In this document: piece by piece, positions 1 through 64,000 of the stretch
Layout: the number at the start of each line of letters is the position of its first letter
How positions within the stretch are numbered: the stretch's first letter is position 1
Origin: Chthoniobacteraceae bacterium
GTDB lineage: Bacteria > Verrucomicrobiota > Verrucomicrobiia > Chthoniobacterales > Chthoniobacteraceae
Direction of reading: 5' to 3'
Length of the DNA: 64,000 nt
Assembly (NCBI GenBank): GCA_947471505.1
Contig: CANIWM010000009.1
Location: forward strand, 1-64,000
Program-made: the position numbers and the translations under genes
Notes under the pieces: model-generated
Told to the model about the DNA's origin: nothing
The model's database searches: none
The model's input: only the letters and a program-made list of their open reading frames with translations

Positions 1-89
1 CGCTTGGTCAGGTCCGGCGGCAGGATTTTGCCCACCACTGCGGCCTCACCCAATAGGTGAACGTTTTTCGCGCTCGTTTCGTCGTGCAT
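1..89 (-). CDS. Possible 5' end of a gene running off the window edge
   Basis: An ATG at 87-89 on the minus strand opens a frame (MHDETSAKNVHLLGEA...) that stays open to base 1, about 29 codons. No domain can be recognised in so short a piece. A frame of this length can stay open by chance in GC-rich DNA, so the call is tentative. If real, it is divergent from the zinc-ribbon gene at 164, and the 74 bases between them would carry both promoters. Confidence 0.3.
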   Translation of the reverse strand, partial: MHDETSAKNVHLLGEAAVVGKILPPDLTK

Positions 90-163
90 CTCTCTGTTGT
101 TGCACGACTTCCGCCATTTTCACATCCGGCTAACTGCTTTATTTAGGCTAATTCGACTGCGCG

Positions 164-424
164 ATGGCCGACCGCCCGATTGTCTTCAAATGCCCAAACT
201 ATCAAGATTGCCTCACCGGTTACCGTGGTGAGGACATTGAGGTTTTCCCCGGCATGGTGGAGGTATGCCCGGAGTGCGGCTCGGTGCTTCAGGAAGTAAA
301 AAAGCAGACACCTGCTTACGTCGCGTATCTCATCAATCTCACCATCGTCGCAGCCTTCGCAGGAGCGCTCTGGCTGGCTTGGCCGTGGCTTTCCGCTTTA
401 TTGACTACGGCGCAACGGCGCTAA
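164..424 (+). CDS. Small zinc-ribbon membrane protein, function unknown
   Basis: An 86-residue protein. The first half holds two cysteine pairs, C-x5-C (CPNYQDC, residues 10-16) and CPEC (about 35-38), spaced as in a small zinc ribbon. A single hydrophobic segment (about residues 52-80) follows, so a cytoplasmic metal-binding head with a C-terminal membrane anchor is expected. The start ATG at 164 has no clear Shine-Dalgarno. A TAATTC hexamer lies nine bases upstream. The gene runs tail to tail into the esterase gene on the other strand, overlapping by 20 bases (405-424). I do not recognise a named family; such ribbon-plus-TM proteins occur near envelope and transport genes, but nothing here fixes a role. 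Confidence 0.6.
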   Translation: MADRPIVFKCPNYQDCLTGYRGEDIEVFPGMVEVCPECGSVLQEVKKQTPAYVAYLINLTIVAAFAGALWLAWPWLSALLTTAQRR

Positions 425-1619
425 ACATCAGCCGCCGGTCTCCGCGCTCCGCCAGCGTGCGAGTGAGCACACCGATGGTCCGTTTCACCGGACCGTGGAA
501 GGCTTCCTTGCCGGAGAAAGATACGACGATGGGCGCGTCGAGATTTACCATGTCGTCGTTCAGCATCACGGAGGCAGATTGCCCTTCGCCGAGTGTGAGG
601 CTAAAGGACTGCCCTTTCCGTTCTGCGATGATTTCATCGCCCGCTTTCGGCTGTTTTGGTGGCACCGCGAGCCAATAGCTGCGCGTGTGCGTCACGTCGT
701 CCTGCCGCCACACGATGCGCTCCGGGAGCGGATTGCGGGTGAACTTTTCCATCCACGGGATCGCCTTGCGATCCTCCGTATCCATCCAATGCCCCTTGCC
801 CTTGTGGACCTCGACAAAGTGCTCGTAGCCACCCATGTCAGCCTTGCGTAGTTCGGCGAGTTTTTCCGCCCAATCTGCGGCGATGGTGTTCCTTTTATAC
901 GCGCCATCCTTTTCGCCGACTTGGATGGAGAACGGCACATTGCGAAGCCCGCGCGGTGAGGTTTCGTTGGGATGCCCCGCCATCATCGAGACCGCCGCCC
1001 AGCGATCCGACATACGCGGCGCGAGTTGATACGCACCATCGCCGCCCGCCGAATAGCCGAGCAGGAAAACGCGGTCCGGATTCACGCCTTCCAGCGCCAC
1101 GCAGTCCTCGATGAGTCGGTCGAAAAGCGCATCCATGTGCGCTTCGTGCCAGAGATTCCAAGTATCCGTCGGCGCGCGGGGCGCAATATAGACGCCCTCC
1201 GTCGCCCGGTATGCTTTCGCCAGCGCGACCTGATTGCGCCACTGCGAATCGTTCAACTGCGCAGGCGCCCCACCTCCTCCGTGCATCGAGATAAAGAGAC
1301 TGCGCCCACCCGGCGGCGCATCTTTTCGTTCGCCGAAATAGACCGTCTCGAACTTCATCTCGCGCCCTCGGGCATGGATGATCTTCTCGCGCATCTCGGC
1401 CTCGCGCGAGACGCGGATGTACGCGAGATGGTCCTCCCACAAAAGGTCAGCCGCCCGTGCTGCGTCCTCCTTCGTCAGCCCCACAGAAGCGAACTCACCC
1501 TGCGCGGCTCGCTGCTCCGGCGGGATTTTTAACCACACGGAAAGATCAGAGACTGCCTGCGAAGAAGCATCCGGTGCCGCCAGTGCTGTCGCGGCAGACA
1601 AAAGGAAGAGCGCCTTCAC
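405..1619 (-). CDS. Secreted alpha/beta-hydrolase (PHB depolymerase-like esterase)
   Basis: A 404-residue protein with an N-terminal signal peptide (hydrophobic MKALFLLSAATALAA, cleavage near residue 15-20), so it is probably periplasmic or secreted. The fold is an alpha/beta hydrolase. HGGGG at about residues 113-117 is the usual oxyanion-hole loop of this class, and GYSAGGDG supplies the nucleophile elbow with Ser190. A GHWMD stretch further on is the likely catalytic histidine region. The closest group by motif is the poly(3-hydroxybutyrate) depolymerase/feruloyl-esterase-like set; the substrate cannot be assigned. Its start overlaps the stop of the adenylate kinase gene by four bases (ATGA, 1616-1619), indicating translational coupling at the end of a minus-strand run that begins at 5226. 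Confidence 0.8.
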   Translation of the reverse strand: MKALFLLSAATALAAPDASSQAVSDLSVWLKIPPEQRAAQGEFASVGLTKEDAARAADLLWEDHLAYIRVSREAEMREKIIHARGREMKFETVYFGERKDAPPGGRSLFISMHGGGGAPAQLNDSQWRNQVALAKAYRATEGVYIAPRAPTDTWNLWHEAHMDALFDRLIEDCVALEGVNPDRVFLLGYSAGGDGAYQLAPRMSDRWAAVSMMAGHPNETSPRGLRNVPFSIQVGEKDGAYKRNTIAADWAEKLAELRKADMGGYEHFVEVHKGKGHWMDTEDRKAIPWMEKFTRNPLPERIVWRQDDVTHTRSYWLAVPPKQPKAGDEIIAERKGQSFSLTLGEGQSASVMLNDDMVNLDAPIVVSFSGKEAFHGPVKRTIGVLTRTLAERGDRRLMFSAVAP

Positions 1620-2194
1620 TCGGCGAGTTCCGATACAATATCGCGCACGACTTTCACCGGCGACTGCTGCGCATCCACATCGCGCACAACACTCGGTCCG
1701 TAAAAGTCCAGCAACGGCTTACTTTCCTCGTCATACGTCAGCAGTCGGCGACGAATCGTCTCCTCGTTCGCATCGTCGAAGCGATTCTCCTTCAGTGCCC
1801 GTTTGCGGATGCGAACGACGAGTTGCTCGCGGTCCAGGCACGAGAGGTGGAAGACTTTCCGCACATCAATCATGTCGCTCATGATCTGCGCCTGCACTAC
1901 ATTGCGCGGCACGCCGTCGAGCACCAGCGCATCAATGTCGGGCTTAAACGTGTGCAACCCTACGAGATGGCTGATGTGTGCGCGGAGTAACTCCATCGTC
2001 ACCGCATCCGGCACCAACTGCCCCCGCGAAGAATACTCAATGAACTTCTGCCCAATCGCCGTGCGAGTATCGAGCGCGCGGAAAACGTCGCCCATCGCGA
2101 GGTGGAAGAAGCGCGGGATTGCGCCGATGATTTTGCCCTGAGTGCCTTTGCCACTCCCTGGTGCGCCTAGTAAGAGATACGTGCGGTATTTCAT
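1616..2194 (-). CDS. adk: Adenylate kinase family nucleoside monophosphate kinase
   Basis: A 192-residue protein that should transfer phosphate between ATP and AMP (or a related NMP) in the cytoplasm. The P-loop GAPGSGKGT sits at residues 10-18, right after the first beta strand. MGDVFRAL matches the NMP-binding helix, DGVPRN is the equivalent of the DGFPR motif, and the segment LDREQL...RIRKRAL...RRRL is the LID arginine region. The LID is short and has no cysteines, so this is the short, zinc-free form. The family is typically about 180-220 residues. It could be the housekeeping enzyme or a second copy, since housekeeping adk usually sits with secY in ribosomal operons and here it does not. 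Downstream coupling with the esterase is a four-base overlap. Confidence 0.85.
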   Translation of the reverse strand: MKYRTYLLLGAPGSGKGTQGKIIGAIPRFFHLAMGDVFRALDTRTAIGQKFIEYSSRGQLVPDAVTMELLRAHISHLVGLHTFKPDIDALVLDGVPRNVVQAQIMSDMIDVRKVFHLSCLDREQLVVRIRKRALKENRFDDANEETIRRRLLTYDEESKPLLDFYGPSVVRDVDAQQSPVKVVRDIVSELAE

Positions 2195-2261
2195 GGAAAA
2201 AGCGCAGCATCCTCAACGGATTTCGCCCGTGGGCAAGGTCGAAAGCTCACTCTTCGCTCAT

Positions 2262-2789
2262 CTACTTCCCTCGCGGCCCGATTTCTCGGTCTAGGATTTT
2301 GCGCAACCCTTCCTTGGACGATTCGTCGCGGACGAGCTTCCAGCCTGAGAGTCCTTGAAATTCGAAAATGCTTTTAGTGTCCATGTTATCCAATACCACG
2401 AATGTAATCGGCGACCGCCACCCCTTGCTCACGAACTCAAAGCCCTCCGACCTAGATTTCTCGTTTGCAGACTCGATTTGTTTCTGGATGTTCGCGGCGG
2501 TGAAACTCAGATCCAGTTGCTTCTCAATTCTCATCACTCCCGTGAGAACCTCTGCTTGGAGCCGATTGGCAGGGACGCTCGCCCCATAACGCTGGCGCAG
2601 GTACTCAGCTATCAGGGGGCGAAGGTTTTTTTTCAACGATTCCCGGTAGGCGATGACGTCCGTCAATGCACTGACCGTCTTTCCGTCACGAGCACGAACA
2701 GCCTTCGCGTATCGGTCCGTCGTATCGTAGGCCGAGTAGATGAAGCTGCCGATGCACACGATCAACATGAGGACGAAGATTTTCTTCAT
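2262..2789 (-). CDS. DUF2939-like membrane-anchored protein
   Basis: A 175-residue protein with one N-terminal hydrophobic segment (residues 1-19, MKKIFVLMLIVCIGSFIYSA) that acts as an anchor or signal. The following region (YAKAVRARDGKTVSALTDVIAYRESLKKNL) has the look of the DUF2939 family, in which one or two residues after the TM begin a helical domain of unknown function. The rest is mixed alpha/beta without catalytic motifs. It lies 31 bases downstream of the coiled-coil/TPR gene on the same strand and 67 bases upstream of adk, so it is probably part of that transcript. Family assignment is by sequence feel only. Confidence 0.6.
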   Translation of the reverse strand: MKKIFVLMLIVCIGSFIYSAYDTTDRYAKAVRARDGKTVSALTDVIAYRESLKKNLRPLIAEYLRQRYGASVPANRLQAEVLTGVMRIEKQLDLSFTAANIQKQIESANEKSRSEGFEFVSKGWRSPITFVVLDNMDTKSIFEFQGLSGWKLVRDESSKEGLRKILDREIGPRGK

Positions 2790-2820
2790 GGGTGTCTTCG
2801 CCTCGTGCGATCGCCAAAGC

Positions 2821-5226
2821 CTACTTGACGAGGTTCTCCATCACCTCGTCTGCATCCGCCCCAAGTTCTCTCGCCTTATCGTAGAGTTTTTTGGCCTCGA
2901 CCTTGTTCGGTGGAGTCTTTGTGGCCATCACGACAGCAAGATTGAACCATGCGTCGGCGTATTTCGGCTCAAGTTGGAGGGACGTTTCCAACTCCTTTTC
3001 CGCCGCCTCCATCCAGCCTTTCTGCGCGGCGGTGATGCCGAGGTAATTGTGCGCGGTGGCATTGCGACTGTTAATCGCTAGAGACTTCGTGAGAGCCTCC
3101 ACAGCTTCATCAAATTTGCCCTCGCTGTAATAAACGATCCCGAGCGTGCACCAGCAGAAGGAGTCCTCCGGCGCGATGGCGAGCGCTTTACGGAAGCTGT
3201 CTTCGGCTTGCTTGAGCTTGCCCGCGCGAAATTGGACAACGCCGCGATTGGAGAGCAGGTAGAGATTGTTGGGCACAAGACCGAGCGCCTTGTCGTAGAG
3301 TCGCTCGGCGTCCGCATATTTCTCGTGATCAAAGGCGGCCTTTGCTTGCTCGGCGAGCGGCTTCACGTCGTCGGGCAGATTCGGGATCGTTGCAGTTTGG
3401 ACGCCGGTGCTATTTGCCGCCTTCGGGTTCTCAGGCTTGACGGGCTCAGTGCTCATTTCCGCCGGGTCCTTTTTCGGGAGATCGTCAATTTTCTTCGGCG
3501 GGGTGGTCAGCTTCGCCACTTCGGTGGGTTTGGGTTCCGGCTTCACTTCCGGCTTCACCGGAGGGTTCACGGGCGGTTTTTCGGTAGGAGCAGGCGTAGC
3601 TTCTGTCGGGGGTTTCTCCGCCGGACTCGGTGTGACTTCCGTCGGCGGCTTGTCCGCTGGTAGTTTAGCCTCCGGGGTTGACGGCGCGCTGTTTGGCAGG
3701 ACGGCAACAAGTATATTGGGGTCTTGCACGGTAAGCTCCGGCTTTTTGAAGAGCTTGCGTTCCTCGGGTCGGAGATTGACGACGGGTTGCGTGAGGAATC
3801 CAATCTGTTTCAGAAGCACGTCGGATTGGATGTGGAGCTTATCCACCTCCTTCTGGATCATCTTTTTGCGTTGGGCGCGGTTGGCGTCCTCTTGCAGAAC
3901 GCGCATGACGATTCCTTGCAGTAGGCGGTTCTCTTCGGTCATCCGCTTTTGCTCTTCGGTGCTTGCGGTCTTGTCGGCTTTGAACTGCTGGATTTGCTTG
4001 GAATAGTCGCCTACTTTCTTTTGGAGTTCTGTGACTTCCAGCGTGAGGCTGGAGTTCTTTTCGGACGAGGAAACAAGGGCTTTCTGCGAGTCTGCGACTT
4101 GCTTCTGGAGGTTTGCGATTGCCTGCTCCTTGTCCACGGAGTCGGCCTTGAAGCTGAGGATTTGCTTCTCCGCATCGCCCAGCTTTTTGAGCAGCGCGGT
4201 GTTGTCGGCGATAACCTTTTCAGTCTGCTTATTCAGTTCTTTGAGCTTGGTGATCTCGGTGCGTGCGTCATCGCGTTCTTTGCTGACAGCAGCGACTTTG
4301 CCGACAAGTTCTTCGTTCTTCTTTTTCTCCTCGGCGATCACTCCTTCGAGGGTCTTGATTTTGCCGGGCAAGGCTTCGGCCTCCTTGGCTTTTGAGCTGA
4401 GGGCTTTCGCGCGGGCGGTGAGTTGCTCCTCGCGCTCGTTCGCGGCGGCGACTTCGGTCTGCATTGCGGCTACGCGCTTGTTGGCCTCCGCGACTTGCAC
4501 TTCCATTTCCTTGGCGTGCGCGCCGTTTTTGTCGCCCAATTTCTTAATTTCGAGCATCTGGGTCTGGTAAACTTCGGCGAGATCCTGCGCCTTTTTCTGC
4601 GCTATCTCGGCGGCCTTGCGTGCGGTCGCAGCGGCACTGAGGTCTTTCTCCAGTTGCTTGTTTCGTTCCCGCTCGGCGTTCAAATCTTCAGTCGCGGTTT
4701 GCAGGCTCGATTCGAGTTGATTGATGCGGTTCCGAATCATGTCGATGCCGTCCCCGGCATTCCCAATGGGAGCCGGTGGAATCTTCGGGCCTTTCACTGT
4801 GGTCGTACGTGTGATTGGCGGCCCAGGCGGTGTAATGGGCGGAAGGACGCCGATTTCCTCTATATCGTCCACGATAGGCCCCAACGGCTTCTCTGGTTTA
4901 TTCGGAGATACATCTGCCGCCGCGCCGCCCATCTGAGTCTGAATGCGATCGATGGATTCCATCGTCCGTTTCAGCCGAAACTCCACGATGCCAGGCTGCC
5001 AGTCGGGCCAAGTCTGCTTTACGCGCGTCAGGATATTCGCCGCCTTTTTCAGGTTCGTCAGCGCCGACTTCAGGTTGTCGCTCTTCTCGTCCTCATCGGC
5101 TTTTCTCACCAGCATGTATGCTTCAACAAAAGGCTCCTGCCCGCCTTTGTCCTCCGCGCGGGCAGGCATCAGTGGCGCGGTGGCTAGACCGGCGAGCAGG
5201 CAAAGGATAACGAAATTACGGCGCAT
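2821..5226 (-). CDS. Exported coiled-coil and TPR protein
   Basis: An 801-residue protein. Residues 1-24 form a signal peptide ending at PARAED. Residues about 25-95 are a helical repeat region. Residues about 150-480 are one long heptad-rich coiled coil, full of Lys, Glu and Ala. A low-complexity linker of Pro, Lys, Glu and Thr follows (about 500-600, with repeated AEKPPTE-like units). The last 190 residues are classical tetratricopeptide repeats (YADAERLYDKALGLVPNN, LKQAEDSFRKALAIAPED and others). This architecture suggests a periplasmic scaffold that spans a distance and binds partners through the TPRs, as in cell-envelope or secretion assemblies. That role is inference. It is the first gene of the minus-strand run 5226 to 405. 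Confidence 0.75.
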   Translation of the reverse strand: MRRNFVILCLLAGLATAPLMPARAEDKGGQEPFVEAYMLVRKADEDEKSDNLKSALTNLKKAANILTRVKQTWPDWQPGIVEFRLKRTMESIDRIQTQMGGAAADVSPNKPEKPLGPIVDDIEEIGVLPPITPPGPPITRTTTVKGPKIPPAPIGNAGDGIDMIRNRINQLESSLQTATEDLNAERERNKQLEKDLSAAATARKAAEIAQKKAQDLAEVYQTQMLEIKKLGDKNGAHAKEMEVQVAEANKRVAAMQTEVAAANEREEQLTARAKALSSKAKEAEALPGKIKTLEGVIAEEKKKNEELVGKVAAVSKERDDARTEITKLKELNKQTEKVIADNTALLKKLGDAEKQILSFKADSVDKEQAIANLQKQVADSQKALVSSSEKNSSLTLEVTELQKKVGDYSKQIQQFKADKTASTEEQKRMTEENRLLQGIVMRVLQEDANRAQRKKMIQKEVDKLHIQSDVLLKQIGFLTQPVVNLRPEERKLFKKPELTVQDPNILVAVLPNSAPSTPEAKLPADKPPTEVTPSPAEKPPTEATPAPTEKPPVNPPVKPEVKPEPKPTEVAKLTTPPKKIDDLPKKDPAEMSTEPVKPENPKAANSTGVQTATIPNLPDDVKPLAEQAKAAFDHEKYADAERLYDKALGLVPNNLYLLSNRGVVQFRAGKLKQAEDSFRKALAIAPEDSFCWCTLGIVYYSEGKFDEAVEALTKSLAINSRNATAHNYLGITAAQKGWMEAAEKELETSLQLEPKYADAWFNLAVVMATKTPPNKVEAKKLYDKARELGADADEVMENLVK

Positions 5227-5309
5227 AATAGTGAACGTGTTTTTGAAGGAAGGGCGGCGAAACTAGTTGATTCGCCGCGGGCTGGCAATCAGTTCTCAGC
5301 CTTTTCCAC

Positions 5310-6254
5310 GTGAAGTCATCGTTACCGCATCGCCCATTCATCCATTTCACCTCTTGGCTCAAGCCCGCCCAGAGGACCGCCTTCGAGCTCGCCGGGACTA
5401 CCGCGCACCGTATCGCCTCGGGCCCCGGCGGCTGGGTCGAGCGCCTTGGCGACGACGCGATGATCTCGCATAAAGACGACGCCTCCCTCGCTGAACTCAC
5501 ACTCGGTTTGGAAAATTGGGCGGCTGAATCCGGCTGGCAGCCTGCCCGAGTGTTCGCGCGCTTCCTCCCCCTCAAAAGCGACGAGCGCATCTCACCCGTC
5601 CTCCGCTCCGGCGATGCCGCGCTGCCGCTCAACACCGTCGTCACCGAAGCCAGCACGCGCTACGGCCTCGACTTCGCGGCTGGCTACAGCCACGGCCTGT
5701 TCATAGACCAGCGAGCGAACCGCGCCCTGCTCCGCAGCTTCCAGCCCAAGCGAGTGCTCAACACTTTTGCCTACACATGCAGCTTCAGCGTCGTCGCCGC
5801 GATGTGCGGGGCGGAGACGGTGAGCGTGGATCTTTCAAAGAAATCCCTCGACCGAGGACGGGAAAACTTCGCGCTCAACGGCATCGCCGAAGCAGGCCAC
5901 CAATTCTACGCCGACGACGTGCTCGACGCCCTCCCGCGACTCGCCAAGCGCGGAGAAAAGTTCGACGCCATCATCCTCGACCCGCCCACATTTTCCCGTG
6001 GGAATAAAGGCCGCCGCTGGCAAGTGGAGCAGCACTTTGAAGAGCTGATCAACGCCGCGATGGAGCTCGCCATGCCCAAGTGCGCCATCCTCCTCTCCAC
6101 GAATTGCACCAAGCTCGACCCCGCCACGCTGGAGCGCAACGCGCGCTTCTGCGCCAAGCTCAACCGCCGCACCGCCGCCTACGTCCGCACCGGCTCGCTC
6201 CCGGATTTCCCGCCCACCCACGGCGCGAGCACGCTGTGGATGAACCTGCGGTAA
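5310..6254 (+). CDS. Class I SAM-dependent (rRNA-type) methyltransferase
   Basis: A 314-residue protein resembling the RlmI/RlmK-type 23S rRNA (cytosine/guanine) methyltransferases, PF10672-like. The C-terminal half contains the SAM-binding strand and loop (VLNTFAYTCSFSVVAAMCGA), the acidic end of beta 2 (SVDLSKKSL) and the catalytic-site motif DPPTF near residue 223. DPPTF is typical of enzymes that modify bases in RNA. The N-terminal region carries FIDQRANR, which aligns with the conserved FLDQR just before motif I. The PUA domain of true RlmI is not obvious, so the exact target is uncertain. The start is GTG at 5310; no ATG fits. It ends nine bases before the GTPase gene and may be co-transcribed with it. 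Confidence 0.8.
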   Translation: MKSSLPHRPFIHFTSWLKPAQRTAFELAGTTAHRIASGPGGWVERLGDDAMISHKDDASLAELTLGLENWAAESGWQPARVFARFLPLKSDERISPVLRSGDAALPLNTVVTEASTRYGLDFAAGYSHGLFIDQRANRALLRSFQPKRVLNTFAYTCSFSVVAAMCGAETVSVDLSKKSLDRGRENFALNGIAEAGHQFYADDVLDALPRLAKRGEKFDAIILDPPTFSRGNKGRRWQVEQHFEELINAAMELAMPKCAILLSTNCTKLDPATLERNARFCAKLNRRTAAYVRTGSLPDFPPTHGASTLWMNLR

Positions 6255-6263
6255 AAATCCGGC

Positions 6264-8027
6264 GTGGCATTCCCCAAATTCCCCGCTAAATGCCGCGCAG
6301 TGAATCTTGCGGACGCATACTTCCAATCTCGCGCACAACTCGGCACCGCGCTCTTCGCGCTCAATACGCTCGCCCATGATCTTCAGGCGTCGCCAAACAC
6401 CGTCCGCACGCTCAACGAGCTGGGCACCAGCCTCCGCGAGCCGTTTCTTTTTGTCGTCGTCGGCGAAGTAAAAGCAGGAAAGTCCTCGTTGCTGAACGCC
6501 ATCTTTGGCCGTGAGTTCTGCCGCGTGGATGTGCTTCCCGCCACGGACAAAGTGTATCTCTTCAAGCACGGCGAAGAAGAGCGCGACGTGCCCATCTCCC
6601 CGCAACTAATCGAGTGCCACCGCACCGCGCCCATCCTGCGCGACTTCAACATCGTGGATACTCCCGGCACGAACACCATCGTCGCCGAGCACGAAGCCAT
6701 CACGCGCCAATTCCTCCCGCTCGCAGACCTCTGCGTCGTCGTCTTTTCCACCGCGAATCCGTGGGGCGCATCCGCGTGGCAGTTCCTCCAGCACGTCCAC
6801 CGCAAGTGGTTGAAAAAAGTCATCTTTGTCCTCCAGCAGACCGACCTCCGCTCGCCGGATGAAGTCGCCAAAATCGTCGAGCACATGCAGCAAACGATGC
6901 TGCAAAAAGTCGGCGAACGCTGCCCGCTCTTCCCCGTCTCCGCCCGCTGCGCCTTCGAGTCCAAGCACACCGCCGACGAGCCTCAGCGCGCTCAGCTTTG
7001 GGAAAAGAGCGGCTTTGGCGCGCTCGAAGACTTCATCAATAAGAGCGTCTCCGACGGCACCGCGCGCAACGACAAACTCCGCAGCGTCTGCCGCAGCGCC
7101 CAAGTCATCCTCGACGAGCACGGCAGCCAAGTCCGAGGAGCCGCGCAGACCCTCGACGCCGACTTGCGCAGGCTCGAAGAAATCCGGGGCAGCCTCCGCG
7201 AGCGCGAGGAACAGAGCCTCCGCCAAACCGGCGGGCTCCTTTGGACCATCGCGCAAAACTACGAGCGCGCCCAGCTACGCGGCGAAGAACTCCTCCGCCA
7301 AAAGCTCACGCTCGGCAAAACGCTCAAGCTCATCTTTGGCGGCTCGGGCTGGGAGAAATCCTTCCAAGCCGAACTCGAATCCAAGCAACGCGAGAGCGCC
7401 ACGAGATCCGTCGCCGACGCGCTGGAGCTGATCGAGGCCGACTTGAAGAGCGTGTGGAAACAAGTCCACGACCTCATGCAGCGCCACTTCGCAGACCAGA
7501 ACGGCCTGCCCGCGCTCCCCGACTTCGCCAAGCAACGCCAAGAGCTGCTCAACAAAATCGAGCTCTCCCTCATCGAGCGCGGCGACGGTGCAGCCTTCGA
7601 GAGCCAAATGGCCGCGCTCTTTTCCGAAACGACAAACTGGCTCCGCGTCCCCGTCGGCGTCGCCGCTGCGGGCGGCATCGGAGCAGTCATCGCCGCATCG
7701 CTGATGAAAGCCGCCATCCTCGACATCACCATGGCCGTCGCCGGGCTTGGAGCCACCGTCGGCACCCTCGTAGCCGTGGTGAAGCGCAACAAAATCCTCA
7801 ACCAATACTCCCGCCAAATGGCCGAGCGCCGCGAGACGATGGTGCGCTCCATTGACGAACACCTGCGCCACGCACTGCGGCGTTTCTATTTAGAACTCGA
7901 GCAGACCTTCCAGCCGCTAGAGGCATTCTGCACCGCGCAAAAGAAAGTCCTGGACCCGCTCATCAATCGCGTCCGCCAGCTCGAAGACACCCTCGGCCAA
8001 TGCGCCGCCGGGCTCGGTGCGTTGTAG
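6264..8027 (+). CDS. Bacterial dynamin-like GTPase
   Basis: About 575-587 residues. The GTPase domain is at the N-terminus: G1 GEVKAGKSSLLNA, G3 DTPGTN and a G4-like QQTDL. The GEVKAGKSS form is characteristic of bacterial dynamin-like proteins and relatives. The middle (about residues 260-440) is a long helical stalk. Around residues 455-510 there are two adjacent hydrophobic stretches (VAAAGGIGAVIAASLMKAAI and MAVAGLGATVGTLVAVV) that would form a membrane paddle. A helical tail ends the protein. The likely role is membrane remodelling or membrane surveillance at the inner face of the cytoplasmic membrane. The start is GTG at 6264, or possibly GTG at 6300, which has a TAAAT hexamer just upstream. 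It converges with the GH5-like gene, two bases apart. Confidence 0.8.
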   Translation: MAFPKFPAKCRAVNLADAYFQSRAQLGTALFALNTLAHDLQASPNTVRTLNELGTSLREPFLFVVVGEVKAGKSSLLNAIFGREFCRVDVLPATDKVYLFKHGEEERDVPISPQLIECHRTAPILRDFNIVDTPGTNTIVAEHEAITRQFLPLADLCVVVFSTANPWGASAWQFLQHVHRKWLKKVIFVLQQTDLRSPDEVAKIVEHMQQTMLQKVGERCPLFPVSARCAFESKHTADEPQRAQLWEKSGFGALEDFINKSVSDGTARNDKLRSVCRSAQVILDEHGSQVRGAAQTLDADLRRLEEIRGSLREREEQSLRQTGGLLWTIAQNYERAQLRGEELLRQKLTLGKTLKLIFGGSGWEKSFQAELESKQRESATRSVADALELIEADLKSVWKQVHDLMQRHFADQNGLPALPDFAKQRQELLNKIELSLIERGDGAAFESQMAALFSETTNWLRVPVGVAAAGGIGAVIAASLMKAAILDITMAVAGLGATVGTLVAVVKRNKILNQYSRQMAERRETMVRSIDEHLRHALRRFYLELEQTFQPLEAFCTAQKKVLDPLINRVRQLEDTLGQCAAGLGAL

Positions 8028-8029
8028 CC

Positions 8030-9139
8030 TTATGGCTGCTTCATAAACTCGGCCTGCTTCTTGAAGTAATCCAACCACCCACCGATGAGCGCAGCGGCCA
8101 TTTTCTTGTCCTTCGCGGCGGCGTACTCGGAACTCGTCCGCCCCCAGTAAAAGCTCACGTAGCCCTCGGTGCGCGATTTCGAGCGCTTCAGGAATGCGTC
8201 CATTTCCTCCACCGTACACGAGAGCGGGAATGTCTCCTCGATCACCAGCGGCTTGCCGATTTTATACACCTCAAGGGCCGTGAGTGCCTTCTCCACTTCG
8301 CCCGCGTTGGGGTAAAGATGGATGCTCACGAAATCGAGCGCGCGACTGACTTCCGGCGAGTAAAAGATCGGCTTCGCGTTCGGCCATACCATCGCCCACG
8401 GGATGACGCCGACGGTGATCATGTGCCCGCGATCTTCGGCGCGGATGGCGGCGGTGAGCTGGTCCACCCATGCTTTCGCAATCTCGATCTGCGTCCGCTT
8501 GCCGGGCTCCAAGGTCAGGCGCTGCACGAAGCTGTATCCGCCCAGTTCACCGGAGAGCCAGCCGTCGTCCTTGCTGCCACCGGCGACCGGCTCGTTCATC
8601 AAGTCGTAGCAAAACACCGCGTTCGACTCACGGCACGTCTTCGCCACTGCGGACCAAAACCGCGCCTGCACCGCCCAGCGCGCTGTTTCATCCAGCGAGT
8701 CATACCACGTCGGCGTATCGGCCTTGTGGTAGCAGCCGAGCCCAGTGATGTCCAAATACAGCCCCGTCTCCTCCGCCAGCGCGAGCAACCGACGCAACTG
8801 GCCGAGCACCTTCTCGTTCGGCACGTCGGCAGTGCTCATGAATTTTCCGAGCTGCAAATGGACGCGCACCACGTTCGCCCCCAGCTCCTTCATCTCCTGA
8901 AAATCGCTGCGCACCGTCTCCCACTCGGCGTCCCAGTAATCCTCCAGCAGCCGTCCGTTTTCGCCGTGGCTATCGTGGTCGTAGTTCACGCCCCACACGC
9001 GCAACGGCTTGCCAGACTCCGCCAGCACGAACGATTTACCATCCGGGCTGATGCGCACAGCCTCCAGCCCAGCGGCATGTGCCGTCGCCGCGAAGAGCAG
9101 CGCGATTACAGAGCGGTGGAGTTCGGCAGATATTTTCAT
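8030..9139 (-). CDS. Secreted GH5-like glycoside hydrolase (cellulase/mannanase superfamily)
   Basis: A 369-residue protein with a signal peptide (hydrophobic residues about 9-22, ending AHAAG). The rest reads as a TIM-barrel glycosidase of clan GH-A. RVWGVNYD opens the barrel, VVRVHL is strand beta 2-3, and CYDLMNEPV contains the acid/base Asn-Glu pair. VIEETFP near the C-terminus is the likely nucleophile Glu. Family members cleave beta-1,4 glucans, mannans or similar polysaccharides, so the enzyme is probably exported to the periplasm or medium. Substrate cannot be told. Other carbohydrate-active genes in the window (20796, 49526, 54192) suggest a polysaccharide-degrading lifestyle. Confidence 0.8.
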   Translation of the reverse strand: MKISAELHRSVIALLFAATAHAAGLEAVRISPDGKSFVLAESGKPLRVWGVNYDHDSHGENGRLLEDYWDAEWETVRSDFQEMKELGANVVRVHLQLGKFMSTADVPNEKVLGQLRRLLALAEETGLYLDITGLGCYHKADTPTWYDSLDETARWAVQARFWSAVAKTCRESNAVFCYDLMNEPVAGGSKDDGWLSGELGGYSFVQRLTLEPGKRTQIEIAKAWVDQLTAAIRAEDRGHMITVGVIPWAMVWPNAKPIFYSPEVSRALDFVSIHLYPNAGEVEKALTALEVYKIGKPLVIEETFPLSCTVEEMDAFLKRSKSRTEGYVSFYWGRTSSEYAAAKDKKMAAALIGGWLDYFKKQAEFMKQP

Positions 9140-9208
9140 GGAGCGAAATGCGGAGCGCGTCCGCAGATTGCGCGATTACAGCCGATTCAAAACCGATGGC
9201 AATCCCTG

Positions 9209-9868
9209 CTATCCCCGGTCAAGCGCGGCGAGGAGCGAGCGATCGATGCGCCCAGTCACGGCGAGTCCCCGGTCATCCTGAAAATGCTCGATAGCTCGGC
9301 GCGTGCGGGAGCCCATGTCGCCATCAATCGGGCCGGGATCATAGCCGCGGCGAGCGAGGAGAACCTGCACGTCGCGGACTTCCGAACGGTTCCCGTAGGA
9401 GCGGGATTCGGTGTAGGCGTAGTTCGGGCGGATGATGACCCAACTGCCGTCATACCAGTGGTAACTGTGATTATTCCACGAGTAGTCGCGACCTCTGTCC
9501 CAGCCTCGGTAGGCCGAGGAAGGAGCGCGATAGTATTGGTAGCTCGACCATCCCCTGTCGTCGTTGTGATTGGAGTCCCGATAATCATGACGTGTGCGGT
9601 CCGAGTAGCTATCGCTCGGCGTCCACTGCCGATCTCGCTGCTCGATCACGGTGGGTCGCTGCAGGATACTGCGGGCTTGCGACACCGAGCTACGAGCACG
9701 CTCCGAAGACTCGACTGCGGAGCGCAGCGCGACTTCTTTCTTCAAGGTCTTAGCGCCCTTCTCGTCCTTCTTCTTCTTGTCGTCGTCGTCCTTGGATTTT
9801 GCCAGCAGCGCCGGGCTGATGAGGGCACTGAGCGCGAGCGTCAGGCCGAAAGTGAATAGTTTTTTCAT
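9209..9868 (-). CDS. Exported peptidoglycan-binding domain protein
   Basis: A 219-residue protein. A signal peptide (residues 1-22, ending ALLAKSK) precedes a Lys/Asp-rich stretch. The centre is low-complexity, rich in Tyr, Arg, Asp, Ser and Trp. The last 60 residues form a PG_binding_1 fold: VQVLLARRGYDPGPIDGDMG followed by SRTRRAIEHFQ and GLAVTGRID. Such domains hold enzymes or structural proteins on the cell wall; no catalytic domain is visible here, so this is likely a wall-associated structural or adaptor protein. A TAGTTT hexamer lies six bases before the start, with no Shine-Dalgarno. The preceding 99 bases (9869-9967) contain no gene. Confidence 0.8.
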   Translation of the reverse strand: MKKLFTFGLTLALSALISPALLAKSKDDDDKKKKDEKGAKTLKKEVALRSAVESSERARSSVSQARSILQRPTVIEQRDRQWTPSDSYSDRTRHDYRDSNHNDDRGWSSYQYYRAPSSAYRGWDRGRDYSWNNHSYHWYDGSWVIIRPNYAYTESRSYGNRSEVRDVQVLLARRGYDPGPIDGDMGSRTRRAIEHFQDDRGLAVTGRIDRSLLAALDRG

Positions 9869-9967
9869 GGTGTAAAACTACATCGCAACTCACGACGACG
9901 GTGGCTGTATCAGCCGCTCGAACTCTCCCAAACACTCAAAACAACGACGTACGAAAAGCGCCGCCGT

Positions 9968-11089
9968 TTATACGTTGAACCGGAACTCCACCACGTCCCC
10001 ATCCCGCATCACGTATTCCTTGCCCTCGATGCGCAGCTTCCCGGTCTCGCGGCCTTTGCCCATCGATCCCAGCGCCACGAGGTCATCATAATGAATCACC
10101 TCCGCCGCGATAAACCCGCGCTCGAAATCCGTATGAATCACCCCCGCCGCTGCGGGCGCTTTATCCCCTGCCCTGATCGTCCACGCCCGCGTCTCCTGCT
10201 CGCCCGTCGTCAGATACGTCTGCAAACCCAGCAGATGATACACACCGCGAATCAGCTCGTTCACACCGCTACTCTTCACGCCCAACCCTGCGAGATACTC
10301 CGCAGCCTCCACCTCGCTCAAGTCCACCAACTCGCTCTCGATCTGCGCGCTGATCACCACCGTCTCCGTCCCGAAATGCGCCGACGCATACGCCCGCACC
10401 GCATCCACAAACGGCTTCGCCACACAATCCTGCCCCGCCGCCATTGCCGCCAAATCGGCCTCCGACACATTGCATGCAAAAATCGTCTGCTTCCCCGACA
10501 GCAAAAAGAACTCCTTCAGAAGCTTCTTCTCATCGTCCGAAAGCTCCAGCGTGCTCGCGGGCTTCCCGGCGTCCAAATGCGGCAGTAACTTCTCGCACAG
10601 CGCGATCTCCGCCTTGGCCAACTTATCCCCCGAGCGCGCGCCCTTGTTGTTCCGGTCCTTCCGCTTCTCGCACGCCGCCAAGTCCGACAAAATCAGCTCC
10701 GTATTGATCACCTCGATGTCCCGCACCGGGTCCACCGTCCCCGACACATGATGGATGTCCGAGTCCTCAAAACACCGCACCACCTGCACCAGCGCGTTCA
10801 CCTCGCGAATGTGGCTCAGGAACTTATTCCCCAGCCCCTCGCCCGAGCTTGCGCCCTTCACCAACCCCGCGATGTCCACAAACTCAATCGCCGCTGGCAC
10901 CAGCTTCTTACTCCCGCTGAGTTTGCTCAGCACGGCGAGGCGCGCATCCGGCACCACCACCATCCCCACATTCGGGTCGATGGTGCAGAACGGATAATTC
11001 GCCGCCTGCGCCTTGCGAGTGCGGGTCACCGCGTTAAAGAGAGTCGATTTCCCGACGTTTGGAAGTCCTACGATACCTGCTGCGAGCAT
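9968..11089 (-). CDS. ychF: Redox-regulated ATPase YchF (Obg/OLA1 family)
   Basis: A 373-residue cytoplasmic P-loop ATPase of the TRAFAC class that binds ribosomes. G1 GLPNVGKST is at residues 5-13 when translation starts at the ATG at 11087-11089. A longer frame reaches 11164, but that extension lacks family similarity and I rejected it. G3 reads DIAGLVKGAS, and the nucleotide-specificity motif is NVSE instead of NKxD, which is the ATP-preferring YchF hallmark. The C-terminus carries the TGS-like domain (TYLTTGEQETRAWTIRAG ... EYVMRDGDVVEFRFNV). Length agrees with the 360-370 residues usual for the family. It is a solitary minus-strand gene. Confidence 0.95.
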   Translation of the reverse strand: MLAAGIVGLPNVGKSTLFNAVTRTRKAQAANYPFCTIDPNVGMVVVPDARLAVLSKLSGSKKLVPAAIEFVDIAGLVKGASSGEGLGNKFLSHIREVNALVQVVRCFEDSDIHHVSGTVDPVRDIEVINTELILSDLAACEKRKDRNNKGARSGDKLAKAEIALCEKLLPHLDAGKPASTLELSDDEKKLLKEFFLLSGKQTIFACNVSEADLAAMAAGQDCVAKPFVDAVRAYASAHFGTETVVISAQIESELVDLSEVEAAEYLAGLGVKSSGVNELIRGVYHLLGLQTYLTTGEQETRAWTIRAGDKAPAAAGVIHTDFERGFIAAEVIHYDDLVALGSMGKGRETGKLRIEGKEYVMRDGDVVEFRFNV

Positions 11090-11182
11090 GATTTTTTGAT
11101 TGGTAAAAGTGAATGGTTGGCCTGCGAGGGCGCGCAATTCAGCGGAGAGCGGCGATGGGGGCAATGACGAATGTCAAATCCC

Positions 11183-12046
11183 CTACTTTCGCCACAACCA
11201 CCGCAGCGCCTCCGGGAAGATACTCCCGCCGTGCTTCGAGTTATGCCCATAGCCCTCCCCGAACTCGAAGCGCACGTCGTACTTCATATACCGCAGCGCC
11301 GCATCCATCTGCTTATTCGCCAGCGGCCAGTTCCCGAACGGATTATCCAAGTCCCCGCTCGCATCCTCCAAGAACACCCGCAGCGGCTTGCGCTCCGTCT
11401 TCCGGATCAGCGACGGATACGCATCCCCGCCCCGCAGATTCACAAAACTCCCAATCGTCGAGAGCACCTTCCGAAACGCATCCGGCCGCTCCCACGCCAC
11501 GGTGAACGAACAAATCCCCCCGCTGCTCGCCCCGCAAATCGCCCGCAGGTCCGGGTTCTTCGTCACCGGCCACTTCTTCTCCACCTCCGGAAAAATCTCC
11601 TCCAAAAGAAACCGAGCATACGCATCCCCCAGCCCATCATACTCTAGCGAACGATTGTTCGAGTTCCACTTCACCTTCGATAGATCCTCGCCCTCCTTCG
11701 GCTTGTGCCCAGGGTTCAAAAAAATCGCCACGCACGGCGGCATCTCGCCCCGCGCGATCAAATTATCAAACACCGTCGGCACCCGCCAACTCCCCTTCGG
11801 CCCGACGTAGTCATGCCCATCCTGAAACACCATCACCGCCGCCGAGCCATCCGCCTTATACTGCGCCGGCACATACACCCACCAATCCCGCGTCGTCCCC
11901 TCGAAAATCTTCGACTTCCACGGCTCCATCTTCGTCAGCACGCCGCGCGGCACGTTGGGCTGTTCGAGATGGTCGGGTGATTCGACAAATTCATCGGAGG
12001 CAAAAGCGGCGACGGTAAATGCGAGGATGGTAAGTGGAATGCGCAT
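11183..12046 (-). CDS. Secreted esterase, enterochelin-esterase (Fes/esterase D) type
   Basis: A 287-residue alpha/beta hydrolase. The ATG at 12044-12046 is chosen because it starts directly at a signal peptide ([19 protein letters not shown]); the open frame extends to 12124 without such a feature. [11 protein letters not shown] matches the strand and oxyanion loop of esterase-D/Fes-like proteins. [12 protein letters not shown] is the nucleophile elbow (G-x-S-x-G) and GHNSKHGG contains the likely catalytic His. Members cleave enterobactin, feruloyl-xylan or other esters, so a role in plant polysaccharide or siderophore breakdown is possible but unproven. It is divergent from the ECF sigma gene, with 99 bases of shared promoter DNA. 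Confidence 0.8.
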
Positions 12047-12106
12047 AGACCCGACTACATGCAGCGGCGGCACGCAAAGCGCAAGGCGGTTGCCACGTTC
12101 TCTTCC

Positions 12107-12145
12107 TTGTAACGCCTCGCACACCTCGCGCTATAACGGTTCGCC
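12107..12145 (+). promoter_or_regulatory. Candidate promoter of the ECF sigma gene
   Basis: TTGTAA (12107-12112) and TATAAC (12132-12137) are separated by 19 bases. The -10-like hexamer ends eight bases before the ATG at 12146. There is no Shine-Dalgarno in the gap, so a leaderless or near-leaderless mRNA would result. The spacing is longer than the usual 17, so the -35 assignment is weak. Confidence 0.3.
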
Positions 12146-12706
12146 ATGTCTCTTGCCACAGAAGCCGAAACTGCACTCGTCCACCGCGTCCGCGCCGGGG
12201 ATGCGCGTGCCTTCGAGCCGCTTCTGGATGAGCACCTGCCGCACATCCGCGCCTTCATCGCGCTGAAGCTGCCCGTCTCGCATCTCGTGGATGAGCTGGC
12301 GCATGAGGCATTCATTTTCGCCTTTCGGAAAATCGCGGACTTCCAGCCCGGCACCTCGCTGCGAGCGTGGCTGCGAGCGATTGCGTGGAACCTCGTCCGC
12401 TCCGAACTCCAGCGATACGCCCGCGAGCAGGCCAATCTTTCCAAATACGAGCTCGCCCGGCTGGCGGAAACAGAGCGCCACAACCGCGAGTCCGACGGCG
12501 AGGAAATCGAAGCGCTGCAGGACTGCCTCGACCGCGTGCCCGACGGCACCCGCCGCCTGCTCACGATGAAATACACCGAGCAACGCTCCACCGAGGAAAT
12601 GGCCGGCGTCCTCGGGCGCTCGCTGGAATGGATTCGCATCACGCTGTTCCGCGTCCGCAGTGAACTGCGCCGCTGCATCGAAGGGAAAACCCATGCCGCC
12701 CGCTGA
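12146..12706 (+). CDS. ECF-type RNA polymerase sigma factor
   Basis: A 186-residue sigma-70 family protein with only regions 2 and 4. Region 2 is seen in HLVDELAHEAFIFAFRKIADF followed by SLRAWLRAIAWNLVRSEL (the DxxQExF and W-x-x-xIAxN-like motifs). Region 4 reads LPDGTRRLLTMKY..RSTEEMAGVLGRSLEWIRITLFRVRSELRRCI, the helix-turn-helix for the -35 element. It directs RNA polymerase to a dedicated promoter set. The next gene overlaps its end by 14 bases and encodes a membrane protein that is positioned like an anti-sigma factor, so the pair probably senses an envelope signal. The target regulon is unknown. Confidence 0.9.
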   Translation: MSLATEAETALVHRVRAGDARAFEPLLDEHLPHIRAFIALKLPVSHLVDELAHEAFIFAFRKIADFQPGTSLRAWLRAIAWNLVRSELQRYAREQANLSKYELARLAETERHNRESDGEEIEALQDCLDRVPDGTRRLLTMKYTEQRSTEEMAGVLGRSLEWIRITLFRVRSELRRCIEGKTHAAR

Positions 12707-13997
12707 CGACCAACTCGCCGCGCTGCTCGACAGCGCACTTCCGCCCGATGCGCAGGCCGCCATCGAGGAGGCGCTTGCCGCCGATGCCGACCGCTTGCGC
12801 GAACTCCTCTCGCAAGAGCGCCTCGATGCCGCGCTGCGTGCGCTGCTTGGCGGCGACGAGGCGCACCTGCGGGTGAAAAAGGCCATCCTCGCCGAGCTAT
12901 CCAGCGGCGACTCAGCAGCGGCAAAAGCGCGACTCCTCGGCGCGCTCGCGACGCCCTCCGTGCAGACCGACCGCCGCTCGCTCGGGCTCGCGTGGCTCAC
13001 GCTGGCGGCTGCTGTGTGCGCGGTGGCGGCGTTCATTTTCTGGCCCCGCCCGCCAGCGCCGCAGCCCGTCGCCGATGTGGGGGACGTGCAGTTCACCGGC
13101 GAGTTCCCCGACCTCGATTCCAACACGCTCGCGGAGCTGGACCAAGCCCTCGCCGACACGATGCCTGCGCGCCGCATCCCCGGCTTGTGGCCTTTCGCCG
13201 CCGAGAGCCCGTGGAATCTCTCGCTCGGCAAAAACGCGCAGCTTGCCGCTGTCGAGGGAGTCTCGCTGGTGGGACTGGAGTTCACATTTATCGAGCGCCG
13301 CATCGTCCTCATCCGCGACAGCGATCCGCTCGTCCGTGTGCAGCTCCCGGACGGGCGAGCGCAGGCAGTGCATCTCGCCGAGAGCATCACCGGCGGCGGA
13401 ATGCGCGGCGGTTTCCCGCTCATCGCCGTGAACCTCCGCGAACACATGGTCATCGAGCTCTTCGGCCTCCGCCGCCCCTCGCTCAACGAAGCCTCTGCCG
13501 CCGCGCTCTCTCGCACGAACCTCCTCGGCCCCGGCATCGGCGGCAATGTCGCCAGCGCATTCGGCGGCTCCACGCTCGGCGGGATGATCCGCGCGGGCGA
13601 ACTCGAACGTGGCATCTTCCACGCCCTCGCCCTCCGCCTCCCCGCCGATGCGCTCGCCGGCTTCGTCTGGCCCGCCACTACCGCGCCCGCCGTGTCGGGC
13701 AACGGCAACCTCCACCTCGGCACACTCCTCGCGCTCCCGCCCGACTTCCTGCCCGAGTCCATCGCGCCCGCAGGCACCGCCGCCCACCGCATCGCCCGCG
13801 CCCTTCGCGACTACGGAGCCTACATCGTCGGCGTGGAGAAGGACGGCTACGCGGGCCTCGCGCTCGACGGCCTCGGTAGCCACCCCAACGTCCCGCGCGA
13901 GCTTCTCACACTGCTCAAAGTGGTGACCAACAACACCGCCGAGACTCCCGGCGGTGGCGGAGAGCGGCAGCAGTCCCCCGCTCCGCCGTGGCGCTAG
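12693..13997 (+). CDS. Membrane protein, putative anti-sigma partner with an exported C-terminal domain
   Basis: A 434-residue protein starting at ATG 12693; the open frame extends to 12660 but that would overlap the sigma gene more deeply. Residues 1-90 are a helical cytoplasmic region (LAALLDSALPPDAQAAIEEAL...), as in anti-sigma factors that hold the sigma factor. One transmembrane segment follows (about residues 92-113, LGLAWLTLAAAVCAVAAFIF). The remaining 320 residues should be outside the membrane. The C-terminal part (GIFHALALRLPADAL, FVWPA, IARALRDYGAYIVG) resembles an uncharacterised secreted domain seen in other bacterial exported proteins rather than FecR. The stop TAG at 13995-13997 coincides with the left end of a MITE-like element. 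Assignment as anti-sigma is by position and topology only. Confidence 0.65.
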   Translation: MPPADDQLAALLDSALPPDAQAAIEEALAADADRLRELLSQERLDAALRALLGGDEAHLRVKKAILAELSSGDSAAAKARLLGALATPSVQTDRRSLGLAWLTLAAAVCAVAAFIFWPRPPAPQPVADVGDVQFTGEFPDLDSNTLAELDQALADTMPARRIPGLWPFAAESPWNLSLGKNAQLAAVEGVSLVGLEFTFIERRIVLIRDSDPLVRVQLPDGRAQAVHLAESITGGGMRGGFPLIAVNLREHMVIELFGLRRPSLNEASAAALSRTNLLGPGIGGNVASAFGGSTLGGMIRAGELERGIFHALALRLPADALAGFVWPATTAPAVSGNGNLHLGTLLALPPDFLPESIAPAGTAAHRIARALRDYGAYIVGVEKDGYAGLALDGLGSHPNVPRELLTLLKVVTNNTAETPGGGGERQQSPAPPWR

Positions 13998-14227
13998 GGT
14001 GTGATTAAAAGTGGATTGCAAACGGGAACGGTACCAAAAGGGCGAAAGCCCCCAAGGAGGGGGAACGTCCCGTTCCCCTGAGGCGCGAAGCGCCTCCCTT
14101 AACCTGCGAGCAGCTCGGGAACCACTTCGTGGTTCAGGGGAACGAGACGTTCCCCCTCCTTGATGCGGATCCCGTCCGTGCGCCAACGTCTGCCCGCCTT
14201 TCCACTTTTCCACTTTTAACCACACCC
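13997..14227. mobile_element. MITE-like element with terminal inverted repeats and internal hairpins
   Basis: Terminal inverted repeats of 19 bases: GGGTGTGATTAAAAGTGGA at 13997-14015 pairs with 14209-14227, with a single mismatch. Inside, two 28-base arms (14053-14080 and 14135-14162) are inverted copies with one mismatch, and each arm is itself an 8-bp hairpin. Further perfect hairpins are at 14040-14051 (GAAA loop), 14081-14095 and 14120-14134. No ORF of its own is convincing. The left end begins at the last base of the TAG stop of the anti-sigma-like gene. No target-site duplication is evident. This fits a small non-autonomous transposable element or a complex REP-type element. Confidence 0.6.
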
Positions 14228-14255
14228 GGCGGTAACTCCCGGCCAAGTTCCCGGT

Positions 14256-14289
14256 TTGCCCGCCGCTGCGAGCGTGCTAGCCTGTCCGC
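14256..14289 (+). promoter_or_regulatory. Candidate promoter giving a leaderless mRNA
   Basis: TTGCCC (14256-14261), 16 bases, then TAGCCT (14278-14283), then six bases to the ATG at 14290. The short gap has no room for a Shine-Dalgarno. The arrangement resembles that upstream of the genes at 39573 and 12146. Confidence 0.4.
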
Positions 14290-14490
14290 ATGTCACTTGC
14301 TGAATTGAAATCTGAACTGCGCCAGATGCCGCGCGAAGAACGCCGCGAGGTTGCGAGGCTGCTGATCGAACTCGAACTCGAACTCGAACACGAGTCCGAG
14401 CCAGCGCCACGCGTCGCCGAGACTTTCGCGGATGCGAAAGCCTACGTTTTTGACAACTACGGCGACCTGCTGCGCCGTCTCACTCAGTAG
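14290..14490 (+). CDS. Small antitoxin-like protein, orphan
   Basis: A 66-residue acidic, helical protein. The N-terminal SLAELKSELRQMPREERREVARLLIELE resembles the N-terminal helix pair of small antitoxins and addiction-module proteins. The ending AKAYVFDNYGDLLRRLTQ is typical of antitoxin C-terminal tails. The following 179 bases (14491-14669) hold no convincing toxin ORF, so it may be an orphan or a relic. It lies next to the MITE-like element. The function is only suggested by composition and length. Confidence 0.5.
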   Translation: MSLAELKSELRQMPREERREVARLLIELELELEHESEPAPRVAETFADAKAYVFDNYGDLLRRLTQ

Positions 14491-14669
14491 CCGCGATGAT
14501 TGCGATCGCCCGGCACGAGCTGGACAAGGTCGGCCTGGCAGCACTCTTGCAGCGTCTCTTCGGCGGCTGACGCGGCCGCGAGCCGATCCCATTGCCAGAG
14601 GCGGGCACGCTCGATTTCGCGTGTGTATTGTTGCGGCGACGCACGCGGTGCGGCATACGCTCGGCCCCC

Positions 14670-16598
14670 ATGACCCAGTTCGACGCACAGACACTCATCT
14701 TTCTCCGCGCGCTTCGCGATCAATTCCCCACGGCGGAGGCGGCGCTCGCGGCCATCGCCGGGCTCCGCGCCATGCTCACCTTGCCAAAGGGCACCATTCA
14801 CGTCGTCAGCGACGTGCATGGCGAGTATGTGAAGCTCAAGCACATCATCAACAACGCCTCGGGCAGCCTTCGTCCGCTGGTGGACCAGACGTTCGGCGAG
14901 CGCCTCGGCGATGCGGAGAAGCTGGAGCTGCTCAACCTCATCTACTACCCGCGCGAGACGTTCATGCAGCAGACCTTCGCGGACGCGGCGGCGCGGCGAG
15001 TCTTCGTGCGGCGGGTGTGCGGGCTTGAGTTTGAAATCCTGCGCGTGCTCTCGCGGCGCTACGATATGGCGACGATGGAGGCCGTCTTCCCCGCCAGCTT
15101 CCGCGCGGCGTTTCGCGAGCTGCTCTACGGTGTGTATCTCCAGCGCAGCGCCGCCTATTTCGATGCGCTGTTGGAGCCGATCTTAGAGCACGGGCGCGAG
15201 CTGGATTTCCTGCGGCTCACGGCGCGCGTCATTCGCAATCTGCTCATCTCGGAGCTGATCGTCGCGGGCGATTTCGGCGACCGTGGTCCGCGCATTGACC
15301 GCGTGATCGATGTCGTCATGCACCAGCCGAACGTGGCGATTACGTGGGGCAATCACGATGCGTCGTGGCTCGGCGCGTGCCTCGGCAGCGACGCCTGCAT
15401 CGCCACGGTGCTGCGCTTTTCGCTGCGGTACCGGCGGCTCTCGCAGCTTGAGGAAGGCTACGGCATCCCGCTCGCGCCGCTGGAGAAACTGGCGCGCGAT
15501 GTGTATGGCGACGACCCCGCCACGCAGTTCGCCTGCAAGGGCGTGGGGCTGCGCGAGCCGCTGCAAATGGCGCGGATGCAAAAGGCCATCGCCATCATCC
15601 AGTTCAAGCTCGAAGGCCAGCTCATCGCGCGCAACCCGCAGTTCCGCCTCGCCCACCGCGACCTTCTCCCGCTCATCGACCCGAAGGCCGGGACCATCAC
15701 GCTCGAAGGCAAAACGCACGCTCTCGTAGATACGCATCTGCCCACGATGGACTGGGCAAACCCGAACGCCCTCAGCCCCGACGAGCAGGCGTGCATCGAG
15801 CGGCTGCGGCGCTCCTTTTTGCAAAGCCCGGTGCTCTGGCAGCAGATGCGTTTCCTCGCGCAAAAAGGGTCGATGTGGCTGCGGCGCGACGAGAACCTCA
15901 TCTTCCACGCCTGCGTCCCCGTGGATGCGAAGGGCGAGTTTCTCCCGATGGAAATCAACGGGCGCGAACTGCGGGGCCGCGCGCTCTTCGACGAGCTGAA
16001 CCTCGTCGTCCAACGCGCCGTCCGCACGAACGACCCGCAGTGCCTCGACCTGCTCTGGTACTTGTGGGGCAGCCCGCTCTCGCCGCTCTTCGGCAAGGAC
16101 AAGATGACCACGCTCGAAGGCTACTTCATCGCCGACAAACACACGCACCACGAGACGAAGAACCCGTATTTCGAGCTGATCCACGAGCCGTGGTTTTGCC
16201 AGAAAGTGCTCGCCGAATTCGGCTGCGACCCCGAGCGCGGGCTCATCGTGAACGGCCACGTCCCGGTGAAAATCGCGCAGGGCGAATCCCCGCTGAAACG
16301 CAGCGGCCAAGCCGTGACGATCGACGGCGCATTCTCCGAAGCCTACGGCGACAAAGGCTACACGCTCGTCCTCGACGCCGAGCACACGTCAATCGCGCTG
16401 CACCACCATTTCGAGAGCGTCTCCGACGCCATCCACGAAGGCGCGGACATCATCCCCACCATCGAGCACATCCGCACCTACCCGCACCCCCGCACCGTCG
16501 CCGACACCGAATGCGGCGAGCGCCTGCGCAACGAAATCGCCGCACTCGAGAAACTGATCGCCGCCTACGAGAGCAACGCGATCCACGAGTTCAGCTAG
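14670..16598 (+). CDS. fbp: Fructose-1,6-bisphosphatase, class III
   Basis: A 642-residue calcineurin-fold phosphatase that hydrolyses fructose 1,6-bisphosphate to fructose 6-phosphate in gluconeogenesis. Metal-binding motifs are in order: SDVHGEY (near residue 49), GDFGDRGPRIDRV (about 200), WGNHDASWLG (about 228) and NGHVPVK (about 530). The length of about 640 residues is as in the class III enzymes of Firmicutes and some Verrucomicrobiota, far longer than class I. The ATG at 14670 is chosen; the ORF extends to 14592 with residues that do not match the family. A TTGCGG/CATACG promoter-like pair precedes it. It is a single gene, 87 bases before the restriction-modification gene. Confidence 0.92.
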   Translation: MTQFDAQTLIFLRALRDQFPTAEAALAAIAGLRAMLTLPKGTIHVVSDVHGEYVKLKHIINNASGSLRPLVDQTFGERLGDAEKLELLNLIYYPRETFMQQTFADAAARRVFVRRVCGLEFEILRVLSRRYDMATMEAVFPASFRAAFRELLYGVYLQRSAAYFDALLEPILEHGRELDFLRLTARVIRNLLISELIVAGDFGDRGPRIDRVIDVVMHQPNVAITWGNHDASWLGACLGSDACIATVLRFSLRYRRLSQLEEGYGIPLAPLEKLARDVYGDDPATQFACKGVGLREPLQMARMQKAIAIIQFKLEGQLIARNPQFRLAHRDLLPLIDPKAGTITLEGKTHALVDTHLPTMDWANPNALSPDEQACIERLRRSFLQSPVLWQQMRFLAQKGSMWLRRDENLIFHACVPVDAKGEFLPMEINGRELRGRALFDELNLVVQRAVRTNDPQCLDLLWYLWGSPLSPLFGKDKMTTLEGYFIADKHTHHETKNPYFELIHEPWFCQKVLAEFGCDPERGLIVNGHVPVKIAQGESPLKRSGQAVTIDGAFSEAYGDKGYTLVLDAEHTSIALHHHFESVSDAIHEGADIIPTIEHIRTYPHPRTVADTECGERLRNEIAALEKLIAAYESNAIHEFS

Positions 16599-16685
16599 AC
16601 CTGCGGGCTTCTCCGAAGACGCAACCGGGCACGCAAGAAGTCAGGAAACTTGCCAAGCCCCTCCACGCCCGCCAACGTCTCGCCC

Positions 16686-19493
16686 ATGCCGCTTTCTTGG
16701 AACGAAATCAAACACCGCGCCATCGCCTTCTCCAACGAATGGAAAGACGAGAGCCGCGAGGCCGCCGAGCGCCAGTCCTATTGGAACGACTTCTTCAACG
16801 TCTTCGGCATCAATCGCCGCGTCGTCGCCACCTTTGAGGAACCGGTGAAAAAACTCTCCGGCCACTGGGGCAGCATCGATCTCCTCTGGCCCGGCACCTT
16901 GCTCGTCGAGCACAAGAGCGGGGGCGAAGACCTTGGAAAAGCCCACTCTCAGGGCATGGCCTACATCCGCGGCCTGCAAGACGCTGGAAAAAGCAAGGAC
17001 TGCCCCCGCTACCTCATCGTCTCCGACTTCCAGCGCATCGCCATCCACGACCTTGAGCCCGAGGATTCCGCCTCGCCCAGCTTCGAGTTCCCGCTGGCCG
17101 ATCTCCACAAGCACATCCGCCACTTCTTTTTCATGGCTGGCTACAAGCAGCGCCGTCAGAACCCCGAAGACCCCGCCAACATCGAAGCCACCGAGATCAT
17201 GTGCGACCTCCACGATGCGCTGGAAGAGGGCGACTACGGCACCGACACAGTCGGCCACGCGGGGCACGAGCTAAAGCAATTCCTCGTCCGTCTCCTCTTC
17301 TGCCTTTTCGGCGAAGACAACGGCATCTTCCCCACGCGGCAGTTCCAGTTCTACATTGAGGATCATACTGCCGCTGATGGCTCCGACCTTGGCCCAAAGC
17401 TCCACGAGCTATTCGAGGTTCTAAACACCCCCGAAGACCGCCGCCAAAAGAACCTCAACCCCGATCTCGAAAAATTCCCCTACATCAATGGCGACCTCTT
17501 CCGCGAGCGTCTCGCCCTCCCGGCCTTCACCACCGCCATGCGCGAGAAACTCCTCGCCTGCGCCGCCTTCGACTGGTCCCGCATCTCCCCCGCCGTCTTC
17601 GGCTCGCTCTTCCAGTCCGTCATGGACAAAAAAGAGCGCCGCCAGATCGGTGCCCACTACACCGCCGAGCGCAACATTCTCAAAGTCGTCCAATCCCTTT
17701 TCCTCGACGACTTCCGCGCCGAGTTCACCCGCGCCAAAGCTCTCAAAATCGGCAAACGCGAGCGCCTCATTGCCCTGCAAAAACGGATTGCCGCACTCCG
17801 CTTCCTCGACCCCGCGTGCGGCTGCGGCAATTTCCTAGTCATCACCTACCGCGAGCTACGTGCCCTTGAGCTAGAAATCCTCATCGCCCTCCAGCGCGGC
17901 CAGCAGGAGATGACTCTCAATGAAGTCAACAAGCTCTCCCTCCTCGACGTGGACCAAATGTTCGGCATCGAAATCGAAGAATTCCCCGCCCGCATCGCCG
18001 AAGTCGCCCTCTGGCTCACCGACCACCAAGCCAACGTCTCGCTCGGCCTCACCTTCACACAAAACTACCTCCGCATCCCGCTCAAAAAGAGCCCCCACAT
18101 CCATTTCGCCAACGCACTGGAAAAAGACTGGCGCGAAGTCCTCCCGCCCTCGCAATGCAGCTACATCCTCGGCAACCCACCCTTCGTCGGCTCGAAACGC
18201 CTCACGCCTTCCCAAAAGGACGACGTGCGGCGGGTCTTTGGAAATGCGGATTGTGTCGGCGTTCTCGACTACGTCGCGTGCTGGTATCGTCTTTGCATCA
18301 ACTACTGCAAAGGGACCGACATCCGTTGCGCATTCGTTTCGACGAACTCCATCACGCAAGGGGAGCAAGTCTCAGCATTATGGCCGTCCTTGTGGGCCGA
18401 TGGCCTGAAGATTCATTTCGCCCATCGCACCTTTACTTGGGAAAGTGAGGCACGAGGAAAAGCCCACGTCCACGTCGTCATCATCGGCTTCGGACTGACT
18501 GAGAATACCGATAAGACTCTGTTTGAATATCCGACCCTTCGCGATGAACCCCAGCCTTCACCCGTGAGCCGCATCAACTGCTACTTGATAGACGCCGCGA
18601 ATATCGCAATCCCTCCCCGAACCAAACCGATCTGCAATACGAAGCCGATGATCAACGGTAGCATCCCGGCAGACGGCGGACACCTACTCCTGAGTGCCGC
18701 CGAAAAACAACAACTCCTTACAGAAAACCCGGAAGCCGCGCCGTTCATCCGCGAATACGTCGGCGCAGAGGGCTTAATTAACGGCAACGACCGGCACTGC
18801 CTCTGGCTTGCCGATTGCCCACCCGATGTCGTTCGTGGAATCCCTTCAATTATGCAGCGTCTGGAACTCGTCCGCACCATGCGCTCAAAAAGCACCAAGC
18901 CAGCCACAGTAAAGAAGGCGCAATTTCCATCACTCTTTACCGAGGACCGCCAGCCGAAGACGGGACGCTATCTCGCATTTCCGCGTTCATCTTCTCAGGA
19001 CCGTAAATACATTCCGATTGCATACCTCCCATGCGAGGTCATCGCCTCGAACGACATTCAACTCGTGCCGGAAGCTACACTCTTCGATTTTGGAATCCTC
19101 ACGTCAGCTATTCATATGGCATGGATGTTCACCATCACGGGCAGAATCAAGTCGGACCCGCGCTATTCCAACAAGATCGTTTACAACAACTACCCGTGGC
19201 CCGAAGCCCCCACGCCCGCGCAGCGCAGCGCCGTGGAGGTCGCCGCCCAGCGGGTGCTCGACGCCCGCGCCGCCTTCCCCACCTCCACGCTCGCCGATCT
19301 TTACGATGGACTGGGCTTGTCGCCCGCCCTCACCGCCGCCCACACCGCGCTCGATAAAGCCGTGGACAAGTGCTACCGCAAGGACGCCTTCCCCACCGAC
19401 CGCGCCCGCGTCGAACACCTCTTCGCCCTCTACGAAAAGCTCACCGCCCCCCTCGCCCCCACCACCCGCCCCCGCGCCCGGCGGCGCGGGTGA
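16686..19493 (+). CDS. MmeI-like single-chain restriction-modification enzyme (type IIG/IIL)
   Basis: A 935-residue protein combining nuclease and adenine methyltransferase. Residues about 60-80 carry Asp65 and an E-x-K (VEHKSGG, Glu75-Lys77), the PD-(D/E)XK-type nuclease site of MmeI relatives. A helical connector follows. The methyltransferase has motif I LDPACGCGNF at about 375 and motif IV NPPF at about 497. The target-recognition region lies after it, and the C-terminus (YDGLGLSPALTAAHTALDKAVDKCYRKDAFPTDRARVEHLF, in part) is typical of the family. It both protects and cuts host or phage DNA with one polypeptide. The ATG at 16686 is the best start. The recognition-domain region (about 18240-19190) is visibly poorer in GC than the rest. 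No other restriction genes flank it. Confidence 0.85.
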   Translation: MPLSWNEIKHRAIAFSNEWKDESREAAERQSYWNDFFNVFGINRRVVATFEEPVKKLSGHWGSIDLLWPGTLLVEHKSGGEDLGKAHSQGMAYIRGLQDAGKSKDCPRYLIVSDFQRIAIHDLEPEDSASPSFEFPLADLHKHIRHFFFMAGYKQRRQNPEDPANIEATEIMCDLHDALEEGDYGTDTVGHAGHELKQFLVRLLFCLFGEDNGIFPTRQFQFYIEDHTAADGSDLGPKLHELFEVLNTPEDRRQKNLNPDLEKFPYINGDLFRERLALPAFTTAMREKLLACAAFDWSRISPAVFGSLFQSVMDKKERRQIGAHYTAERNILKVVQSLFLDDFRAEFTRAKALKIGKRERLIALQKRIAALRFLDPACGCGNFLVITYRELRALELEILIALQRGQQEMTLNEVNKLSLLDVDQMFGIEIEEFPARIAEVALWLTDHQANVSLGLTFTQNYLRIPLKKSPHIHFANALEKDWREVLPPSQCSYILGNPPFVGSKRLTPSQKDDVRRVFGNADCVGVLDYVACWYRLCINYCKGTDIRCAFVSTNSITQGEQVSALWPSLWADGLKIHFAHRTFTWESEARGKAHVHVVIIGFGLTENTDKTLFEYPTLRDEPQPSPVSRINCYLIDAANIAIPPRTKPICNTKPMINGSIPADGGHLLLSAAEKQQLLTENPEAAPFIREYVGAEGLINGNDRHCLWLADCPPDVVRGIPSIMQRLELVRTMRSKSTKPATVKKAQFPSLFTEDRQPKTGRYLAFPRSSSQDRKYIPIAYLPCEVIASNDIQLVPEATLFDFGILTSAIHMAWMFTITGRIKSDPRYSNKIVYNNYPWPEAPTPAQRSAVEVAAQRVLDARAAFPTSTLADLYDGLGLSPALTAAHTALDKAVDKCYRKDAFPTDRARVEHLFALYEKLTAPLAPTTRPRARRRG

Positions 19494-19558
19494 GCTAGGC
19501 AGCGCCCCCTCCCTGCCCCTTTATGACTGCTTCTCTCTCTGTTAGCGGGGTGAAAACC

Positions 19559-19830
19559 GTCCGGGCGGTGGCGCGCCCCGTTCACGGCGTGGCGTGCCGT
19601 GTCCGGGGAGTGGCACGCCCTGTTCACGGCGTGGCGTGCCGTGTCCGGGTGGTGGCGCGCCCTGTTCACGGGGTGGCGTGCCGTGTCCGGGTGGTGGCAC
19701 GCCCTGTTCACGGCGTGGCGCGCCGTGTCCGGGTAGTGGCACGCCCTGTTCACGGCATGGCGTGCCGTGTCCGGGTAGTGGCACGCCCTGTTCACGGCGT
19801 GGGACGCCCTGTTCACGATTTTGCACTTTT
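19559..19830. repeat. 42-bp tandem repeat array (about 6 units) with internal palindromes
   Basis: A 42-base unit repeats in register from about 19559 to 19830. Copies start at 19579, 19621, 19663, 19705, 19747 and 19789 (each begins TGTTCACGG or CGTTCACGG); the last is cut to 21 bases and followed by a further partial copy at 19810. Within each unit GGCACGCC and GGCGTGCC face each other across about 12 bases, so every unit can form a hairpin. The unit length is a multiple of three and frames stay open on both strands, which produces spurious ORFs. The array fills most of the 441-base gap between the restriction enzyme and the gene at 19935. Confidence 0.9.
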
Positions 19831-19934
19831 TTTGAAAGAATCGGGAAGTCGCTCCGTATCCATATCGAGCCTCGGTGTGCATTCCGCACGGCGCGGCTCT
19901 TTAAAAACAAAACAAATACAAAAGACATAACATC

Positions 19935-20648
19935 ATGAAAAAACCTTACTTCCCGGATGCCTTGAAAGATCAAGGTATCTGGTACGGCAACTTCGGCGAC
20001 ACGTTCGCGAACTTCGCTTCGGCGCTCGGGTTCGCGGGGCCGGAAATCATCGCCATCCTCAACGACTGCAAGATCGCCGAATGGATGATCGGCTCGGTCC
20101 TCGACCCCTACGAAAAGCTCTACAGCGAGGTGAGCGGCTGGGTGCGCACGGTCTTGGACGCAGCCAACGGCGCGCCGATCCCCGCGTTTCCGATGATCCC
20201 GGCGTGGCCTGCGCTGCCGCCGAGCGCGACGATCGTGGCAGGCATCGACGGACGCCGCATCCTGTGGGTGGAGCGTTGCAAATCGAGCACCAACTACACG
20301 CCCGGCGTGATCGGCGTGGCGCTGCGCACGGAGCCGACGGGCACGCCGTTTGACCCGATGACGTGGCAGGCAAAAATCCGCAGCCTCGAATGCACCGGCC
20401 CCGCGCAGGTGCGCATCAAGCTCGCAAAAGCAAGCGGCGAGGTGGATGCAAACGCCGTCTATTCCCGCCGCAAAGGCCAGACGGTGTGGACGAAGCTCGG
20501 CGTGTTCACGCAGGCGGAAATCACGGACACGACGCCATGCGCCGTGCCCGGCCAGCCGGAGGAGCGCGAGTATCTCGTGCGCTCCGTCATCAAGGACGTG
20601 GAGATCGGAATCGCGAGCGACATCGAGACGGTGATCGTGCGCGGTTAA
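19935..20648 (+). CDS. Conserved hypothetical protein, unrecognised family
   Basis: A 237-residue protein without signal peptide or TM. The N-terminal third is helical (FPDALKDQGIWYGNFGDTFANFASALGF...), with tryptophans and a Pro-rich linker (IPAFPMIPAWPALPPS). The C-terminal half looks like beta-sandwich strands (VRIKLAKASGEVDANAVYSR ... REYLVRSVIKDVEIG), reminiscent of a fibronectin-type fold. I have the impression of related hypothetical proteins in Bacteroidetes and PVC genomes, but no function is known to me. A possible promoter (TTGAAA around 19833) and an A-rich leader of about 30 bases without Shine-Dalgarno precede the ATG. A strong terminator follows at 20669, so it is a monocistronic gene. 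Confidence 0.65.
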   Translation: MKKPYFPDALKDQGIWYGNFGDTFANFASALGFAGPEIIAILNDCKIAEWMIGSVLDPYEKLYSEVSGWVRTVLDAANGAPIPAFPMIPAWPALPPSATIVAGIDGRRILWVERCKSSTNYTPGVIGVALRTEPTGTPFDPMTWQAKIRSLECTGPAQVRIKLAKASGEVDANAVYSRRKGQTVWTKLGVFTQAEITDTTPCAVPGQPEEREYLVRSVIKDVEIGIASDIETVIVRG

Positions 20649-20668
20649 TCGCGGCACACGGATAAAGC

Positions 20669-20705
20669 AAAGGGCGGTGGGAGAAATCCCGCCGCCCTTT
20701 TTTGT
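20669..20705 (+). terminator. Rho-independent terminator
   Basis: The stem AAAGGGCGG/CCGCCCTTT, with an inner GGG/CCC pair and a short AGAAAT loop, is followed by a run of T. It closes the gene ending at 20648. Confidence 0.9.
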
Positions 20706-20795
20706 GCAGAGAGGAATCACGAACATTCCCGACTGTGCAGTGGCGCGCATCATTTTCCCGTAACGCCGCGCCCGTTCCGCGCCATAGCGGGGTGT

Positions 20796-23288
20796 ATGAA
20801 AATCGTATCTGCACTCTGCATCACTGCGCTGTTTGCCGCTCGCGCTTCGGCGGCGAATTTGATCGCGAATCCTTCGTTTGAAAGCGCGTTGTCGTCGGCG
20901 AACTGGACGACGATGTCGCAGGCGGCGCTTGCCAGTCATCCGACGCTCACGGTATCGGCCGTGCGCTCGACGGCGCTGGCGCACACAGGCTCGACGGCGG
21001 GGCGCGTGACGGGGCGCGATCATCCGGCGGATGGGTTTAAGCAGGACATCACGGCGGCGGTCTCGGGCGCGAACGGGCAGCGGTTTCTCACTCGGGCGCG
21101 GGTGCGATGCGATGGGTTCGCGCAGGTGCGGGTGATTGCGCGCTACGGTTTCTCCAACGCGACCAGCACGGTGCAAATCCTCGCCGAGACGGTGGTGCAA
21201 CCGGGGCAGGAGAATACGTGGGTGACTGCCGAGGGCAGCGAGGTGCTGGCGTGGTCGGTACCGTCGGGCGCGACGCTCACGAATGTGACGCTCTACTTCG
21301 CGGTGGAGCAGATTTTTCCCAGCGGAGTGAATGCGGTCGTCGGCAACTACCCGGACTACTACGTGGACCTCGTCGAGATGGATGCCGACGCCGATGGCGA
21401 CCGGCTGTGGGCGAGCGAGGAGGCGCTCATCGGCACGAATCCGAACCTGCGCGACCACGATGGCGACTTAATGGACGACGGCTGGGAGAAACTGCGCGGC
21501 ACTTCGCCGACGACGAATGACGGCATGGCGGACCCCGACGGCGACGGTGATCCAAACATCCTCGAATACTTTGCCAACACCGATCCGCTCGATGCAGCTT
21601 CGCGTCCTGGCGTCATGAATGACCTGTTCGCCACCGCCGCGACTCGCGCGCTGAATCGCCGCCTCGCCATCGGCGCGGCGCTCGGGCGCATCGTGGGGCA
21701 CCACGCGCAGGACATCCCGCAGGATTACGATAACTACGTGGTTGCGCTCGCGGCACTCTTGCAAAGTGAGACGGGCACCGCGAAGTGGCCCGCTATTTTC
21801 AGCATCGCCGCAGATGGTGTGAACTCGCCGCTCGTCATCACCGCGACCGCGCCCTACGCGCGCAGCTACATGGATGCGGGCGGCGCGTGCATCATCCACT
21901 GGACGCCGTGGAATCCCTGGGTAGGCGGCTTTAATGGCAACCACACCGGGCGCGACATTCCCGCGCTGCTCACGCCGGGCACGGCGTCGAATACGACGTT
22001 CACCGGATGGATGAATACCATCGCCGATGAGATCGCGCTTTTCGGCCCGGACAGGCCGGTAATTTTCCGCCCGCTTTCGGAAATGAACGGCGCTCACAAC
22101 TGGTATGGGCGCCTCTCGCCTGCGGAATACCACGATCTTTACGCGATGGTGCGGAACCACTTCGTGAACGTGCGCGGGCTGCACAACATCATCTGGACCT
22201 ACGAGGCGCAGATTACCCCTCATCATGCGACGGGTATCGGCGGTCACGGCTGCTCGATTGATTACCATTGGCCGGGCGACGCGCTGGTGGATTGCGTGGG
22301 GTTCAGTTGTTACCACAAAAACTGGGCACCTTCGTTCGATGCGGATGCTATTTCGCGGCTGCATCCGAAAACTTTCGGCATCACCGAGGGCGGCCCGACT
22401 GCGGTGGATGACGACACGCCCAACGGCTACAACGCACTCTATCTTGATGCGCTCGATACGCATTTCCCGCGCGCCGGCTTCTTCTGCATCTGGAACAGCT
22501 TCCCCGGCGGTCCGAACGGGCACAACTACCTCGCCATTTCCGATAATCCCGGCGCGAGCGCACTGATGACGGACTCGCGCACCATCGCCCGCGAGCGGCT
22601 CTTCTATCTCCCTCCAACTTCGCTAAATGTGAGCGCCGTCGGCGCGGGCAGCGTCTCGCTCGCATGGACGGCTGCGCCATCGGCGACAGGCTACGTCGTG
22701 GAGAAAAGCGCGAACGGCACAAGCGGCTGGACGATTGCCGGTACGAGCGCGACGACGAGCGCGACGATCACGGGCCTCACGCCATCGGTGCCGCGTCACT
22801 TCCGCGTGCGCGCCACATTTTCCCTCGGCGACTCGGATGTGACGCCGAGCGTATCGGCGACGCCATTCACCGCCGCGCAGTCGTGGGCCGTTGCAAATCT
22901 CGGCAGCGCCGGAGCATCGCTGCTCGCGGATGGCGACGCCGATGGGCTCGCGGAAGCCGTGGAGTATTTCCTCGGCACCAGCCCGCAGTCTCGCAGCGCC
23001 GCGCCGCAGCATGGCTCCGCGAACGTCAGCGGCGCCGACTACCTGACGATCACTTTCACGCGTTCGTACACCGCGACGGATGCCGTGTGCATCGTCCAGA
23101 CGAGCACCGACCTCGCGACGTGGAACGACGGCAGCAGCTACGCGAGCAGTGGCGACATTTCTGCGAACGCGTTCACGACGGAAGTGAGCCGGACGGCAGG
23201 CGCGGGCTTCGATACCATCACCGTCCGCAGCAACACGCCCCTCGCCGCAGGCACGCAATATATGCGGCTGAAGGTGACGGTAAACTGA
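20796..23288 (+). CDS. Secreted multidomain GH26 beta-mannanase-like enzyme
   Basis: An 830-residue exported protein. Signal peptide residues 1-19 (ending ARASAAN) are followed by a beta-rich carbohydrate-binding-like domain (about 20-190). A short Asp-rich calcium-binding section follows (DADADGDRLWASEEALIGTNP, DPDGDGDPNILEY). The catalytic GH26 barrel covers about 270-600, with FRPLSEMNGAHNWYG (acid/base Glu) and FGITEGGP (nucleophile Glu). Then a fibronectin type III domain (about 605-690) and a C-terminal region (about 690-830) with another DGDADG motif. GH26 enzymes cut beta-1,4-mannans, sometimes other beta-glycans. It is monocistronic; a TAGCGG hexamer lies just before the start. It converges with the small membrane protein at 23315. 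Confidence 0.85.
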   Translation: MKIVSALCITALFAARASAANLIANPSFESALSSANWTTMSQAALASHPTLTVSAVRSTALAHTGSTAGRVTGRDHPADGFKQDITAAVSGANGQRFLTRARVRCDGFAQVRVIARYGFSNATSTVQILAETVVQPGQENTWVTAEGSEVLAWSVPSGATLTNVTLYFAVEQIFPSGVNAVVGNYPDYYVDLVEMDADADGDRLWASEEALIGTNPNLRDHDGDLMDDGWEKLRGTSPTTNDGMADPDGDGDPNILEYFANTDPLDAASRPGVMNDLFATAATRALNRRLAIGAALGRIVGHHAQDIPQDYDNYVVALAALLQSETGTAKWPAIFSIAADGVNSPLVITATAPYARSYMDAGGACIIHWTPWNPWVGGFNGNHTGRDIPALLTPGTASNTTFTGWMNTIADEIALFGPDRPVIFRPLSEMNGAHNWYGRLSPAEYHDLYAMVRNHFVNVRGLHNIIWTYEAQITPHHATGIGGHGCSIDYHWPGDALVDCVGFSCYHKNWAPSFDADAISRLHPKTFGITEGGPTAVDDDTPNGYNALYLDALDTHFPRAGFFCIWNSFPGGPNGHNYLAISDNPGASALMTDSRTIARERLFYLPPTSLNVSAVGAGSVSLAWTAAPSATGYVVEKSANGTSGWTIAGTSATTSATITGLTPSVPRHFRVRATFSLGDSDVTPSVSATPFTAAQSWAVANLGSAGASLLADGDADGLAEAVEYFLGTSPQSRSAAPQHGSANVSGADYLTITFTRSYTATDAVCIVQTSTDLATWNDGSSYASSGDISANAFTTEVSRTAGAGFDTITVRSNTPLAAGTQYMRLKVTVN

Positions 23289-23314
23289 CTGCAAACCGAA
23301 TCACCACTCGCCGC

Positions 23315-23596
23315 TCACTGATTCTCTTGCTCGCGAATCTTCGCCAGCGCCGCGCGGGTGGCGCGGGAGTAGATGAGGCTGCCGATGATGACGAGCGGGA
23401 GGACGATGATTTTGCCCTGCCCTGGAATCACCACGACGGCGACAATGCCGAGCACCACGCCGATGAGCGCAGCCATCGAGGAGCGGTAGAGCAAGTTGCG
23501 CTCGGCGGCGCTGCGGGCGGTGCGGACGCGCCACCAGTTCGCGATGGCCCACCAAAGCAGGAAGGGCAGCGCCATGATGAAGAGAATCTTCGGCAT
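23315..23596 (-). CDS. Small two-TM membrane protein, end of the WXG/FtsK operon
   Basis: A 93-residue protein with two or three hydrophobic segments: residues about 3-20 (ILFIMALPFLLWWAIANWW) and 42-78 (AALIGVVLGIVAVVVI ... IIVLPLVIIGSLIYS), linked by basic loops. It has no catalytic motif. Its start codon (23594-23596) follows the stop of the FtsK-like gene with no gap, so it is certainly translated from the same mRNA. Position and size suggest a membrane subunit of the same apparatus, but no known family was recognised. Confidence 0.7.
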   Translation of the reverse strand: MPKILFIMALPFLLWWAIANWWRVRTARSAAERNLLYRSSMAALIGVVLGIVAVVVIPGQGKIIVLPLVIIGSLIYSRATRAALAKIREQENQ

Positions 23597-26500
23597 TTAT
23601 CCGAGCTGCGCCAGCCACGCGGCGTCCGGCGCGGCGTAGGGGCGGAAGGTCTCCAAGGTGCCCGCTTGCTCGTTGTGGAGGAGGGCGCGGTGGAGGCCGA
23701 GGTTGCTGGCCTTGGGCGAATCAATGAGGCTGGCGGAGTCGTTGGCGCTCATTTGGAAGACGATGCGCATTTCGATCTCGCTGAGCGTTTTGCGGTTCAG
23801 GAAGCGGTTCACGTTGTTGAAGGTATCCACGAACGCGATGAGGTGGATGCCTTGCGCGGGGCCTTCGTTGATGATGGCGGTGAGCTGCTTGGCGGGGTTC
23901 TCCGAGTCGTCGGCTGAGAAGCTGAAGTCGTCTTCGCCGCGCAGCTTTTTGAATTTCTGCAAGCCGTGGACGAGGAGGAAAATGCGCGGCGCATCGGCGG
24001 GGGCGTCGCCCGCGAGTCGGGCCTTTAGCTCGGCGGAGATCGCGTTCATTTGGTCCGCGAGGTCGTGCGGCTCGGCGAGGGTGATGCCGGGGATTTGGGC
24101 GAAGAACTTCGTCTCCAAGCTGTCGGCGGGCGATGCGTGGAGCAGGATGATTTTCGCGCCGTCCGCAGGGAACTGCGCGACCAAGGCGATGGCGGCGAGG
24201 CCGAGGAGCGTCGTCGCGGTTTCTTCGCGTTGGCCGACGATGAGCAGGTGGTTGCCGCTCTGTTTGTGGAAGGTGGCTTCGGTCGGCCCTTTGATGGAGT
24301 TCGGCGCTCCGAGCCAGATGCGCGGGGCGGTCGGCTGCTGCGTGGGCTTTGCGGCGAGCACGCGGGCCAGCTCGTAGTTTTCGCGGATGCTGGCGGGCGC
24401 ATTGCCCTCGAAGACGATGGGGCCGTCGTATTCTTTCGGGGCGAGCGCGGTGACTTTGTCGAGCCACTGGTCGCGCTCGTCGTCAGGCAGCCAAACAACT
24501 TGGAACGGGCTGTTACCCTCGATGGCTCCGGCGGCGTCGTTGTAGATGCCTTCGCCGGGCCGCGAGAGGAGGCGCGGCGCGGGGTTTGTGTCGTCCATGA
24601 TGAGGTAGGCGTCGGCCTCGTTACACTGGAGCGCGACGCGGATAACCATCTGCCCCATCGTCGCGCGAGCCAGCGTAAATGCGCCTCCGAGCGTCTGCGA
24701 GCCGAGGATGACGTGGATGCCAAACGCGCGGCCTTGCCGCACGATGCGGTCGAAAAGCAGCGCGGCTTGCTGGGCGACTTCGTCGTCTTCCGTGAAGAAC
24801 TCCTGGAACTCATCAATGAGCAGCAGCGAGCGCGGGACGGGCGCAGTGCCGCCCGCGCGTTTGTAGCCCGCGATGTCTTGGCAGCCGAGCGCGCGGAACA
24901 TGTCGCCGCGCCGCTTCAGCTCTTCATCCACGCGCATGAGCACGCTCAGCGCAAACTCGCGGTCGCTCTCGATGGCGACGACGCGGGCGTGCGGCAGTCG
25001 CTTGGAGGCGTAGCACTTGAACTCAACGCCCTTTTTGAAATCTATGAGGTAGAACTCCACCTGCTCCGGGCTGCACGTCAGCGCCAAGTTCGTGATGATG
25101 ACGTGGAAAAGCGTGGATTTCCCCGAGCCCGTCTTGCCTGCAAAAAGCGCGTGCTGCCGCGTGCCTTTGCCGATGGCGAGATACTGCAATTTCGTCGCGC
25201 CCGTGCGGCCAATCGCGACGCGCAGCTCGCTCGTGGTGTCGAACGTCCAGCGTTCTTCGGCGGGCGGCGTGATTTGGGAGAAGGGCACCTCGACGCGGTT
25301 GGAGTCCACGCTGGCCTTGCCGATTTTATGGACGAGTTGCGCGGAGAGTTCGGGGTCCGGCGGCACGTCGAGCGCCAGCGTCGTGCCCGCTGCGGGCTGG
25401 CCCTCCATCGCGAAACCGGTCTGCCCGCCACGGATGACGATGCTGCTTTTGCGCAAGTCGTCGGGCGCGAGTCCTTCGTGGCCTGAGTGGCGCTGATCCC
25501 AATGAATGAGCGTGAAGACACCGCACCGTGGCCCGCTGGTGGCGATGCTCTGGAGCCTCCTGATGGCGGAGTCGTTGAACCCGGCGGGGAAATCCGCGAC
25601 GACGACGAACTGGTATTTTTCCGCCACGACGCCCGCGTGTGCGTTGTATTCGCTGATCGTTTTGAACTCATCGCGCAGATACATCTGGATGACTTTCTCG
25701 ATGTGCTCGCTCAACTCCGTGAGCCGCTCTTCGATGTGCTCGGGCTGCGTCCAGATGCGGCGGTTGATGACCGACTCTTCGTGGTCCGCGATGTGCATGA
25801 GCCCGGCGAAGTTTTGGCCGAGGCCGACGGGATCAATAATCGTGCAGGCGACCTTGCCCGGCGGGAGCGTGGAGAGGAGGCGGAGGATGATGTTATTCAA
25901 CCCGCCGATGAGCGCGCTGCCACTGCTTTCTTTCGACTCGAAAAGGATGGAGCCCTGCTCGGGGAACGTGAGGCAGAGCGGCAGCGGGATGTGCGGCGCT
26001 CCCGGCAAGGCGAGCTGTGTGGGCAGCGCGCCCACGAGTGTTTTGAGGTTCACCTCGAAGCGACCGAAGCGCGCGACCGGGGTGAAGTCGTGCGCCGCTT
26101 TCCAGCCTTCCACATACTGCGGAGTCCACGCGGGAAACTGAGCGGCGGTCGCCGCGCCGATGAGATCGATCTCGGCGAAGAGCGGCGTGATTGCTTGCTC
26201 CCAAGCGGCGACGAGGGCGTCCCACTGCGTCTTGTCCTTCGCAGTCATCGCGGCGTTTTCGGTCGCTTGCGTCGCGGCGAGAGTCGTGCGGCGGGCGGCA
26301 GAGCCCCCGTTGATTTCCGCGAGCGCGGCGTCGCGCACGGCCTCGAGGGCGGCGAAGCGAGGCTGCATGAGCGTCTTGTTTTTCGCCAGCGCTCGAGGGA
26401 GCTGCTTTTCGAGTTTCGCCGCGCCCTTTTCCTCGAAGTCCGTCTGCACATTGCCCGCCGTGCCCCACAGAATCTCGATGGCGTTCTTCGTTCTCTCAAA

Positions 26501-27409
26501 AACACTCTCGGCCTGCTTGCGCGCATCGGCGTGGTGCTCGGTCGCAGCAGCGGCGACTGCATCGTGAGTCTGCGCGGCTGCGAGGAGCGCGGCGGCGACG
26601 GCCTCAGCGCTGGCGGCGGACTTGTTTTTCCCTACCGTGTGCAGCGCGATGAGCACGCCGATGATGCCGATGAGCACGCCACCAATCGGCGCTTTGCCGA
26701 GGAAGAATGCGGCTCCTGCACCGAACGCGAGGAACGGAACGAGCAGCACCAACGGCATCGTGGCGAAGAACTTCGGAATCGGAAACGTGCGGAACTCGCG
26801 GATGGCCTCGTTCGCTTTCACGAGGTGTTGCTCTAGCTGCACGAGCAGCACGGGATGGCTCTTTTTCCCCGCAGGCGGCGCGTCTGTTTTTGGAGCGAGC
26901 AGTCGTCCGAAAGCACTATAGCCCGCAAAGCTCTGCACCGCCGCGCGGCGCAGCCCGGCCAGTAATCCGCGCTGCTCTTCCAGCCGCCCGGCAAACTCCG
27001 CGAACTCAGAATCCGCCGCGTGTAAATCGCTCGCCAGCTTGCGCTCGGAGTTCATTTTTTCCAGTTGCAGCTTCCCCACGAGCCCGCCGCGAGCGGCTTG
27101 GGCACGGCGCGGGAGCGACTTCAGCAGCGAGGCGTGCGAGCGCTCGATCCACGCGCGCCGACGATCATACGCCGCCCGCACAGCACCCGCGTGCTCGGAG
27201 AACGTCGCCTCTACTTCCGCGATGCGCGTGGCGATGGATGACTCCAGCGCGGCGGTCGCCTCGTGGTGCTTGCGGTTGAGCTGGTAGCCACGGTTGCGCG
27301 TCTCGCGGAGGATGACTTCCTCCTGCTTCGCAAAGTCGCCCACGGTGCGCTTGAGGGCCGCGATGAGTTCGAGAGTGCGCGTTACACGGAGGTCTATGGG
27401 ATTATTCAC
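23597..27409 (-). CDS. FtsK/SpoIIIE-type ATPase with coiled coils and TM segments (EccC/EssC-like)
   Basis: A 1270-residue protein. Residues about 1-200 are coiled coil. Two adjacent TM helices at about 213-262 (FATMPLVLLVPFLAFGAGAA and GGVLIGIIGVLIALHTV) precede a second coiled coil (about 270-430). The main ATPase has Walker A GKTGSGKSTL at about 757-766 and Walker B LLLIDEF at about 861. A second, degenerate ATPase unit follows (about 1010-1200; its P-loop-like site reads GQREETA). This matches the FtsK/SpoIIIE superfamily that includes type VII motor proteins EccC/EssC, but the N-terminus with long coils is not FHA-like EssC. Start overlaps the previous WXG-like gene by eight bases. With two WXG-like partners in the operon, an export motor is the best guess; a DNA-pumping or defence role is the alternative. 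Confidence 0.85.
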   Translation of the reverse strand: MNNPIDLRVTRTLELIAALKRTVGDFAKQEEVILRETRNRGYQLNRKHHEATAALESSIATRIAEVEATFSEHAGAVRAAYDRRRAWIERSHASLLKSLPRRAQAARGGLVGKLQLEKMNSERKLASDLHAADSEFAEFAGRLEEQRGLLAGLRRAAVQSFAGYSAFGRLLAPKTDAPPAGKKSHPVLLVQLEQHLVKANEAIREFRTFPIPKFFATMPLVLLVPFLAFGAGAAFFLGKAPIGGVLIGIIGVLIALHTVGKNKSAASAEAVAAALLAAAQTHDAVAAAATEHHADARKQAESVFERTKNAIEILWGTAGNVQTDFEEKGAAKLEKQLPRALAKNKTLMQPRFAALEAVRDAALAEINGGSAARRTTLAATQATENAAMTAKDKTQWDALVAAWEQAITPLFAEIDLIGAATAAQFPAWTPQYVEGWKAAHDFTPVARFGRFEVNLKTLVGALPTQLALPGAPHIPLPLCLTFPEQGSILFESKESSGSALIGGLNNIILRLLSTLPPGKVACTIIDPVGLGQNFAGLMHIADHEESVINRRIWTQPEHIEERLTELSEHIEKVIQMYLRDEFKTISEYNAHAGVVAEKYQFVVVADFPAGFNDSAIRRLQSIATSGPRCGVFTLIHWDQRHSGHEGLAPDDLRKSSIVIRGGQTGFAMEGQPAAGTTLALDVPPDPELSAQLVHKIGKASVDSNRVEVPFSQITPPAEERWTFDTTSELRVAIGRTGATKLQYLAIGKGTRQHALFAGKTGSGKSTLFHVIITNLALTCSPEQVEFYLIDFKKGVEFKCYASKRLPHARVVAIESDREFALSVLMRVDEELKRRGDMFRALGCQDIAGYKRAGGTAPVPRSLLLIDEFQEFFTEDDEVAQQAALLFDRIVRQGRAFGIHVILGSQTLGGAFTLARATMGQMVIRVALQCNEADAYLIMDDTNPAPRLLSRPGEGIYNDAAGAIEGNSPFQVVWLPDDERDQWLDKVTALAPKEYDGPIVFEGNAPASIRENYELARVLAAKPTQQPTAPRIWLGAPNSIKGPTEATFHKQSGNHLLIVGQREETATTLLGLAAIALVAQFPADGAKIILLHASPADSLETKFFAQIPGITLAEPHDLADQMNAISAELKARLAGDAPADAPRIFLLVHGLQKFKKLRGEDDFSFSADDSENPAKQLTAIINEGPAQGIHLIAFVDTFNNVNRFLNRKTLSEIEMRIVFQMSANDSASLIDSPKASNLGLHRALLHNEQAGTLETFRPYAAPDAAWLAQLG

Positions 27410-27614
27410 AAGCGGTTCGGATTTTCTTCAGGATTTTATCGATGTCGCCCATCGCGGAGATGGCCTTGGCAATATCAACGGGCAGCGACTCGATGTATTT
27501 TTCACCGAACTCCGCCGCCTTCGCATCTCGCCAATAGTCTCGGGTCTGATCCCATGCGGCGAGCAGTTCTTTATATGCCTCGTTTAGATTGGATGCGCTG
27601 CCAGCGACGTTCAT
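27402..27614 (-). CDS. Small WXG100-like helical protein
   Basis: A 70-residue protein starting at ATG 27612-27614. The centre reads AAWDQTRDYWRDAKAAEFGEKYIESL, a helix, a tight turn at W-R-D, and a second helix with an E-F-x-x-x-Y pattern. This is the layout of WXG100/ESAT-6 proteins, with WRD replacing WxG. It is shorter than the usual 100 residues. Its start overlaps the stop of the 165-residue coiled-coil gene by four bases (ATGA), and its end overlaps the FtsK-like gene. A role as exported substrate or chaperone-like partner of the ATPase is inferred. Confidence 0.65.
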   Translation of the reverse strand: MNVAGSASNLNEAYKELLAAWDQTRDYWRDAKAAEFGEKYIESLPVDIAKAISAMGDIDKILKKIRTACE

Positions 27615-28108
27615 GGCTTTGGTGGCGTGGCGGGCATTTGTATCTCGGTGTAAGCGTCGAGAGCCTTGATGGACCCGGTGACTTGCCAGATGCCCTTCGG
27701 CATATCCACGTCGAGAAACTCGCGCAGGCTCATCAGCCCCTTCGACATCGGCTCCACCATGCCCTCGTAGTTGCGGTCCCAATACTTCACGGCCCGCAGC
27801 TTTTCCTCCGCCTCGGCGACGAGGGCGCGCATCTTGGCAACGATCATTTTCTCCCGAGCGATGGAGTCTTTGAACTCGGAGAGCTTCGCGTTAAAAAGTT
27901 CGGCTTCCGCTTGGTCGAGCTTCCTTGTTCGCACACGGATTTGCGCTTCCCAATAGTCGCGCTTCTCCTGCTCCAGCCAGCGTTTCGTGCGTCGGACTTC
28001 GTCAATCACCTCATCCACAGAGCGCTTCGCTCGCGCCTGAAAGACGATGAGCGCCGAGCGCAGATTCTCCAGCGCGTCGGTATCTGTGATGCGTGCCTGC
28101 TGGTCCAT
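27611..28108 (-). CDS. Coiled-coil protein of the WXG/FtsK operon
   Basis: A 165-residue, strongly helical, charged protein with no signal peptide or TM. Residues about 20-120 form one long coiled coil (RSVDEVIDEVRRTKRWLEQEKRDYWEAQIRVRT...). It contains DYWEAQ and a later KYWDRNYEGM. The C-terminal end is Pro-rich (MPATPPKP). It starts three bases after the stop of the first WXG-like gene and is coupled to the next one by a four-base overlap. It has no known family to me; it may be an adaptor between the small helical proteins and the coiled-coil ATPase. Confidence 0.65.
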   Translation of the reverse strand: MDQQARITDTDALENLRSALIVFQARAKRSVDEVIDEVRRTKRWLEQEKRDYWEAQIRVRTRKLDQAEAELFNAKLSEFKDSIAREKMIVAKMRALVAEAEEKLRAVKYWDRNYEGMVEPMSKGLMSLREFLDVDMPKGIWQVTGSIKALDAYTEIQMPATPPKP

Positions 28109-28111
28109 GCC

Positions 28112-28384
28112 TCAGCGTTGGTCGAGGTATTCTTCGATGCGCTGGGCTTTTCGGAGGAGGAAAGGCGTGTGCTTCTCCGAGACTTCCATGAACTTCCGCA
28201 GCACCTTCATCGTCGTCACGAATTCCTCCGCAAACTTCAACTGCTCTTGGTCCTGCCAAGTGCTCGTCAGCGCGACAAACCGCGCGTGCAACGACGACGC
28301 CTTCGTCTGTGTGTCTTCGGTGAATCGTTTCAGCTCCGTCGCAAAGCGGCGGACTTCATCCGGGTCCATGATTGCCTGTGCCAT
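28112..28384 (-). CDS. WXG100-like (ESAT-6-type) protein
   Basis: A 90-residue protein beginning at ATG 28382-28384 (the frame extends to 28435 but the extra part reads as non-family sequence). It is a helical hairpin: MDPDEVRRFATELKRFTEDT...ALTSTWQDQEQLKFAEEFVTTMKVLRKF. A central TWQDQEQLKF occupies the W-x-G position, with a W-x-D turn and a following x-x-x-F-x-x-x-F pattern, as in WXG100 relatives from non-actinobacteria. The size near 100 residues and lack of signal peptide fit type VII-type substrates or partners. It is the first gene of the five-gene minus-strand operon ending at 23315, and 75 bases after the pseudopilin gene. Confidence 0.7.
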   Translation of the reverse strand: MAQAIMDPDEVRRFATELKRFTEDTQTKASSLHARFVALTSTWQDQEQLKFAEEFVTTMKVLRKFMEVSEKHTPFLLRKAQRIEEYLDQR

Positions 28385-28459
28385 AAGTGTTCTCGGTAGT
28401 TTAGATGTGAATGTTATCGCCAGAGCCAAAGTCACACGCCCACAGACCCGCCGCGTTCC

Positions 28460-29119
28460 CTACGGTTGCTCGCGCTCGAAAGTCGGGTCCCAGCGCTCTT
28501 TGCCGTTCTCGGAGCTATCGTCCGAGAAATCCTTGCAAGACATCGGCGTGGTGTGCGCGTCCGCGAACAGGACATTAAGAGTATCACGCTCTTGGTGCGT
28601 GCCAAATCCCGACGTCCCGCCGCCTGCCTTGACTTTGCAGTTCTGGTTTGAAAATGCGTCTGCCTCCCATTTGATCGTCTTGCCCGGGGCCTTCTGCACA
28701 GCGGGAGCTGCGAAAATGAGCTTCGATGTCGGTGGCTTCCACTTGGACTTCAAGGTGTCGAACAGCTTCTCGTTGATGCCGTAGCTGATTGGGACATTGC
28801 CGGTTTCATCCTTCGGCCGGACATCCGTGACTTTATCAAAAGGCGAGCGATACACCTTCCAGCCCTGCACATACTTGCGCTGCATGACTTTCGGCCAAGC
28901 GTCATCCCCAGAGCTCTGGATGGAGAACATCGCGTCATCGCTGTCGTTGAGGAATTGGATGAATCCCTTTCCGAGCTGGTTCAGATTGTTCGCGCACTCT
29001 ACGGCGCGGGCTCTCTCCATTGATTTCATCAACACCGGCAGCGCGAACGCCGCAAGGATCGCGATGATGGAGATGACAACAAGAAGTTCGATAAGGGTAA
29101 ACGCGTTGGTTCGTTTCAT
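28460..29119 (-). CDS. Type II/IV-like pseudopilin (prepilin with N-methylation site)
   Basis: A 219-residue protein. The ATG at 29117-29119 gives [28 protein letters not shown], a classic class III signal; cleavage by PilD-type peptidase would be before Phe7, and Glu at mature position +5 is present. The first helix anchors the pilin. The globular part ends with [12 protein letters not shown], like the PVC-type pseudopilins with a conserved C-terminal Asp and Gly-like turn. It belongs to the numerous Verrucomicrobiota/Planctomycetes pseudopilins of type II-like secretion. Direction and spacing allow read-through into the WXG/FtsK operon (75 bases), though there is no proof. Confidence 0.85.
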
Positions 29120-29297
29120 GGTCGCGCAAACTACGGGGGCCGACTCGAAAAGCACGAGTCTTTTTCTGAATTATCCGTGAGAAAATTGCAGCACTGTCAA
29201 AACGGAGAGCGTCCAATGATCGGCGGCGGGCGTTCGTTTCGATTTATGGTTGCGATTCAGAACCGCCGCGCTTACCAAGACTGGGCAATTGTCCTAC

Positions 29298-30026
29298 ATG
29301 CTGAAATCCCTGACCATTATATCATCCTGTCTGTTCGTCTCTAGCTGTGCCGTCGTGCGCCCAAGCTCGACGTGGGAGCGCGTCGTCAATGCGCCTCGCA
29401 GCGCCACAGGCTCCGGGACTCTTTCGGCGGCATACGCAGAAGGGCTGCACGCGGAGCTTCAGCGCGGCAACATCGCCCACAAGGTAGTGACTTATAACTA
29501 CCCGTTTTACTCGAAGTTTGATGGCAAAGGCACAGCCCAGCGCACCTCGGTAATCTATTCAGATGCGGAGTCGCAGGACAACCCGTGGTGGTTGATGGAC
29601 GAGCGATTGACACGCCCCGTGTGGCTGCCAACTCTGCCTGTGGAGCGGCAAGTCAGCTTCTTCCTCCGTCGGCCAGTGACGGTCGTGACGTTGCGAGAAT
29701 ATGCTGCGGGCGATGGGAAGACGGTCGCGCACGTCGAACCCCCAGTGGAGCCGAAGATTGCGAGCATTGAGCCCCCGCCTCCGTCGCACAAAACACCAAC
29801 GGTCCAGCGCGTCGAACGACTAGATAAGGCCACCCCGACCGCTCCGCCAACGCCGTGGCTCGTAGAACGCTGGTTCGAGAAAGTCCGCGTCTATCTCACC
29901 CCGAAGAAAGTGGAAGCCACTCCGCCGATGCCCACGGTCGGCGAAGGCCCTGCGAAACGCCCCCTCTTTCGCCCGTCGGGTATTCCGTTGCGGCCTTTCT
30001 TTGCCGACGACGTGGCATCGGACTAA
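29298..30026 (+). CDS. Outer-membrane or periplasmic lipoprotein of unknown function
   Basis: A 242-residue protein starting at ATG 29298. The signal (MLKSLTIISSCLFVSSCAVV) ends in a lipobox, with Cys17 as the likely lipidated residue. The first half is globular (AYAEGLHAELQRGNIAHKVVTYNYPFYSK...), and residues about 130-200 are rich in Pro, Lys and Thr. No family was recognised. It is divergent from the pseudopilin gene; the 178 bases between them (29120-29297) contain no other feature I can identify beyond presumable promoters. Confidence 0.6.
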   Translation: MLKSLTIISSCLFVSSCAVVRPSSTWERVVNAPRSATGSGTLSAAYAEGLHAELQRGNIAHKVVTYNYPFYSKFDGKGTAQRTSVIYSDAESQDNPWWLMDERLTRPVWLPTLPVERQVSFFLRRPVTVVTLREYAAGDGKTVAHVEPPVEPKIASIEPPPPSHKTPTVQRVERLDKATPTAPPTPWLVERWFEKVRVYLTPKKVEATPPMPTVGEGPAKRPLFRPSGIPLRPFFADDVASD

Positions 30027-30106
30027 TCTCTGCGCAAATCGCGTGATTTCTCGCTTGCCGTATCCACGTTAGCGGGAAGACTCACGCCCGAATTTTCTTC
30101 AATCTC

Positions 30107-30658
30107 ATGGTCCTCGAAATCGTCAAATACGGCAAATCCGTCCTCCGCTCAAAAGGCGTCAAAGCTAATCCCAACGACCCCGCGATCGCCAAACTCGCCG
30201 ATGATATGATCGAGACGATGGAGGCAGCCAACGGCGTCGGCCTCGCCGCCCAGCAAGTCGCTATCCCGCTCATGATGGCCGTCATTGATGTCACCGGCGT
30301 GGAAGACCGCCCGAGCACGATGGAAATTGATGGCCAGCAGCTCAAAATCGAAGACCACATGCCGCTCATCCTACTCAATCCCGTCCTCGAACTCGGCGAG
30401 GAGAAAGAGGACGGCATCGAAGGCTGCCTCAGTTTTCCCGACCTCACCGGCGACATCATGCGCTCGAAGCGCGTCAAAGTGAAAGCCCAGCGACTCAACG
30501 GCAGTCCGATGGAATTTGAAGCCACTGGCCTCCTCGCCCGCGCCCTCCAACACGAGGTGGACCACCTCAACGGCATCCTCTTTATCGACCGCATGAACGC
30601 CGCCCAAAAAGCCGGAATCGCCGGACGCCTCAAGCGCCTGCAAAAGGACAACCGGTAA
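30107..30658 (+). CDS. def: Peptide deformylase
   Basis: A 183-residue Fe/Zn metalloprotease that removes the formyl group from the N-terminal Met of new proteins. All three motifs are present: GVGLAAQQV (residues about 44-52), EGCLSFP (about 105-111, with the metal-binding Cys) and QHEVDHLNG (about 147-155, two metal-binding His and catalytic Glu). Length and motif spacing are normal. The usual partner fmt is not adjacent. It is followed after 69 bases by the PIN-PhoH gene. Confidence 0.95.
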   Translation: MVLEIVKYGKSVLRSKGVKANPNDPAIAKLADDMIETMEAANGVGLAAQQVAIPLMMAVIDVTGVEDRPSTMEIDGQQLKIEDHMPLILLNPVLELGEEKEDGIEGCLSFPDLTGDIMRSKRVKVKAQRLNGSPMEFEATGLLARALQHEVDHLNGILFIDRMNAAQKAGIAGRLKRLQKDNR

Positions 30659-30727
30659 GGACGCGAGATTTTCACACCTTGCTCCTTGCACCCGTCGGCA
30701 AGTCTGGGCACTTTCCGCCGAACTTTA

Positions 30728-32230
30728 ATGCCACCAAAGACCGCCGAAGCGCCCGCACGTTCCCCGAAACACTACATCCTCGACACCAACGTGTTGATCC
30801 ACGACCCAGGATCACCGTTCCAATTTAAGGACAACGTCGTCTGGCTTCCCGTCGAAGTCTTTGAAGAGCTGGATCGGTTCAAAAGCGAAAGCTCCACCCG
30901 AGGCGCCAACGCCCGCGAAGTCCACCGCCGACTCAGCGAAAAATTCCGCACTGCCGACGATATGAAGCACGGCGTGAAGCTCGAAAACAACGGCCTCCTC
31001 CGCGTCTGGCTCAATCCCCTCGCCCGCTTCGACGGCAAAGACTGGCAGATGCTCGGCGACTCTCCGAAGCTGAAACTCCAGCGCCAGCTTTTCCCCGATA
31101 TGACTGTGCCGGACAACCGCATCATCGCCGCCGCTTGCGCCGTGGCCGACGCGGAAAAAGGCACCGCAATCCTCGTCACCAAAGACCTGAACGTCATGCT
31201 CAAGGCACGCACGCTCGGCCTCGAAGCGGAGGACTACCGCACCGACCGTGTGGAAGACATCGACATCCGCAAAACCATGCGGACCAAAGACGAAGAATAC
31301 GAGTCCCTCGACGTGCCCGGCCACACCGTCCAAGCCTTCGCCAGCCAAGACACGATGGTCCTCGATAAAGCAGCCAACTTTCTCGCCAACCACTACCTCC
31401 TCCTCCGCAACGAAGAGGAAACCACCCACGCCATCCCCGCCCGCCACACCGCTGGCGGCGAGCTGCACAAACTCCGCCGCGACCGCATCACCATCCGCAA
31501 CGGGCGCTGGCTCTCGGCGCTCAATCTCGGCCAGCGGTTCTTCCTCGATGCGCTCTACGACCCGAACATCACCCTCATCACCGTCTATGGCAAAGCCGGC
31601 ACCGGCAAGACGCTCCTCTCCGTCGGCGCGGCGCTGGAGCAAGTCCAAGTCGGCGACTACGAAAAGCTACTCATCACCCGCGTCATCATGCCTACCGGCA
31701 AAGACATCGGCTTCCTTCCCGGCGGCATCGCAGAGAAGATGCAGCCGTGGGTGCAACCCGCATTCGACGCGCTGGAACTCCTGCTCACCCGCCCCCGCAA
31801 GCCCGAGCAATTTGAGAAAAAGAAACAGAGCCAGCGCAAGCAGGACGAACCCCAGCACCACGCTCCGCAGAGCGGCCCTCTCAAGCCGCCCGGTCGCCCG
31901 TGGGAGCCGCTCATAGCATCCGGCCAGATCGAAATCGAAGCCATCACCCACATCCGAGGCCGCAGCATCCCCAACGCGATCTTCATCGTGGACGAAGCCC
32001 AGCAGCTCACCCCGCACGAGGCCAAAACGCTCATCACCCGCATGGGCAAAGGCGCAAAGATGATCCTCATCGGCGACCTCGGGCAAATCGACAACCCCTA
32101 CGTGGACGCCCACACCAACGGCCTCGTCTATGCCCGCAACCGCCTGCAAGGACAGCCCTGGATGGCCCACATCAATCTCTTCAAAGGCGAGCGCAGCGAG
32201 ATGGCCGAAGTAGCCGCGAACTTGATGTAA
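30728..32230 (+). CDS. PIN-PhoH ribonuclease/ATPase (PhoH2-type)
   Basis: A 500-residue protein. Residues about 13-150 are a PIN domain (YILDTNVLIHDPGS, with the first metal-binding Asp, and further acidic sites in LVTKDLNVMLK), an RNA-cutting fold. The C-terminal two-thirds is a PhoH ATPase: Walker A GKAGTGKTLLSVGAAL and Walker B IFIVDEAQQLTPHE, then the sensor region GDLGQIDNPY. PhoH2 proteins couple RNA unwinding with cleavage. A start at ATG 30728 gives the PIN fold directly; earlier codons in the frame are non-family. In some bacteria PhoH2 is linked to an antitoxin-like partner, which is not present here. Confidence 0.9.
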   Translation: MPPKTAEAPARSPKHYILDTNVLIHDPGSPFQFKDNVVWLPVEVFEELDRFKSESSTRGANAREVHRRLSEKFRTADDMKHGVKLENNGLLRVWLNPLARFDGKDWQMLGDSPKLKLQRQLFPDMTVPDNRIIAAACAVADAEKGTAILVTKDLNVMLKARTLGLEAEDYRTDRVEDIDIRKTMRTKDEEYESLDVPGHTVQAFASQDTMVLDKAANFLANHYLLLRNEEETTHAIPARHTAGGELHKLRRDRITIRNGRWLSALNLGQRFFLDALYDPNITLITVYGKAGTGKTLLSVGAALEQVQVGDYEKLLITRVIMPTGKDIGFLPGGIAEKMQPWVQPAFDALELLLTRPRKPEQFEKKKQSQRKQDEPQHHAPQSGPLKPPGRPWEPLIASGQIEIEAITHIRGRSIPNAIFIVDEAQQLTPHEAKTLITRMGKGAKMILIGDLGQIDNPYVDAHTNGLVYARNRLQGQPWMAHINLFKGERSEMAEVAANLM

Positions 32231-32268
32231 CGCTGAATAGACGCTGCGAGGCTGCGTCTGAGAGCTTC

Positions 32269-32721
32269 ATGAAAATGAAACTACTCGCACTCACACTCAC
32301 GCTCACAAGCCTCGCGCACGCCGAGCCGAAACTCGCGCTGCAATCTCTCTACGGCACAAACGGAACCCTCCGCGACGCCAGCGGGCGGACGGAATTCACC
32401 GCGAGAACCTCCGGCACTTCGACTACGTATCGCGACAGCACCGGACACACCGCCGCCATCGCCTCGGGCTCCAATCCGGATCGCCTCACCTATCGCGACG
32501 CGACCGGCCACACCTTCGGCACCGCCTCGCAGACAGGTACCAACACAACGTTCCGCGATGGGAGCGGGCACATCACCGGCACCTCTTCACAATCGGGAAA
32601 CAGCACCACCTACCGCGACGCCTCCGGGCGCATCGTCGGCACCGCATCGCGCATGGGCAATTCGATCACCTTCCACGACAACTCGGGCCGCACCACCGGA
32701 ACGGGCACGGCTAGGAAATAG
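32269..32721 (+). CDS. Secreted short-repeat protein
   Basis: A 150-residue protein with a signal peptide (MKMKLLALTLTLTSLAHAEP). The mature part is almost entirely an 18-residue-type tandem repeat. Each unit has the form T-T-x-R-D-x-S/T-G-R/H-x-x-G-T-A-S-x-x-G-N/T, seen about five times. Such Gly/Thr/Ser-rich repeats form beta structures on secreted proteins and may bind ligands or other surface proteins. It starts 38 bases after the PhoH gene, in which a hairpin (AGACGC/GCGTCT) is visible. Function unknown. Confidence 0.65.
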   Translation: MKMKLLALTLTLTSLAHAEPKLALQSLYGTNGTLRDASGRTEFTARTSGTSTTYRDSTGHTAAIASGSNPDRLTYRDATGHTFGTASQTGTNTTFRDGSGHITGTSSQSGNSTTYRDASGRIVGTASRMGNSITFHDNSGRTTGTGTARK

Positions 32722-32758
32722 GCCCGGCTGCACGCATTGGCGAGGGAAGCTAAGCGGG

Positions 32759-33844
32759 TTATAAGAAAAACTCCGACTGATGCCGAATCGCACGTTTCTT
32801 GCGGCCTTTCGAGGGCATGGCCCAGCTTGCGATCTTCGCTTCGAGCAGCCCAAGCCGTTCTTCATATAGTGCAATATCCCGCGACAAGTCTTGCCTCATG
32901 CGCTGCTGGATTTTCGAGTGGTCTTCCATCCGCGAAAAGTTCCACGCGAGGCCGTTTTTCGCCTGCCGCAGGTTGCGCTGGAGCGCGTTAAACGAGCGAC
33001 GCAACTCCGTGAGGACGGACTTCATTTGCGACATGCTCGTGTGCTCGCCGGTCGTGTTGGCCTGAAGGTCCGTGAGGGCGAGTAGCGTTTCAAGGCGCTC
33101 GATATTGCCCGTGCTGTAGGCATCCTGAACCTCGTGCCAGAGGGCGGAGACATCGGCGGCGTTCTCATCCCGAGTGTCCGGGTGGAGGCGGCGGACGAGT
33201 TGGCGGTAGATTTCTTTGAGTCGGCCCTGCTCCGGAGTCGGCGGCTCAGACTGCGGTGCCTCGCGGCCTTTGTCGGACATCTTTGCCTTAAACTCGGCGA
33301 ACATCTTCTCGTACTCCGCCTTGGTCATACAGTCAGGAAACATCCCCATCGCCGCTTCTATGAAGTTTTGAAAGAGTATCTCCTGCTCAAGCTCGGAGAT
33401 GTCGTCAAAGTCCGCGGCGTCAGCCTCCTTCGCCGCATTCCCCCTCGGCGGCGGCTCGTATGGAGGCGGCGGGTTATCTCGACGATTCCGCACATCTGCG
33501 TATGCGGCACGCTCGCTCCTCGCCATGCCGAAATATACCTCCATCTCCACCTCTTCGATCAGCATCTCCTTCTCGGCGATGACAGATTTAAGTTCCCTCA
33601 AACGGCTCAAAACCGGGCCAAACGTCGCCGCCATCCATTGGTCAAAGTGCGCTTTATCCTCGGTCTCATAGCGCTTCCACTCTCCTTTCGCTTTTTCCAG
33701 TCGCGCCATTTGGCGACTACACTCCGATGCCGCTTTTTTGCGCAGTGCCGCTTGGTCGAGCAGCACGAGTTCCCGGCTCGCGAAGCGTTTGCTCTCTTTG
33801 CCCTGCGAGCCGCTCGTGAGGCCCTTGCGCTTCATTGGTTTCAT
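32759..33844 (-). CDS. Coiled-coil protein with a degenerate J-domain
   Basis: About 361 residues (an upstream GTG at 33907 is an alternative start). Residues about 20-110 are coiled coil (ALRKKAASECSRQMARLEKAKGEWKRYETED...). A Pro-rich stretch NPPPPYEPPPRG follows. Around residue 210 lies a J-domain: LKEIYRQLVRRLHPDTRDEN ... ALWHEVQDAYSTG, with the HPD tripeptide in RRLHPDTR that recruits DnaK/Hsp70. The last 100 residues are another coiled coil. It is probably a cytoplasmic Hsp70 co-chaperone that brings a client or structure together through its coils. The gene converges with the repeat protein gene. Confidence 0.65.
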   Translation of the reverse strand: MKPMKRKGLTSGSQGKESKRFASRELVLLDQAALRKKAASECSRQMARLEKAKGEWKRYETEDKAHFDQWMAATFGPVLSRLRELKSVIAEKEMLIEEVEMEVYFGMARSERAAYADVRNRRDNPPPPYEPPPRGNAAKEADAADFDDISELEQEILFQNFIEAAMGMFPDCMTKAEYEKMFAEFKAKMSDKGREAPQSEPPTPEQGRLKEIYRQLVRRLHPDTRDENAADVSALWHEVQDAYSTGNIERLETLLALTDLQANTTGEHTSMSQMKSVLTELRRSFNALQRNLRQAKNGLAWNFSRMEDHSKIQQRMRQDLSRDIALYEERLGLLEAKIASWAMPSKGRKKRAIRHQSEFFL

Positions 33845-33957
33845 CAGCGGGAGGATAAATTGCTCGATGAAAATGACGCGAGCATTTTGCCCTGCGATAT
33901 TTTTCACGCAGATGATTTTGCTTTTCCCCGTGCAGGAATTTCGGCACGGCTCGCTGT

Positions 33958-34383
33958 ATGAGCAATCCTCGCCGTTTCGTCACCGCAGCAGAAAAAGTGG
34001 ACTTCCAATCACCTTGGACCCTCGAAGAATGGTTCTGCCGGGGCGATGTCGTGGACAATAAGGAACTGCTGATGGTGCGCGCCAATATGGAGCCGGGGCG
34101 CTGCCACCCTTTCCACACGCACCCGACGAGGGAGGAGATTATCTTCATCGTCTCGGGCCGCGCCGAGCAGTGGGTGGGCAAGGAGCACCGCATCCTAGGG
34201 CCGGGCGAAATGGCGTTCATACCGATGGGAGAAGTCCACGGGACGTTTAATCCCTTCAACGAGCGCCTCGTTTTCCTCGCCATCCTCTCGCCCGCAGGCG
34301 CAGCAGAGCCGGGGATCGTGGATGTCTCGGCAGAAGAGCCGTGGGCATCGCTACGCGGGCCAGAGTTCCCGCCCTGCACGTAG
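33958..34383 (+). CDS. Cupin-domain protein
   Basis: A 141-residue single-domain cupin. The metal-site motif 1 reads PGRCHPFHTHPTREEIIFIVSGRAE (His-x-His and Glu), and motif 2 reads GEMAFIPMGEVHGTFNP (with the second metal His). It thus keeps all metal ligands. Such small cupins are isomerases, dioxygenases or sugar-binding proteins; the substrate is not known. It is followed by a 118-base intergenic stretch containing a hairpin, then the multiheme gene. Confidence 0.8.
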   Translation: MSNPRRFVTAAEKVDFQSPWTLEEWFCRGDVVDNKELLMVRANMEPGRCHPFHTHPTREEIIFIVSGRAEQWVGKEHRILGPGEMAFIPMGEVHGTFNPFNERLVFLAILSPAGAAEPGIVDVSAEEPWASLRGPEFPPCT

Positions 34384-34460
34384 TCAAATCGCAGACAGAC
34401 TGGGGACAAAAAGGAGTCGCCCCTACAATTTTCGTTGTTTGCACCATAAAAGTGAAAAAT

Positions 34461-34501
34461 GACTCCCACTCGCCGACGCACTCGCGTAAACGTCGGGAGT
34501 C
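34461..34501 (+). other. Hairpin abutting the start of the multiheme cytochrome gene
   Basis: GACTCCC (34461-34467) can pair with GGGAGTC (34495-34501), helped by an inner GACG/CGTC. The right arm ends immediately before the ATG at 34502. The only Shine-Dalgarno-like GGGAG lies inside it. It may be a translational switch or a coincidence. Confidence 0.4.
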
Positions 34502-37500
34502 ATGCCTTCAATTCTCCGCAAGCGTCCGTTTTCTTGGCTCCTTTGGATCGCGCTTTACTGCGCGGTTTCCTTCCCAGTCATGTGGCTAAACGGACAGACT
34601 TCTCCGTTCAAAACTACACCCGCACCAGCACCGCAGGAGAACCCGCCCGCAGTGAAGCCAGAGCCACCGAAGCTAGAGCCCGTGACCACTTCCGGACTGG
34701 GGCCGGAGATTTCGGTTCCGCCGATGAAGCCGGGGAACGTAAAGCTCCCGCCAAAAAATCGCATCGATCAGTCCGATGAGATGGTGAAGAAAAAATCCGC
34801 AGGCTGCATCGAGTGCCACAAAACGACAGACGCACATACCATGCACGCCTCGCCGAACGTAGTCCTCGGATGCACGGACTGCCACACCGGCAACCCGAAG
34901 CGCGGCCTCACGATCGATCAAGCGCACCCGAAACCGCTGAACCCCGCATATTGGCCTTCATCGGCGAACCCTCCGAACTCGACGACTTTGCTCAACCACG
35001 AATCCGCAGAGTGGATTCAATTTGTGAATCCCGGCGACTTGCGCGTGGCGGATAAAACTTGCGGGCTTTGCCATGGCGAAGTGACTCACAACGTCGGACA
35101 CTCGATGATGAATCACGGCGCGATGCTGTGGGGCGCGGCCGGTTACAATAATGGAGCAGTGCCGCTAAAAAATGCGTTTGTTGGGCAGGCATACGGGCTT
35201 TACGGGCAGGCCCTCAAGCTGGAGGCGCCATTTGAGCCAACAAAAGAGGAGACCCTGAAACACGGATGGCTTCCTGCGATGTTTCCTCTGCCGCGCTTCA
35301 ATATCAGTATGCCGGGAAACCTATTCCGTATTTTTGAAAAGGGCGGCGCATCACCGCTAGAGCTCGGTAATCCCACGCTAGACGAGCCGCCAGGCAAGCC
35401 CGATCGCCGACTAAGCGACCGCGGTCTTGGGACGAAAATCCGCGTCGATCCCGTCGTGCTCGGCGCGCAGAAAACACGACTGCACGATCCGCTGCTCGGC
35501 TTTTTCGGCAGCAACGACCGGCCCGGCGATTACCGGAGTTCGGGATGCACGGCATGTCACGTCGTCTATGCAAACGACCGCTCGCCGACAAACTCGGGAT
35601 GGTGGAGCAAATATGGGAATCAAGGACTGTCGTTCTCGAAAGATCCAACGATGCCCAAGAACGAACGGGGACACCCCATCAAGCACGTATTCACCCGCAG
35701 TATTCCCAGCGCGATGTGCATGAACTGCCACATGCACCAAGGCAATCTGTTCGTAAACCCCTACCTCGGAATGGTGTGGTGGGATCAGGAAACAGAGGGG
35801 CAGTTCATGTATCCAAATCCAGCGAACCCGCTCGCGGATGACCCGTATTGGCGCGATGGAAAATCGAAGGCCGAAATGCTCAAACAGAAAAACCCGACAG
35901 ACGCCGAGATGGTGGCCGCAACCCGCTCCAACCCTGAAGGAGCAGCAGCACGTGGACTATGGGGCAGCACGGATTTCCTAGAGAAAGTGAGCGAGCTGAA
36001 TCCGAAGATGAAGCAAACGCAGTTCGCGGATTACCACGGTCACGGCTGGGTGTTTCGCGCGATATTTAAGCGCGACAAGAAAGGCAACCTCCTAGACCTC
36101 GATGATAACAAGTTACAACCCGGCGATTGGAAGAACGCCGTTCATTTAAATGACATCCACATCAAAAAAGGAATGCAGTGCGCCGACTGTCACTTCGACA
36201 TCGATGTTCACGGGAACGGACTGCTTTATGGCGAACCGCGCGCCGCAACGACGATCATGTGCATCGATTGCCACGGCACCGTGTCTGCACGCCCGACCAT
36301 GCTCACAAGCGGCCCCGGCGGGACGTGGGACGGTAAATCACGCAAGACGGAGCCGGTCGATTTAAGCAAGTCGGTGACGCCTTGGAAGCCGCGCTTTGAA
36401 TGGAAAGGAGAGGTCCTGACTCAGAACTCCGTGATGTCGCCTGACATAAGCTGGGAGGTTCCGCAGACCATTGATGTGGTGAACCCGCTATCGTCCAAAT
36501 ACAACGCGAAAGCCGCGCACGCAAAGACGCTGCGACGCGATGGCGAGACATGGGGTGAACTCCCGCCAGCGGGCCAATGCGAGGATAAACTAGCGCACTC
36601 CAACGAACGAATGGACTGCCAGATTTGCCACACCGCGTGGGCGACCTCGTGCTTTGGCTGCCATCTTTCCATGAAGGCGAACCAACGTGTGCCGCTGAAC
36701 AAGTTCGAGGGCACACTCGATAGAAACCTGACAACTTACAACCCGCAGGTCGTGCGCGATGACGTATTCCAACTCGGCATCGACAGCACGGTGAAGAATC
36801 ACCGTCTAGCCGTGCTGCGCTCCTCTTCCGCCGTCGTCGTAAGTTCGCAAAACGTGAACCGTGAATGGATCTATTCCCAACAGCAGACCGTCAGCGGTGA
36901 AGGCTACGCGGGACAGGCTTTCAATCCTCACTTCGCCCACACGACGAGCAGTCGGGGCACGACGAAAAACTGCACGGACTGCCACATGAGCAAAGCCAAC
37001 GACAACAATGCCTGGATGACCTCGCTGCTCGGCTTCGGCACGGGCACGGTGAACTTCTTTGGCCGTTACGCATGGATCGGCAGCGAAGGCGGAGTCAACG
37101 CCGCCATTTGGACCGAATCGGATGAACCACAGGCACCCATTGGCTCGTCATTTCAAAAACTCGCATACTCGGACAATCACGCCAAGCATGTCGCAGGAGG
37201 GCGCGAGCTGAAAGTCGGCTACGAGCATCACGCCGGCGAAGTCCGCGATCTCACGCTCCGCAGCGAGTATCTCTACGCCGCTTGCGGGCACGATGGGCTC
37301 CGCGTCTATGACGTGGCGAATATCGACAACAAGGGATTCAGCGAACGCTTCCTCACGCAGCCCGTTTCCGCACTCGGGCAAAATACACACGTCAAACTTG
37401 CCGACTGCACGAGCGTCGCACTGCCGAGCACGCTGCTGAACGATCCAAAGCGCACACACCTCCCCGAGAACGAAGAACAGCCCATCCACGAAGTCTATGG

Positions 37501-38587
37501 CTACGTCTTCGCGACGGATCGGAAAGAGGGCCTCGTCATCGTTGATACGACCTGCCTAATGAACGGCGACCCAGCAGACAACTTCCTGAAAAAAGACGCC
37601 GTCTTCAACCCCGACGGCAAACTCACCGGCGCAGAATATGCCGTGTGCGCAGGCTCCCGCGTCTTTGTCTGCACGCCTCGCGGCATCGCCGTCGTGGATG
37701 TTCGCAATCCGCTAAAGCCACGCCTTGCCGGTGAATACGCAGGCGATTTCCTCCGCGAGCCACGCGCGATTTCCGTGCAGTTCCGCTACGCCTTTGTCAC
37801 GGATGCCGATGGGCTCAAAGTTCTCGACATCACAGACCCCGTGAAGCCTCGCCCCGTGCGCGGCGCATCCGTCGCGCTCAAGCACGCGGGCAAGCTCTAC
37901 GTCGCCCGCACTTACGCCTACGTCGCGAACGGTTCGGATGGCCTCGCCATCATCGACGTGGAGAATCCCGAGCAGCCCAAGCTCGACCAAATGTTCACAG
38001 CCGATGGCGCGCTCAACGATGTCCATGCCGTGCAAATCGGCAGCGTCGCCGCCAGCATGTATGCGCTCGTTGCCGATGGCAAAAACGGGATGCGCGTCCT
38101 GCAACTGATCAGCCCCGACCGAGAGCCCAACAGCTACGGCTTCGGCCCTCGGCCAAAGCCGCTCCTTATCGCCACCTACCGCACCGCCGAGCCCGCCCTC
38201 TCCGTGAGTCGTGGCCTCGACCGCGACCGCGTCGTCGATGAAACCGGCGGGCAAACCGTCGTCTTCGGACGCCGTGGCAGTCGCCCATTCCATGTGGATG
38301 AAATGAATAAGTTCCTCCGTCACAAAGACGGCGAGCTTTTCAAAGTCGAAGACACGCGGATGAAACTCGTCGAAGAGGAACAGACCATCGCCGGAATTAA
38401 AGTGAAAGTGCCTCGCACCGTCCTAGAAACCAAGAACGGCAACCCCATCACCGCTCCAAAATGGCCCGCCCCACCCAAGGTCGAGCAGCCCGCGCCAAAG
38501 GCCGAAGCGCTCCCTACCGCCGACCCGCTCCAGCCTACACCAGCGCCAGTCCCGCCAGCGCCGACAGGTAGTCCGTTTAAGCAGTAG
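34502..38587 (+). CDS. Decaheme c-type cytochrome with LVIVD repeats
   Basis: A 1361-residue exported protein with an N-terminal TM/signal (residues about 10-30, SWLLWIALYCAVSFPVMW). I count ten CxxCH heme sites, near residues 101, 124, 186, 348, 405, 559, 586, 705, 716 and 823: CIECH, CTDCH, CGLCH, CTACH, CMNCH, CADCH, CIDCH, CQICH, CFGCH, CTDCH. The region from about 900 to 1240 contains LVIVD-type beta-propeller repeats (LVIVDTTCL, IAVVDVRNPLKPR, LKVLDITDPVKPR, LAIIDVENPEQPK). The tail is Pro-rich. It is likely an extracytoplasmic electron-transfer protein on the membrane; the propeller could mediate binding. No partner reductase is adjacent, so electron donor and acceptor are unknown. Confidence 0.9.
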   Translation: MPSILRKRPFSWLLWIALYCAVSFPVMWLNGQTSPFKTTPAPAPQENPPAVKPEPPKLEPVTTSGLGPEISVPPMKPGNVKLPPKNRIDQSDEMVKKKSAGCIECHKTTDAHTMHASPNVVLGCTDCHTGNPKRGLTIDQAHPKPLNPAYWPSSANPPNSTTLLNHESAEWIQFVNPGDLRVADKTCGLCHGEVTHNVGHSMMNHGAMLWGAAGYNNGAVPLKNAFVGQAYGLYGQALKLEAPFEPTKEETLKHGWLPAMFPLPRFNISMPGNLFRIFEKGGASPLELGNPTLDEPPGKPDRRLSDRGLGTKIRVDPVVLGAQKTRLHDPLLGFFGSNDRPGDYRSSGCTACHVVYANDRSPTNSGWWSKYGNQGLSFSKDPTMPKNERGHPIKHVFTRSIPSAMCMNCHMHQGNLFVNPYLGMVWWDQETEGQFMYPNPANPLADDPYWRDGKSKAEMLKQKNPTDAEMVAATRSNPEGAAARGLWGSTDFLEKVSELNPKMKQTQFADYHGHGWVFRAIFKRDKKGNLLDLDDNKLQPGDWKNAVHLNDIHIKKGMQCADCHFDIDVHGNGLLYGEPRAATTIMCIDCHGTVSARPTMLTSGPGGTWDGKSRKTEPVDLSKSVTPWKPRFEWKGEVLTQNSVMSPDISWEVPQTIDVVNPLSSKYNAKAAHAKTLRRDGETWGELPPAGQCEDKLAHSNERMDCQICHTAWATSCFGCHLSMKANQRVPLNKFEGTLDRNLTTYNPQVVRDDVFQLGIDSTVKNHRLAVLRSSSAVVVSSQNVNREWIYSQQQTVSGEGYAGQAFNPHFAHTTSSRGTTKNCTDCHMSKANDNNAWMTSLLGFGTGTVNFFGRYAWIGSEGGVNAAIWTESDEPQAPIGSSFQKLAYSDNHAKHVAGGRELKVGYEHHAGEVRDLTLRSEYLYAACGHDGLRVYDVANIDNKGFSERFLTQPVSALGQNTHVKLADCTSVALPSTLLNDPKRTHLPENEEQPIHEVYGYVFATDRKEGLVIVDTTCLMNGDPADNFLKKDAVFNPDGKLTGAEYAVCAGSRVFVCTPRGIAVVDVRNPLKPRLAGEYAGDFLREPRAISVQFRYAFVTDADGLKVLDITDPVKPRPVRGASVALKHAGKLYVARTYAYVANGSDGLAIIDVENPEQPKLDQMFTADGALNDVHAVQIGSVAASMYALVADGKNGMRVLQLISPDREPNSYGFGPRPKPLLIATYRTAEPALSVSRGLDRDRVVDETGGQTVVFGRRGSRPFHVDEMNKFLRHKDGELFKVEDTRMKLVEEEQTIAGIKVKVPRTVLETKNGNPITAPKWPAPPKVEQPAPKAEALPTADPLQPTPAPVPPAPTGSPFKQ

Positions 38588-38703
38588 CGAGCATCGCCCA
38601 CGATAAATCGCTCTTCCTCCCTGAGAAATCCCTTGCCGCAAAGGAGGAACGGTCATACACCCCGCATGGGACTGAGAAGATAATTTGAAGTCCACCGTCT
38701 GAG

Positions 38704-38818
38704 CTGGTCGCTGGCACAGGCAGGAATGGAGCCGTTGCTTCCAGGAATAAAACCCCTGAAGTAGCGACAGCGACGCCAGAATGAAATGGACCCAACCGAG
38801 CTCTACGGCTGTGGGTCC
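38704..38818 (+). promoter_or_regulatory. Structured leader of infC (candidate translational control element)
   Basis: CTGGTCGCTG (38704-38713) can pair with CAGCGACGCCAG (38768-38779) with a two-base bulge, enclosing an inner hairpin near 38727-38743 (TGGAGC/GCTTCCA with one bulge). A second hairpin, GGACCCA/TGGGTCC (38788-38794 with 38812-38818), stands directly before the infC start. An AAGGAGGAA motif occurs far upstream near 38641, not at a start. This folding by eye suggests an autoregulatory or riboregulatory leader; it has not been tested. It occupies most of the 250-base gap (38588-38834). Confidence 0.5.
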
Positions 38819-38834
38819 CACTTAAATACATACC

Positions 38835-39464
38835 ATCCAACTCACTCAAATTCGTGTAAACCAACGCATTCGCGCGCGAGAGGTGCGCGTGATTGTGGCC
38901 TCCACCGGCGAACAGCTCGGGGTAATGAAGATCCAAGACGCCCTCAGAGTCGCCCAGCAACATGGGCTCGACCTCGTCGAAGTCGCCGCCAACGCAATCC
39001 CACCAGTCTGCCGCATCGTGGACTTCGGTAAGTTCAAGTACGAGCTCGCCAAAAACGAAAAGGAAAAGAAGTCGAATGCGGCCTCCAAAATGAAGGAGAT
39101 CAAGTTCCGCGTGAACATTGATAAGCACGACTACGACACCAAGCTCCGCCATGCGGAGGAGTTTCTCGACAAGGGAAACAAGGTTCGCATTTTGCTCCAG
39201 TTCCGTGGTCGCGAGATGGCCCATAAAGAGATCGGTATGGCCCTGATGAAAAAGATCGAGGCCAACTTGGAATCCATGGGGCACCCGGAATCCATCCCCA
39301 AGATGATGGGCAAAAATGTCATCATGACCCTCGTCCCGCTGCCTCCCGGCAAGCGCAAACGCCATTTCTTCAGCGACCACGATGTCGCCGTCGGAGACGA
39401 TGATGATGAAGGCGACGACGACGAGACGGAGGACGAAGAGGAAGGCGAGGAGTCGAAAGACTAA
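38835..39464 (+). CDS. infC: Translation initiation factor IF-3 with non-canonical start
   Basis: A 209-residue protein that binds the 30S subunit and checks the start codon. The N-domain RVNQRIRAREVRVIVASTGEQLG and the helix-linked C-domain (KMKEIKFRVNIDKHDYDTKLRHAEEFL..., VRILLQFRGREMAH) are standard. Automatic ORF finding would start at GTG 38883, which cuts away RVNQRIRARE. The frame upstream to the TAA at 38823-38825 has no ATG, GTG or TTG, only ATA (38826), ATC (38835) and ATT (38850). One of these must be used, as in E. coli infC (AUU); I give ATC 38835. The acidic tail (GDDDDEGDDDETEDEEEGE) is longer than usual. The rpmI-rplT partners are absent. A terminator follows at 39487. Confidence 0.9.
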   Translation: MQLTQIRVNQRIRAREVRVIVASTGEQLGVMKIQDALRVAQQHGLDLVEVAANAIPPVCRIVDFGKFKYELAKNEKEKKSNAASKMKEIKFRVNIDKHDYDTKLRHAEEFLDKGNKVRILLQFRGREMAHKEIGMALMKKIEANLESMGHPESIPKMMGKNVIMTLVPLPPGKRKRHFFSDHDVAVGDDDDEGDDDETEDEEEGEESKD

Positions 39465-39486
39465 ACACCCGCTCCCAAACGATTTG

Positions 39487-39523
39487 AAAGCCAAGCTGGC
39501 AGACTCTGCGGCTTGGCTTTCTT
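39487..39523 (+). terminator. Rho-independent terminator of infC
   Basis: Perfect 10-bp stem AAAGCCAAGC (39487-39496) with GCTTGGCTTT (39511-39520), followed by CTT. It sits 22 bases after the infC stop. Confidence 0.85.
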
Positions 39524-39532
39524 CGTGTCCGC

Positions 39533-39572
39533 TTGCCTCTCCGCTCGCGCTCGCTAGGGTCCGCGATCTTTC
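39533..39572 (+). promoter_or_regulatory. Candidate promoter of the PVC heme protein gene
   Basis: TTGCCT (39533-39538), 16 bases, TAGGGT (39555-39560), then 12 bases to the ATG at 39573. It lies directly behind the infC terminator and no Shine-Dalgarno is seen. Confidence 0.4.
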
Positions 39573-42500
39573 ATGAAACTCACGCCGCTCTCCGCATCCA
39601 TCGCGTCCATCCTGTCCATCTCCGTCCACGCCGCCGATGTATCCGGCGGCGGATCGAAGTCCGGCGCTCTGAAACCCGCGCCGCGCCAGCCGCTCTACCC
39701 GCCAAAGGACACGCCGGAAGCGGTGCAAAACAACTTCCGCAAGGCGAAGCTGCCCGCTGGTTTCTCCGGCGACGTGTGGGCCAGCGAGCCGCTGCTGGCA
39801 AATCCCGTGGCGTTTTGCTTCGACGGAAAGGGGCGCATGTTCGTGAGCGAGACGCATCGCTACCGCAGCAGCGTGCTGGATATTCGGCACTACTACTGGA
39901 TGGTGGAGGACGACCTCGCTTCGCGGAATCAGGACGACTGGCTGGCCTCGATAAAGAAGAACTTCCCGAAGGACTGGCACGAGCTGGAGAAAGAGAGCGA
40001 GCTGGTGCGGTTGGTGGAGGACTCGAATGGCGACGGCAAAGCCGATAAATCCAGCGTCTATGCGGACGGGTTCAACTCCGCGCTCGACGGCATCGCCAGC
40101 GGCGTCCTGTGGCACAACGACGCGTTGTATTTCACAAATATCCCCGCGCTGTGGAAGCTCACGGGCACCGACAAGGCCGAGAAAAAGGAAGAGCTGCATC
40201 GCGGCTACGGCGTCCGCTTTAGCTACACGGGCCACGACTTTCACGGGCTCATCGCGGGGCCAGATGGGCGGCTTTATTTCTCCATCGGCGACCGGGGCGC
40301 TTCCATCAAAACGAAAGAAGGCACGAGCATCGAAGTGCCGGATGAAGGCGCGGTCTTCCGCTGCGAGCCGGACGGTTCGCGGCTGGAGCTGGTGATGCGC
40401 GGGCTGCGCAATCCGCAGGAGTTGGCGTTCGACGATTACGGGAATCTATTCACTGGCGACAACGACAGCGACCAAGGCGACCGCGAGCGTTGGGTGGCCG
40501 TCACCGAAGGCGCGGACGCAGGCTGGCGCATCGGCTACCAGCATCACCCGCTCGGAAAAGAGCACAACCCTTGGCTCGCCGAGAAGATGTGGGAGCCACG
40601 CGACGCGAAGAAAAATCAACCCGCTTACATCCTCTCGCCCATCGCGAATCTGCCCGACGGCCCGAGCGGCCTCGCCTACTATCCCGGCACCGGGATGCCG
40701 CCGGAATACGCGGGCTCATTTTTCCTCGCGGGCTACAAAGGCAGCACGGCGAAGAGCCAAGTGAGCACCTTCAAAAGCGAGCCCGACGGCGCAGGCTGGA
40801 AGCTCACAGGGCTGCATACGTTCATGGATAATGTGCAGGCGACCGACGTGGCATTCGGCCCCGACTCGCGCTTCTACGTGAGCGCGTGGGATGAAGGCTG
40901 GGAGCGCAGCGACCAAGGCCGCATCTACCGCCTCAGCCACGAAGCCGCGCGCACGGCGCAGGCAGTACAGATTGCGGAGGTGCAGAAGATTTTGGGCGAG
41001 GGATTCAAGCAGCGGACGCCGGACGAGCTGGTGAAATTGCTCGCGCATGGGGACCAGCGTGTGCGGCTTGGGGCGCAGTGGGAGTTGGCGGGCAGGCTTC
41101 TTTGGCTCGGCGCAAACTCGGCGAAAAATCCAAAATTCGTTCCAACTGCTGAGCAGGAAGCAAAGAATGCAGAAGCCGTGAAAGTATTTACATTGCTCGC
41201 GAAAACCATTGAGGATGGAGTGGGGAAAGAAGAGGCGACGATTGCTCGTCTCCACTGCATGTGGGCGATAGAGCAACCATCATACATGCGGGATCGATAC
41301 CGCTCGGTGATGGGCTATGTGAAACCGGAAGACCTCGCGTCGCTTATGTACAACGACCCGTCGGAGCACATTCGAGCAGCGTGCTTCAAACAACTTGCCG
41401 GGTATCGAGTGGTGTGGACGCAGGGTACGACCGAAGCGGTTGCGAAGCATCTTAAAGACAAATCCCCGAAGGTCCGCTTTGCCATCACAATGGCGATTGC
41501 GGAGCGTGGCGATGAAACTGCGTTTCCACATATTTTAGCCATGCTGAAAGAAAACGATGGGAACGACTTGTATCTTCAGCACGCTGCCGTCGTTGCCCTA
41601 TCCAAAATCGCACATCAGCATCGGCGCGGCTTGAGTGAGCTGGCAGGCTTTATCAAAGATGAATCGAAAGCGGTCAGACTGGCTGCATTGCTTGCTCTAC
41701 GGCATCTCGGTGAAACTTCGCCGACGGGAAATCGAGCGGACCTCGCGCAAGCGTATCCGCAATGGAAAGAAGCCTCGGTTAATGCGCAGGAGCAAATTAC
41801 TGTTTTCCTCACAGACAAAGACCCCGCGCTCGTCCGCGAGGCGGCGATTGCAATTAACGATGCGCCGATTCCTTCGGCGCTTCCGGCGCTGGCGAAGCGG
41901 CTCATCATCCGGCAACCCGAGGGTGGCAATGCGCCTTCGCAGATTGGCCCGAATCCTACGACCGACGAGCCGTTTCTCATCCGGGCGCTGAATGCGAACT
42001 TCCGCGTCGGCGGGACGGATGGGGCGAACTCGCTGGCGACTTATGCGGCGCGGGCGAAGAACGAGGGCATCCGCGTCATCGCGCTGAACATGTTGGCGCA
42101 CTGGGCGAAGCCGCCGCAGCGCGATTACATCACGGGCACCTTCCGCCCGATGCCGGAGCGCGGCGCGGCGGAGGCGGCGTTCCAGCTTAATCTCGTCGCG
42201 GCGGATTTGCTCGGCACTCCATCCGAGAAGATCGTCATCGCCACTTGCGAGGCGCTGGCGGCGAATGACGTGAAGACTTCCTCGACGCATCTGCTCGCTG
42301 TTTTGCGCAACGAGAAGGCGTCGCAAAAATCACGTCTCGCGGCGCTGGATGCGCTGGCGAAACTCGCAACGCCGGAGTTTGAGACGGCGCTCATCGTCGC
42401 CGGTGCAGACGCAAATACCGCGCTGAAAACCGCCGCCAGCAAGCTCATGGGCAAGCGCACGCCGGACCTCGCAGCGACGCAACTCATCGCCGCGTGGGCC

Positions 42501-43178
42501 AGCGCCGATGCCGGACAGAAGCAGGACATCGCCAGCCCGCTCGGAGATACGAAGAGCGCGAAAGCGGGCGAGTTCCTCGCACGGCTTTCGGGCAACCTCT
42601 CCAATGAACCCGCCGAGGCGCATCTGGAAATCATCGAGGCCGTCGAGAAACATGCAGCATCCTCCGGCCCGGCGAAAGCAGCTCTCGCAGGCCGCGCCGC
42701 CGCGCTCGGCGAACTCGTTAAAACCAATCCAGTCGCGCCATTTCAGATCACGCTCAGCGGCGGCGACAAGGAAGCGGGCGAGAAGCTCTTCAAAGAACAC
42801 CCCGTCGCCGCGTGCCTGCGCTGCCACAAAATCGCGAACAGCGGCGGCGACGCCGGGCCGGACATGACGGACTTCGCAAAGACGCACGACCGCGCCTACA
42901 TCTTGGAGAGCATCGTGAACGTGAACGCGAAGATCGCGCCGAACTTCCAGATGGTTATCCTCACGATGAAGGACGGCAACGTGAAGGCGGGCACTTTGAA
43001 GAGCGAAGAGAACGGCGTGCTGACGCTGGCGAATCCGGGGATGCCCGCCGAGCAGGTGAAAGCAGCCGACATCGCCAAGCGCGACAACGCGCCGAGCGGG
43101 ATGCTGCCGAACCTCGCCGACCTCCTCACCAAGCGCGAACTGCGCGACATCATCGAGTATGTCAGCTCGCTGAAGTAG
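39573..43178 (+). CDS. PVC-type heme-binding CxxCH protein (membrane-bound dehydrogenase domain)
   Basis: A 1201-residue exported protein with a signal peptide ([15 protein letters not shown]). Residues about 60-460 form the beta-propeller of the 'membrane-bound dehydrogenase' family ([62 protein letters not shown]). The middle, about 470-1030, is made of HEAT-like helical repeats. The C-terminus is a cytochrome c domain with one CLRCH heme site near residue 1086 and an axial Met candidate. These huge proteins are abundant in Verrucomicrobia and Planctomycetes and are thought to oxidise sugars or sulfated glycans outside the cytoplasm. The substrate is unknown. A GC-poor block (about 41130-41800) in the HEAT region stands out. 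Confidence 0.9.
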   Translation: [1201 protein letters not shown]

Positions 43179-43223
43179 CTTAGAAGCGGGAAAATGCGGC
43201 CAATCACGGACCATGCAGCCTGT

Positions 43224-43243
43224 CGGCGACAGGAGTGTCGCCG
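43224..43243 (+). repeat. Perfect 8-bp hairpin, REP-like
   Basis: CGGCGACA (43224-43231), GGAG loop, TGTCGCCG (43236-43243). The surrounding 43179-43331 has no gene. Similar RRHSCRRQ-coding palindromes are frequent in PVC intergenic DNA to my knowledge, so it may be a dispersed REP copy. It lacks a T-run, so it is not a standard terminator. Confidence 0.5.
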
Positions 43244-43331
43244 CTCCCATCGCGCAGCCCTTCGGTAGTTCATACGTCTCGCCGCATATTCCGCATTGTT
43301 TTCCCCACGCCTCGCCGGGCACAGTGCCGGC

Positions 43332-44099
43332 ATGTCTGAATCCATCATATCCACCGCGCTCGAAGTCGCCATCGCCGCTGCGCGTGAGGCTGGGGCAAGT
43401 CTTCGCAGCTACTTTGGCAAAGTGGCCGAGGTCAACGAAATGCTCGCGCACGACATCAAGCTCGCGCTCGATGTCGAGACGCAGGACCTCATCACCGCGC
43501 GGCTGCTCGCGCAGTTTCCCGACCACGCGATTTACGGCGAGGAAGGGCTGGCGGGGAATCAGGACAGCGATTGGCAATGGATCGTGGACCCGATTGACGG
43601 CACCGTGAACTACTTCTACGGCATCCCGCATTACTGCATCAGCATCGCCCTGCGGCACATGGGGACAATCCAACTCGGCGTCATCTACGACCCACAGCGC
43701 GACGAACTGTGGCAGACCGTCATCGGCGGCCCTGCGTTTCTCAACGGGCAGCAGATCGCCGTCAGCCCGCGCACGTTGCTCTCGGATGCCGTCGTATCCG
43801 TCGGCTTCTCCAAGACCGTCGCCACCATCAACGCCGGCCTCGCGCTTCTCCCCCGCTACATCCAGAGCGTGCGCAAATGCCGCCTCATGGGCAGCGCCGC
43901 CCTCGACCTCGCCTACGTCGCCTGCGGGCGCTACGACGCCTACATCGAGCAGAGCGTCAGCCTTTGGGATGTCGCCGCCGGCAAGCTCCTCGTCGAGAAC
44001 GCGGGCGGTGCATTTGAAATGACCACGCGCGCCGACAATCCCGACAAAATCTCCGTCCGCGCATGGAACGGCAAAATCAAACTCCTCCCACAAGAATGA
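43332..44099 (+). CDS. Inositol monophosphatase family phosphatase
   Basis: A 255-residue Mg-dependent phosphatase. The metal site is visible: EEG (near residue 68), WQWIVDPIDGTVNYFYG (about 79-95) and LWDVAAGKLLVENAGG (about 210-225). Such enzymes act on inositol phosphate, fructose 1,6-bisphosphate, 3'-phosphoadenosine phosphate or histidinol phosphate. It resembles SuhB-type proteins. The start at 43332 skips a longer frame without family residues. Its stop overlaps the ispF start by four bases (44096-44099), so the genes are coupled. Confidence 0.88.
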   Translation: MSESIISTALEVAIAAAREAGASLRSYFGKVAEVNEMLAHDIKLALDVETQDLITARLLAQFPDHAIYGEEGLAGNQDSDWQWIVDPIDGTVNYFYGIPHYCISIALRHMGTIQLGVIYDPQRDELWQTVIGGPAFLNGQQIAVSPRTLLSDAVVSVGFSKTVATINAGLALLPRYIQSVRKCRLMGSAALDLAYVACGRYDAYIEQSVSLWDVAAGKLLVENAGGAFEMTTRADNPDKISVRAWNGKIKLLPQE

Positions 44100-44575
44100 C
44101 GCTCGTCGGACTCGGATACGATGTCCATCGCTTCGCCGAAGGACGCAAACTCATCCTCGGCGGCGTGGAAATCCCCTACGCTCTCGGGCTCGACGGGCAC
44201 AGCGATGCCGACGTCCTCTGCCACGCCATCGCCGACGCCATCCTCGGCGCAATCGGCGAAGCAGACATCGGCCACCACTTCCCCAATACCGACCCCGCCT
44301 GCAAAGGTATGGACTCGCTCGAAATCGTCCGCCGCGCCGTAGAACTCGTGCAGCAGCAAGGTGGGCGGCTCATCAACATCGACTCCACCCTCGTCGCCGA
44401 AGCTCCAAAAATCGCCCCCCATCTCACCGCGATGAAAGCGAACCTCGCCCGCGTCCTCGCACTCCCCGAAAAGCGCATCGGCATCAAAGCCACCACCAAC
44501 GAACGCATGGGCTTCCTTGGGCGAAAAGAAGGCGTCGCCGCCATGGCCGTCGCATCCGTGGAGATGCCGGAGTAA
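44096..44575 (+). CDS. ispF: 2-C-methyl-D-erythritol 2,4-cyclodiphosphate synthase
   Basis: A 159-residue enzyme of the non-mevalonate isoprenoid pathway that cyclises CDP-ME 2-phosphate. Key motifs are present: GYDVHRF (zinc Asp and His at residues about 8-10), DGHSDADVLCHAIADAILGA (zinc-binding His and catalytic Asp) and GHHFPNTDPACKG. The C-terminal KATTNERMGFLGRKEGVAAMA is the substrate-binding loop. The length is typical of the homotrimeric family. The partner ispD is not next to it. It is coupled to the phosphatase upstream and followed after four bases by gluQ. Confidence 0.95.
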   Translation: MTLVGLGYDVHRFAEGRKLILGGVEIPYALGLDGHSDADVLCHAIADAILGAIGEADIGHHFPNTDPACKGMDSLEIVRRAVELVQQQGGRLINIDSTLVAEAPKIAPHLTAMKANLARVLALPEKRIGIKATTNERMGFLGRKEGVAAMAVASVEMPE

Positions 44576-44579
44576 AGCC

Positions 44580-45353
44580 ATGCCGAGCGCGGGCTACCGA
44601 GGACGCATCGCCCCCTCCCCCACGGGCTACCTGCACCTCGGCCACGCCCGCACATTCGAGATCGCACAAGCCCGCTGCCGCGCCGCAAACGGCACCCTCA
44701 TCTACCGCAACGACGACCTCGACGGCCCCCGCTGCCGCCCCGAATTTGCCACCGCCGCGATGGAAGATTTGCGCTTGTTCGGCATCCGCTGGGACGAAGG
44801 CCCCTTCTCCCAAAGCGAACGCCTCCCACTTTACCGCGACGCCTTCGAGCGCCTCCGTGCCGCTGACTGGCTCTACCCCTGCCGCTGCTCGCGCAAAGAA
44901 ATCGCCGCCGCCCTCTCCGCTCCACACCTTGGCGACGAAGAACCACTCTACCCCGGCACCTGCCGCAGCGCAGACCCGACCATCCCTCGCCCCGGCACGA
45001 ACTGGCGCTTCCGCGTCCCCGATGGCGACGAAGTGCGCTTCCACGACGGACACTTCGGCGAGCAAAAAGCCACCGCTGGTCGCGACTTCGGCGACATCCT
45101 CGTGTGGCGAAAGGACGACTTCCCCAGCTACCAGCTCGCCTGCGTGGTGGACGATGCGCTTCTCCGAATCACCGAAGTCGTCCGAGGCGCAGACCTCATC
45201 GGCAGCACCTTCCGCCAACTCCTCCTCCACGCCGCCCTCGGCAATCCCGCTCCCTCATTTTACCACTGCCCACTCGTCACCGACGAACACGGCCACCGCC
45301 TCGCCAAGCGGCACGACGCCATGAGTCTCCGGGTGCTGCGAGCAGCAAAGTGA
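44580..45353 (+). CDS. gluQ: Glutamyl-Q tRNA(Asp) synthetase
   Basis: A 257-residue truncated relative of glutamyl-tRNA synthetase that attaches Glu to queuosine in tRNA-Asp. APSPTGYLHLGHA is the HIGH-type motif near the N-terminus, CRCSRKE and YPGTCR supply the zinc site, and RLAKRHDAMSL takes the place of KMSKS. The anticodon-binding domain of true GltX is missing, as expected. The start at ATG 44580 is preferred to 44517, since the extension would overlap ispF. It ends the three-gene cluster from 43332 and converges with the SGNH gene. Confidence 0.88.
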   Translation: MPSAGYRGRIAPSPTGYLHLGHARTFEIAQARCRAANGTLIYRNDDLDGPRCRPEFATAAMEDLRLFGIRWDEGPFSQSERLPLYRDAFERLRAADWLYPCRCSRKEIAAALSAPHLGDEEPLYPGTCRSADPTIPRPGTNWRFRVPDGDEVRFHDGHFGEQKATAGRDFGDILVWRKDDFPSYQLACVVDDALLRITEVVRGADLIGSTFRQLLLHAALGNPAPSFYHCPLVTDEHGHRLAKRHDAMSLRVLRAAK

Positions 45354-45359
45354 ACGCGC

Positions 45360-46076
45360 CTACTTTTTGGCAGCCCACGCTTCGTCAGCTTTTTTGAGCT
45401 GCGCGTCGTCGCAGCCAAATGCCTTCAAAATGCCGCGTGCCATGATCTTGTCGCCTTCATAGTTCATGTGAACGCCGTCGCCGGTGACGGTGTTTTTCCC
45501 CGGCTTGTTCTCGGCTTTGATGCGCTCTTGGAACATTGCGTTGAGGTCAGCCAGCGGCGCTTTGCGCTCGGCGGCGAGGGCGCGAAGGAAGTCGTTATAA
45601 GCGGCGAGCTTCTGGTTCTCCGGGCTCTCCAGGTCTTCCTTGATGATGGTCGCCGTGGTGACGACGACCTTCACCTCCGCAGCGGCTGCTTTGTCGAGGA
45701 TGGCGGTGATGTTCTTTTTGTAGTCGTCAATCGCCACGCCATTCTTGCCATGCCACACGTCATTCACTCCGCAGCTCAGCGTCATCCATTGCGGCTTTTT
45801 AGAAAGAACGTCACGCTCGACCCGGGCGAGCATGTCGTTGGATTTGTGCCCGCTGATTCCCGCCGGGACAGCTTCCGCGGTAACACCGTTGGCGGCGAGG
45901 CCGTCGATGACGAGGTGGACGTAACCCTTTGGATTTCCCCATCCACCCTCCGTGATGGAGTCGCCGAGGAAGCCGATTTTCTCACCGCTTTTCACGATGA
46001 TGTCTGCGGAAGCGGTGGTGGCGAGCATGGCGGCGGTGGCGACGAGGAGCTGGGCCGAGGAGCGGAAGATATTCAT
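45360..46076 (-). CDS. Secreted SGNH/GDSL hydrolase
   Basis: A 238-residue protein with a signal peptide (MNIFRSSAQLLVATAAMLATTASAD); the frame reaches 46148 but has no such signal there. Block I is GFLGDSITEGGW (nucleophile Ser), block III CGVNDVW (oxyanion Asn), and block V GDGVHMN (catalytic Asp and His). GISGHKSND supplies the conserved Gly. This is an SGNH esterase, most likely a carbohydrate acetylesterase or lipase, acting in the periplasm or outside. It lies convergent to gluQ and upstream of nothing coupled; the hypothetical at 46150 is on the same strand, 73 bases away. Confidence 0.85.
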   Translation of the reverse strand: MNIFRSSAQLLVATAAMLATTASADIIVKSGEKIGFLGDSITEGGWGNPKGYVHLVIDGLAANGVTAEAVPAGISGHKSNDMLARVERDVLSKKPQWMTLSCGVNDVWHGKNGVAIDDYKKNITAILDKAAAAEVKVVVTTATIIKEDLESPENQKLAAYNDFLRALAAERKAPLADLNAMFQERIKAENKPGKNTVTGDGVHMNYEGDKIMARGILKAFGCDDAQLKKADEAWAAKK

Positions 46077-46149
46077 AAGGCACGCACCCTCAGCCAATCG
46101 TCGTTGCAACAGCAAGAGGGAACATCCGAGGCCTCGGCAGGCCATCACC

Positions 46150-46794
46150 TCACCTCGCGGCGACGGGGGCGTCCATTTCTTGCGCGAGGGATTCTACGGC
46201 GGAGAGTTCTTCCACGTAGAAGACTTCGCACGCGCCGTTGCCGGTGTCGTCGCGGCGGAGGGAGCTGTTCCATGTGCTGCCGTCGGGGTTACTGGCGTTC
46301 ACGAGATAGCCGCGCATGGTCACGATGTGGCCGGGGATGAGCGAGCGGACGGCTTTGCGGACGGCGGGGTTGGCGGCGATGATGTGGTTGTTCGCGGCGC
46401 TGCACATGATTTCGTCGGGCGGGATGGCGGGCTGATCGCTCCATTTGTAAAAGAAGAAGCGGTTGCTCATGGAGAAGGTGAATTGGTCGAGGATGGCTTG
46501 GTCGCTCATGCGCCCCCAGCCGACGGCGACATCCATGGGCACGAGGTCGCTGCCGAATCCGCTGCGGTATTTTTTGGTCCCGAGGACTCTGCCCCGGAGT
46601 TGGTAGGCGGCCATCGGGCGGAGCTTCCAGCCTTCGACATCGGGGAGGGAGCCTTTCGCGAGTTCTGTCTGCGCGGGTGGCCTCGGAACGAGCACGCCGG
46701 GCTGGTGATGGATGGAGCGCCAAGGGTTCCACGCCCAGCCGCAAGCGACGAGAGCGACGATGAGTGCGAGCTTGGCGATTCCCTGGAATTTCAC
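46150..46794 (-). CDS. Conserved hypothetical membrane-anchored protein
   Basis: A 214-residue protein with one N-terminal TM (KLALIVALVACGWAW), and then a periplasmic domain with conserved-looking blocks: LRPMAAYQLRGRVLGTKKYRSG, VPMDVAVGWGRMSDQ, SAANNHIIAANPAV and WNSSLRRDDTGNGACEVFYVE. I recall similar proteins in diverse Gram-negative bacteria, without assigned function. The start is GTG at 46792-46794. It is probably part of a loose minus-strand group with OsmC at 46835. Confidence 0.6.
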   Translation of the reverse strand: MKFQGIAKLALIVALVACGWAWNPWRSIHHQPGVLVPRPPAQTELAKGSLPDVEGWKLRPMAAYQLRGRVLGTKKYRSGFGSDLVPMDVAVGWGRMSDQAILDQFTFSMSNRFFFYKWSDQPAIPPDEIMCSAANNHIIAANPAVRKAVRSLIPGHIVTMRGYLVNASNPDGSTWNSSLRRDDTGNGACEVFYVEELSAVESLAQEMDAPVAAR

Positions 46795-46834
46795 GCCACC
46801 ACAGCAAGCAATGCCGGTGCCAGCGGGAAGGACT

Positions 46835-47263
46835 CTACTCTTTGCCTTCCCAGAAAAACTCCACGGGCATCTCGATGTCCGGGTGGACGCTTTGATGGAC
46901 AGGGCAGCTCAGGGCAGCGCGCTCCAGCGCCTCGCGGTGCGGGTGGTTTTGGGAAAGTGGGGCGCGGATTTCGATCGCGAGTTTGCCGATGCGGCGGATG
47001 GGGGCGGTGATCATTTCTTTGCGCACTTTTACGCTCAGCCCACGCAGGTCGATGGCGTGGCGCTCGGCGAAGATGCCCATGATGGTGGCCATGCAGGTGC
47101 CGAGGGCGGTGGCGACGAGGTCGGTGGGCGAGAAGCTTTCGCCTTTGCCTTGGTTATCAATGGGCGGGTCGGTGATGAGGGTGGCGCCGCTGGGGCCGTG
47201 CGTGGCGCGGCAGCGGAGGCTGCCCTCATAGACGGTGGTGATTTCGACGAAGTGTGTGCTCAT
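46835..47263 (-). CDS. OsmC-like peroxide-stress protein
   Basis: A 142-residue protein of the OsmC/Ohr superfamily, thiol-dependent hydroperoxidases. GESFSPTDLVATALGTCMATIMG contains the first catalytic Cys, and ALERAALSCPVHQSV the second. The two cysteines are placed as in OsmC-type proteins. Size and fold (two-domain dimer) are normal. A role in detoxifying organic peroxides is likely, but other members are of unknown function. Confidence 0.9.
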   Translation of the reverse strand: MSTHFVEITTVYEGSLRCRATHGPSGATLITDPPIDNQGKGESFSPTDLVATALGTCMATIMGIFAERHAIDLRGLSVKVRKEMITAPIRRIGKLAIEIRAPLSQNHPHREALERAALSCPVHQSVHPDIEMPVEFFWEGKE

Positions 47264-47283
47264 CCCGCTGTCTTACGGGATGA

Positions 47284-48180
47284 CTACCACTGCGCGCGAG
47301 CGGCGAGTTTTGCAAAAGGCGCGGGGCCATCCGTGGAGTAGCTGCGGTCAACGCGATGGTAGTCCCATTCGCGCTCGATGCTGACGCCCGCGGAGGCTTC
47401 GAGCGTCCAACTACCGCGCGTCCACGTCGCGCCGAGCGATGCGCGCTTGTCGCTGTAGCTCACGACTGCACCGCTGATGCGTGGGTCGCTGGCACGTTCA
47501 TCCGTGCGGAAAGCACCGCCTGCCAATTCCGCACTCAGCCAAAGCGTGAGGTCTTCGCTGGCGACCCATGTAAGGCGCGGCTCTGGCGGGAGCGCCGTGA
47601 GAATCAAGCGGTCGTTGATTTTCCAAATGAACCCCGGCCCACCGACAATCGGGTGCTCCTCCATCGCATCAAACCGCCCGGCCAGCGCGAGGGTGAAGCG
47701 GCTCGTCACCGGGAAGCCGATGCCGAATTGCACAGGGCAATTCCACGCATTCGAGGCGATGCGGTTTTCAAAATGAACGCCGGGCCGCGCATCAATGAGC
47801 ACGCCGACTTGTCTGCCGATGCGATACTCCAGCGCCACGATTGCCGCGATCCGCTGAAGGCGCGCAGGCAGCGGGAAGGTGCCCGAATGGTTAAACTCAA
47901 AGCGCTCGTAGTCCATCCCCAGCCGCAACTGCCACTGCCCGCCGTTGCCGTCGAGAAGGTGCAGGCCAGAGAGCGGGCGCACGACGCCGAGCTGGAGCCG
48001 CCCGCTCCAAACTGAACCACTCCCCTTCCCCACGCCGCCCTCGTAATCCGCCTCGCCGACATACGCGGATTCCCCGGTGAAAAAAGTGTGCGTGCTCAAG
48101 TCCCGCGGAGGCTCAATCTTGGTCATGGGCGCTCCAGCAGTTGCAGAAAGGGTGAGAGCGAAAAGAGCGAGCGGTTTCAT
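47284..48180 (-). CDS. DUF6268-like outer membrane beta-barrel protein
   Basis: A 298-residue exported protein (signal MKPLALFALTLSATAGA). The mature part is rich in alternating hydrophobic and polar strands (QWQLRLGMDYERFEF, FTLALAGRFDAMEE, RASLGATWTRGSWTLEASAGV) and ends in an aromatic residue (Trp), as outer-membrane barrels do. This resembles the DUF6268 group of outer-membrane proteins in PVC bacteria. The role (porin, structural or transport) is unknown. It is divergent from the reductase gene at 48284. Confidence 0.7.
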   Translation of the reverse strand: MKPLALFALTLSATAGAPMTKIEPPRDLSTHTFFTGESAYVGEADYEGGVGKGSGSVWSGRLQLGVVRPLSGLHLLDGNGGQWQLRLGMDYERFEFNHSGTFPLPARLQRIAAIVALEYRIGRQVGVLIDARPGVHFENRIASNAWNCPVQFGIGFPVTSRFTLALAGRFDAMEEHPIVGGPGFIWKINDRLILTALPPEPRLTWVASEDLTLWLSAELAGGAFRTDERASDPRISGAVVSYSDKRASLGATWTRGSWTLEASAGVSIEREWDYHRVDRSYSTDGPAPFAKLAARAQW

Positions 48181-48283
48181 AGAGAGTGGGCCTTAACAGC
48201 AATGCGTACGGAATAGCAACCCCCGCAATCTCGTCGAAAGTTCTTCTTTTTCTTTGCCGCTCTTTCCGATTTGCTCCGAACGC

Positions 48284-49447
48284 ATGTCCACAGAAACCAC
48301 TATCAAACCGCTCTATAACTCCAAGAACCCGTTCCAAGCCCGCCACACGGTGAACTTCAAACTCACCGGCGAACATTCGGAAAAGGATACACGGCATCAC
48401 GAAATCTCGCTCGCAGGATCGGGGCTCGTTTACGAAGTCGGCGACGCACTGGCGCTCAAATGCACGAATAACCCCGAACTCGTCGAACTCACCATCCAGA
48501 CCCTCGGCTGCACGGGCGACGAGACCGTGAAGGTCAAGGACGTAGAAAAGCCTCTCCGCGATGCGCTTTTCAACGATTACACGATTCATTTCGTGGAAAA
48601 GAAATTCCTCGCAAAAGCCGCCGAGAAAGGCGCGACGAAACTCGCCGAACTGCTCAAGCCCGAGAACGCTGCGGCCCTCGCGGAATACACCACCGCACGC
48701 AACGCCACCCGCGACTACGTGGACATCCTACGCGAGTTCCCCGAGGTAAAGTTTTCGGCGCAGGAGTTCTGCGACCACCTTCGCGTCCTCGCCATCCGCC
48801 TGTATTCGATTTCCTCGTCGCTCAATGCGCACCCGGAATCCGTGCATCTCACCGTCGCCACCGTCCGCTGGCAGGCCCACGGGCGCAAGCGCGGCGGCGT
48901 CTGCTCGACATTCCTCGCGGAGCGTTGGAGCGGCGATATGACAGCGGGCGTCTTTGCCCAGACGCAGAAGCATTTCCGTCTGCCGGACGACAAGAATACG
49001 CCTGTCATCATGTGCGGCCCCGGCACTGGTGTCGCGCCGTTCCGCGCCTTCCTCGAAGAACGCGAAATCAGCGGCGCAAAAGGCGCGAACTGGCTCTTCT
49101 TCGGCGACCAACGCCGCGAGCAGGATTTCTTCTACCGCGAGCAGATGGAAGGCTGGGTGAAAAACGGCCTCCTCTCACGTCTCGACCTCGCATTCTCCCG
49201 CGACCAAGCGGAGAAAATCTACGTCCAAAACCGGATGCGCGAGCAAGGCGCGGAGCTGTGGAAATGGATCAATGACGGCGCATACTTCTACGTCTGCGGC
49301 GACAAGAACAAGATGGCAGCCGACGTCCATGCGGAACTCATCAACATCGCCCAGACGCACGGCGGCAAGAGCCCCGAGGAAGCGAAGGCATTCATCGAAG
49401 AAACCTTCATGAAGACCGAGAAACGCTACCGCCGCGACGTTTACTAA
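48284..49447 (+). CDS. CysJ-like flavin reductase without flavodoxin domain
   Basis: A 387-residue protein with the FAD- and NADP(H)-binding parts of sulfite reductase alpha subunit or cytochrome P450 reductase. RLYSISSS is the FAD-binding Arg-x-Tyr-Ser motif. GPGTGVAPFRAFLEER, FFGDQRREQDFFYRE and YVCGDKNKM are the NADP-binding motifs. The FMN (flavodoxin) domain is absent. It should move electrons from NADPH to a separate carrier, such as ferredoxin, flavodoxin or a sulfite reductase hemoprotein. No such partner lies nearby, so the partner is open. A terminator hairpin follows at 49468. Confidence 0.85.
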   Translation: MSTETTIKPLYNSKNPFQARHTVNFKLTGEHSEKDTRHHEISLAGSGLVYEVGDALALKCTNNPELVELTIQTLGCTGDETVKVKDVEKPLRDALFNDYTIHFVEKKFLAKAAEKGATKLAELLKPENAAALAEYTTARNATRDYVDILREFPEVKFSAQEFCDHLRVLAIRLYSISSSLNAHPESVHLTVATVRWQAHGRKRGGVCSTFLAERWSGDMTAGVFAQTQKHFRLPDDKNTPVIMCGPGTGVAPFRAFLEEREISGAKGANWLFFGDQRREQDFFYREQMEGWVKNGLLSRLDLAFSRDQAEKIYVQNRMREQGAELWKWINDGAYFYVCGDKNKMAADVHAELINIAQTHGGKSPEEAKAFIEETFMKTEKRYRRDVY

Positions 49448-49467
49448 GAGCGTCCCATTTCACCCGC

Positions 49468-49505
49468 AAAGGCCGCGAAAACGTTCACCGTTTTTCGCGG
49501 CCTTT
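49468..49505 (+). terminator. Terminator hairpin
   Basis: A 14-bp stem (49468-49481 with 49492-49505) with ends AAAGGCCGCG and CGCGGCCTTT and a 10-base loop. The T-run is short, so the strength is uncertain. It separates the reductase and GH18 genes. Confidence 0.65.
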
Positions 49506-49525
49506 CGCGTATCAAAACCACATTG

Positions 49526-50482
49526 ATGAACCCGCTCTCCGCTCTCTCGCTCGTCACTTTCGTCTCGCTCACCTCGGCAGCGGAACCGCGAGTGGTCGCC
49601 TACGTCCCGAACTGGATCGATGTGGAAGCGTTTGCTGAAGGGATCGACTACGCGAAGCTGACGCACATCAACATCGCCTTCGAGAATCCGGTGAACGACG
49701 CGGGAGATATTTCTTTCAGCAAAAAGAACGACGCCCTCATCGCAAAAGCCCACGCGAATGGAGTGAAAGTGCTGCTGTCCATCGGCGGCGGTTCCGCGTC
49801 GGGTGACGGGGTGATGAAGGCGCGCTACCTCACGCTCCTCGCCGAGGAAAAGCGCGCGAAGTTTGCGACAAAGCTGGCGGAAGCGGTGTCGGCGCACGGG
49901 CTGGATGGGCTGGATGTGGACATCGAAGGACCGTCGATCACCAAGGACTACGGCCCGTTTATCCACGAACTCGCGATGGCGTTGAAGCCGCGTGAGAAAC
50001 TGCTGACGTGTGCGCTTTCCAAAGGCTACGGCGGGGAGCAAGTGCCGGATGCTGCGTTGGGCGAATTCGATTTTGTGAACATCATGGCCTACGACGCAAC
50101 AGGACCGTGGAACCCGAAGGAACCGGGGCAGCACTCGTCGCTAGAGTTTGCGAAACGCAACGTCGCCTACTGGATAGAGCGCGGTTTGCCGAAGTCGAAG
50201 GCGGTGCTCGGCGTGCCATTTTATGGCTACGGATTCGGCACGGCATTCAAAAAGCGCGATTACCCTTACTCGGGGATTTTGGCCGAGTTCCCCGGCGCGG
50301 AGAATGCCGACGAGGCGGGGAGCACGGTCTATTATAATGGAGTGCCGACGATTCGCGCGAAGGCCCGGTTTGTCGCGGAAGAGGGGCTGGGCGGAGTGAT
50401 GATCTGGTCGCTGGACTACGATGTGAAAGGCGAACGCTCGCTGCTCTCGACGATCCACAGCGCACTCGTGCCGACTCGCTAG
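49526..50482 (+). CDS. GH18 family glycoside hydrolase (chitinase-like)
   Basis: A 318-residue secreted protein (signal MNPLSALSLVTFVSLTSAAEP). The barrel begins with RVVAYVPNWID; LLSIGGGS is the beta-3 motif and GLDGLDVDIEGP contains the DxxDxDxE catalytic site (acid/base Glu). IMAYDATGPWNP and the final GGVMIWSLDYD are typical of the family. GH18 enzymes cut chitin or peptidoglycan-like glycans. The start is the ATG at 49526; the open frame begins with TTG at 49523. It is the last gene before uvrA on the other strand. Confidence 0.9.
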   Translation: MNPLSALSLVTFVSLTSAAEPRVVAYVPNWIDVEAFAEGIDYAKLTHINIAFENPVNDAGDISFSKKNDALIAKAHANGVKVLLSIGGGSASGDGVMKARYLTLLAEEKRAKFATKLAEAVSAHGLDGLDVDIEGPSITKDYGPFIHELAMALKPREKLLTCALSKGYGGEQVPDAALGEFDFVNIMAYDATGPWNPKEPGQHSSLEFAKRNVAYWIERGLPKSKAVLGVPFYGYGFGTAFKKRDYPYSGILAEFPGAENADEAGSTVYYNGVPTIRAKARFVAEEGLGGVMIWSLDYDVKGERSLLSTIHSALVPTR

Positions 50483-50509
50483 CGAGCGCTCGGCAACTGC
50501 GCGGAGTAC

Positions 50510-53362
50510 CTACTTCAGCAGCCGCGCGAGGTAGCGCCCGGTGTAGCTCGCCTTCACTTTCGCCACGTCTTCCGGCGTGCCTTCCGCCACGATTTGGCCG
50601 CCGCCGCTGCCGCCTTCGGGGCCCATATCAATGAGCCAGTCGGCGCTCTTGATGACTTCGAGATTGTGCTCGATGACGATGAGCGTGTTGCCGGCGTCGC
50701 GCAGTTTCATCAGAACTTCGAGGAGCTTGTGGATGTCGGCGAAATGCAGACCGGTCGTCGGCTCGTCGAGGATATAGACGGTGCGGCCTGTGGCCCGCTT
50801 GGAAAGCTCGGCAGCGAGCTTGATTCGCTGAGCTTCGCCACCGCTGAGGGTCGTCCCGTTTTGTCCGAGGTGGAGGTAGCCGAGGCCCACGTCTTCCAGC
50901 GCGGCGAGCTTGTCGTGGATGTTTGGGATGTTGCGAAAAAAGGTCGCAGCCTCGTCCACCGTCATATCGAGGATGTCTGCGATGTTTTTGCCTTTGTACG
51001 TGATTTCGAGCGTCTCGCGATTATAGCGGCGACCCCGACAGACTTCGCATTCCACATAGACGTCGGCGAGGAAGTGCATCTCGATCTTTTTCACGCCGTC
51101 GCCTTCGCACGCTTCGCAGCGCCCGCCTTTCACGTTGAAGGAAAAGCGTCCCGCTTCGTAGCCGCGAACGCGCGATGCGGGCAGGCCCACAAAGAGTTCG
51201 CGGATCGGGCCGAACGCGCCGGTGTATGTCACGGGATTGCTGCGCGGAGTGCGCCCGATGGGCGCTTGATCAATGACGATAGCCTTGTCGAGTTCCCCGA
51301 GCCCAACGATGGCGCGGTGCTGGCCGGGCTTGTCTTTGCTGCGGTAAAAATGGCGGAACAGCGCACGGCGCAAGATGTCATCCACGAGCGTGCTTTTCCC
51401 GCTGCCGCTGACTCCGGTGACGCACGTAAAGCAGCCGAGCGGGAACTTCGCGGTGACGTGCTGGAGGTTGTTCTCCGTGGCTTCCGTGATCTTCAGCCAC
51501 AGCCCATCTCGCGGGGCGACGCGCTTTTTCGGCACGGGGATTTTTGTCGTCCCGGCGAGGTATTGTCCGGTGAGGGAAGTCTCGCACTTTGCCACCTCCT
51601 CCGGCGTGCCTTGCGCGGTGATGTGTCCGCCGTGCTTGCCCGCGCCGGGGCCGAGATCAAGGACGTGGTCGGCGGCGCGGATGGTGTCTTCATCGTGCTC
51701 GACGACGATGACCGTGTTCCCCAAGTCTCGCAGCCGCCGCAGCGTGGCGATGAGCCGATCATTGTCGCGCTGATGCAGCCCGATGCTCGGCTCGTCGAGC
51801 ACGTAGAGGCACCCCGCCAACCCGCTGCCAATCTGCGTCGCGAGCCGGATGCGCTGCGCCTCGCCGCCGCTGAGTGTGCCACTTTCCCGGTCGAGCGAGA
51901 GATAGCCGAGCCCGACTTCTTCCATAAATGCGAGGCGGTTTCGCACCTCGCGGACGATCTCAACGGCGATAATGTGGCCCTCCTTATTCAGCACGAGATG
52001 CTCGATGAACCACTTCGCCTCGCTCACCGAAAGCTGGCAAAACTCGCGGATACTTTTCTCGCTCTCCGCGCTCGCAATCGTCACCGCCAAAATCTCCGGG
52101 CGGAGCCGCGCGCCTTTGCACACCGAGCACACGCGGCGGGCCATGTAGCCGCGAATGCGGTGGCGCGACAGCTCGCTCTCCGTCGTGTCGTAGAGATTCT
52201 GCATGTGCGGGACGATGCCCTCGAACGGCTTTTTCGCCGACTCCCGCTTGCTCCCTTCGCCCCAAGTGAACTCGATCTCCCGCTCGCCCGTCCCGTGCAT
52301 CAGCGCCGTGCGAAACTCCTCGCTCAACTCGCTCCACGGCACGTCCATCTTCTGCCGGAACGCTTTGCACAGGCTCGTCAAAATGCCCGTGTAGTACCCC
52401 GCCAAGCTCTTCGCCGCCTTCGCCCACGGCACCACCGCGCCCTCCGCGAGCGACAACTCCACATCTGGCACGAGCAACTCCGCATCCATGCACTGCTCCG
52501 CGCCGAGCCCCTCGCACTCAGGGCAAGCGCCGTAGTGGCTGTTAAAAGAGAAGTGCTTCGGCGTCAGCGGCGGCAGCGTGAAGCCTGTGTCTGGGTCGGC
52601 AAAATGCGTGGAGTATTTCACGTCCGCCCATTTCCCCGCCTCATCGCGCAAGACCACCAACTTCCCCTCCCCCCACTTCAGCGCCGTGCCCACGCTATCC
52701 GCCAGACGTTGACGAAAACCTTCCCGCACCACGAGCCGGTCCACGACGATCTCGATCCGGTGGCGCTTCGTTTTCTCCAGCTTCAGCGGCGCAGTGCCAA
52801 GCTCGACGATCTCCCCGTCCACCCGCACGCGCACAAAGCCCTCGCGCTTCACCTTCTCGATCACATCGCGAAACTCGCCCACTTCATTTTGCACAATTGG
52901 CGCGAGCACCATGAGCTTCGTCCCCTCCGGCCACGCGACCACCACATCCACGATTTGCTGCGGCGTCATGCGCCGAATCACGCGTCCCGTCGTCGGCTCA
53001 TGTGGCACGCCGACGTTTGCAAACAACACGCGCAGATAATCGTAAATCTCCGTCGTCGTCGCGATGGTGGACCGCTGGTTGCCGCCCGACGAACGCTGCT
53101 CAATCGCAATCGCCGGCGACAGCCCATCAATGTGCTCCACGTCCGGCTTCTGCATCTGGTCGAGAAACTGCCGCGCATACGCCGAGAGCGATTCCACATA
53201 CCGCCGCTGCCCCTCCGCATAGAGCGTATCGAAAGCGAGCGACGACTTGCCCGAGCCACTCAGCCCCGTGATGACGACGAGCTTCTCACGCGGGATTTCC
53301 AGCGTGAGGTTTTTCAAATTATGTTGGCGCGCACCAACGATGCGGATGACAGAAGAGGCCAT
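50510..53362 (-). CDS. uvrA: Excinuclease ABC subunit A
   Basis: A 950-residue DNA-damage sensor that works with UvrB in nucleotide excision repair. Two ABC ATPase halves: Walker [13 protein letters not shown] near the N-terminus and [12 protein letters not shown] near 640. Signature [12 protein letters not shown] and [12 protein letters not shown] are present. Zinc-binding pairs include [24 protein letters not shown] and CEVCRGRR. The start at 53360-53362 gives [19 protein letters not shown]; the frame goes to 53386 but this fits the family. It converges with GH18, 27 bases apart. It is monocistronic, with the toxin gene upstream on the same strand. Confidence 0.97.
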
Positions 53363-53427
53363 GACGCCAAGAAAGCAGGTGCGCAAAGGCGGGGCAGTAT
53401 CTTATTTGAACGGAAGGGTGAAGCGTT

Positions 53428-53733
53428 TCAGAAAAGGTCGTCGAGTCGGCGGAGGATGGATTCGGGGCTTTGGCGAAGATCGAGGACTGCTTGAACAAAA
53501 AGACGTTCGCCTTCCACGGTAAAAAAGACGCCCAATGGATAGCCGTGCATCACGAGTCGGCGAATGCGCCCGGCAAATGCGGGAGCCGATTCAGGGTGCT
53601 GGCTCAACTGCTGTAAGACCGCATCGAAATGATGGTAAAACTCGTCAGCCGCATCTGAATCTCGGGCTTCGAGCTTCGCGAATATCGTCAGCGTGTCGTT
53701 TTCCGCACCAGCGAGAATTACTATGGTCGGCAT
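53428..53733 (-). CDS. ParE/RelE-family toxin of a type II toxin-antitoxin pair
   Basis: A 101-residue protein of the RelE/ParE fold. [24 protein letters not shown] resembles the first helices, and [33 protein letters not shown] the beta sheet, with the usual R...F/Y-x-I-x-Y pattern changed to VFF. ParE members poison gyrase; RelE members cut mRNA. The start overlaps the antitoxin gene by 13 bases (53721-53733). This is the second gene of the pair. Confidence 0.8.
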
Positions 53734-53951
53734 TGCCTGAGCCGTTCGATTCGCGCCTTTACCTCATCCCACGTCTTGGCAGTTTCGGGGTGCTGCCGAT
53801 AGTGCGCCATTCGGGCTTCCAGCAGCGCGACGATGGCGGCGTTGCTTTCATCATCGTCGCGAGGCAGCCATTGCTCCCACAGTTCTTCGACGAGTTGTGT
53901 GCGCTGCTGCGAGTTGAGCTGCATGACTGCTGGAAGCGTTTCGAGAATCAT
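53721..53951 (-). CDS. Addiction-module antitoxin
   Basis: A 76-residue acidic helical protein (MILETLPAVMQLNSQQRTQLVEELWEQW). The QRTQLVEELWEQ block is typical of the small addiction-module proteins paired with ParE/RelE toxins (PF09720-like). The C-terminal tail (TWDEVKARIERL) would wrap round the toxin. It is the first gene of the pair and probably represses the shared promoter together with the toxin. The 240 bases upstream include a uvrA fragment. Confidence 0.8.
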   Translation of the reverse strand: MILETLPAVMQLNSQQRTQLVEELWEQWLPRDDDESNAAIVALLEARMAHYRQHPETAKTWDEVKARIERLRQCRP

Positions 53952-54115
53952 GCGTGACGCTTACGCTGCGGTAGTCGCATTTGCAAGGCCGTGGTGGCTC
54001 GGGGCAAACGTCCGCTAAATGCCGATGGTATGTGTTGGACCACGGGAACCCCTTCGATTTGCAAATTATGAACGCCGATCAGCCCAAAGCTGCGAGGAAC
54101 GAGTTATCCTGGGGC

Positions 54116-54177
54116 ATGCTTCCCCGTGCCACTTAGCCCGCGTGATGACGAGGAGCTTCTCGCGCGGGATTTTTATT
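54116..54177 (-). pseudogene. Decayed fragment of a uvrA-like Walker A region
   Basis: The segment resembles the uvrA sequence at about 53248-53300 (it shares GTGATGACGA, GAGCTTCTC and CGCGGGATTT). On the minus strand it reads IPREKLLVIT, and after a frameshift GLSGTGKH, matching [18 protein letters not shown] of uvrA. There is no continuous ORF. It seems a relic of a second uvrA-type or ABC gene, or a partial duplication from the nearby uvrA start, about 760 bases away. No further homology is visible around it. Confidence 0.6.
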
Positions 54178-54191
54178 TAGCCGGCATCTGG

Positions 54192-54767
54192 CTACTCGGC
54201 TTTGAGCCGGATGCGGCGGTATTCCATGGTGCCGCGATCGGCTTCGAGGCCGATGGGGCCGGTCTCGGGGAGCTTGAGCGCGGCTTCTAGGACTTCGCCG
54301 TTGCAGGTGCAATGGGCGACGCCGTCTTTGACGACGACGACGATTTGATTCCAGTCCCGCGCTTTGTAGGACTTGAGTTCTTTGTAGGGGCCGGCGACGA
54401 GGTAATCGCGACACTGGAGCTGCGGCTTGCGGATGAAGATGCCGCTGTCTGCGTTGACGGAGGCGCGGAATTCGAGGCGGAGCTCGAAGTTGGTGGGGAA
54501 GAGCTTGGTGGTGTAAAGTTGGCGAAGGTGCGGGCCGCGTTTTTCGTCAAACGGGTTCACGACGAGCATCCCGTCCTTGGCGGTGTAGCGACCGTCGGAG
54601 GCTTCGAGCTTCCCGTCGAAGATCTCTTTCTCGTTGTAGGACCATCCGGTGAGGTCTTTGCCATTAAAGAGCGAGACGAAGCCGGGCTCGAGGGTGAACT
54701 CTTCGGCCCGGAGAGCGGCTGCGGTGGCGCTGAGGATGATGGATGCGAGAAATGTTCTGCGTTTCAT
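54192..54767 (-). CDS. DUF1080 (3-keto-disaccharide hydrolase) family protein
   Basis: A 191-residue exported protein (signal MKRRTFLASIILSATAAALRAEE). The body is a concanavalin-like beta sandwich: FVSLFNGKDLTGW, YTAKDGMLVV, FELRLEFRAS, NADSGIFIRKP, and IGLEADRGTMEYRRIRLKAE are typical DUF1080 blocks. The family is greatly expanded in PVC genomes, and some members hydrolyse 3-keto-disaccharides. The start at 54765-54767 fits the signal; the frame is open to 55025. It lies downstream of the corrinoid adenosyltransferase on the same strand, 56 bases away. Confidence 0.85.
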   Translation of the reverse strand: MKRRTFLASIILSATAAALRAEEFTLEPGFVSLFNGKDLTGWSYNEKEIFDGKLEASDGRYTAKDGMLVVNPFDEKRGPHLRQLYTTKLFPTNFELRLEFRASVNADSGIFIRKPQLQCRDYLVAGPYKELKSYKARDWNQIVVVVKDGVAHCTCNGEVLEAALKLPETGPIGLEADRGTMEYRRIRLKAE

Positions 54768-54823
54768 AGGACGCGGAGTATGCCGGGCGGGGAAATCGTG
54801 GCACGCAAAATATCCGACGCATT

Positions 54824-55366
54824 TTACGCAACGCCAGCCACCGTCTCCACCCAGCGCGCCCAGAGCCAGCAAAGATCGGAAAGGCGATTGAGATACCGGG
54901 CGACGCTGTCGGAAGCCGGGAATCCGCGCTCGCGCAGTTCCCACACGGCGCGCTCGGCTCGGCGACAGGCGACGCGCGCACCGTCGAGCATCGCGCTCCC
55001 TTGCGTCGCGCCGGGGGTGGCCCAATGTTTGAAGGAGATCTTTTTCCCTTTCTCCAAGTCATCGATCAGCGCGGTGAGGCGATCGACCATTTGCGGGGTG
55101 ACGAATTGAAATCCTTTCTCCGCATACCTCGCATGGTCCTCAGCGGCGCAGGCCAGTTCGCCCATCAAAATGACGAGCTCCTTTTGGATGCCGAGGATCT
55201 CGCTCGTGAGCTCAAGGTCTTCATTCCAAGCGCGAGCGAGGCCGAGCGCGACATTTAGTTCATCGCACGCGCCGTAAGCGGCGACGCGCGCGTCAGTCTT
55301 CGGCACGCGCCGGTTAAACATCAGGCCCGTGGTTCCATCATCTCCCGTTTTTGTCGCAATAGACAT
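54824..55366 (-). CDS. PduO-type cob(I)alamin adenosyltransferase
   Basis: A 180-residue enzyme that transfers adenosyl from ATP to reduced corrinoid to make coenzyme B12. TKTGDDGTTGL is the N-terminal ATP-binding motif, and RRAERAVWELRERG is the helix with key Arg and Glu. YLNRLSDLCWLWAR is the conserved C-terminal block. PduO-type proteins are trimeric and about 180-190 residues long. No cobalamin riboswitch is visible in the 84-base gap above it. The gene is probably part of a salvage or metabolic route, since no other B12 genes are near. Confidence 0.9.
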   Translation of the reverse strand: MSIATKTGDDGTTGLMFNRRVPKTDARVAAYGACDELNVALGLARAWNEDLELTSEILGIQKELVILMGELACAAEDHARYAEKGFQFVTPQMVDRLTALIDDLEKGKKISFKHWATPGATQGSAMLDGARVACRRAERAVWELRERGFPASDSVARYLNRLSDLCWLWARWVETVAGVA

Positions 55367-55450
55367 GTGGTGAATACGTCGCCCAAGCCGTTGCGGTGCA
55401 ATCTATTTTCCCGCGTAAAGAGCACGGAGATCCGCGACTCCCCGCGCCGT

Positions 55451-57292
55451 TCACTTCACCTCGATCTCCCCGACGTCGAAGCCGCCCGCTCCTTTCGCTC
55501 CGAGGGGGCTGTAAAATATCAGAGCGGCTTTGTATTTCCCCGCTGGGATGTTGGGGTGCAAGGCCGTCCATGTCTCGACGAACTGCCCGAACTCTACGCC
55601 GGGGAGCGCCGGACCTTTGAGGATGTAGTAGCTGTCGCCGCTCGCGCTTTGCAGCCACACTTTCAGCCACGGGAAAGTGGTGCGTTCGTTGCCGAAGTCC
55701 CACGTCAGATTCCAGTTCAGCACGTCATCGCCAACAGGCGGAGCGGGCACTAAGGAGATGAGCTGCGTCTGTGCATCCAGCCGGCGCGGCGTGCCCATGG
55801 GTGCAGCACTGCGCACGGGCTCCACACGCCGAAAGTGCGCGCAGGCGTTGCGCTGTGTGGCGGGGAAAAGGGCGGAGTCTTTCAGCCAGCGGTGCATCAG
55901 CGTATCGGAGGATGGAATCACCTCCCCCGTCTTGAGCACTTGCATCTGCGGATGAAGCGATCCGGCATCCAGATTGAACGTCCACGCATCCGCAAAATCC
56001 ACGAGCGCGTGGTCCGTCGGCCAAGGCACGTAACGAGTTCCGCCGAGCGTTTTGAGACCCATGAGCACGAGCTGGAGCGACTGTACCTTCTCGCGCTTTG
56101 CGACGTGCGAGAGGATGCCGAGGCTAGCTGTCACGCTGGCATCCGCAGGCACCGCCGCTACGAGGCTCGCGTGGACTCGGCTGGCACGCCAGTTTGCGCC
56201 AGCGGTGGCGATGGTGTGGCCAACCCAGTGCATCGGGCCGAACCAAAGCTGCGTAATCACGCACGCCGTGATCATGTAAGTCGCCATCGCATCGCGCCAG
56301 AAAAGCCGCGCCGAAGCCTCCGCCGCTGCAAACCACATCAGCGCCACCAGCGGCGCTCCGTAGTGCCAGTAAATCTGCCATTCCGACAGGCGGGACGACA
56401 GCAAGTGCTGGAGAAAAAGCGGTGCCGCAATGACGAGCCAGCGCAGCCGGAGCACCGGCAGGAAGAGAAACGGAATGAGCAATCCCGACACGAGCTTGCC
56501 CCCCGTGACTCCCTGCCAGAGCGCGCCGAACGCCTTGCCCGTCACCAGCGCGCCCTCATCGTTGCGCAAGTGCGCGTACAGGCTCCCGTAATCCACGCTC
56601 CCTCCGTTCCATTTGGGCGCGAGCCAAAGTCCGTAGGCTAAGACCCAGCCGAGCGCCAAAGCTCCAGGGAGGATGTTTACCGCCATTTGCCATTCGCGGC
56701 CTCGCCGCTGTTCCAGCACCCAATGCACGGCGCACATCCACGCCAGCATCAGCGCCACGTTCTCCTTGCACATGAGCGCCAACAGGAACCACAGAAAATG
56801 GAGCCCCGTCATCTGCCGCAATCGTGCTTCCAGCATCAGCAAAATGAACGGCGCAGCCAGCGTCTCTGGGTGAAATTCGTGCAGTCCGGCAAACCCCGTC
56901 GCCGGTGCCAGCAACACCGCCAGTGCTAGGCCCACGCTTGCTCGCGGGCTGAACTCCATCGCCGCAGCGATGCGATACGCGGTGAACGGCATCGTCCCCA
57001 GCAAGACCGTCTGGATGCCCACGAGCATCATCGGATGCTTCCAAATCCAGAAGAACGGCAGGAGCAAAAACACAATCGGCTCCGCGTGATTGCCCATGAT
57101 GGACGTATTGAGCAGCGATACGTTTGCGTGTCCGTGCAAAGCCTGCCAGAGCCCTTGCACGTAGAACGCCAAATCGAACGTCTGATACTGAAACGTCTTC
57201 CACCGGAACCACGAATCCGCGAGGACGGTGGTGCAGAAAATCAGTGCGGCCCACCAAATGGTGCGCGGCGATTGTCGGGTCGGCTCATACAT
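55451..57292 (-). CDS. DUF2079 polytopic membrane protein
   Basis: A 613-residue protein with at least eight TM segments in residues about 10-410 (WWAALIFCTTVLADSW, IVFLLLPFFWIWKH, GLALAVLLAPATG, FLWFLLALMCKENVALMLAW). FDLAFYVQGLWQALHG, EPIVFLLLPFFW and FHPETLAAPFILL are the conserved parts of the DUF2079 family, related to GT-C-type glycosyltransferases. The C-terminal 190 residues are extracytoplasmic. A possible TTGGCA-17-GTAGAA promoter stands before it. A role in envelope glycan transfer is only inferred. Confidence 0.8.
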   Translation of the reverse strand: MYEPTRQSPRTIWWAALIFCTTVLADSWFRWKTFQYQTFDLAFYVQGLWQALHGHANVSLLNTSIMGNHAEPIVFLLLPFFWIWKHPMMLVGIQTVLLGTMPFTAYRIAAAMEFSPRASVGLALAVLLAPATGFAGLHEFHPETLAAPFILLMLEARLRQMTGLHFLWFLLALMCKENVALMLAWMCAVHWVLEQRRGREWQMAVNILPGALALGWVLAYGLWLAPKWNGGSVDYGSLYAHLRNDEGALVTGKAFGALWQGVTGGKLVSGLLIPFLFLPVLRLRWLVIAAPLFLQHLLSSRLSEWQIYWHYGAPLVALMWFAAAEASARLFWRDAMATYMITACVITQLWFGPMHWVGHTIATAGANWRASRVHASLVAAVPADASVTASLGILSHVAKREKVQSLQLVLMGLKTLGGTRYVPWPTDHALVDFADAWTFNLDAGSLHPQMQVLKTGEVIPSSDTLMHRWLKDSALFPATQRNACAHFRRVEPVRSAAPMGTPRRLDAQTQLISLVPAPPVGDDVLNWNLTWDFGNERTTFPWLKVWLQSASGDSYYILKGPALPGVEFGQFVETWTALHPNIPAGKYKAALIFYSPLGAKGAGGFDVGEIEVK

Positions 57293-57336
57293 GTCGCGCA
57301 GCTTCTACGGGATGCCCGCGCGAATTGCCAACGTCC

Positions 57337-58197
57337 TCATTCGCCATTCTTTCGCTGCGTCACATCGAGGAAGTAGCGCTCCAGGTTTTGCTGGGGCCGC
57401 CCTTCGCCCACGACGCGCCCTCCCTCTGCTGCAACGCGCGCCTTGAACTCCGCCACCAACTTGGGCGACACATTCTCCAGCACGAGCTCGGTCTGATTCT
57501 CGATCGCGATCAAATCATCCAGCGCCCCCTCGCGGATTAGTTCTCCCCGATTCATGATCCCAATGCGGTCGCAAATCTCCTGCACCTGACTCAGCAAATG
57601 AGAGCACAGCAGCACGGTGATTCCGCGTTCCTTAAACTTCAAAATCAAATCCCGAATCTCGTGCGAGCCCGTCGGGTCCACGCCCGCCGTCGGCTCATCC
57701 AAGACCAGCAGACGAGGCTCCTGCACAAGCGCCTGCGCCAGCCCGATGCGTTGGAGCATCCCCTTCGAGTAGCCGCCCACGCGTCGGTCCTTCGCATCTT
57801 CCAAGCCGACGAGCGCCAGTAGTTCCTTCGTCCGCGCTTCCAAAAGTTTGCCGCCAAGCCCGCACAGCTTTCCGTAAAAGTGCAGTGTCTCTTTTCCCGT
57901 CAGGAACTTATAAAAATACGGGTTCTCCGGCAAGAAACCCACGGCCTCCCGGCTCTCCACATCCCGGCTATCTTTGCCGAAAATAAACGTCCGCCCGGAA
58001 GTCGGCGTCACCAATCCGAGGACGATCTTCATCGTCGTGCTTTTCCCCGAGCCATTCGGCCCCAGCAGCCCGTAAACATGGCCGGACTCGACCGTCAGCG
58101 AAAGGTCGCGCACGGCGGTGATTTTCCCACGCGCAAACATCGACGGCGGGGTGAATTCCTTCGTGAGATTTTGAATCGTAATCGCGGCAGTACTCAT
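57337..58197 (-). CDS. ABC transporter ATP-binding subunit
   Basis: A 286-residue ABC ATPase. Walker A GLLGPNGSGKST (about 44-55), signature GGYSKGMLQRIGLAQAL, Walker B LLVLDEPTAGVDP and the switch His in SHLLSQV are all present. The pattern is of the multidrug or Nat/Yhi-type ABC-2 export ATPases. No permease is adjacent: the next minus-strand gene is the DUF2079 protein, so the partner is unknown. ATG 58195-58197 is preferred to 58221, since the latter adds a residue stretch without family match. Confidence 0.85.
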   Translation of the reverse strand: MSTAAITIQNLTKEFTPPSMFARGKITAVRDLSLTVESGHVYGLLGPNGSGKSTTMKIVLGLVTPTSGRTFIFGKDSRDVESREAVGFLPENPYFYKFLTGKETLHFYGKLCGLGGKLLEARTKELLALVGLEDAKDRRVGGYSKGMLQRIGLAQALVQEPRLLVLDEPTAGVDPTGSHEIRDLILKFKERGITVLLCSHLLSQVQEICDRIGIMNRGELIREGALDDLIAIENQTELVLENVSPKLVAEFKARVAAEGGRVVGEGRPQQNLERYFLDVTQRKNGE

Positions 58198-58258
58198 CGT
58201 CGTTCTCGATAGCGTGCTCATTCAAAAAGGCCACCACAGTTTCCTGTTACCCGCCAAC

Positions 58259-60139
58259 TCATGAATCGGAGTCCAGAAATACTTGGCGAGGATTCTCGCG
58301 GAGATGTTTCACTACCGCATCCGCGAACTGCGCGCCAAACTGCTCCAGCTTCTTCTCGCCGAAACCGCTGACGCGCCGTAGCTCGATCTCGTTCGTGGGA
58401 TAATCGCGCGCCATTTCGCGCAGCGTCATATCGCCGAGGACGATGTAAGCGGGCACGCCGAGGGAGTCGGCGATCTCGCGGCGCAGCCGACGCAGAGTCT
58501 CGAAGAGCTGCTCGTCGCACACGATGTCGCCGATGCGCTTGGTCTTGGGGCGCTGGGGTTCGTCGTGCTTGCTGCGGGCGGGCAGTTTCGTGAGGTCGAT
58601 ACGGGCGCGCGTCTTCAGCACTTCGATTCCATTCGCTGTGAGTTCCACTCCGGGGAACTCTGCATCCGTCATGCGCAAATAGCCGAGCCGCACCAGTTCG
58701 CGCCCGATCAGGGGCCAGTCGTTGCGGTGGTGTTCTTTGCCGATGCCGTAGGTGGTGAGCTGGTTGTGGTTCCACTTGCGGATGCGGTCGGTGTCTGCGC
58801 CCGTGAGGATTTCCGCGTGGTGGGCCATGCCGAAGGTCGCGTCCTTTCGGTAACTCGCCTCGCGGGCTCGCCAGACGCAACTGAGGAGTTTCTGCGCGGC
58901 CAGTGTGCCGTCCCACGTCTCGCGGGGCTCCATGCAATTGTCGCAGCCTTTGCAATTTGGCGTCGCGAATTTCTCGCCGAAATAGTTCAGCAGTTCCCGC
59001 CGCCGACAGCCCGCGCTCTCGGCGTAACCGATCATCGTCTGGAGCTGCTCGCGCGCGATTTTCTTTTGCGCGGGGTCGCCGATTTCGTCGATGAAGTGCT
59101 TCTGCTTCATCACATCGCCAGCGGAGAAAAGGAGGACGCATTCGCCGGGGAGTCCGTCGCGCCCGGCGCGGCCCGTTTCTTGGTAGTAGCCCTCGATGTT
59201 TTTCGGCAGGTCGTAATGGATGACGAAGCGGACGTTCGGTTTATTGATCCCCATGCCGAAGGCGATGGTCGCGCAAATCACCTTCACCTCATCGCGCAAA
59301 AATAGCTCTTGGTTCTCCGCGCGCTCCTTGTCTGGGAGGCCCGCGTGGTAAGCCTTCGCGGCGAACCCTTTTTCCGCGAGCCGCTCGGCGAGGCTCTCGC
59401 ACGATTTACGGCTCTGGCAGTAGATGATGCCGCATTCGCGCTTCCTGTTTTTGAGAAATTGGATGACTTGCTGCGTGGGCGAGTCTTTGTGCAGCACGCG
59501 GTAGGTCAGGTTTGCACGGTTGAAACTGCCGACGAATGTGTGCGCGTTCGTGAGCTTGAGTTGCTTGACGATGTCCTCCCTCACACGGCCCGTGGCGGTG
59601 GCGGTGAGCGCCATGAAGGGAACATCGGGCAGCTCTTTGCGGAGCTGCGCGATTTGCCGATACTCGGGGCGGAAATCGTGGCCCCACTCGGAGATGCAGT
59701 GCGCTTCGTCGATGGCGACGAGCTGGACATTCCACTGCCGCAGTTTCTCCAAAAACGTAGGCACCATCAGCCGCTCCGGGGCGACGTAGAGCAGGCGATA
59801 CTCGCCATCGAAGAGCCTCGCGAGGCGGAGGCGCGATTCTTTTGCTCCGAGCGTGGAGTTCAAAAATGTTGCAGATACGCCCGCCGCGACGAGGGCATCG
59901 ACTTGATCTTTCATCAACGCGATGAGCGGTGAGACGACGACGGTGAGACCATCGCGGACGATGGCTGGGAGCTGGAAGCACAAGGACTTCCCGCCGCCTG
60001 TTGGCAAGAGGGCAAAGACATCCTGCCCCTCCATCGCAGCGGAAATAATCTCCGCCTGCAATGGCCGGAAGGTGTCGTAACCAAAGACGCGCTTGAGCGC
60101 GCCGAGCAGTAAATCGCGTTCAGGCACAGGCGGCACCAT
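58259..60139 (-). CDS. recQ: ATP-dependent DNA helicase RecQ
   Basis: A 626-residue superfamily 2 helicase. FGYDTFRPLQAEII is motif 0, LLPTGGGKSLCFQLP motif I, AIDEAHCISEWGHDFRPEY motif II, and FGMGINKPNVRFVIHYDLP and QETGRAGRDG motifs V-VI. The zinc-binding region is CRRRELLNYFGE...CKGCDNC. The C-terminus holds the RQC domain and an HRDC domain (RLRREIADSLGVPAYIVLGDMTLREMARDYP). RecQ unwinds DNA during recombination and repair. The ATG at 60137-60139 is chosen because residues before it do not match. It is monocistronic. Confidence 0.95.
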   Translation of the reverse strand: MVPPVPERDLLLGALKRVFGYDTFRPLQAEIISAAMEGQDVFALLPTGGGKSLCFQLPAIVRDGLTVVVSPLIALMKDQVDALVAAGVSATFLNSTLGAKESRLRLARLFDGEYRLLYVAPERLMVPTFLEKLRQWNVQLVAIDEAHCISEWGHDFRPEYRQIAQLRKELPDVPFMALTATATGRVREDIVKQLKLTNAHTFVGSFNRANLTYRVLHKDSPTQQVIQFLKNRKRECGIIYCQSRKSCESLAERLAEKGFAAKAYHAGLPDKERAENQELFLRDEVKVICATIAFGMGINKPNVRFVIHYDLPKNIEGYYQETGRAGRDGLPGECVLLFSAGDVMKQKHFIDEIGDPAQKKIAREQLQTMIGYAESAGCRRRELLNYFGEKFATPNCKGCDNCMEPRETWDGTLAAQKLLSCVWRAREASYRKDATFGMAHHAEILTGADTDRIRKWNHNQLTTYGIGKEHHRNDWPLIGRELVRLGYLRMTDAEFPGVELTANGIEVLKTRARIDLTKLPARSKHDEPQRPKTKRIGDIVCDEQLFETLRRLRREIADSLGVPAYIVLGDMTLREMARDYPTNEIELRRVSGFGEKKLEQFGAQFADAVVKHLRENPRQVFLDSDS

Positions 60140-60310
60140 GCGGGTGGCGAACCTTGTGCGGCAAGCATGTAAGGCCAAATTCCCACACCGCATTCACACA
60201 GTCGCGTGCATGTCGCTGGGAACTCAACTACTTGGAAGACCGCGACCCGCTGTCACACTTTTACTCAGCGTCGAGGCCTGCTGGCACGGCGTCTGCACAG
60301 GCGTTGCGGC

Positions 60311-60730
60311 ATGAAGCCACTTCTTGTCGGTGCCCGTGATTACTATTCCGCCTGCCTTTTCCGCCTAGAGGAAACGCGCGGACACATCCTCAACGAGAGG
60401 GAATACGAGACGCTGCGCAAAGAAACTCTCGCCGAGTTGGCCGCAACCACGCGCAAGCCTGTTTTTGCCATTTGCGCTGTGTTCATCGCGCTGCTGGCGA
60501 GTTCGGCTGGGGTGCTGTCGCTGATTTCCCACAACGAACATCTAGGCGTGCTCTTGGGCATCAGCATCGCGACGGTGATTTTTGCACTCACGGCAGGGAC
60601 GCTATTGAGGAAAGCGGCACAGGAGAAGACGACTGCGGACCGACTGGAGATGCTCGATTCCCTGCGCGAACATCGGCTCGTCACAGATGTCGAGTTCTCC
60701 CAGCTCCGCGAGCGGTTAAAGGCGGCGTAA
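60311..60730 (+). CDS. Small two-TM protein of unknown function
   Basis: A 139-residue protein beginning at ATG 60311 (the frame extends to 60206 without match). Residues about 50-95 carry two adjacent TM helices (PVFAICAVFIALLASSAGVLSLI and LGVLLGISIATVIFALTAGTLL). Both termini are helical and charged (EYETLRKETLAELAATTRK at the front, RLEMLDSLREHRLVTDVEFSQLRERLKAA at the end). No family is recognised. Its stop is three bases from the stop of the VCBS gene on the other strand. Confidence 0.55.
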   Translation: MKPLLVGARDYYSACLFRLEETRGHILNEREYETLRKETLAELAATTRKPVFAICAVFIALLASSAGVLSLISHNEHLGVLLGISIATVIFALTAGTLLRKAAQEKTTADRLEMLDSLREHRLVTDVEFSQLRERLKAA

Positions 60731-60732
60731 AG

Positions 60733-63700
60733 TTACTTCGCTGCTTTCACCGTCACCACGCCAGCCTTGCCGTCAAATGCGGCTTCGGCGGCGGTGCCGT
60801 CGGCGTATTGGACGCGGACTTTCCCGGCGGTGGCGGTGGTACCGATGCCGAAGAATGCGGAGCTGATGTTTTGCCCGAGGTAGCCGCTGCCAGCGGCGAG
60901 TTCGGTCGTCTGCGTGGCGGTGCCGCGTGTGAGGGTGATGCGTGCGCCGGGGGCTTTGGCGGCGGGGAGGTTCACACGCAGCCAGTTGCCTGCTTTGTTT
61001 TCGTAAGCGGCGACGGTGTCGCTATTACGCGTCACTGCGATGTCGGGGCGGTTGTCGTTATTCCAGTCCGCGAGCGTGGCGCTCTTCATGTCGCCGGTGA
61101 TGAGGATGCCGCTGGTGCGCTGCTCAACGCGGGTGAAGCCGCCTTTTCCATCGCCGAGGAGGAGGTCGCCGAGGCCGCCGTCGTAGCGGGGATTTTCGAT
61201 TTGTGGGCCGAAGAAGTTCTCCGCGAGGAAGAGGTCGCAGTTGCCGTCGCCGTTTAAGTCTGCGGCGATGATGCCGTGGATGGGCGCGATTTGCACCATG
61301 CGCTCGAAGGGCTTGAAGGTGAACTTCCCGTGGTCGTTCCAGAGGATGCCGCTCTGGAACTCGGTGGCCTCATATTTCTCGGCTTTGGCGAGCTTCTCCT
61401 CGCTGTAAACGTCGGTGATGCTGGCGAGGGCGAACTGCTTGAACGTGGGGAATTTGTCTTTGATGAACGGCATCGCGTTGCTGGAGCAACTGCGCCCGCG
61501 CTCGGGGAGCAGGTTTTCGCCTTCGCGTTTCATTTCCACGATGTTGTTCTTCCCGGTGCCGTCAAAGTCAGCGTAGTACGTGACCATCGGGTGGTGGGCG
61601 TCGGGCTGTTTGTATTTGGTGTTCAGCCCGTTATTGCCGACCGCGTAGTCGAGGTCGCCGTCTCCGTCGAAATCGCCTGCGGTGATGCTGTTCCACCAGC
61701 CTTTGATATCGGCGAGCCCAGCGGCTGCGGTGGCGTCGGCGAGTTTGCCCTGGGTGTTTTTGAAGATGCGGATCGGCTGCCACTCGGCGGCTACGATGAG
61801 GTCGAGCCAGCCGTCGTTATTCGTGTCGGACCAGATGGCGGAGTTGACGATGCCTGCGTTGGCGAGGCCGGGGACGGTATCCGTCACGTCGGTGAACTTC
61901 ACTTTTCCGCCCACGCTTTCATTGTGCAGGAGGCGGGAGCGATTGCTGTGAGGATAGTCACCGGGGTTATTGCGGGCACCGACGAAGAGATCGATCTTTC
62001 CATCGCGGTCGTAATCTACAGCGGCGACGGGGCCGTCGTTTTCGGTGTCGGCGGGGATGCTGCCCTCGGCTGCTTTAGTGAAGGAGCCTTTGCCGTCGTT
62101 GAGGTAAAGACGGTCGGCGAGTTCCTTGGCTTTGGGCTCGAATTCATTGCTGCCGCTGGCCACGTAGAGATCGAGGTCGCCATCGCCGTCAGCGTCGAAA
62201 AAGACCGCTCCCATGTCTTCCGAGGCTTTGTCGGAGCGGAAGTCTTCCACCCACTTGGCGATGAACTTTCCTTTGCCATCATTGAGCCGGACCTCGGCGA
62301 TACTCCCTGCGCTGGAGCCGAAGAAAAGATCATCAAAGCCATCGCCATTCACATCGCCCCAAGCGAGGGCTGGGCCGCACTGGCTCTGGGCGTGCGGGAG
62401 GAGGATTTGCCGCTTGAAGTCGGCATCCCAGCCACTGTCTTTGTGCTTGAGCATTTCGAGCGATTTGCTGGCGGTAAAGAGCGTGTCTATTTTCGCTGCG
62501 GGCACCTCCGGTTCGCCGCCGCTCGCGGGCTGCGTAATGGTGTAGCGCATGTTCGCTTTGATGCCCTTGAGCGTCTCCGTTCCAGCGCCGGGCCAGTGGA
62601 TCACGAGTTCTTCGATGACTTCATCTTTGCCCAGGCCAAAGTGGACGATGTCTTCGTTATAAGTCATGTAGCCGCTCTGCGGGGAGACCTGCCGCATCTG
62701 CGAGCCGCTCGCCGTTTTCACGGTGACACGCGCGCCGATGGCGTGGCTGTTCGACTTCACGCCGATGAGCTTAAGCACGACGCGGTTGCCCGTCTGCGAG
62801 TCGTTGCGGAGGACGAAGTTTGGCTCTTCGAGGTTCACTTCGATGATGTCGAGATCGCCGTCGCCGTCGAGGTCGGCAGACGCCGCGCCGTAGGTCACGC
62901 CGTTGTGGTCGAGGCCCCAGTCCTTGCTGCTTTCCTCGAACTTATTCGTGCCCGTGTTGCGGTAGCTGCGGTTCACTTCCTTCCGCATTTCGCCCGTCTT
63001 GAAATACTCGAACATGTGCTTCCCGACGAGCTGGCTCTGCGTGATGGCGATGTCCGAGTCGTTCATGTGGCGGCTGATTCCGTTGGTAAAATACACGTCC
63101 TGCCAGCCATCGAGATCGAGGTCGGCAAACTTCACCGTCCACGTCCAATCCGAGCTACGCACGCCGTAGAGCTTACTGCCCTCAAGGAAGCGCCCGGTGC
63201 CCGTATTGATAAGCAGCGTGTTCACCATATACTGCGGAGTCGCTGCAAAATAGGACCGCTGCAAATCCACGCCACCCATGATGCCCATCGTCGTCTTCGA
63301 TTTGAAATGCGAAGTCGCGCTCATGTCCGCCACGAGGATGTCCGGCATCAAGTCATTGTTCACATCGCCAGCATCCACGCCCATCGAGAACCACGGCGTA
63401 TGCGGCACCGCGCTGGCCAGCACATCGGTAAAAGTTCCGTCGCCATTATTCTGGTAGAGCTTGTCCGCGCCGTGGAAGTCGTTCGCCACGTACAGGTCAA
63501 TCTTCCCGTCCAAGTTAAAATCCGTCCACACCGCGCCGAGGCCATCGCCACGCCCGGAGATGCCCGCCGCCTTCGTCGTGTCCGTGAATTTCACCTCCCC
63601 CGGCTTGCTGTCATTGCGGTAAAAACGGTCGTCTGTCCCGACAGCCTCGCTGCCCCAGTTATCAAAGTCGAAACGCCAGACGTGGTAGTAGGGCTCTTGC

Positions 63701-64000
63701 CCTTTTTTAATCGAGACCGACCCATCCGGGAACTTATCTACCGGAAGCTCCGATGGCGTGCCATTCGGGTCCTCGATGCGGTTCGTGAGCAGATACATAT
63801 CGAGGTCGCCGTCCCCATCCGCATCCGCAAAATACGCGCTGTGCGAGCAGTCCACCGCATCCAACCCCGCCGCGCCTTTCAGCTCCGTGAAGACGCCTTT
63901 TCCATCGTTGAGGAAGAGCTGATTCGGCTTCATGTAGTTGCACAGATAAAGGTCGAGGTCGCCGTCCCCATCCACATCCGCCGCCGAAGCGCCTGCCGTC
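60733..64000 (-). CDS. VCBS/FG-GAP repeat protein with ASPIC/UnbV domain (CRTAC1-like), N-terminus beyond the window
   Basis: At least 1088 residues are inside the window and the frame is open to base 64000, so the start is missing. The visible part consists of FG-GAP/VCBS repeats with calcium-loop DGDGDLDLY-type motifs (DADGDGDLDMYLLTN, DFNLDGKIDLYVANDF, DLDLDGWQDVYFTNG). In the middle (about residues 410-500) lies an ASPIC/UnbV-type domain (GYMTYNEDIVHFGLGKDE, VIHWPGAGTETLKGI). More VCBS repeats follow. Exported proteins of this type are plentiful in PVC and Bacteroidetes and may bind glycans or form scaffolds. Function unknown. Confidence 0.85.
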   Translation of the reverse strand, partial: TAGASAADVDGDGDLDLYLCNYMKPNQLFLNDGKGVFTELKGAAGLDAVDCSHSAYFADADGDGDLDMYLLTNRIEDPNGTPSELPVDKFPDGSVSIKKGQEPYYHVWRFDFDNWGSEAVGTDDRFYRNDSKPGEVKFTDTTKAAGISGRGDGLGAVWTDFNLDGKIDLYVANDFHGADKLYQNNGDGTFTDVLASAVPHTPWFSMGVDAGDVNNDLMPDILVADMSATSHFKSKTTMGIMGGVDLQRSYFAATPQYMVNTLLINTGTGRFLEGSKLYGVRSSDWTWTVKFADLDLDGWQDVYFTNGISRHMNDSDIAITQSQLVGKHMFEYFKTGEMRKEVNRSYRNTGTNKFEESSKDWGLDHNGVTYGAASADLDGDGDLDIIEVNLEEPNFVLRNDSQTGNRVVLKLIGVKSNSHAIGARVTVKTASGSQMRQVSPQSGYMTYNEDIVHFGLGKDEVIEELVIHWPGAGTETLKGIKANMRYTITQPASGGEPEVPAAKIDTLFTASKSLEMLKHKDSGWDADFKRQILLPHAQSQCGPALAWGDVNGDGFDDLFFGSSAGSIAEVRLNDGKGKFIAKWVEDFRSDKASEDMGAVFFDADGDGDLDLYVASGSNEFEPKAKELADRLYLNDGKGSFTKAAEGSIPADTENDGPVAAVDYDRDGKIDLFVGARNNPGDYPHSNRSRLLHNESVGGKVKFTDVTDTVPGLANAGIVNSAIWSDTNNDGWLDLIVAAEWQPIRIFKNTQGKLADATAAAGLADIKGWWNSITAGDFDGDGDLDYAVGNNGLNTKYKQPDAHHPMVTYYADFDGTGKNNIVEMKREGENLLPERGRSCSSNAMPFIKDKFPTFKQFALASITDVYSEEKLAKAEKYEATEFQSGILWNDHGKFTFKPFERMVQIAPIHGIIAADLNGDGNCDLFLAENFFGPQIENPRYDGGLGDLLLGDGKGGFTRVEQRTSGILITGDMKSATLADWNNDNRPDIAVTRNSDTVAAYENKAGNWLRVNLPAAKAPGARITLTRGTATQTTELAAGSGYLGQNISSAFFGIGTTATAGKVRVQYADGTAAEAAFDGKAGVVTVKAAK

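What the first reader, a model, noticed from the sequence alone, without database searches (positions are those of the whole stretch)
23315..28384. Minimal type VII (ESX)-like locus: two WXG100-like proteins, coiled-coil protein, FtsK/SpoIIIE motor and small membrane protein
The sequence shows a five-gene minus-strand run with overlaps of 4-8 bases or none, so the products are surely made together. The 90-residue first product has a helix-TWQD-helix layout, and the 70-residue third product has YWRD in the same place. The motor has an intact ATPase and one degenerate ATPase unit, as in EccC/EssC, but its N-terminus is a long coiled coil with a TM pair instead of FHA domains. Type VII systems are known mainly in Actinobacteria and Firmicutes; here it is a diderm, and EccB/D/E or EsaA/EssB are absent. 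It may be a new branch of WXG-motor system; whether it secretes, pumps DNA or defends is open.
Basis: partly seen in the sequence, partly recalled or inferred. Interest (0 to 1): 0.8.

Follow-up and report, generated by a model that had tools for sequence, protein, structure and literature searches.

The report
Stripped-down WXG/EssC-type motor operon
A bacterium with two membranes carries a compact four-gene relative of the type VII protein-secretion machine; the same four genes, in the same order, recur across its phylum without the pore, toxin and immunity genes that go with such machines elsewhere, so it is a good place to ask what the core of that machine really does.

Summary
In detail: A (WXG100 hairpin, 90 aa), B (coiled coil, 165), C (70) and D (motor, 1270) form a tight minus-strand operon. 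In about 90 related Verrucomicrobiota/Lentisphaerota loci the A-B-C-D order recurs; the fifth gene (small membrane protein) occurs only in two very close relatives. A hits WXG100 in 61 of 61 members. C is predicted with high confidence as a helical hairpin, with Esx proteins as best structural neighbours. D is an EccC/EssC-type motor: coiled coil, TM pair, EccC 'DUF' module, one active and one degenerate ATPase. No EccD/YukC/YukD homologue was detected. The kind is already described: WXG100/EssC-like cassettes, normally with a nuclease and its partner, e.g. beside TerY-P/CoCoNuT systems (PMC3482391, PMC11090510). On plasmids and in a relative's genome I found that armed form in the same order, with a nuclease in B's slot. 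So this is a toxin-less, stand-alone, mostly membrane-anchored variant. Export is unproven: A lacks the usual C-terminal export motif, and one clade lost D's TM pair while keeping A, B and C. Verdict: real, new variant of a known kind, moderately interesting.

The parts
28112..28384 (-). A: WXG100-family hairpin protein, 90 aa
   Evidence: Pfam WXG100 E 6.2e-6 for this copy (0.5 bit under cut-off), 61/61 members of the family hit it, best 2.1e-13; profile to PDB: HP0062 1.1e-10, EsxB 3e-8
28250..28258 (-). A: turn motif W43-x-D45 (WQD)
   Evidence: W43 and D45 invariant in 61 sequences
27611..28108 (-). B: helical coiled-coil protein, 165 aa, variable Pro/Ala-rich tail
   Evidence: conserved in 92 loci, 158-232 aa, no toxin-sized C-terminal domain; weak profile similarity to helical N-termini of nuclease proteins in the same slot elsewhere
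27402..27614 (-). C: second WXG-like hairpin, 70 aa, W28-x-D30 turn, C-terminal (D)CE
   Evidence: W28, D30, F36, C69 invariant in 61; AlphaFold2 pLDDT 92, helix-turn-helix; Foldseek top 11 are Esx proteins, TM about 0.7 but E about 0.8
27525..27533 (-). C: turn motif WRD
   Evidence: invariant W and D
23597..27409 (-). D: EccC/EssC-type motor, 1270 aa
   Evidence: NCBIfam EccCa 4.5e-33, EccCb 1.3e-29, EssC 3.6e-24, FtsK 7.6e-8; Foldseek best EccC 1.6e-25 over 972 columns
26795..27409 (-). D residues 1-205: N-terminal coiled coil
   Evidence: long helices in the model of residues 71-1270; sequence
26624..26770 (-). D residues 214-262: transmembrane pair
   Evidence: hydropathy peaks 220-238 and 242-260; two peaks in 80 of 94 motors, absent in one clade
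25304..26164 (-). D residues 416-702: EccC DUF/D0-like module without a Walker A motif
   Evidence: VIA-align to EccC5 DUF domain 8rin Z 15.8, 222 aligned, 3.7 A
24410..25297 (-). D residues 705-1000: intact FtsK/EccC ATPase
   Evidence: Pfam FtsK_SpoIIIE 1.5e-31; VIA Z 21-24
25112..25138 (-). D Walker A GKTGSGKST (758-766)
   Evidence: sequence; G688-S695 in the numbering nearly all invariant
24806..24826 (-). D Walker B LLLIDEF (862-868)
   Evidence: sequence; D796, E797, F798 in the numbering invariant
23621..24409 (-). D residues 1001-1263: degenerate ATPase of the EccC C-terminal type (no GK[ST])
   Evidence: VIA to EccC/EssC terminal ATPases Z 16-20, 3.4-4.0 A; P-loop position reads GQREETATT
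23315..23596 (-). E: 93-aa hydrophobic protein, co-oriented but not part of the conserved module
   Evidence: found only in L114 and L115 among 91 loci checked

Best explanation
A four-gene, toxin-less, stand-alone member of the WXG100/EssC-like cassette family. SHOWN (sequence or predicted structure): A is a WXG100 hairpin, C a WXG-like hairpin, D an EccC/EssC-type motor with a TM pair, an EccC DUF/D0 module, one active ATPase and one inactive ATPase; A-B-C-D is the whole conserved unit. INFERRED: D forms a hexamer at the inner face of the cytoplasmic membrane; A and C pair as hairpins (alone or with each other), and B, which stands where relatives have a coiled-coil nuclease, is the third helical partner; ATP hydrolysis in the central domain engages and moves this helical complex, most likely through or at the inner membrane, carrying either B/C or a substrate encoded elsewhere. 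The very strong conservation of A suggests a motor cofactor or gatekeeper that touches several partners rather than a fast-evolving secreted effector.
For: WXG100 membership of A in all members; hairpin fold of C with Esx neighbours; EccC/EssC rank above FtsK for D by sequence and by Foldseek, and D has the T7SS DUF module; conserved four-gene order and overlaps with no other conserved neighbour; distances of A, B, C and D correlate, r 0.51-0.73 (shared ancestry alone also gives this). Same order with a nuclease in B's slot: Caballeronia plasmid WXG-436 aa-113-76-FtsK, Helicobacter plasmid WXG-WHH nuclease-SUKH-77-FtsK, same-family genome L152 WXG-445 aa-120-76-motor. C carries a hydrophobic-xxx-D/E motif near its end in 51/61, like the EsxA export motif (PMC13355648).
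Against: No export has been tested. A lacks YxxxD/E in 61/61 and HxxxD/ExxhxxxH in at least 56/61. No EccD, YukC or YukD homologue detected (EccB inconclusive), so no pore is known. A Prosthecobacter-like clade (support 1.0) lost D's TM pair yet keeps A, B, C, and the nuclease-armed sister motors mostly lack TM segments, so membrane transport cannot be the obligate function of the whole family. D has one ATPase domain fewer than EssC, all four of which are needed in S. intermedius (PMC13355648). The motif in C is short and common in amphipathic helices.
Confidence: 0.5

Rival explanations
1. A cytosolic or membrane-tethered conflict machine that does not secrete: the FtsK-like hexamer and WXG hairpins assemble, hold or release a nuclease effector inside the cell (as HerA-nuclease defence complexes do), and the Verrucomicrobial form is a disarmed or regulatory derivative.
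For: Nuclease and immunity-like genes in B's slot in plasmid and chromosomal relatives; TerY-P-type, CARF and TerD neighbours there; TM-less motors in those systems and in one Verrucomicrobial clade; PMC11090510 says of the TM-less motors that 'a different mechanism appears likely'; patchy distribution, 6 of 195 genomes sampled across the phylum.
Against: The window's own locus has no nuclease, immunity or sensor gene; no shared neighbourhood of any kind; 80 of 94 motors keep two TM segments; PADLOC hits of D are to the generic ATPase domain only.
Confidence: 0.27
2. A complete type VII secretion system working like ESX/Ess, with pore parts encoded elsewhere in the genome.
For: WXG100 plus EccC/EssC-type motor; in D the order N-terminal cytosolic part, TM pair, stalk, DUF, ATPases is the EccC/EssC order.
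Against: No YukC, YukD or EccD homologue detected in a 96.7% complete genome (EccB not decidable); A lacks the export motif; one ATPase domain fewer; WXD instead of WXG.
Confidence: 0.1
3. A DNA pump of the FtsK/HerA kind, with the small helical proteins as clamps or loaders.
For: FtsK motor domains head the VIA-align list (Z 22.9-24 over about 265 residues of the central ATPase); FtsK and TcpA matches by sequence.
Against: Sequence and Foldseek place D nearer EccC/EssC; DUF module present; the C-terminus is an EccC-type ATPase, not a gamma domain; WXG100 partner.
Confidence: 0.1
4. A chance cluster of unrelated helical ORFs next to an FtsK gene.
For: Helical and coiled-coil proteins give weak database matches easily.
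Against: A-B-C-D order in about 90 loci, gap-free 90-residue A at 70% mean pairwise identity, conserved overlaps.
Confidence: 0.01

Closest known systems
WXG100/EssC-like cassette in extended Type III-A CoCoNuT and TerY-P loci (PMC11090510; Anantharaman 2012 as cited there; PMC3482391 footnote)
   Same: [quoted passage not shown] two WXG100-like hairpins; a coiled-coil protein; PMC3482391 already names verrucomicrobia; PMC11090510 mentions stand-alone copies.
   Different: Here no D-ExK nuclease on the coiled-coil protein, no DNA-mimic/immunity gene, no VWA/kinase/phosphatase; motor has a TM pair in most members; both hairpins keep a W-x-D turn.
H. pylori HP0062/HP0066 (PMC3397514, PMC4978471) and a Helicobacter plasmid relative (L148)
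   Same: HP0062 is the best PDB match of A (1.1e-10); WRD turn; FtsK/SpoIIIE gene in the cluster; on the plasmid the order is WXG, nuclease, SUKH, 77 aa, FtsK.
   Different: The plasmid system carries a WHH nuclease and an immunity-type protein; its motor is 823 aa without the long coiled coil. HP0066 itself was not compared here.
T7SSa (ESX: EccC, ESAT-6/CFP-10)
   Same: WXG100 hairpins, motor with TM pair, DUF module and FtsK-type ATPases.
   Different: No EccD homologue detected, EccB not decidable; W-x-D turn; no YxxxD/E in A; one ATPase fewer; a diderm of the PVC group.
T7SSb and the TsxA/TsxC variants T7SSc-j (PMC11217815)
   Same: Minimal shared pair: WXG100 protein and EssC/EccC-type ATPase.
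   Different: Those are reported in Bacillota and Actinomycetota only; here no YukD- or YukC-like gene detected and no LXG substrate seen.

Membership tests
WXG100 superfamily (A) | Match to the WXG100 profile, about 100 aa, hairpin with central W turn | tested here: met
   61/61 members match PF06013 at E <= 0.01, best 2.1e-13; this copy 26.8 bits against a cut-off of 27.3. Turn is WxD, not WxG.
WXG100 superfamily (C) | Profile match and hairpin fold | tested here: inconclusive
   Hairpin predicted at pLDDT 92, best structural neighbours are Esx proteins but at E about 0.8; no convincing Pfam match.
Type VII secretion system | EccC/EssC ATPase with TM pair, DUF module and FtsK-type ATPases | tested here: met
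   for the window's D; TM pair absent in one clade.
Type VII secretion system | Three ATPase domains after the DUF module | tested here: not met
   Only two modules follow the DUF-like module in D (residues 705-1000 and 1001-1263).
Type VII secretion system | Membrane partners (EccB/EccD/EccE or EsaA/EssA/EssB, EsaB) | tested here: inconclusive
   No YukC, YukD or EccD match in the genome; EccB control did not ring; EccE, EsaA, EssA not searched; genome 96.7% complete.
Type VII secretion system | C-terminal export motif on the WXG100 protein | tested here: not met
   A: YxxxD/E 0/61; bulky-hydrophobic-xxx-D/E at position 66 in 29/61 and at 77 in 6/61; HxxxD/ExxhxxxH in at most 5/61. C has a hydrophobic-xxx-D/E at 55-59 in 51/61.
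Type VII secretion system | Proteins shown to be exported by the motor | not testable with these tools
   Needs fractionation experiments.
WXG100/EssC-like (CoCoNuT/TerY-P-associated) cassette | EssC-like motor with long N-terminal coiled coil and only the central ATPase active | tested here: met
   Walker motifs only in the central module.
WXG100/EssC-like (CoCoNuT/TerY-P-associated) cassette | Order WXG100, coiled-coil protein, (partner), small hairpin protein, motor | tested here: met
   for this lineage; for armed relatives.
WXG100/EssC-like (CoCoNuT/TerY-P-associated) cassette | Nuclease domain on the coiled-coil protein, DNA-mimic or immunity gene, VWA/TerY-P neighbours | tested here: not met
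   B is 158-232 aa in 92 loci with no nuclease match in this copy; no shared neighbours.
WXG100/EssC-like (CoCoNuT/TerY-P-associated) cassette | Motor without TM segments | tested here: not met
   TM pair at 214-262 in the window's D; absent only in the Prosthecobacter-like clade.

The most novel reading that the evidence does not exclude
The A-D module is a disarmed WXG-motor with a non-secretory job of its own: related to nuclease-armed conflict cassettes, it has no toxin or immunity gene and keeps the WXG hairpin as a permanent, nearly frozen motor subunit (90 residues, no indel, 70% mean identity while B and C are at 37-39%). The clade that lost the TM pair indicates that the job can be done without anchoring in the membrane.
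Probability: 0.3. Interest if true: 0.75.

Novelty: new variant of a known kind. Interest (0 to 1): 0.55.

Why it matters
Whether WXG100 proteins with an EssC-like motor secrete anything in diderm bacteria is open (PMC10765036: not yet confirmed functionally as secretion systems). This lineage offers the smallest recurrent set (four genes), named hosts (Chthoniobacter flavus Ellin428, Verrucomicrobium sp. BvORR106), and a natural experiment: sister motors with and without the TM pair, and with and without a nuclease in the middle gene. That makes the roles of anchoring, cargo and the WXG hairpin separately testable.

Tried and rejected
The fifth gene as a component: rejected, present only in two near relatives. 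A conserved effector or regulator next to the operon: none found; the commonest neighbour family occurs at scattered positions in 11 loci and the strand of neighbours is near 50:50. A C-terminal secretion motif in A: not found. B by PDB profile search: only weak coiled-coil matches. Homology of B to nuclease-protein N-termini: suggestive only (Rhodococcus 15.0 bits, 0/600 shuffles; L152 10.3 bits, 2/600; Helicobacter 6.9 bits, 4/600; Deinococcus 6.1 bits, 6/600; Caballeronia 2.8 bits, 64/600). Homology of C to the 73-77 aa genes in the same slot: only one of four clearly beat the shuffles, so only the position is claimed. PADLOC: hits of D lie in the generic ATPase domain. Mobility: no plasmid record carries the Verrucomicrobial form; the single viral-contig match is 16 residues at a contig end. 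The roughly 900-bp gap between B and C in L059 reads as a RelE/HigB-like toxin-antitoxin pair by eye, a passenger. An FtsK-type DNA pump was considered and kept as a rival.
Full report
WHAT IS THERE. The five ORFs are at the given place. The first four, A (90 aa), B (165), C (70) and D (1270), are packed with a 3-nt gap, a 4-nt overlap and an 8-nt overlap; E follows D directly. Upstream lies a pseudopilin gene (N_methyl), downstream and convergent a GH26-like gene; neither belongs to it.

IT IS A REAL UNIT OF FOUR GENES. In the search of relatives all nine other genomes of the genus matched D strongly, in part of the family and order as well. In 100 loci A was found in 90, B in 92, C in 94 and D in 100, in the order A-B-C-D, most gaps being contig ends or short contigs; E was found in 2. 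Overlaps recur: B/C 4 nt in 50/73, C/D 8 nt in 43/75. No other gene is shared around the operon, and neighbours lie on either strand about equally. A sample of 195 genomes of the phylum had A in only 6, so the module is widespread but patchy.

A. Every one of 61 members matches Pfam WXG100 (best 2.1e-13); this copy is 0.5 bit below the cut-off. A profile of A finds H. pylori HP0062 (1.1e-10), B. anthracis EsxB (3e-8) and S. aureus EsxA (0.003) among solved structures. A is 90 residues without any indel; W43 and D45 are invariant; mean pairwise identity is 70%, against 37% (B), 39% (C) and 47% (D). The usual C-terminal export patterns are missing in most or all members.

C. W28, D30, F36 and C69 are invariant; 45 of 61 end in DCE. 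AlphaFold2 gives a helix-turn-helix at pLDDT 92 with WRD in the turn. The 11 best Foldseek hits are all Esx proteins (EsxE/F, EsxA, EsxB; TM mostly about 0.7), but with E of 0.8 or more, so the fold agrees and homology is not proven. A hydrophobic-xxx-D/E motif sits at 55-59 in 51/61, a kind of motif that EsxA needs for its export (PMC13355648); such a motif is short.

D. NCBIfam ranks EccCa (4.5e-33), EccCb, EssC, then FtsK (7.6e-8); PDB sequence searches agree. The model of residues 71-1270 (pLDDT 81.7) matches T. curvata EccC best (1.6e-25, 972 columns), with FtsK at 3.7e-9. By VIA-align residues 416-702 match the EccC5 DUF domain (Z 15.8, 3.7 A), 705-1000 are the ATPase (FtsK Z 24, EccCb1-D2 Z 21), and about 1000-1263 match the terminal ATPases of EccC/EssC (Z 16-20). 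Walker motifs exist only in the middle module. [quoted passage not shown] A TM pair lies at 214-262; two hydropathy peaks are seen in 80 of 94 motors.

RELATIVES THAT CARRY A TOXIN. Plasmids hold distant relatives. Caballeronia: WXG100 (A profile 4e-25), a 436-aa coiled coil with an ExK nuclease-like C-terminus (read by eye; no Pfam match), 113 aa, 76 aa, FtsK (D profile 1e-114), then CARF, VWA, PP2C, kinase, AAA. Helicobacter: WXG100 (5e-16), a 340-aa protein with a WHH nuclease (PF14414 1.1e-11), a SUKH protein (PF09346 1.6e-6), 77 aa, FtsK. A genome of the same family (L152) has VWA-like genes, WXG100 (65.5 bits), a 445-aa protein 42% identical to the Caballeronia one (4e-98), 120 aa, 76 aa (38% identical to Caballeronia's), an 1106-aa motor and a kinase-like gene (VWA and kinase read by eye). 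PMC11090510 describes this armed cassette beside Type III-A CoCoNuTs: an EssC-like motor with a coiled coil and only D2 active, two WXG100-like proteins, a coiled coil fused to a D-ExK nuclease and a DNA-mimic-like protein, lacking TM domains, and notes that it can stand alone elsewhere. In the window B stands in the nuclease's slot without a nuclease; B's profile is weakly similar to some of those helical N-termini.

A NATURAL EXPERIMENT. One clade of Prosthecobacter-like loci (L062, L076, L079, L082, L083, L086, L089, L090; FastTree support 1.0, with the incomplete L093) has D without the TM pair, cleanly deleted in the alignment, while A, B and C remain in all of them but L083, where A and B were not found. 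A divergent 238-263 aa protein with TM segments flanks six of them, but not L079 or L083. L107 also falls under the threshold but visibly keeps two hydrophobic stretches. So anchoring of the motor is common but not indispensable.

MECHANISM. The best-supported reading is a WXG-handling motor of EccC/EssC type. Its composition, fold and relatives are shown; transport of A/B/C or of unlinked cargo through the inner membrane is inferred from the family and not shown, and the missing export motif, the undetected partners and the TM-less clade speak against taking it for granted. The main rival is a non-secretory conflict machine.

NOVELTY. WXG100 proteins in Verrucomicrobiae and Lentisphaerae were reported in 2011 (cited in PMC6471051), the motor type in 2012 (PMC3482391), the armed cassette in 2024 (PMC11090510). 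I found no description of the toxin-less, TM-bearing four-gene lineage; the library holds open-access papers only, and Anantharaman 2012 and Sutcliffe 2011 were not read. Hence: new variant of a known kind.

Noticed in passing
G000:C41 (L133:10268-15078, minus strand): Second WXG/FtsK-type locus in the same genome: motor ORF 698-732 aa near the contig end, WXG-like 92 aa and 87 aa, a 543-aa protein (weak PtuB/HNH-like match at 121-158, E 0.004) and 147 aa; same layout as a Deinococcus plasmid (L150).
   Followed up: partly
L062, L076, L079, L082, L083, L086, L089, L090: A Prosthecobacter-like clade has lost the TM pair of the motor; six of them have a divergent 238-263 aa TM protein next to A.
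   Followed up: partly
L059:3060-3966: About 900 bp between B and C that read as a RelE/HigB-like toxin and an antitoxin; a passenger insertion.
   Followed up: no
window 27402-27614 (C, residues 68-70) and 23597-27409 (D residues 629, 779, 799, 929): C ends in (D)CE with an invariant Cys69, and D has four nearly invariant cysteines; no explanation.
   Followed up: no
window 19559-19802: GC-rich tandem array, 42-bp unit (5.8 copies, 92% matches) or 21-bp unit.
   Followed up: no
window 20796-23288 (+): GH26-like glycosidase with an fn3 domain, convergent with the operon.
   Followed up: no
L149:7456-12886: Rhodococcus plasmid relative: motor first, then a 314-aa protein, 73 aa and a WXG-like 87 aa, next to TerD genes; order inverted compared with the window.
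   Followed up: partly
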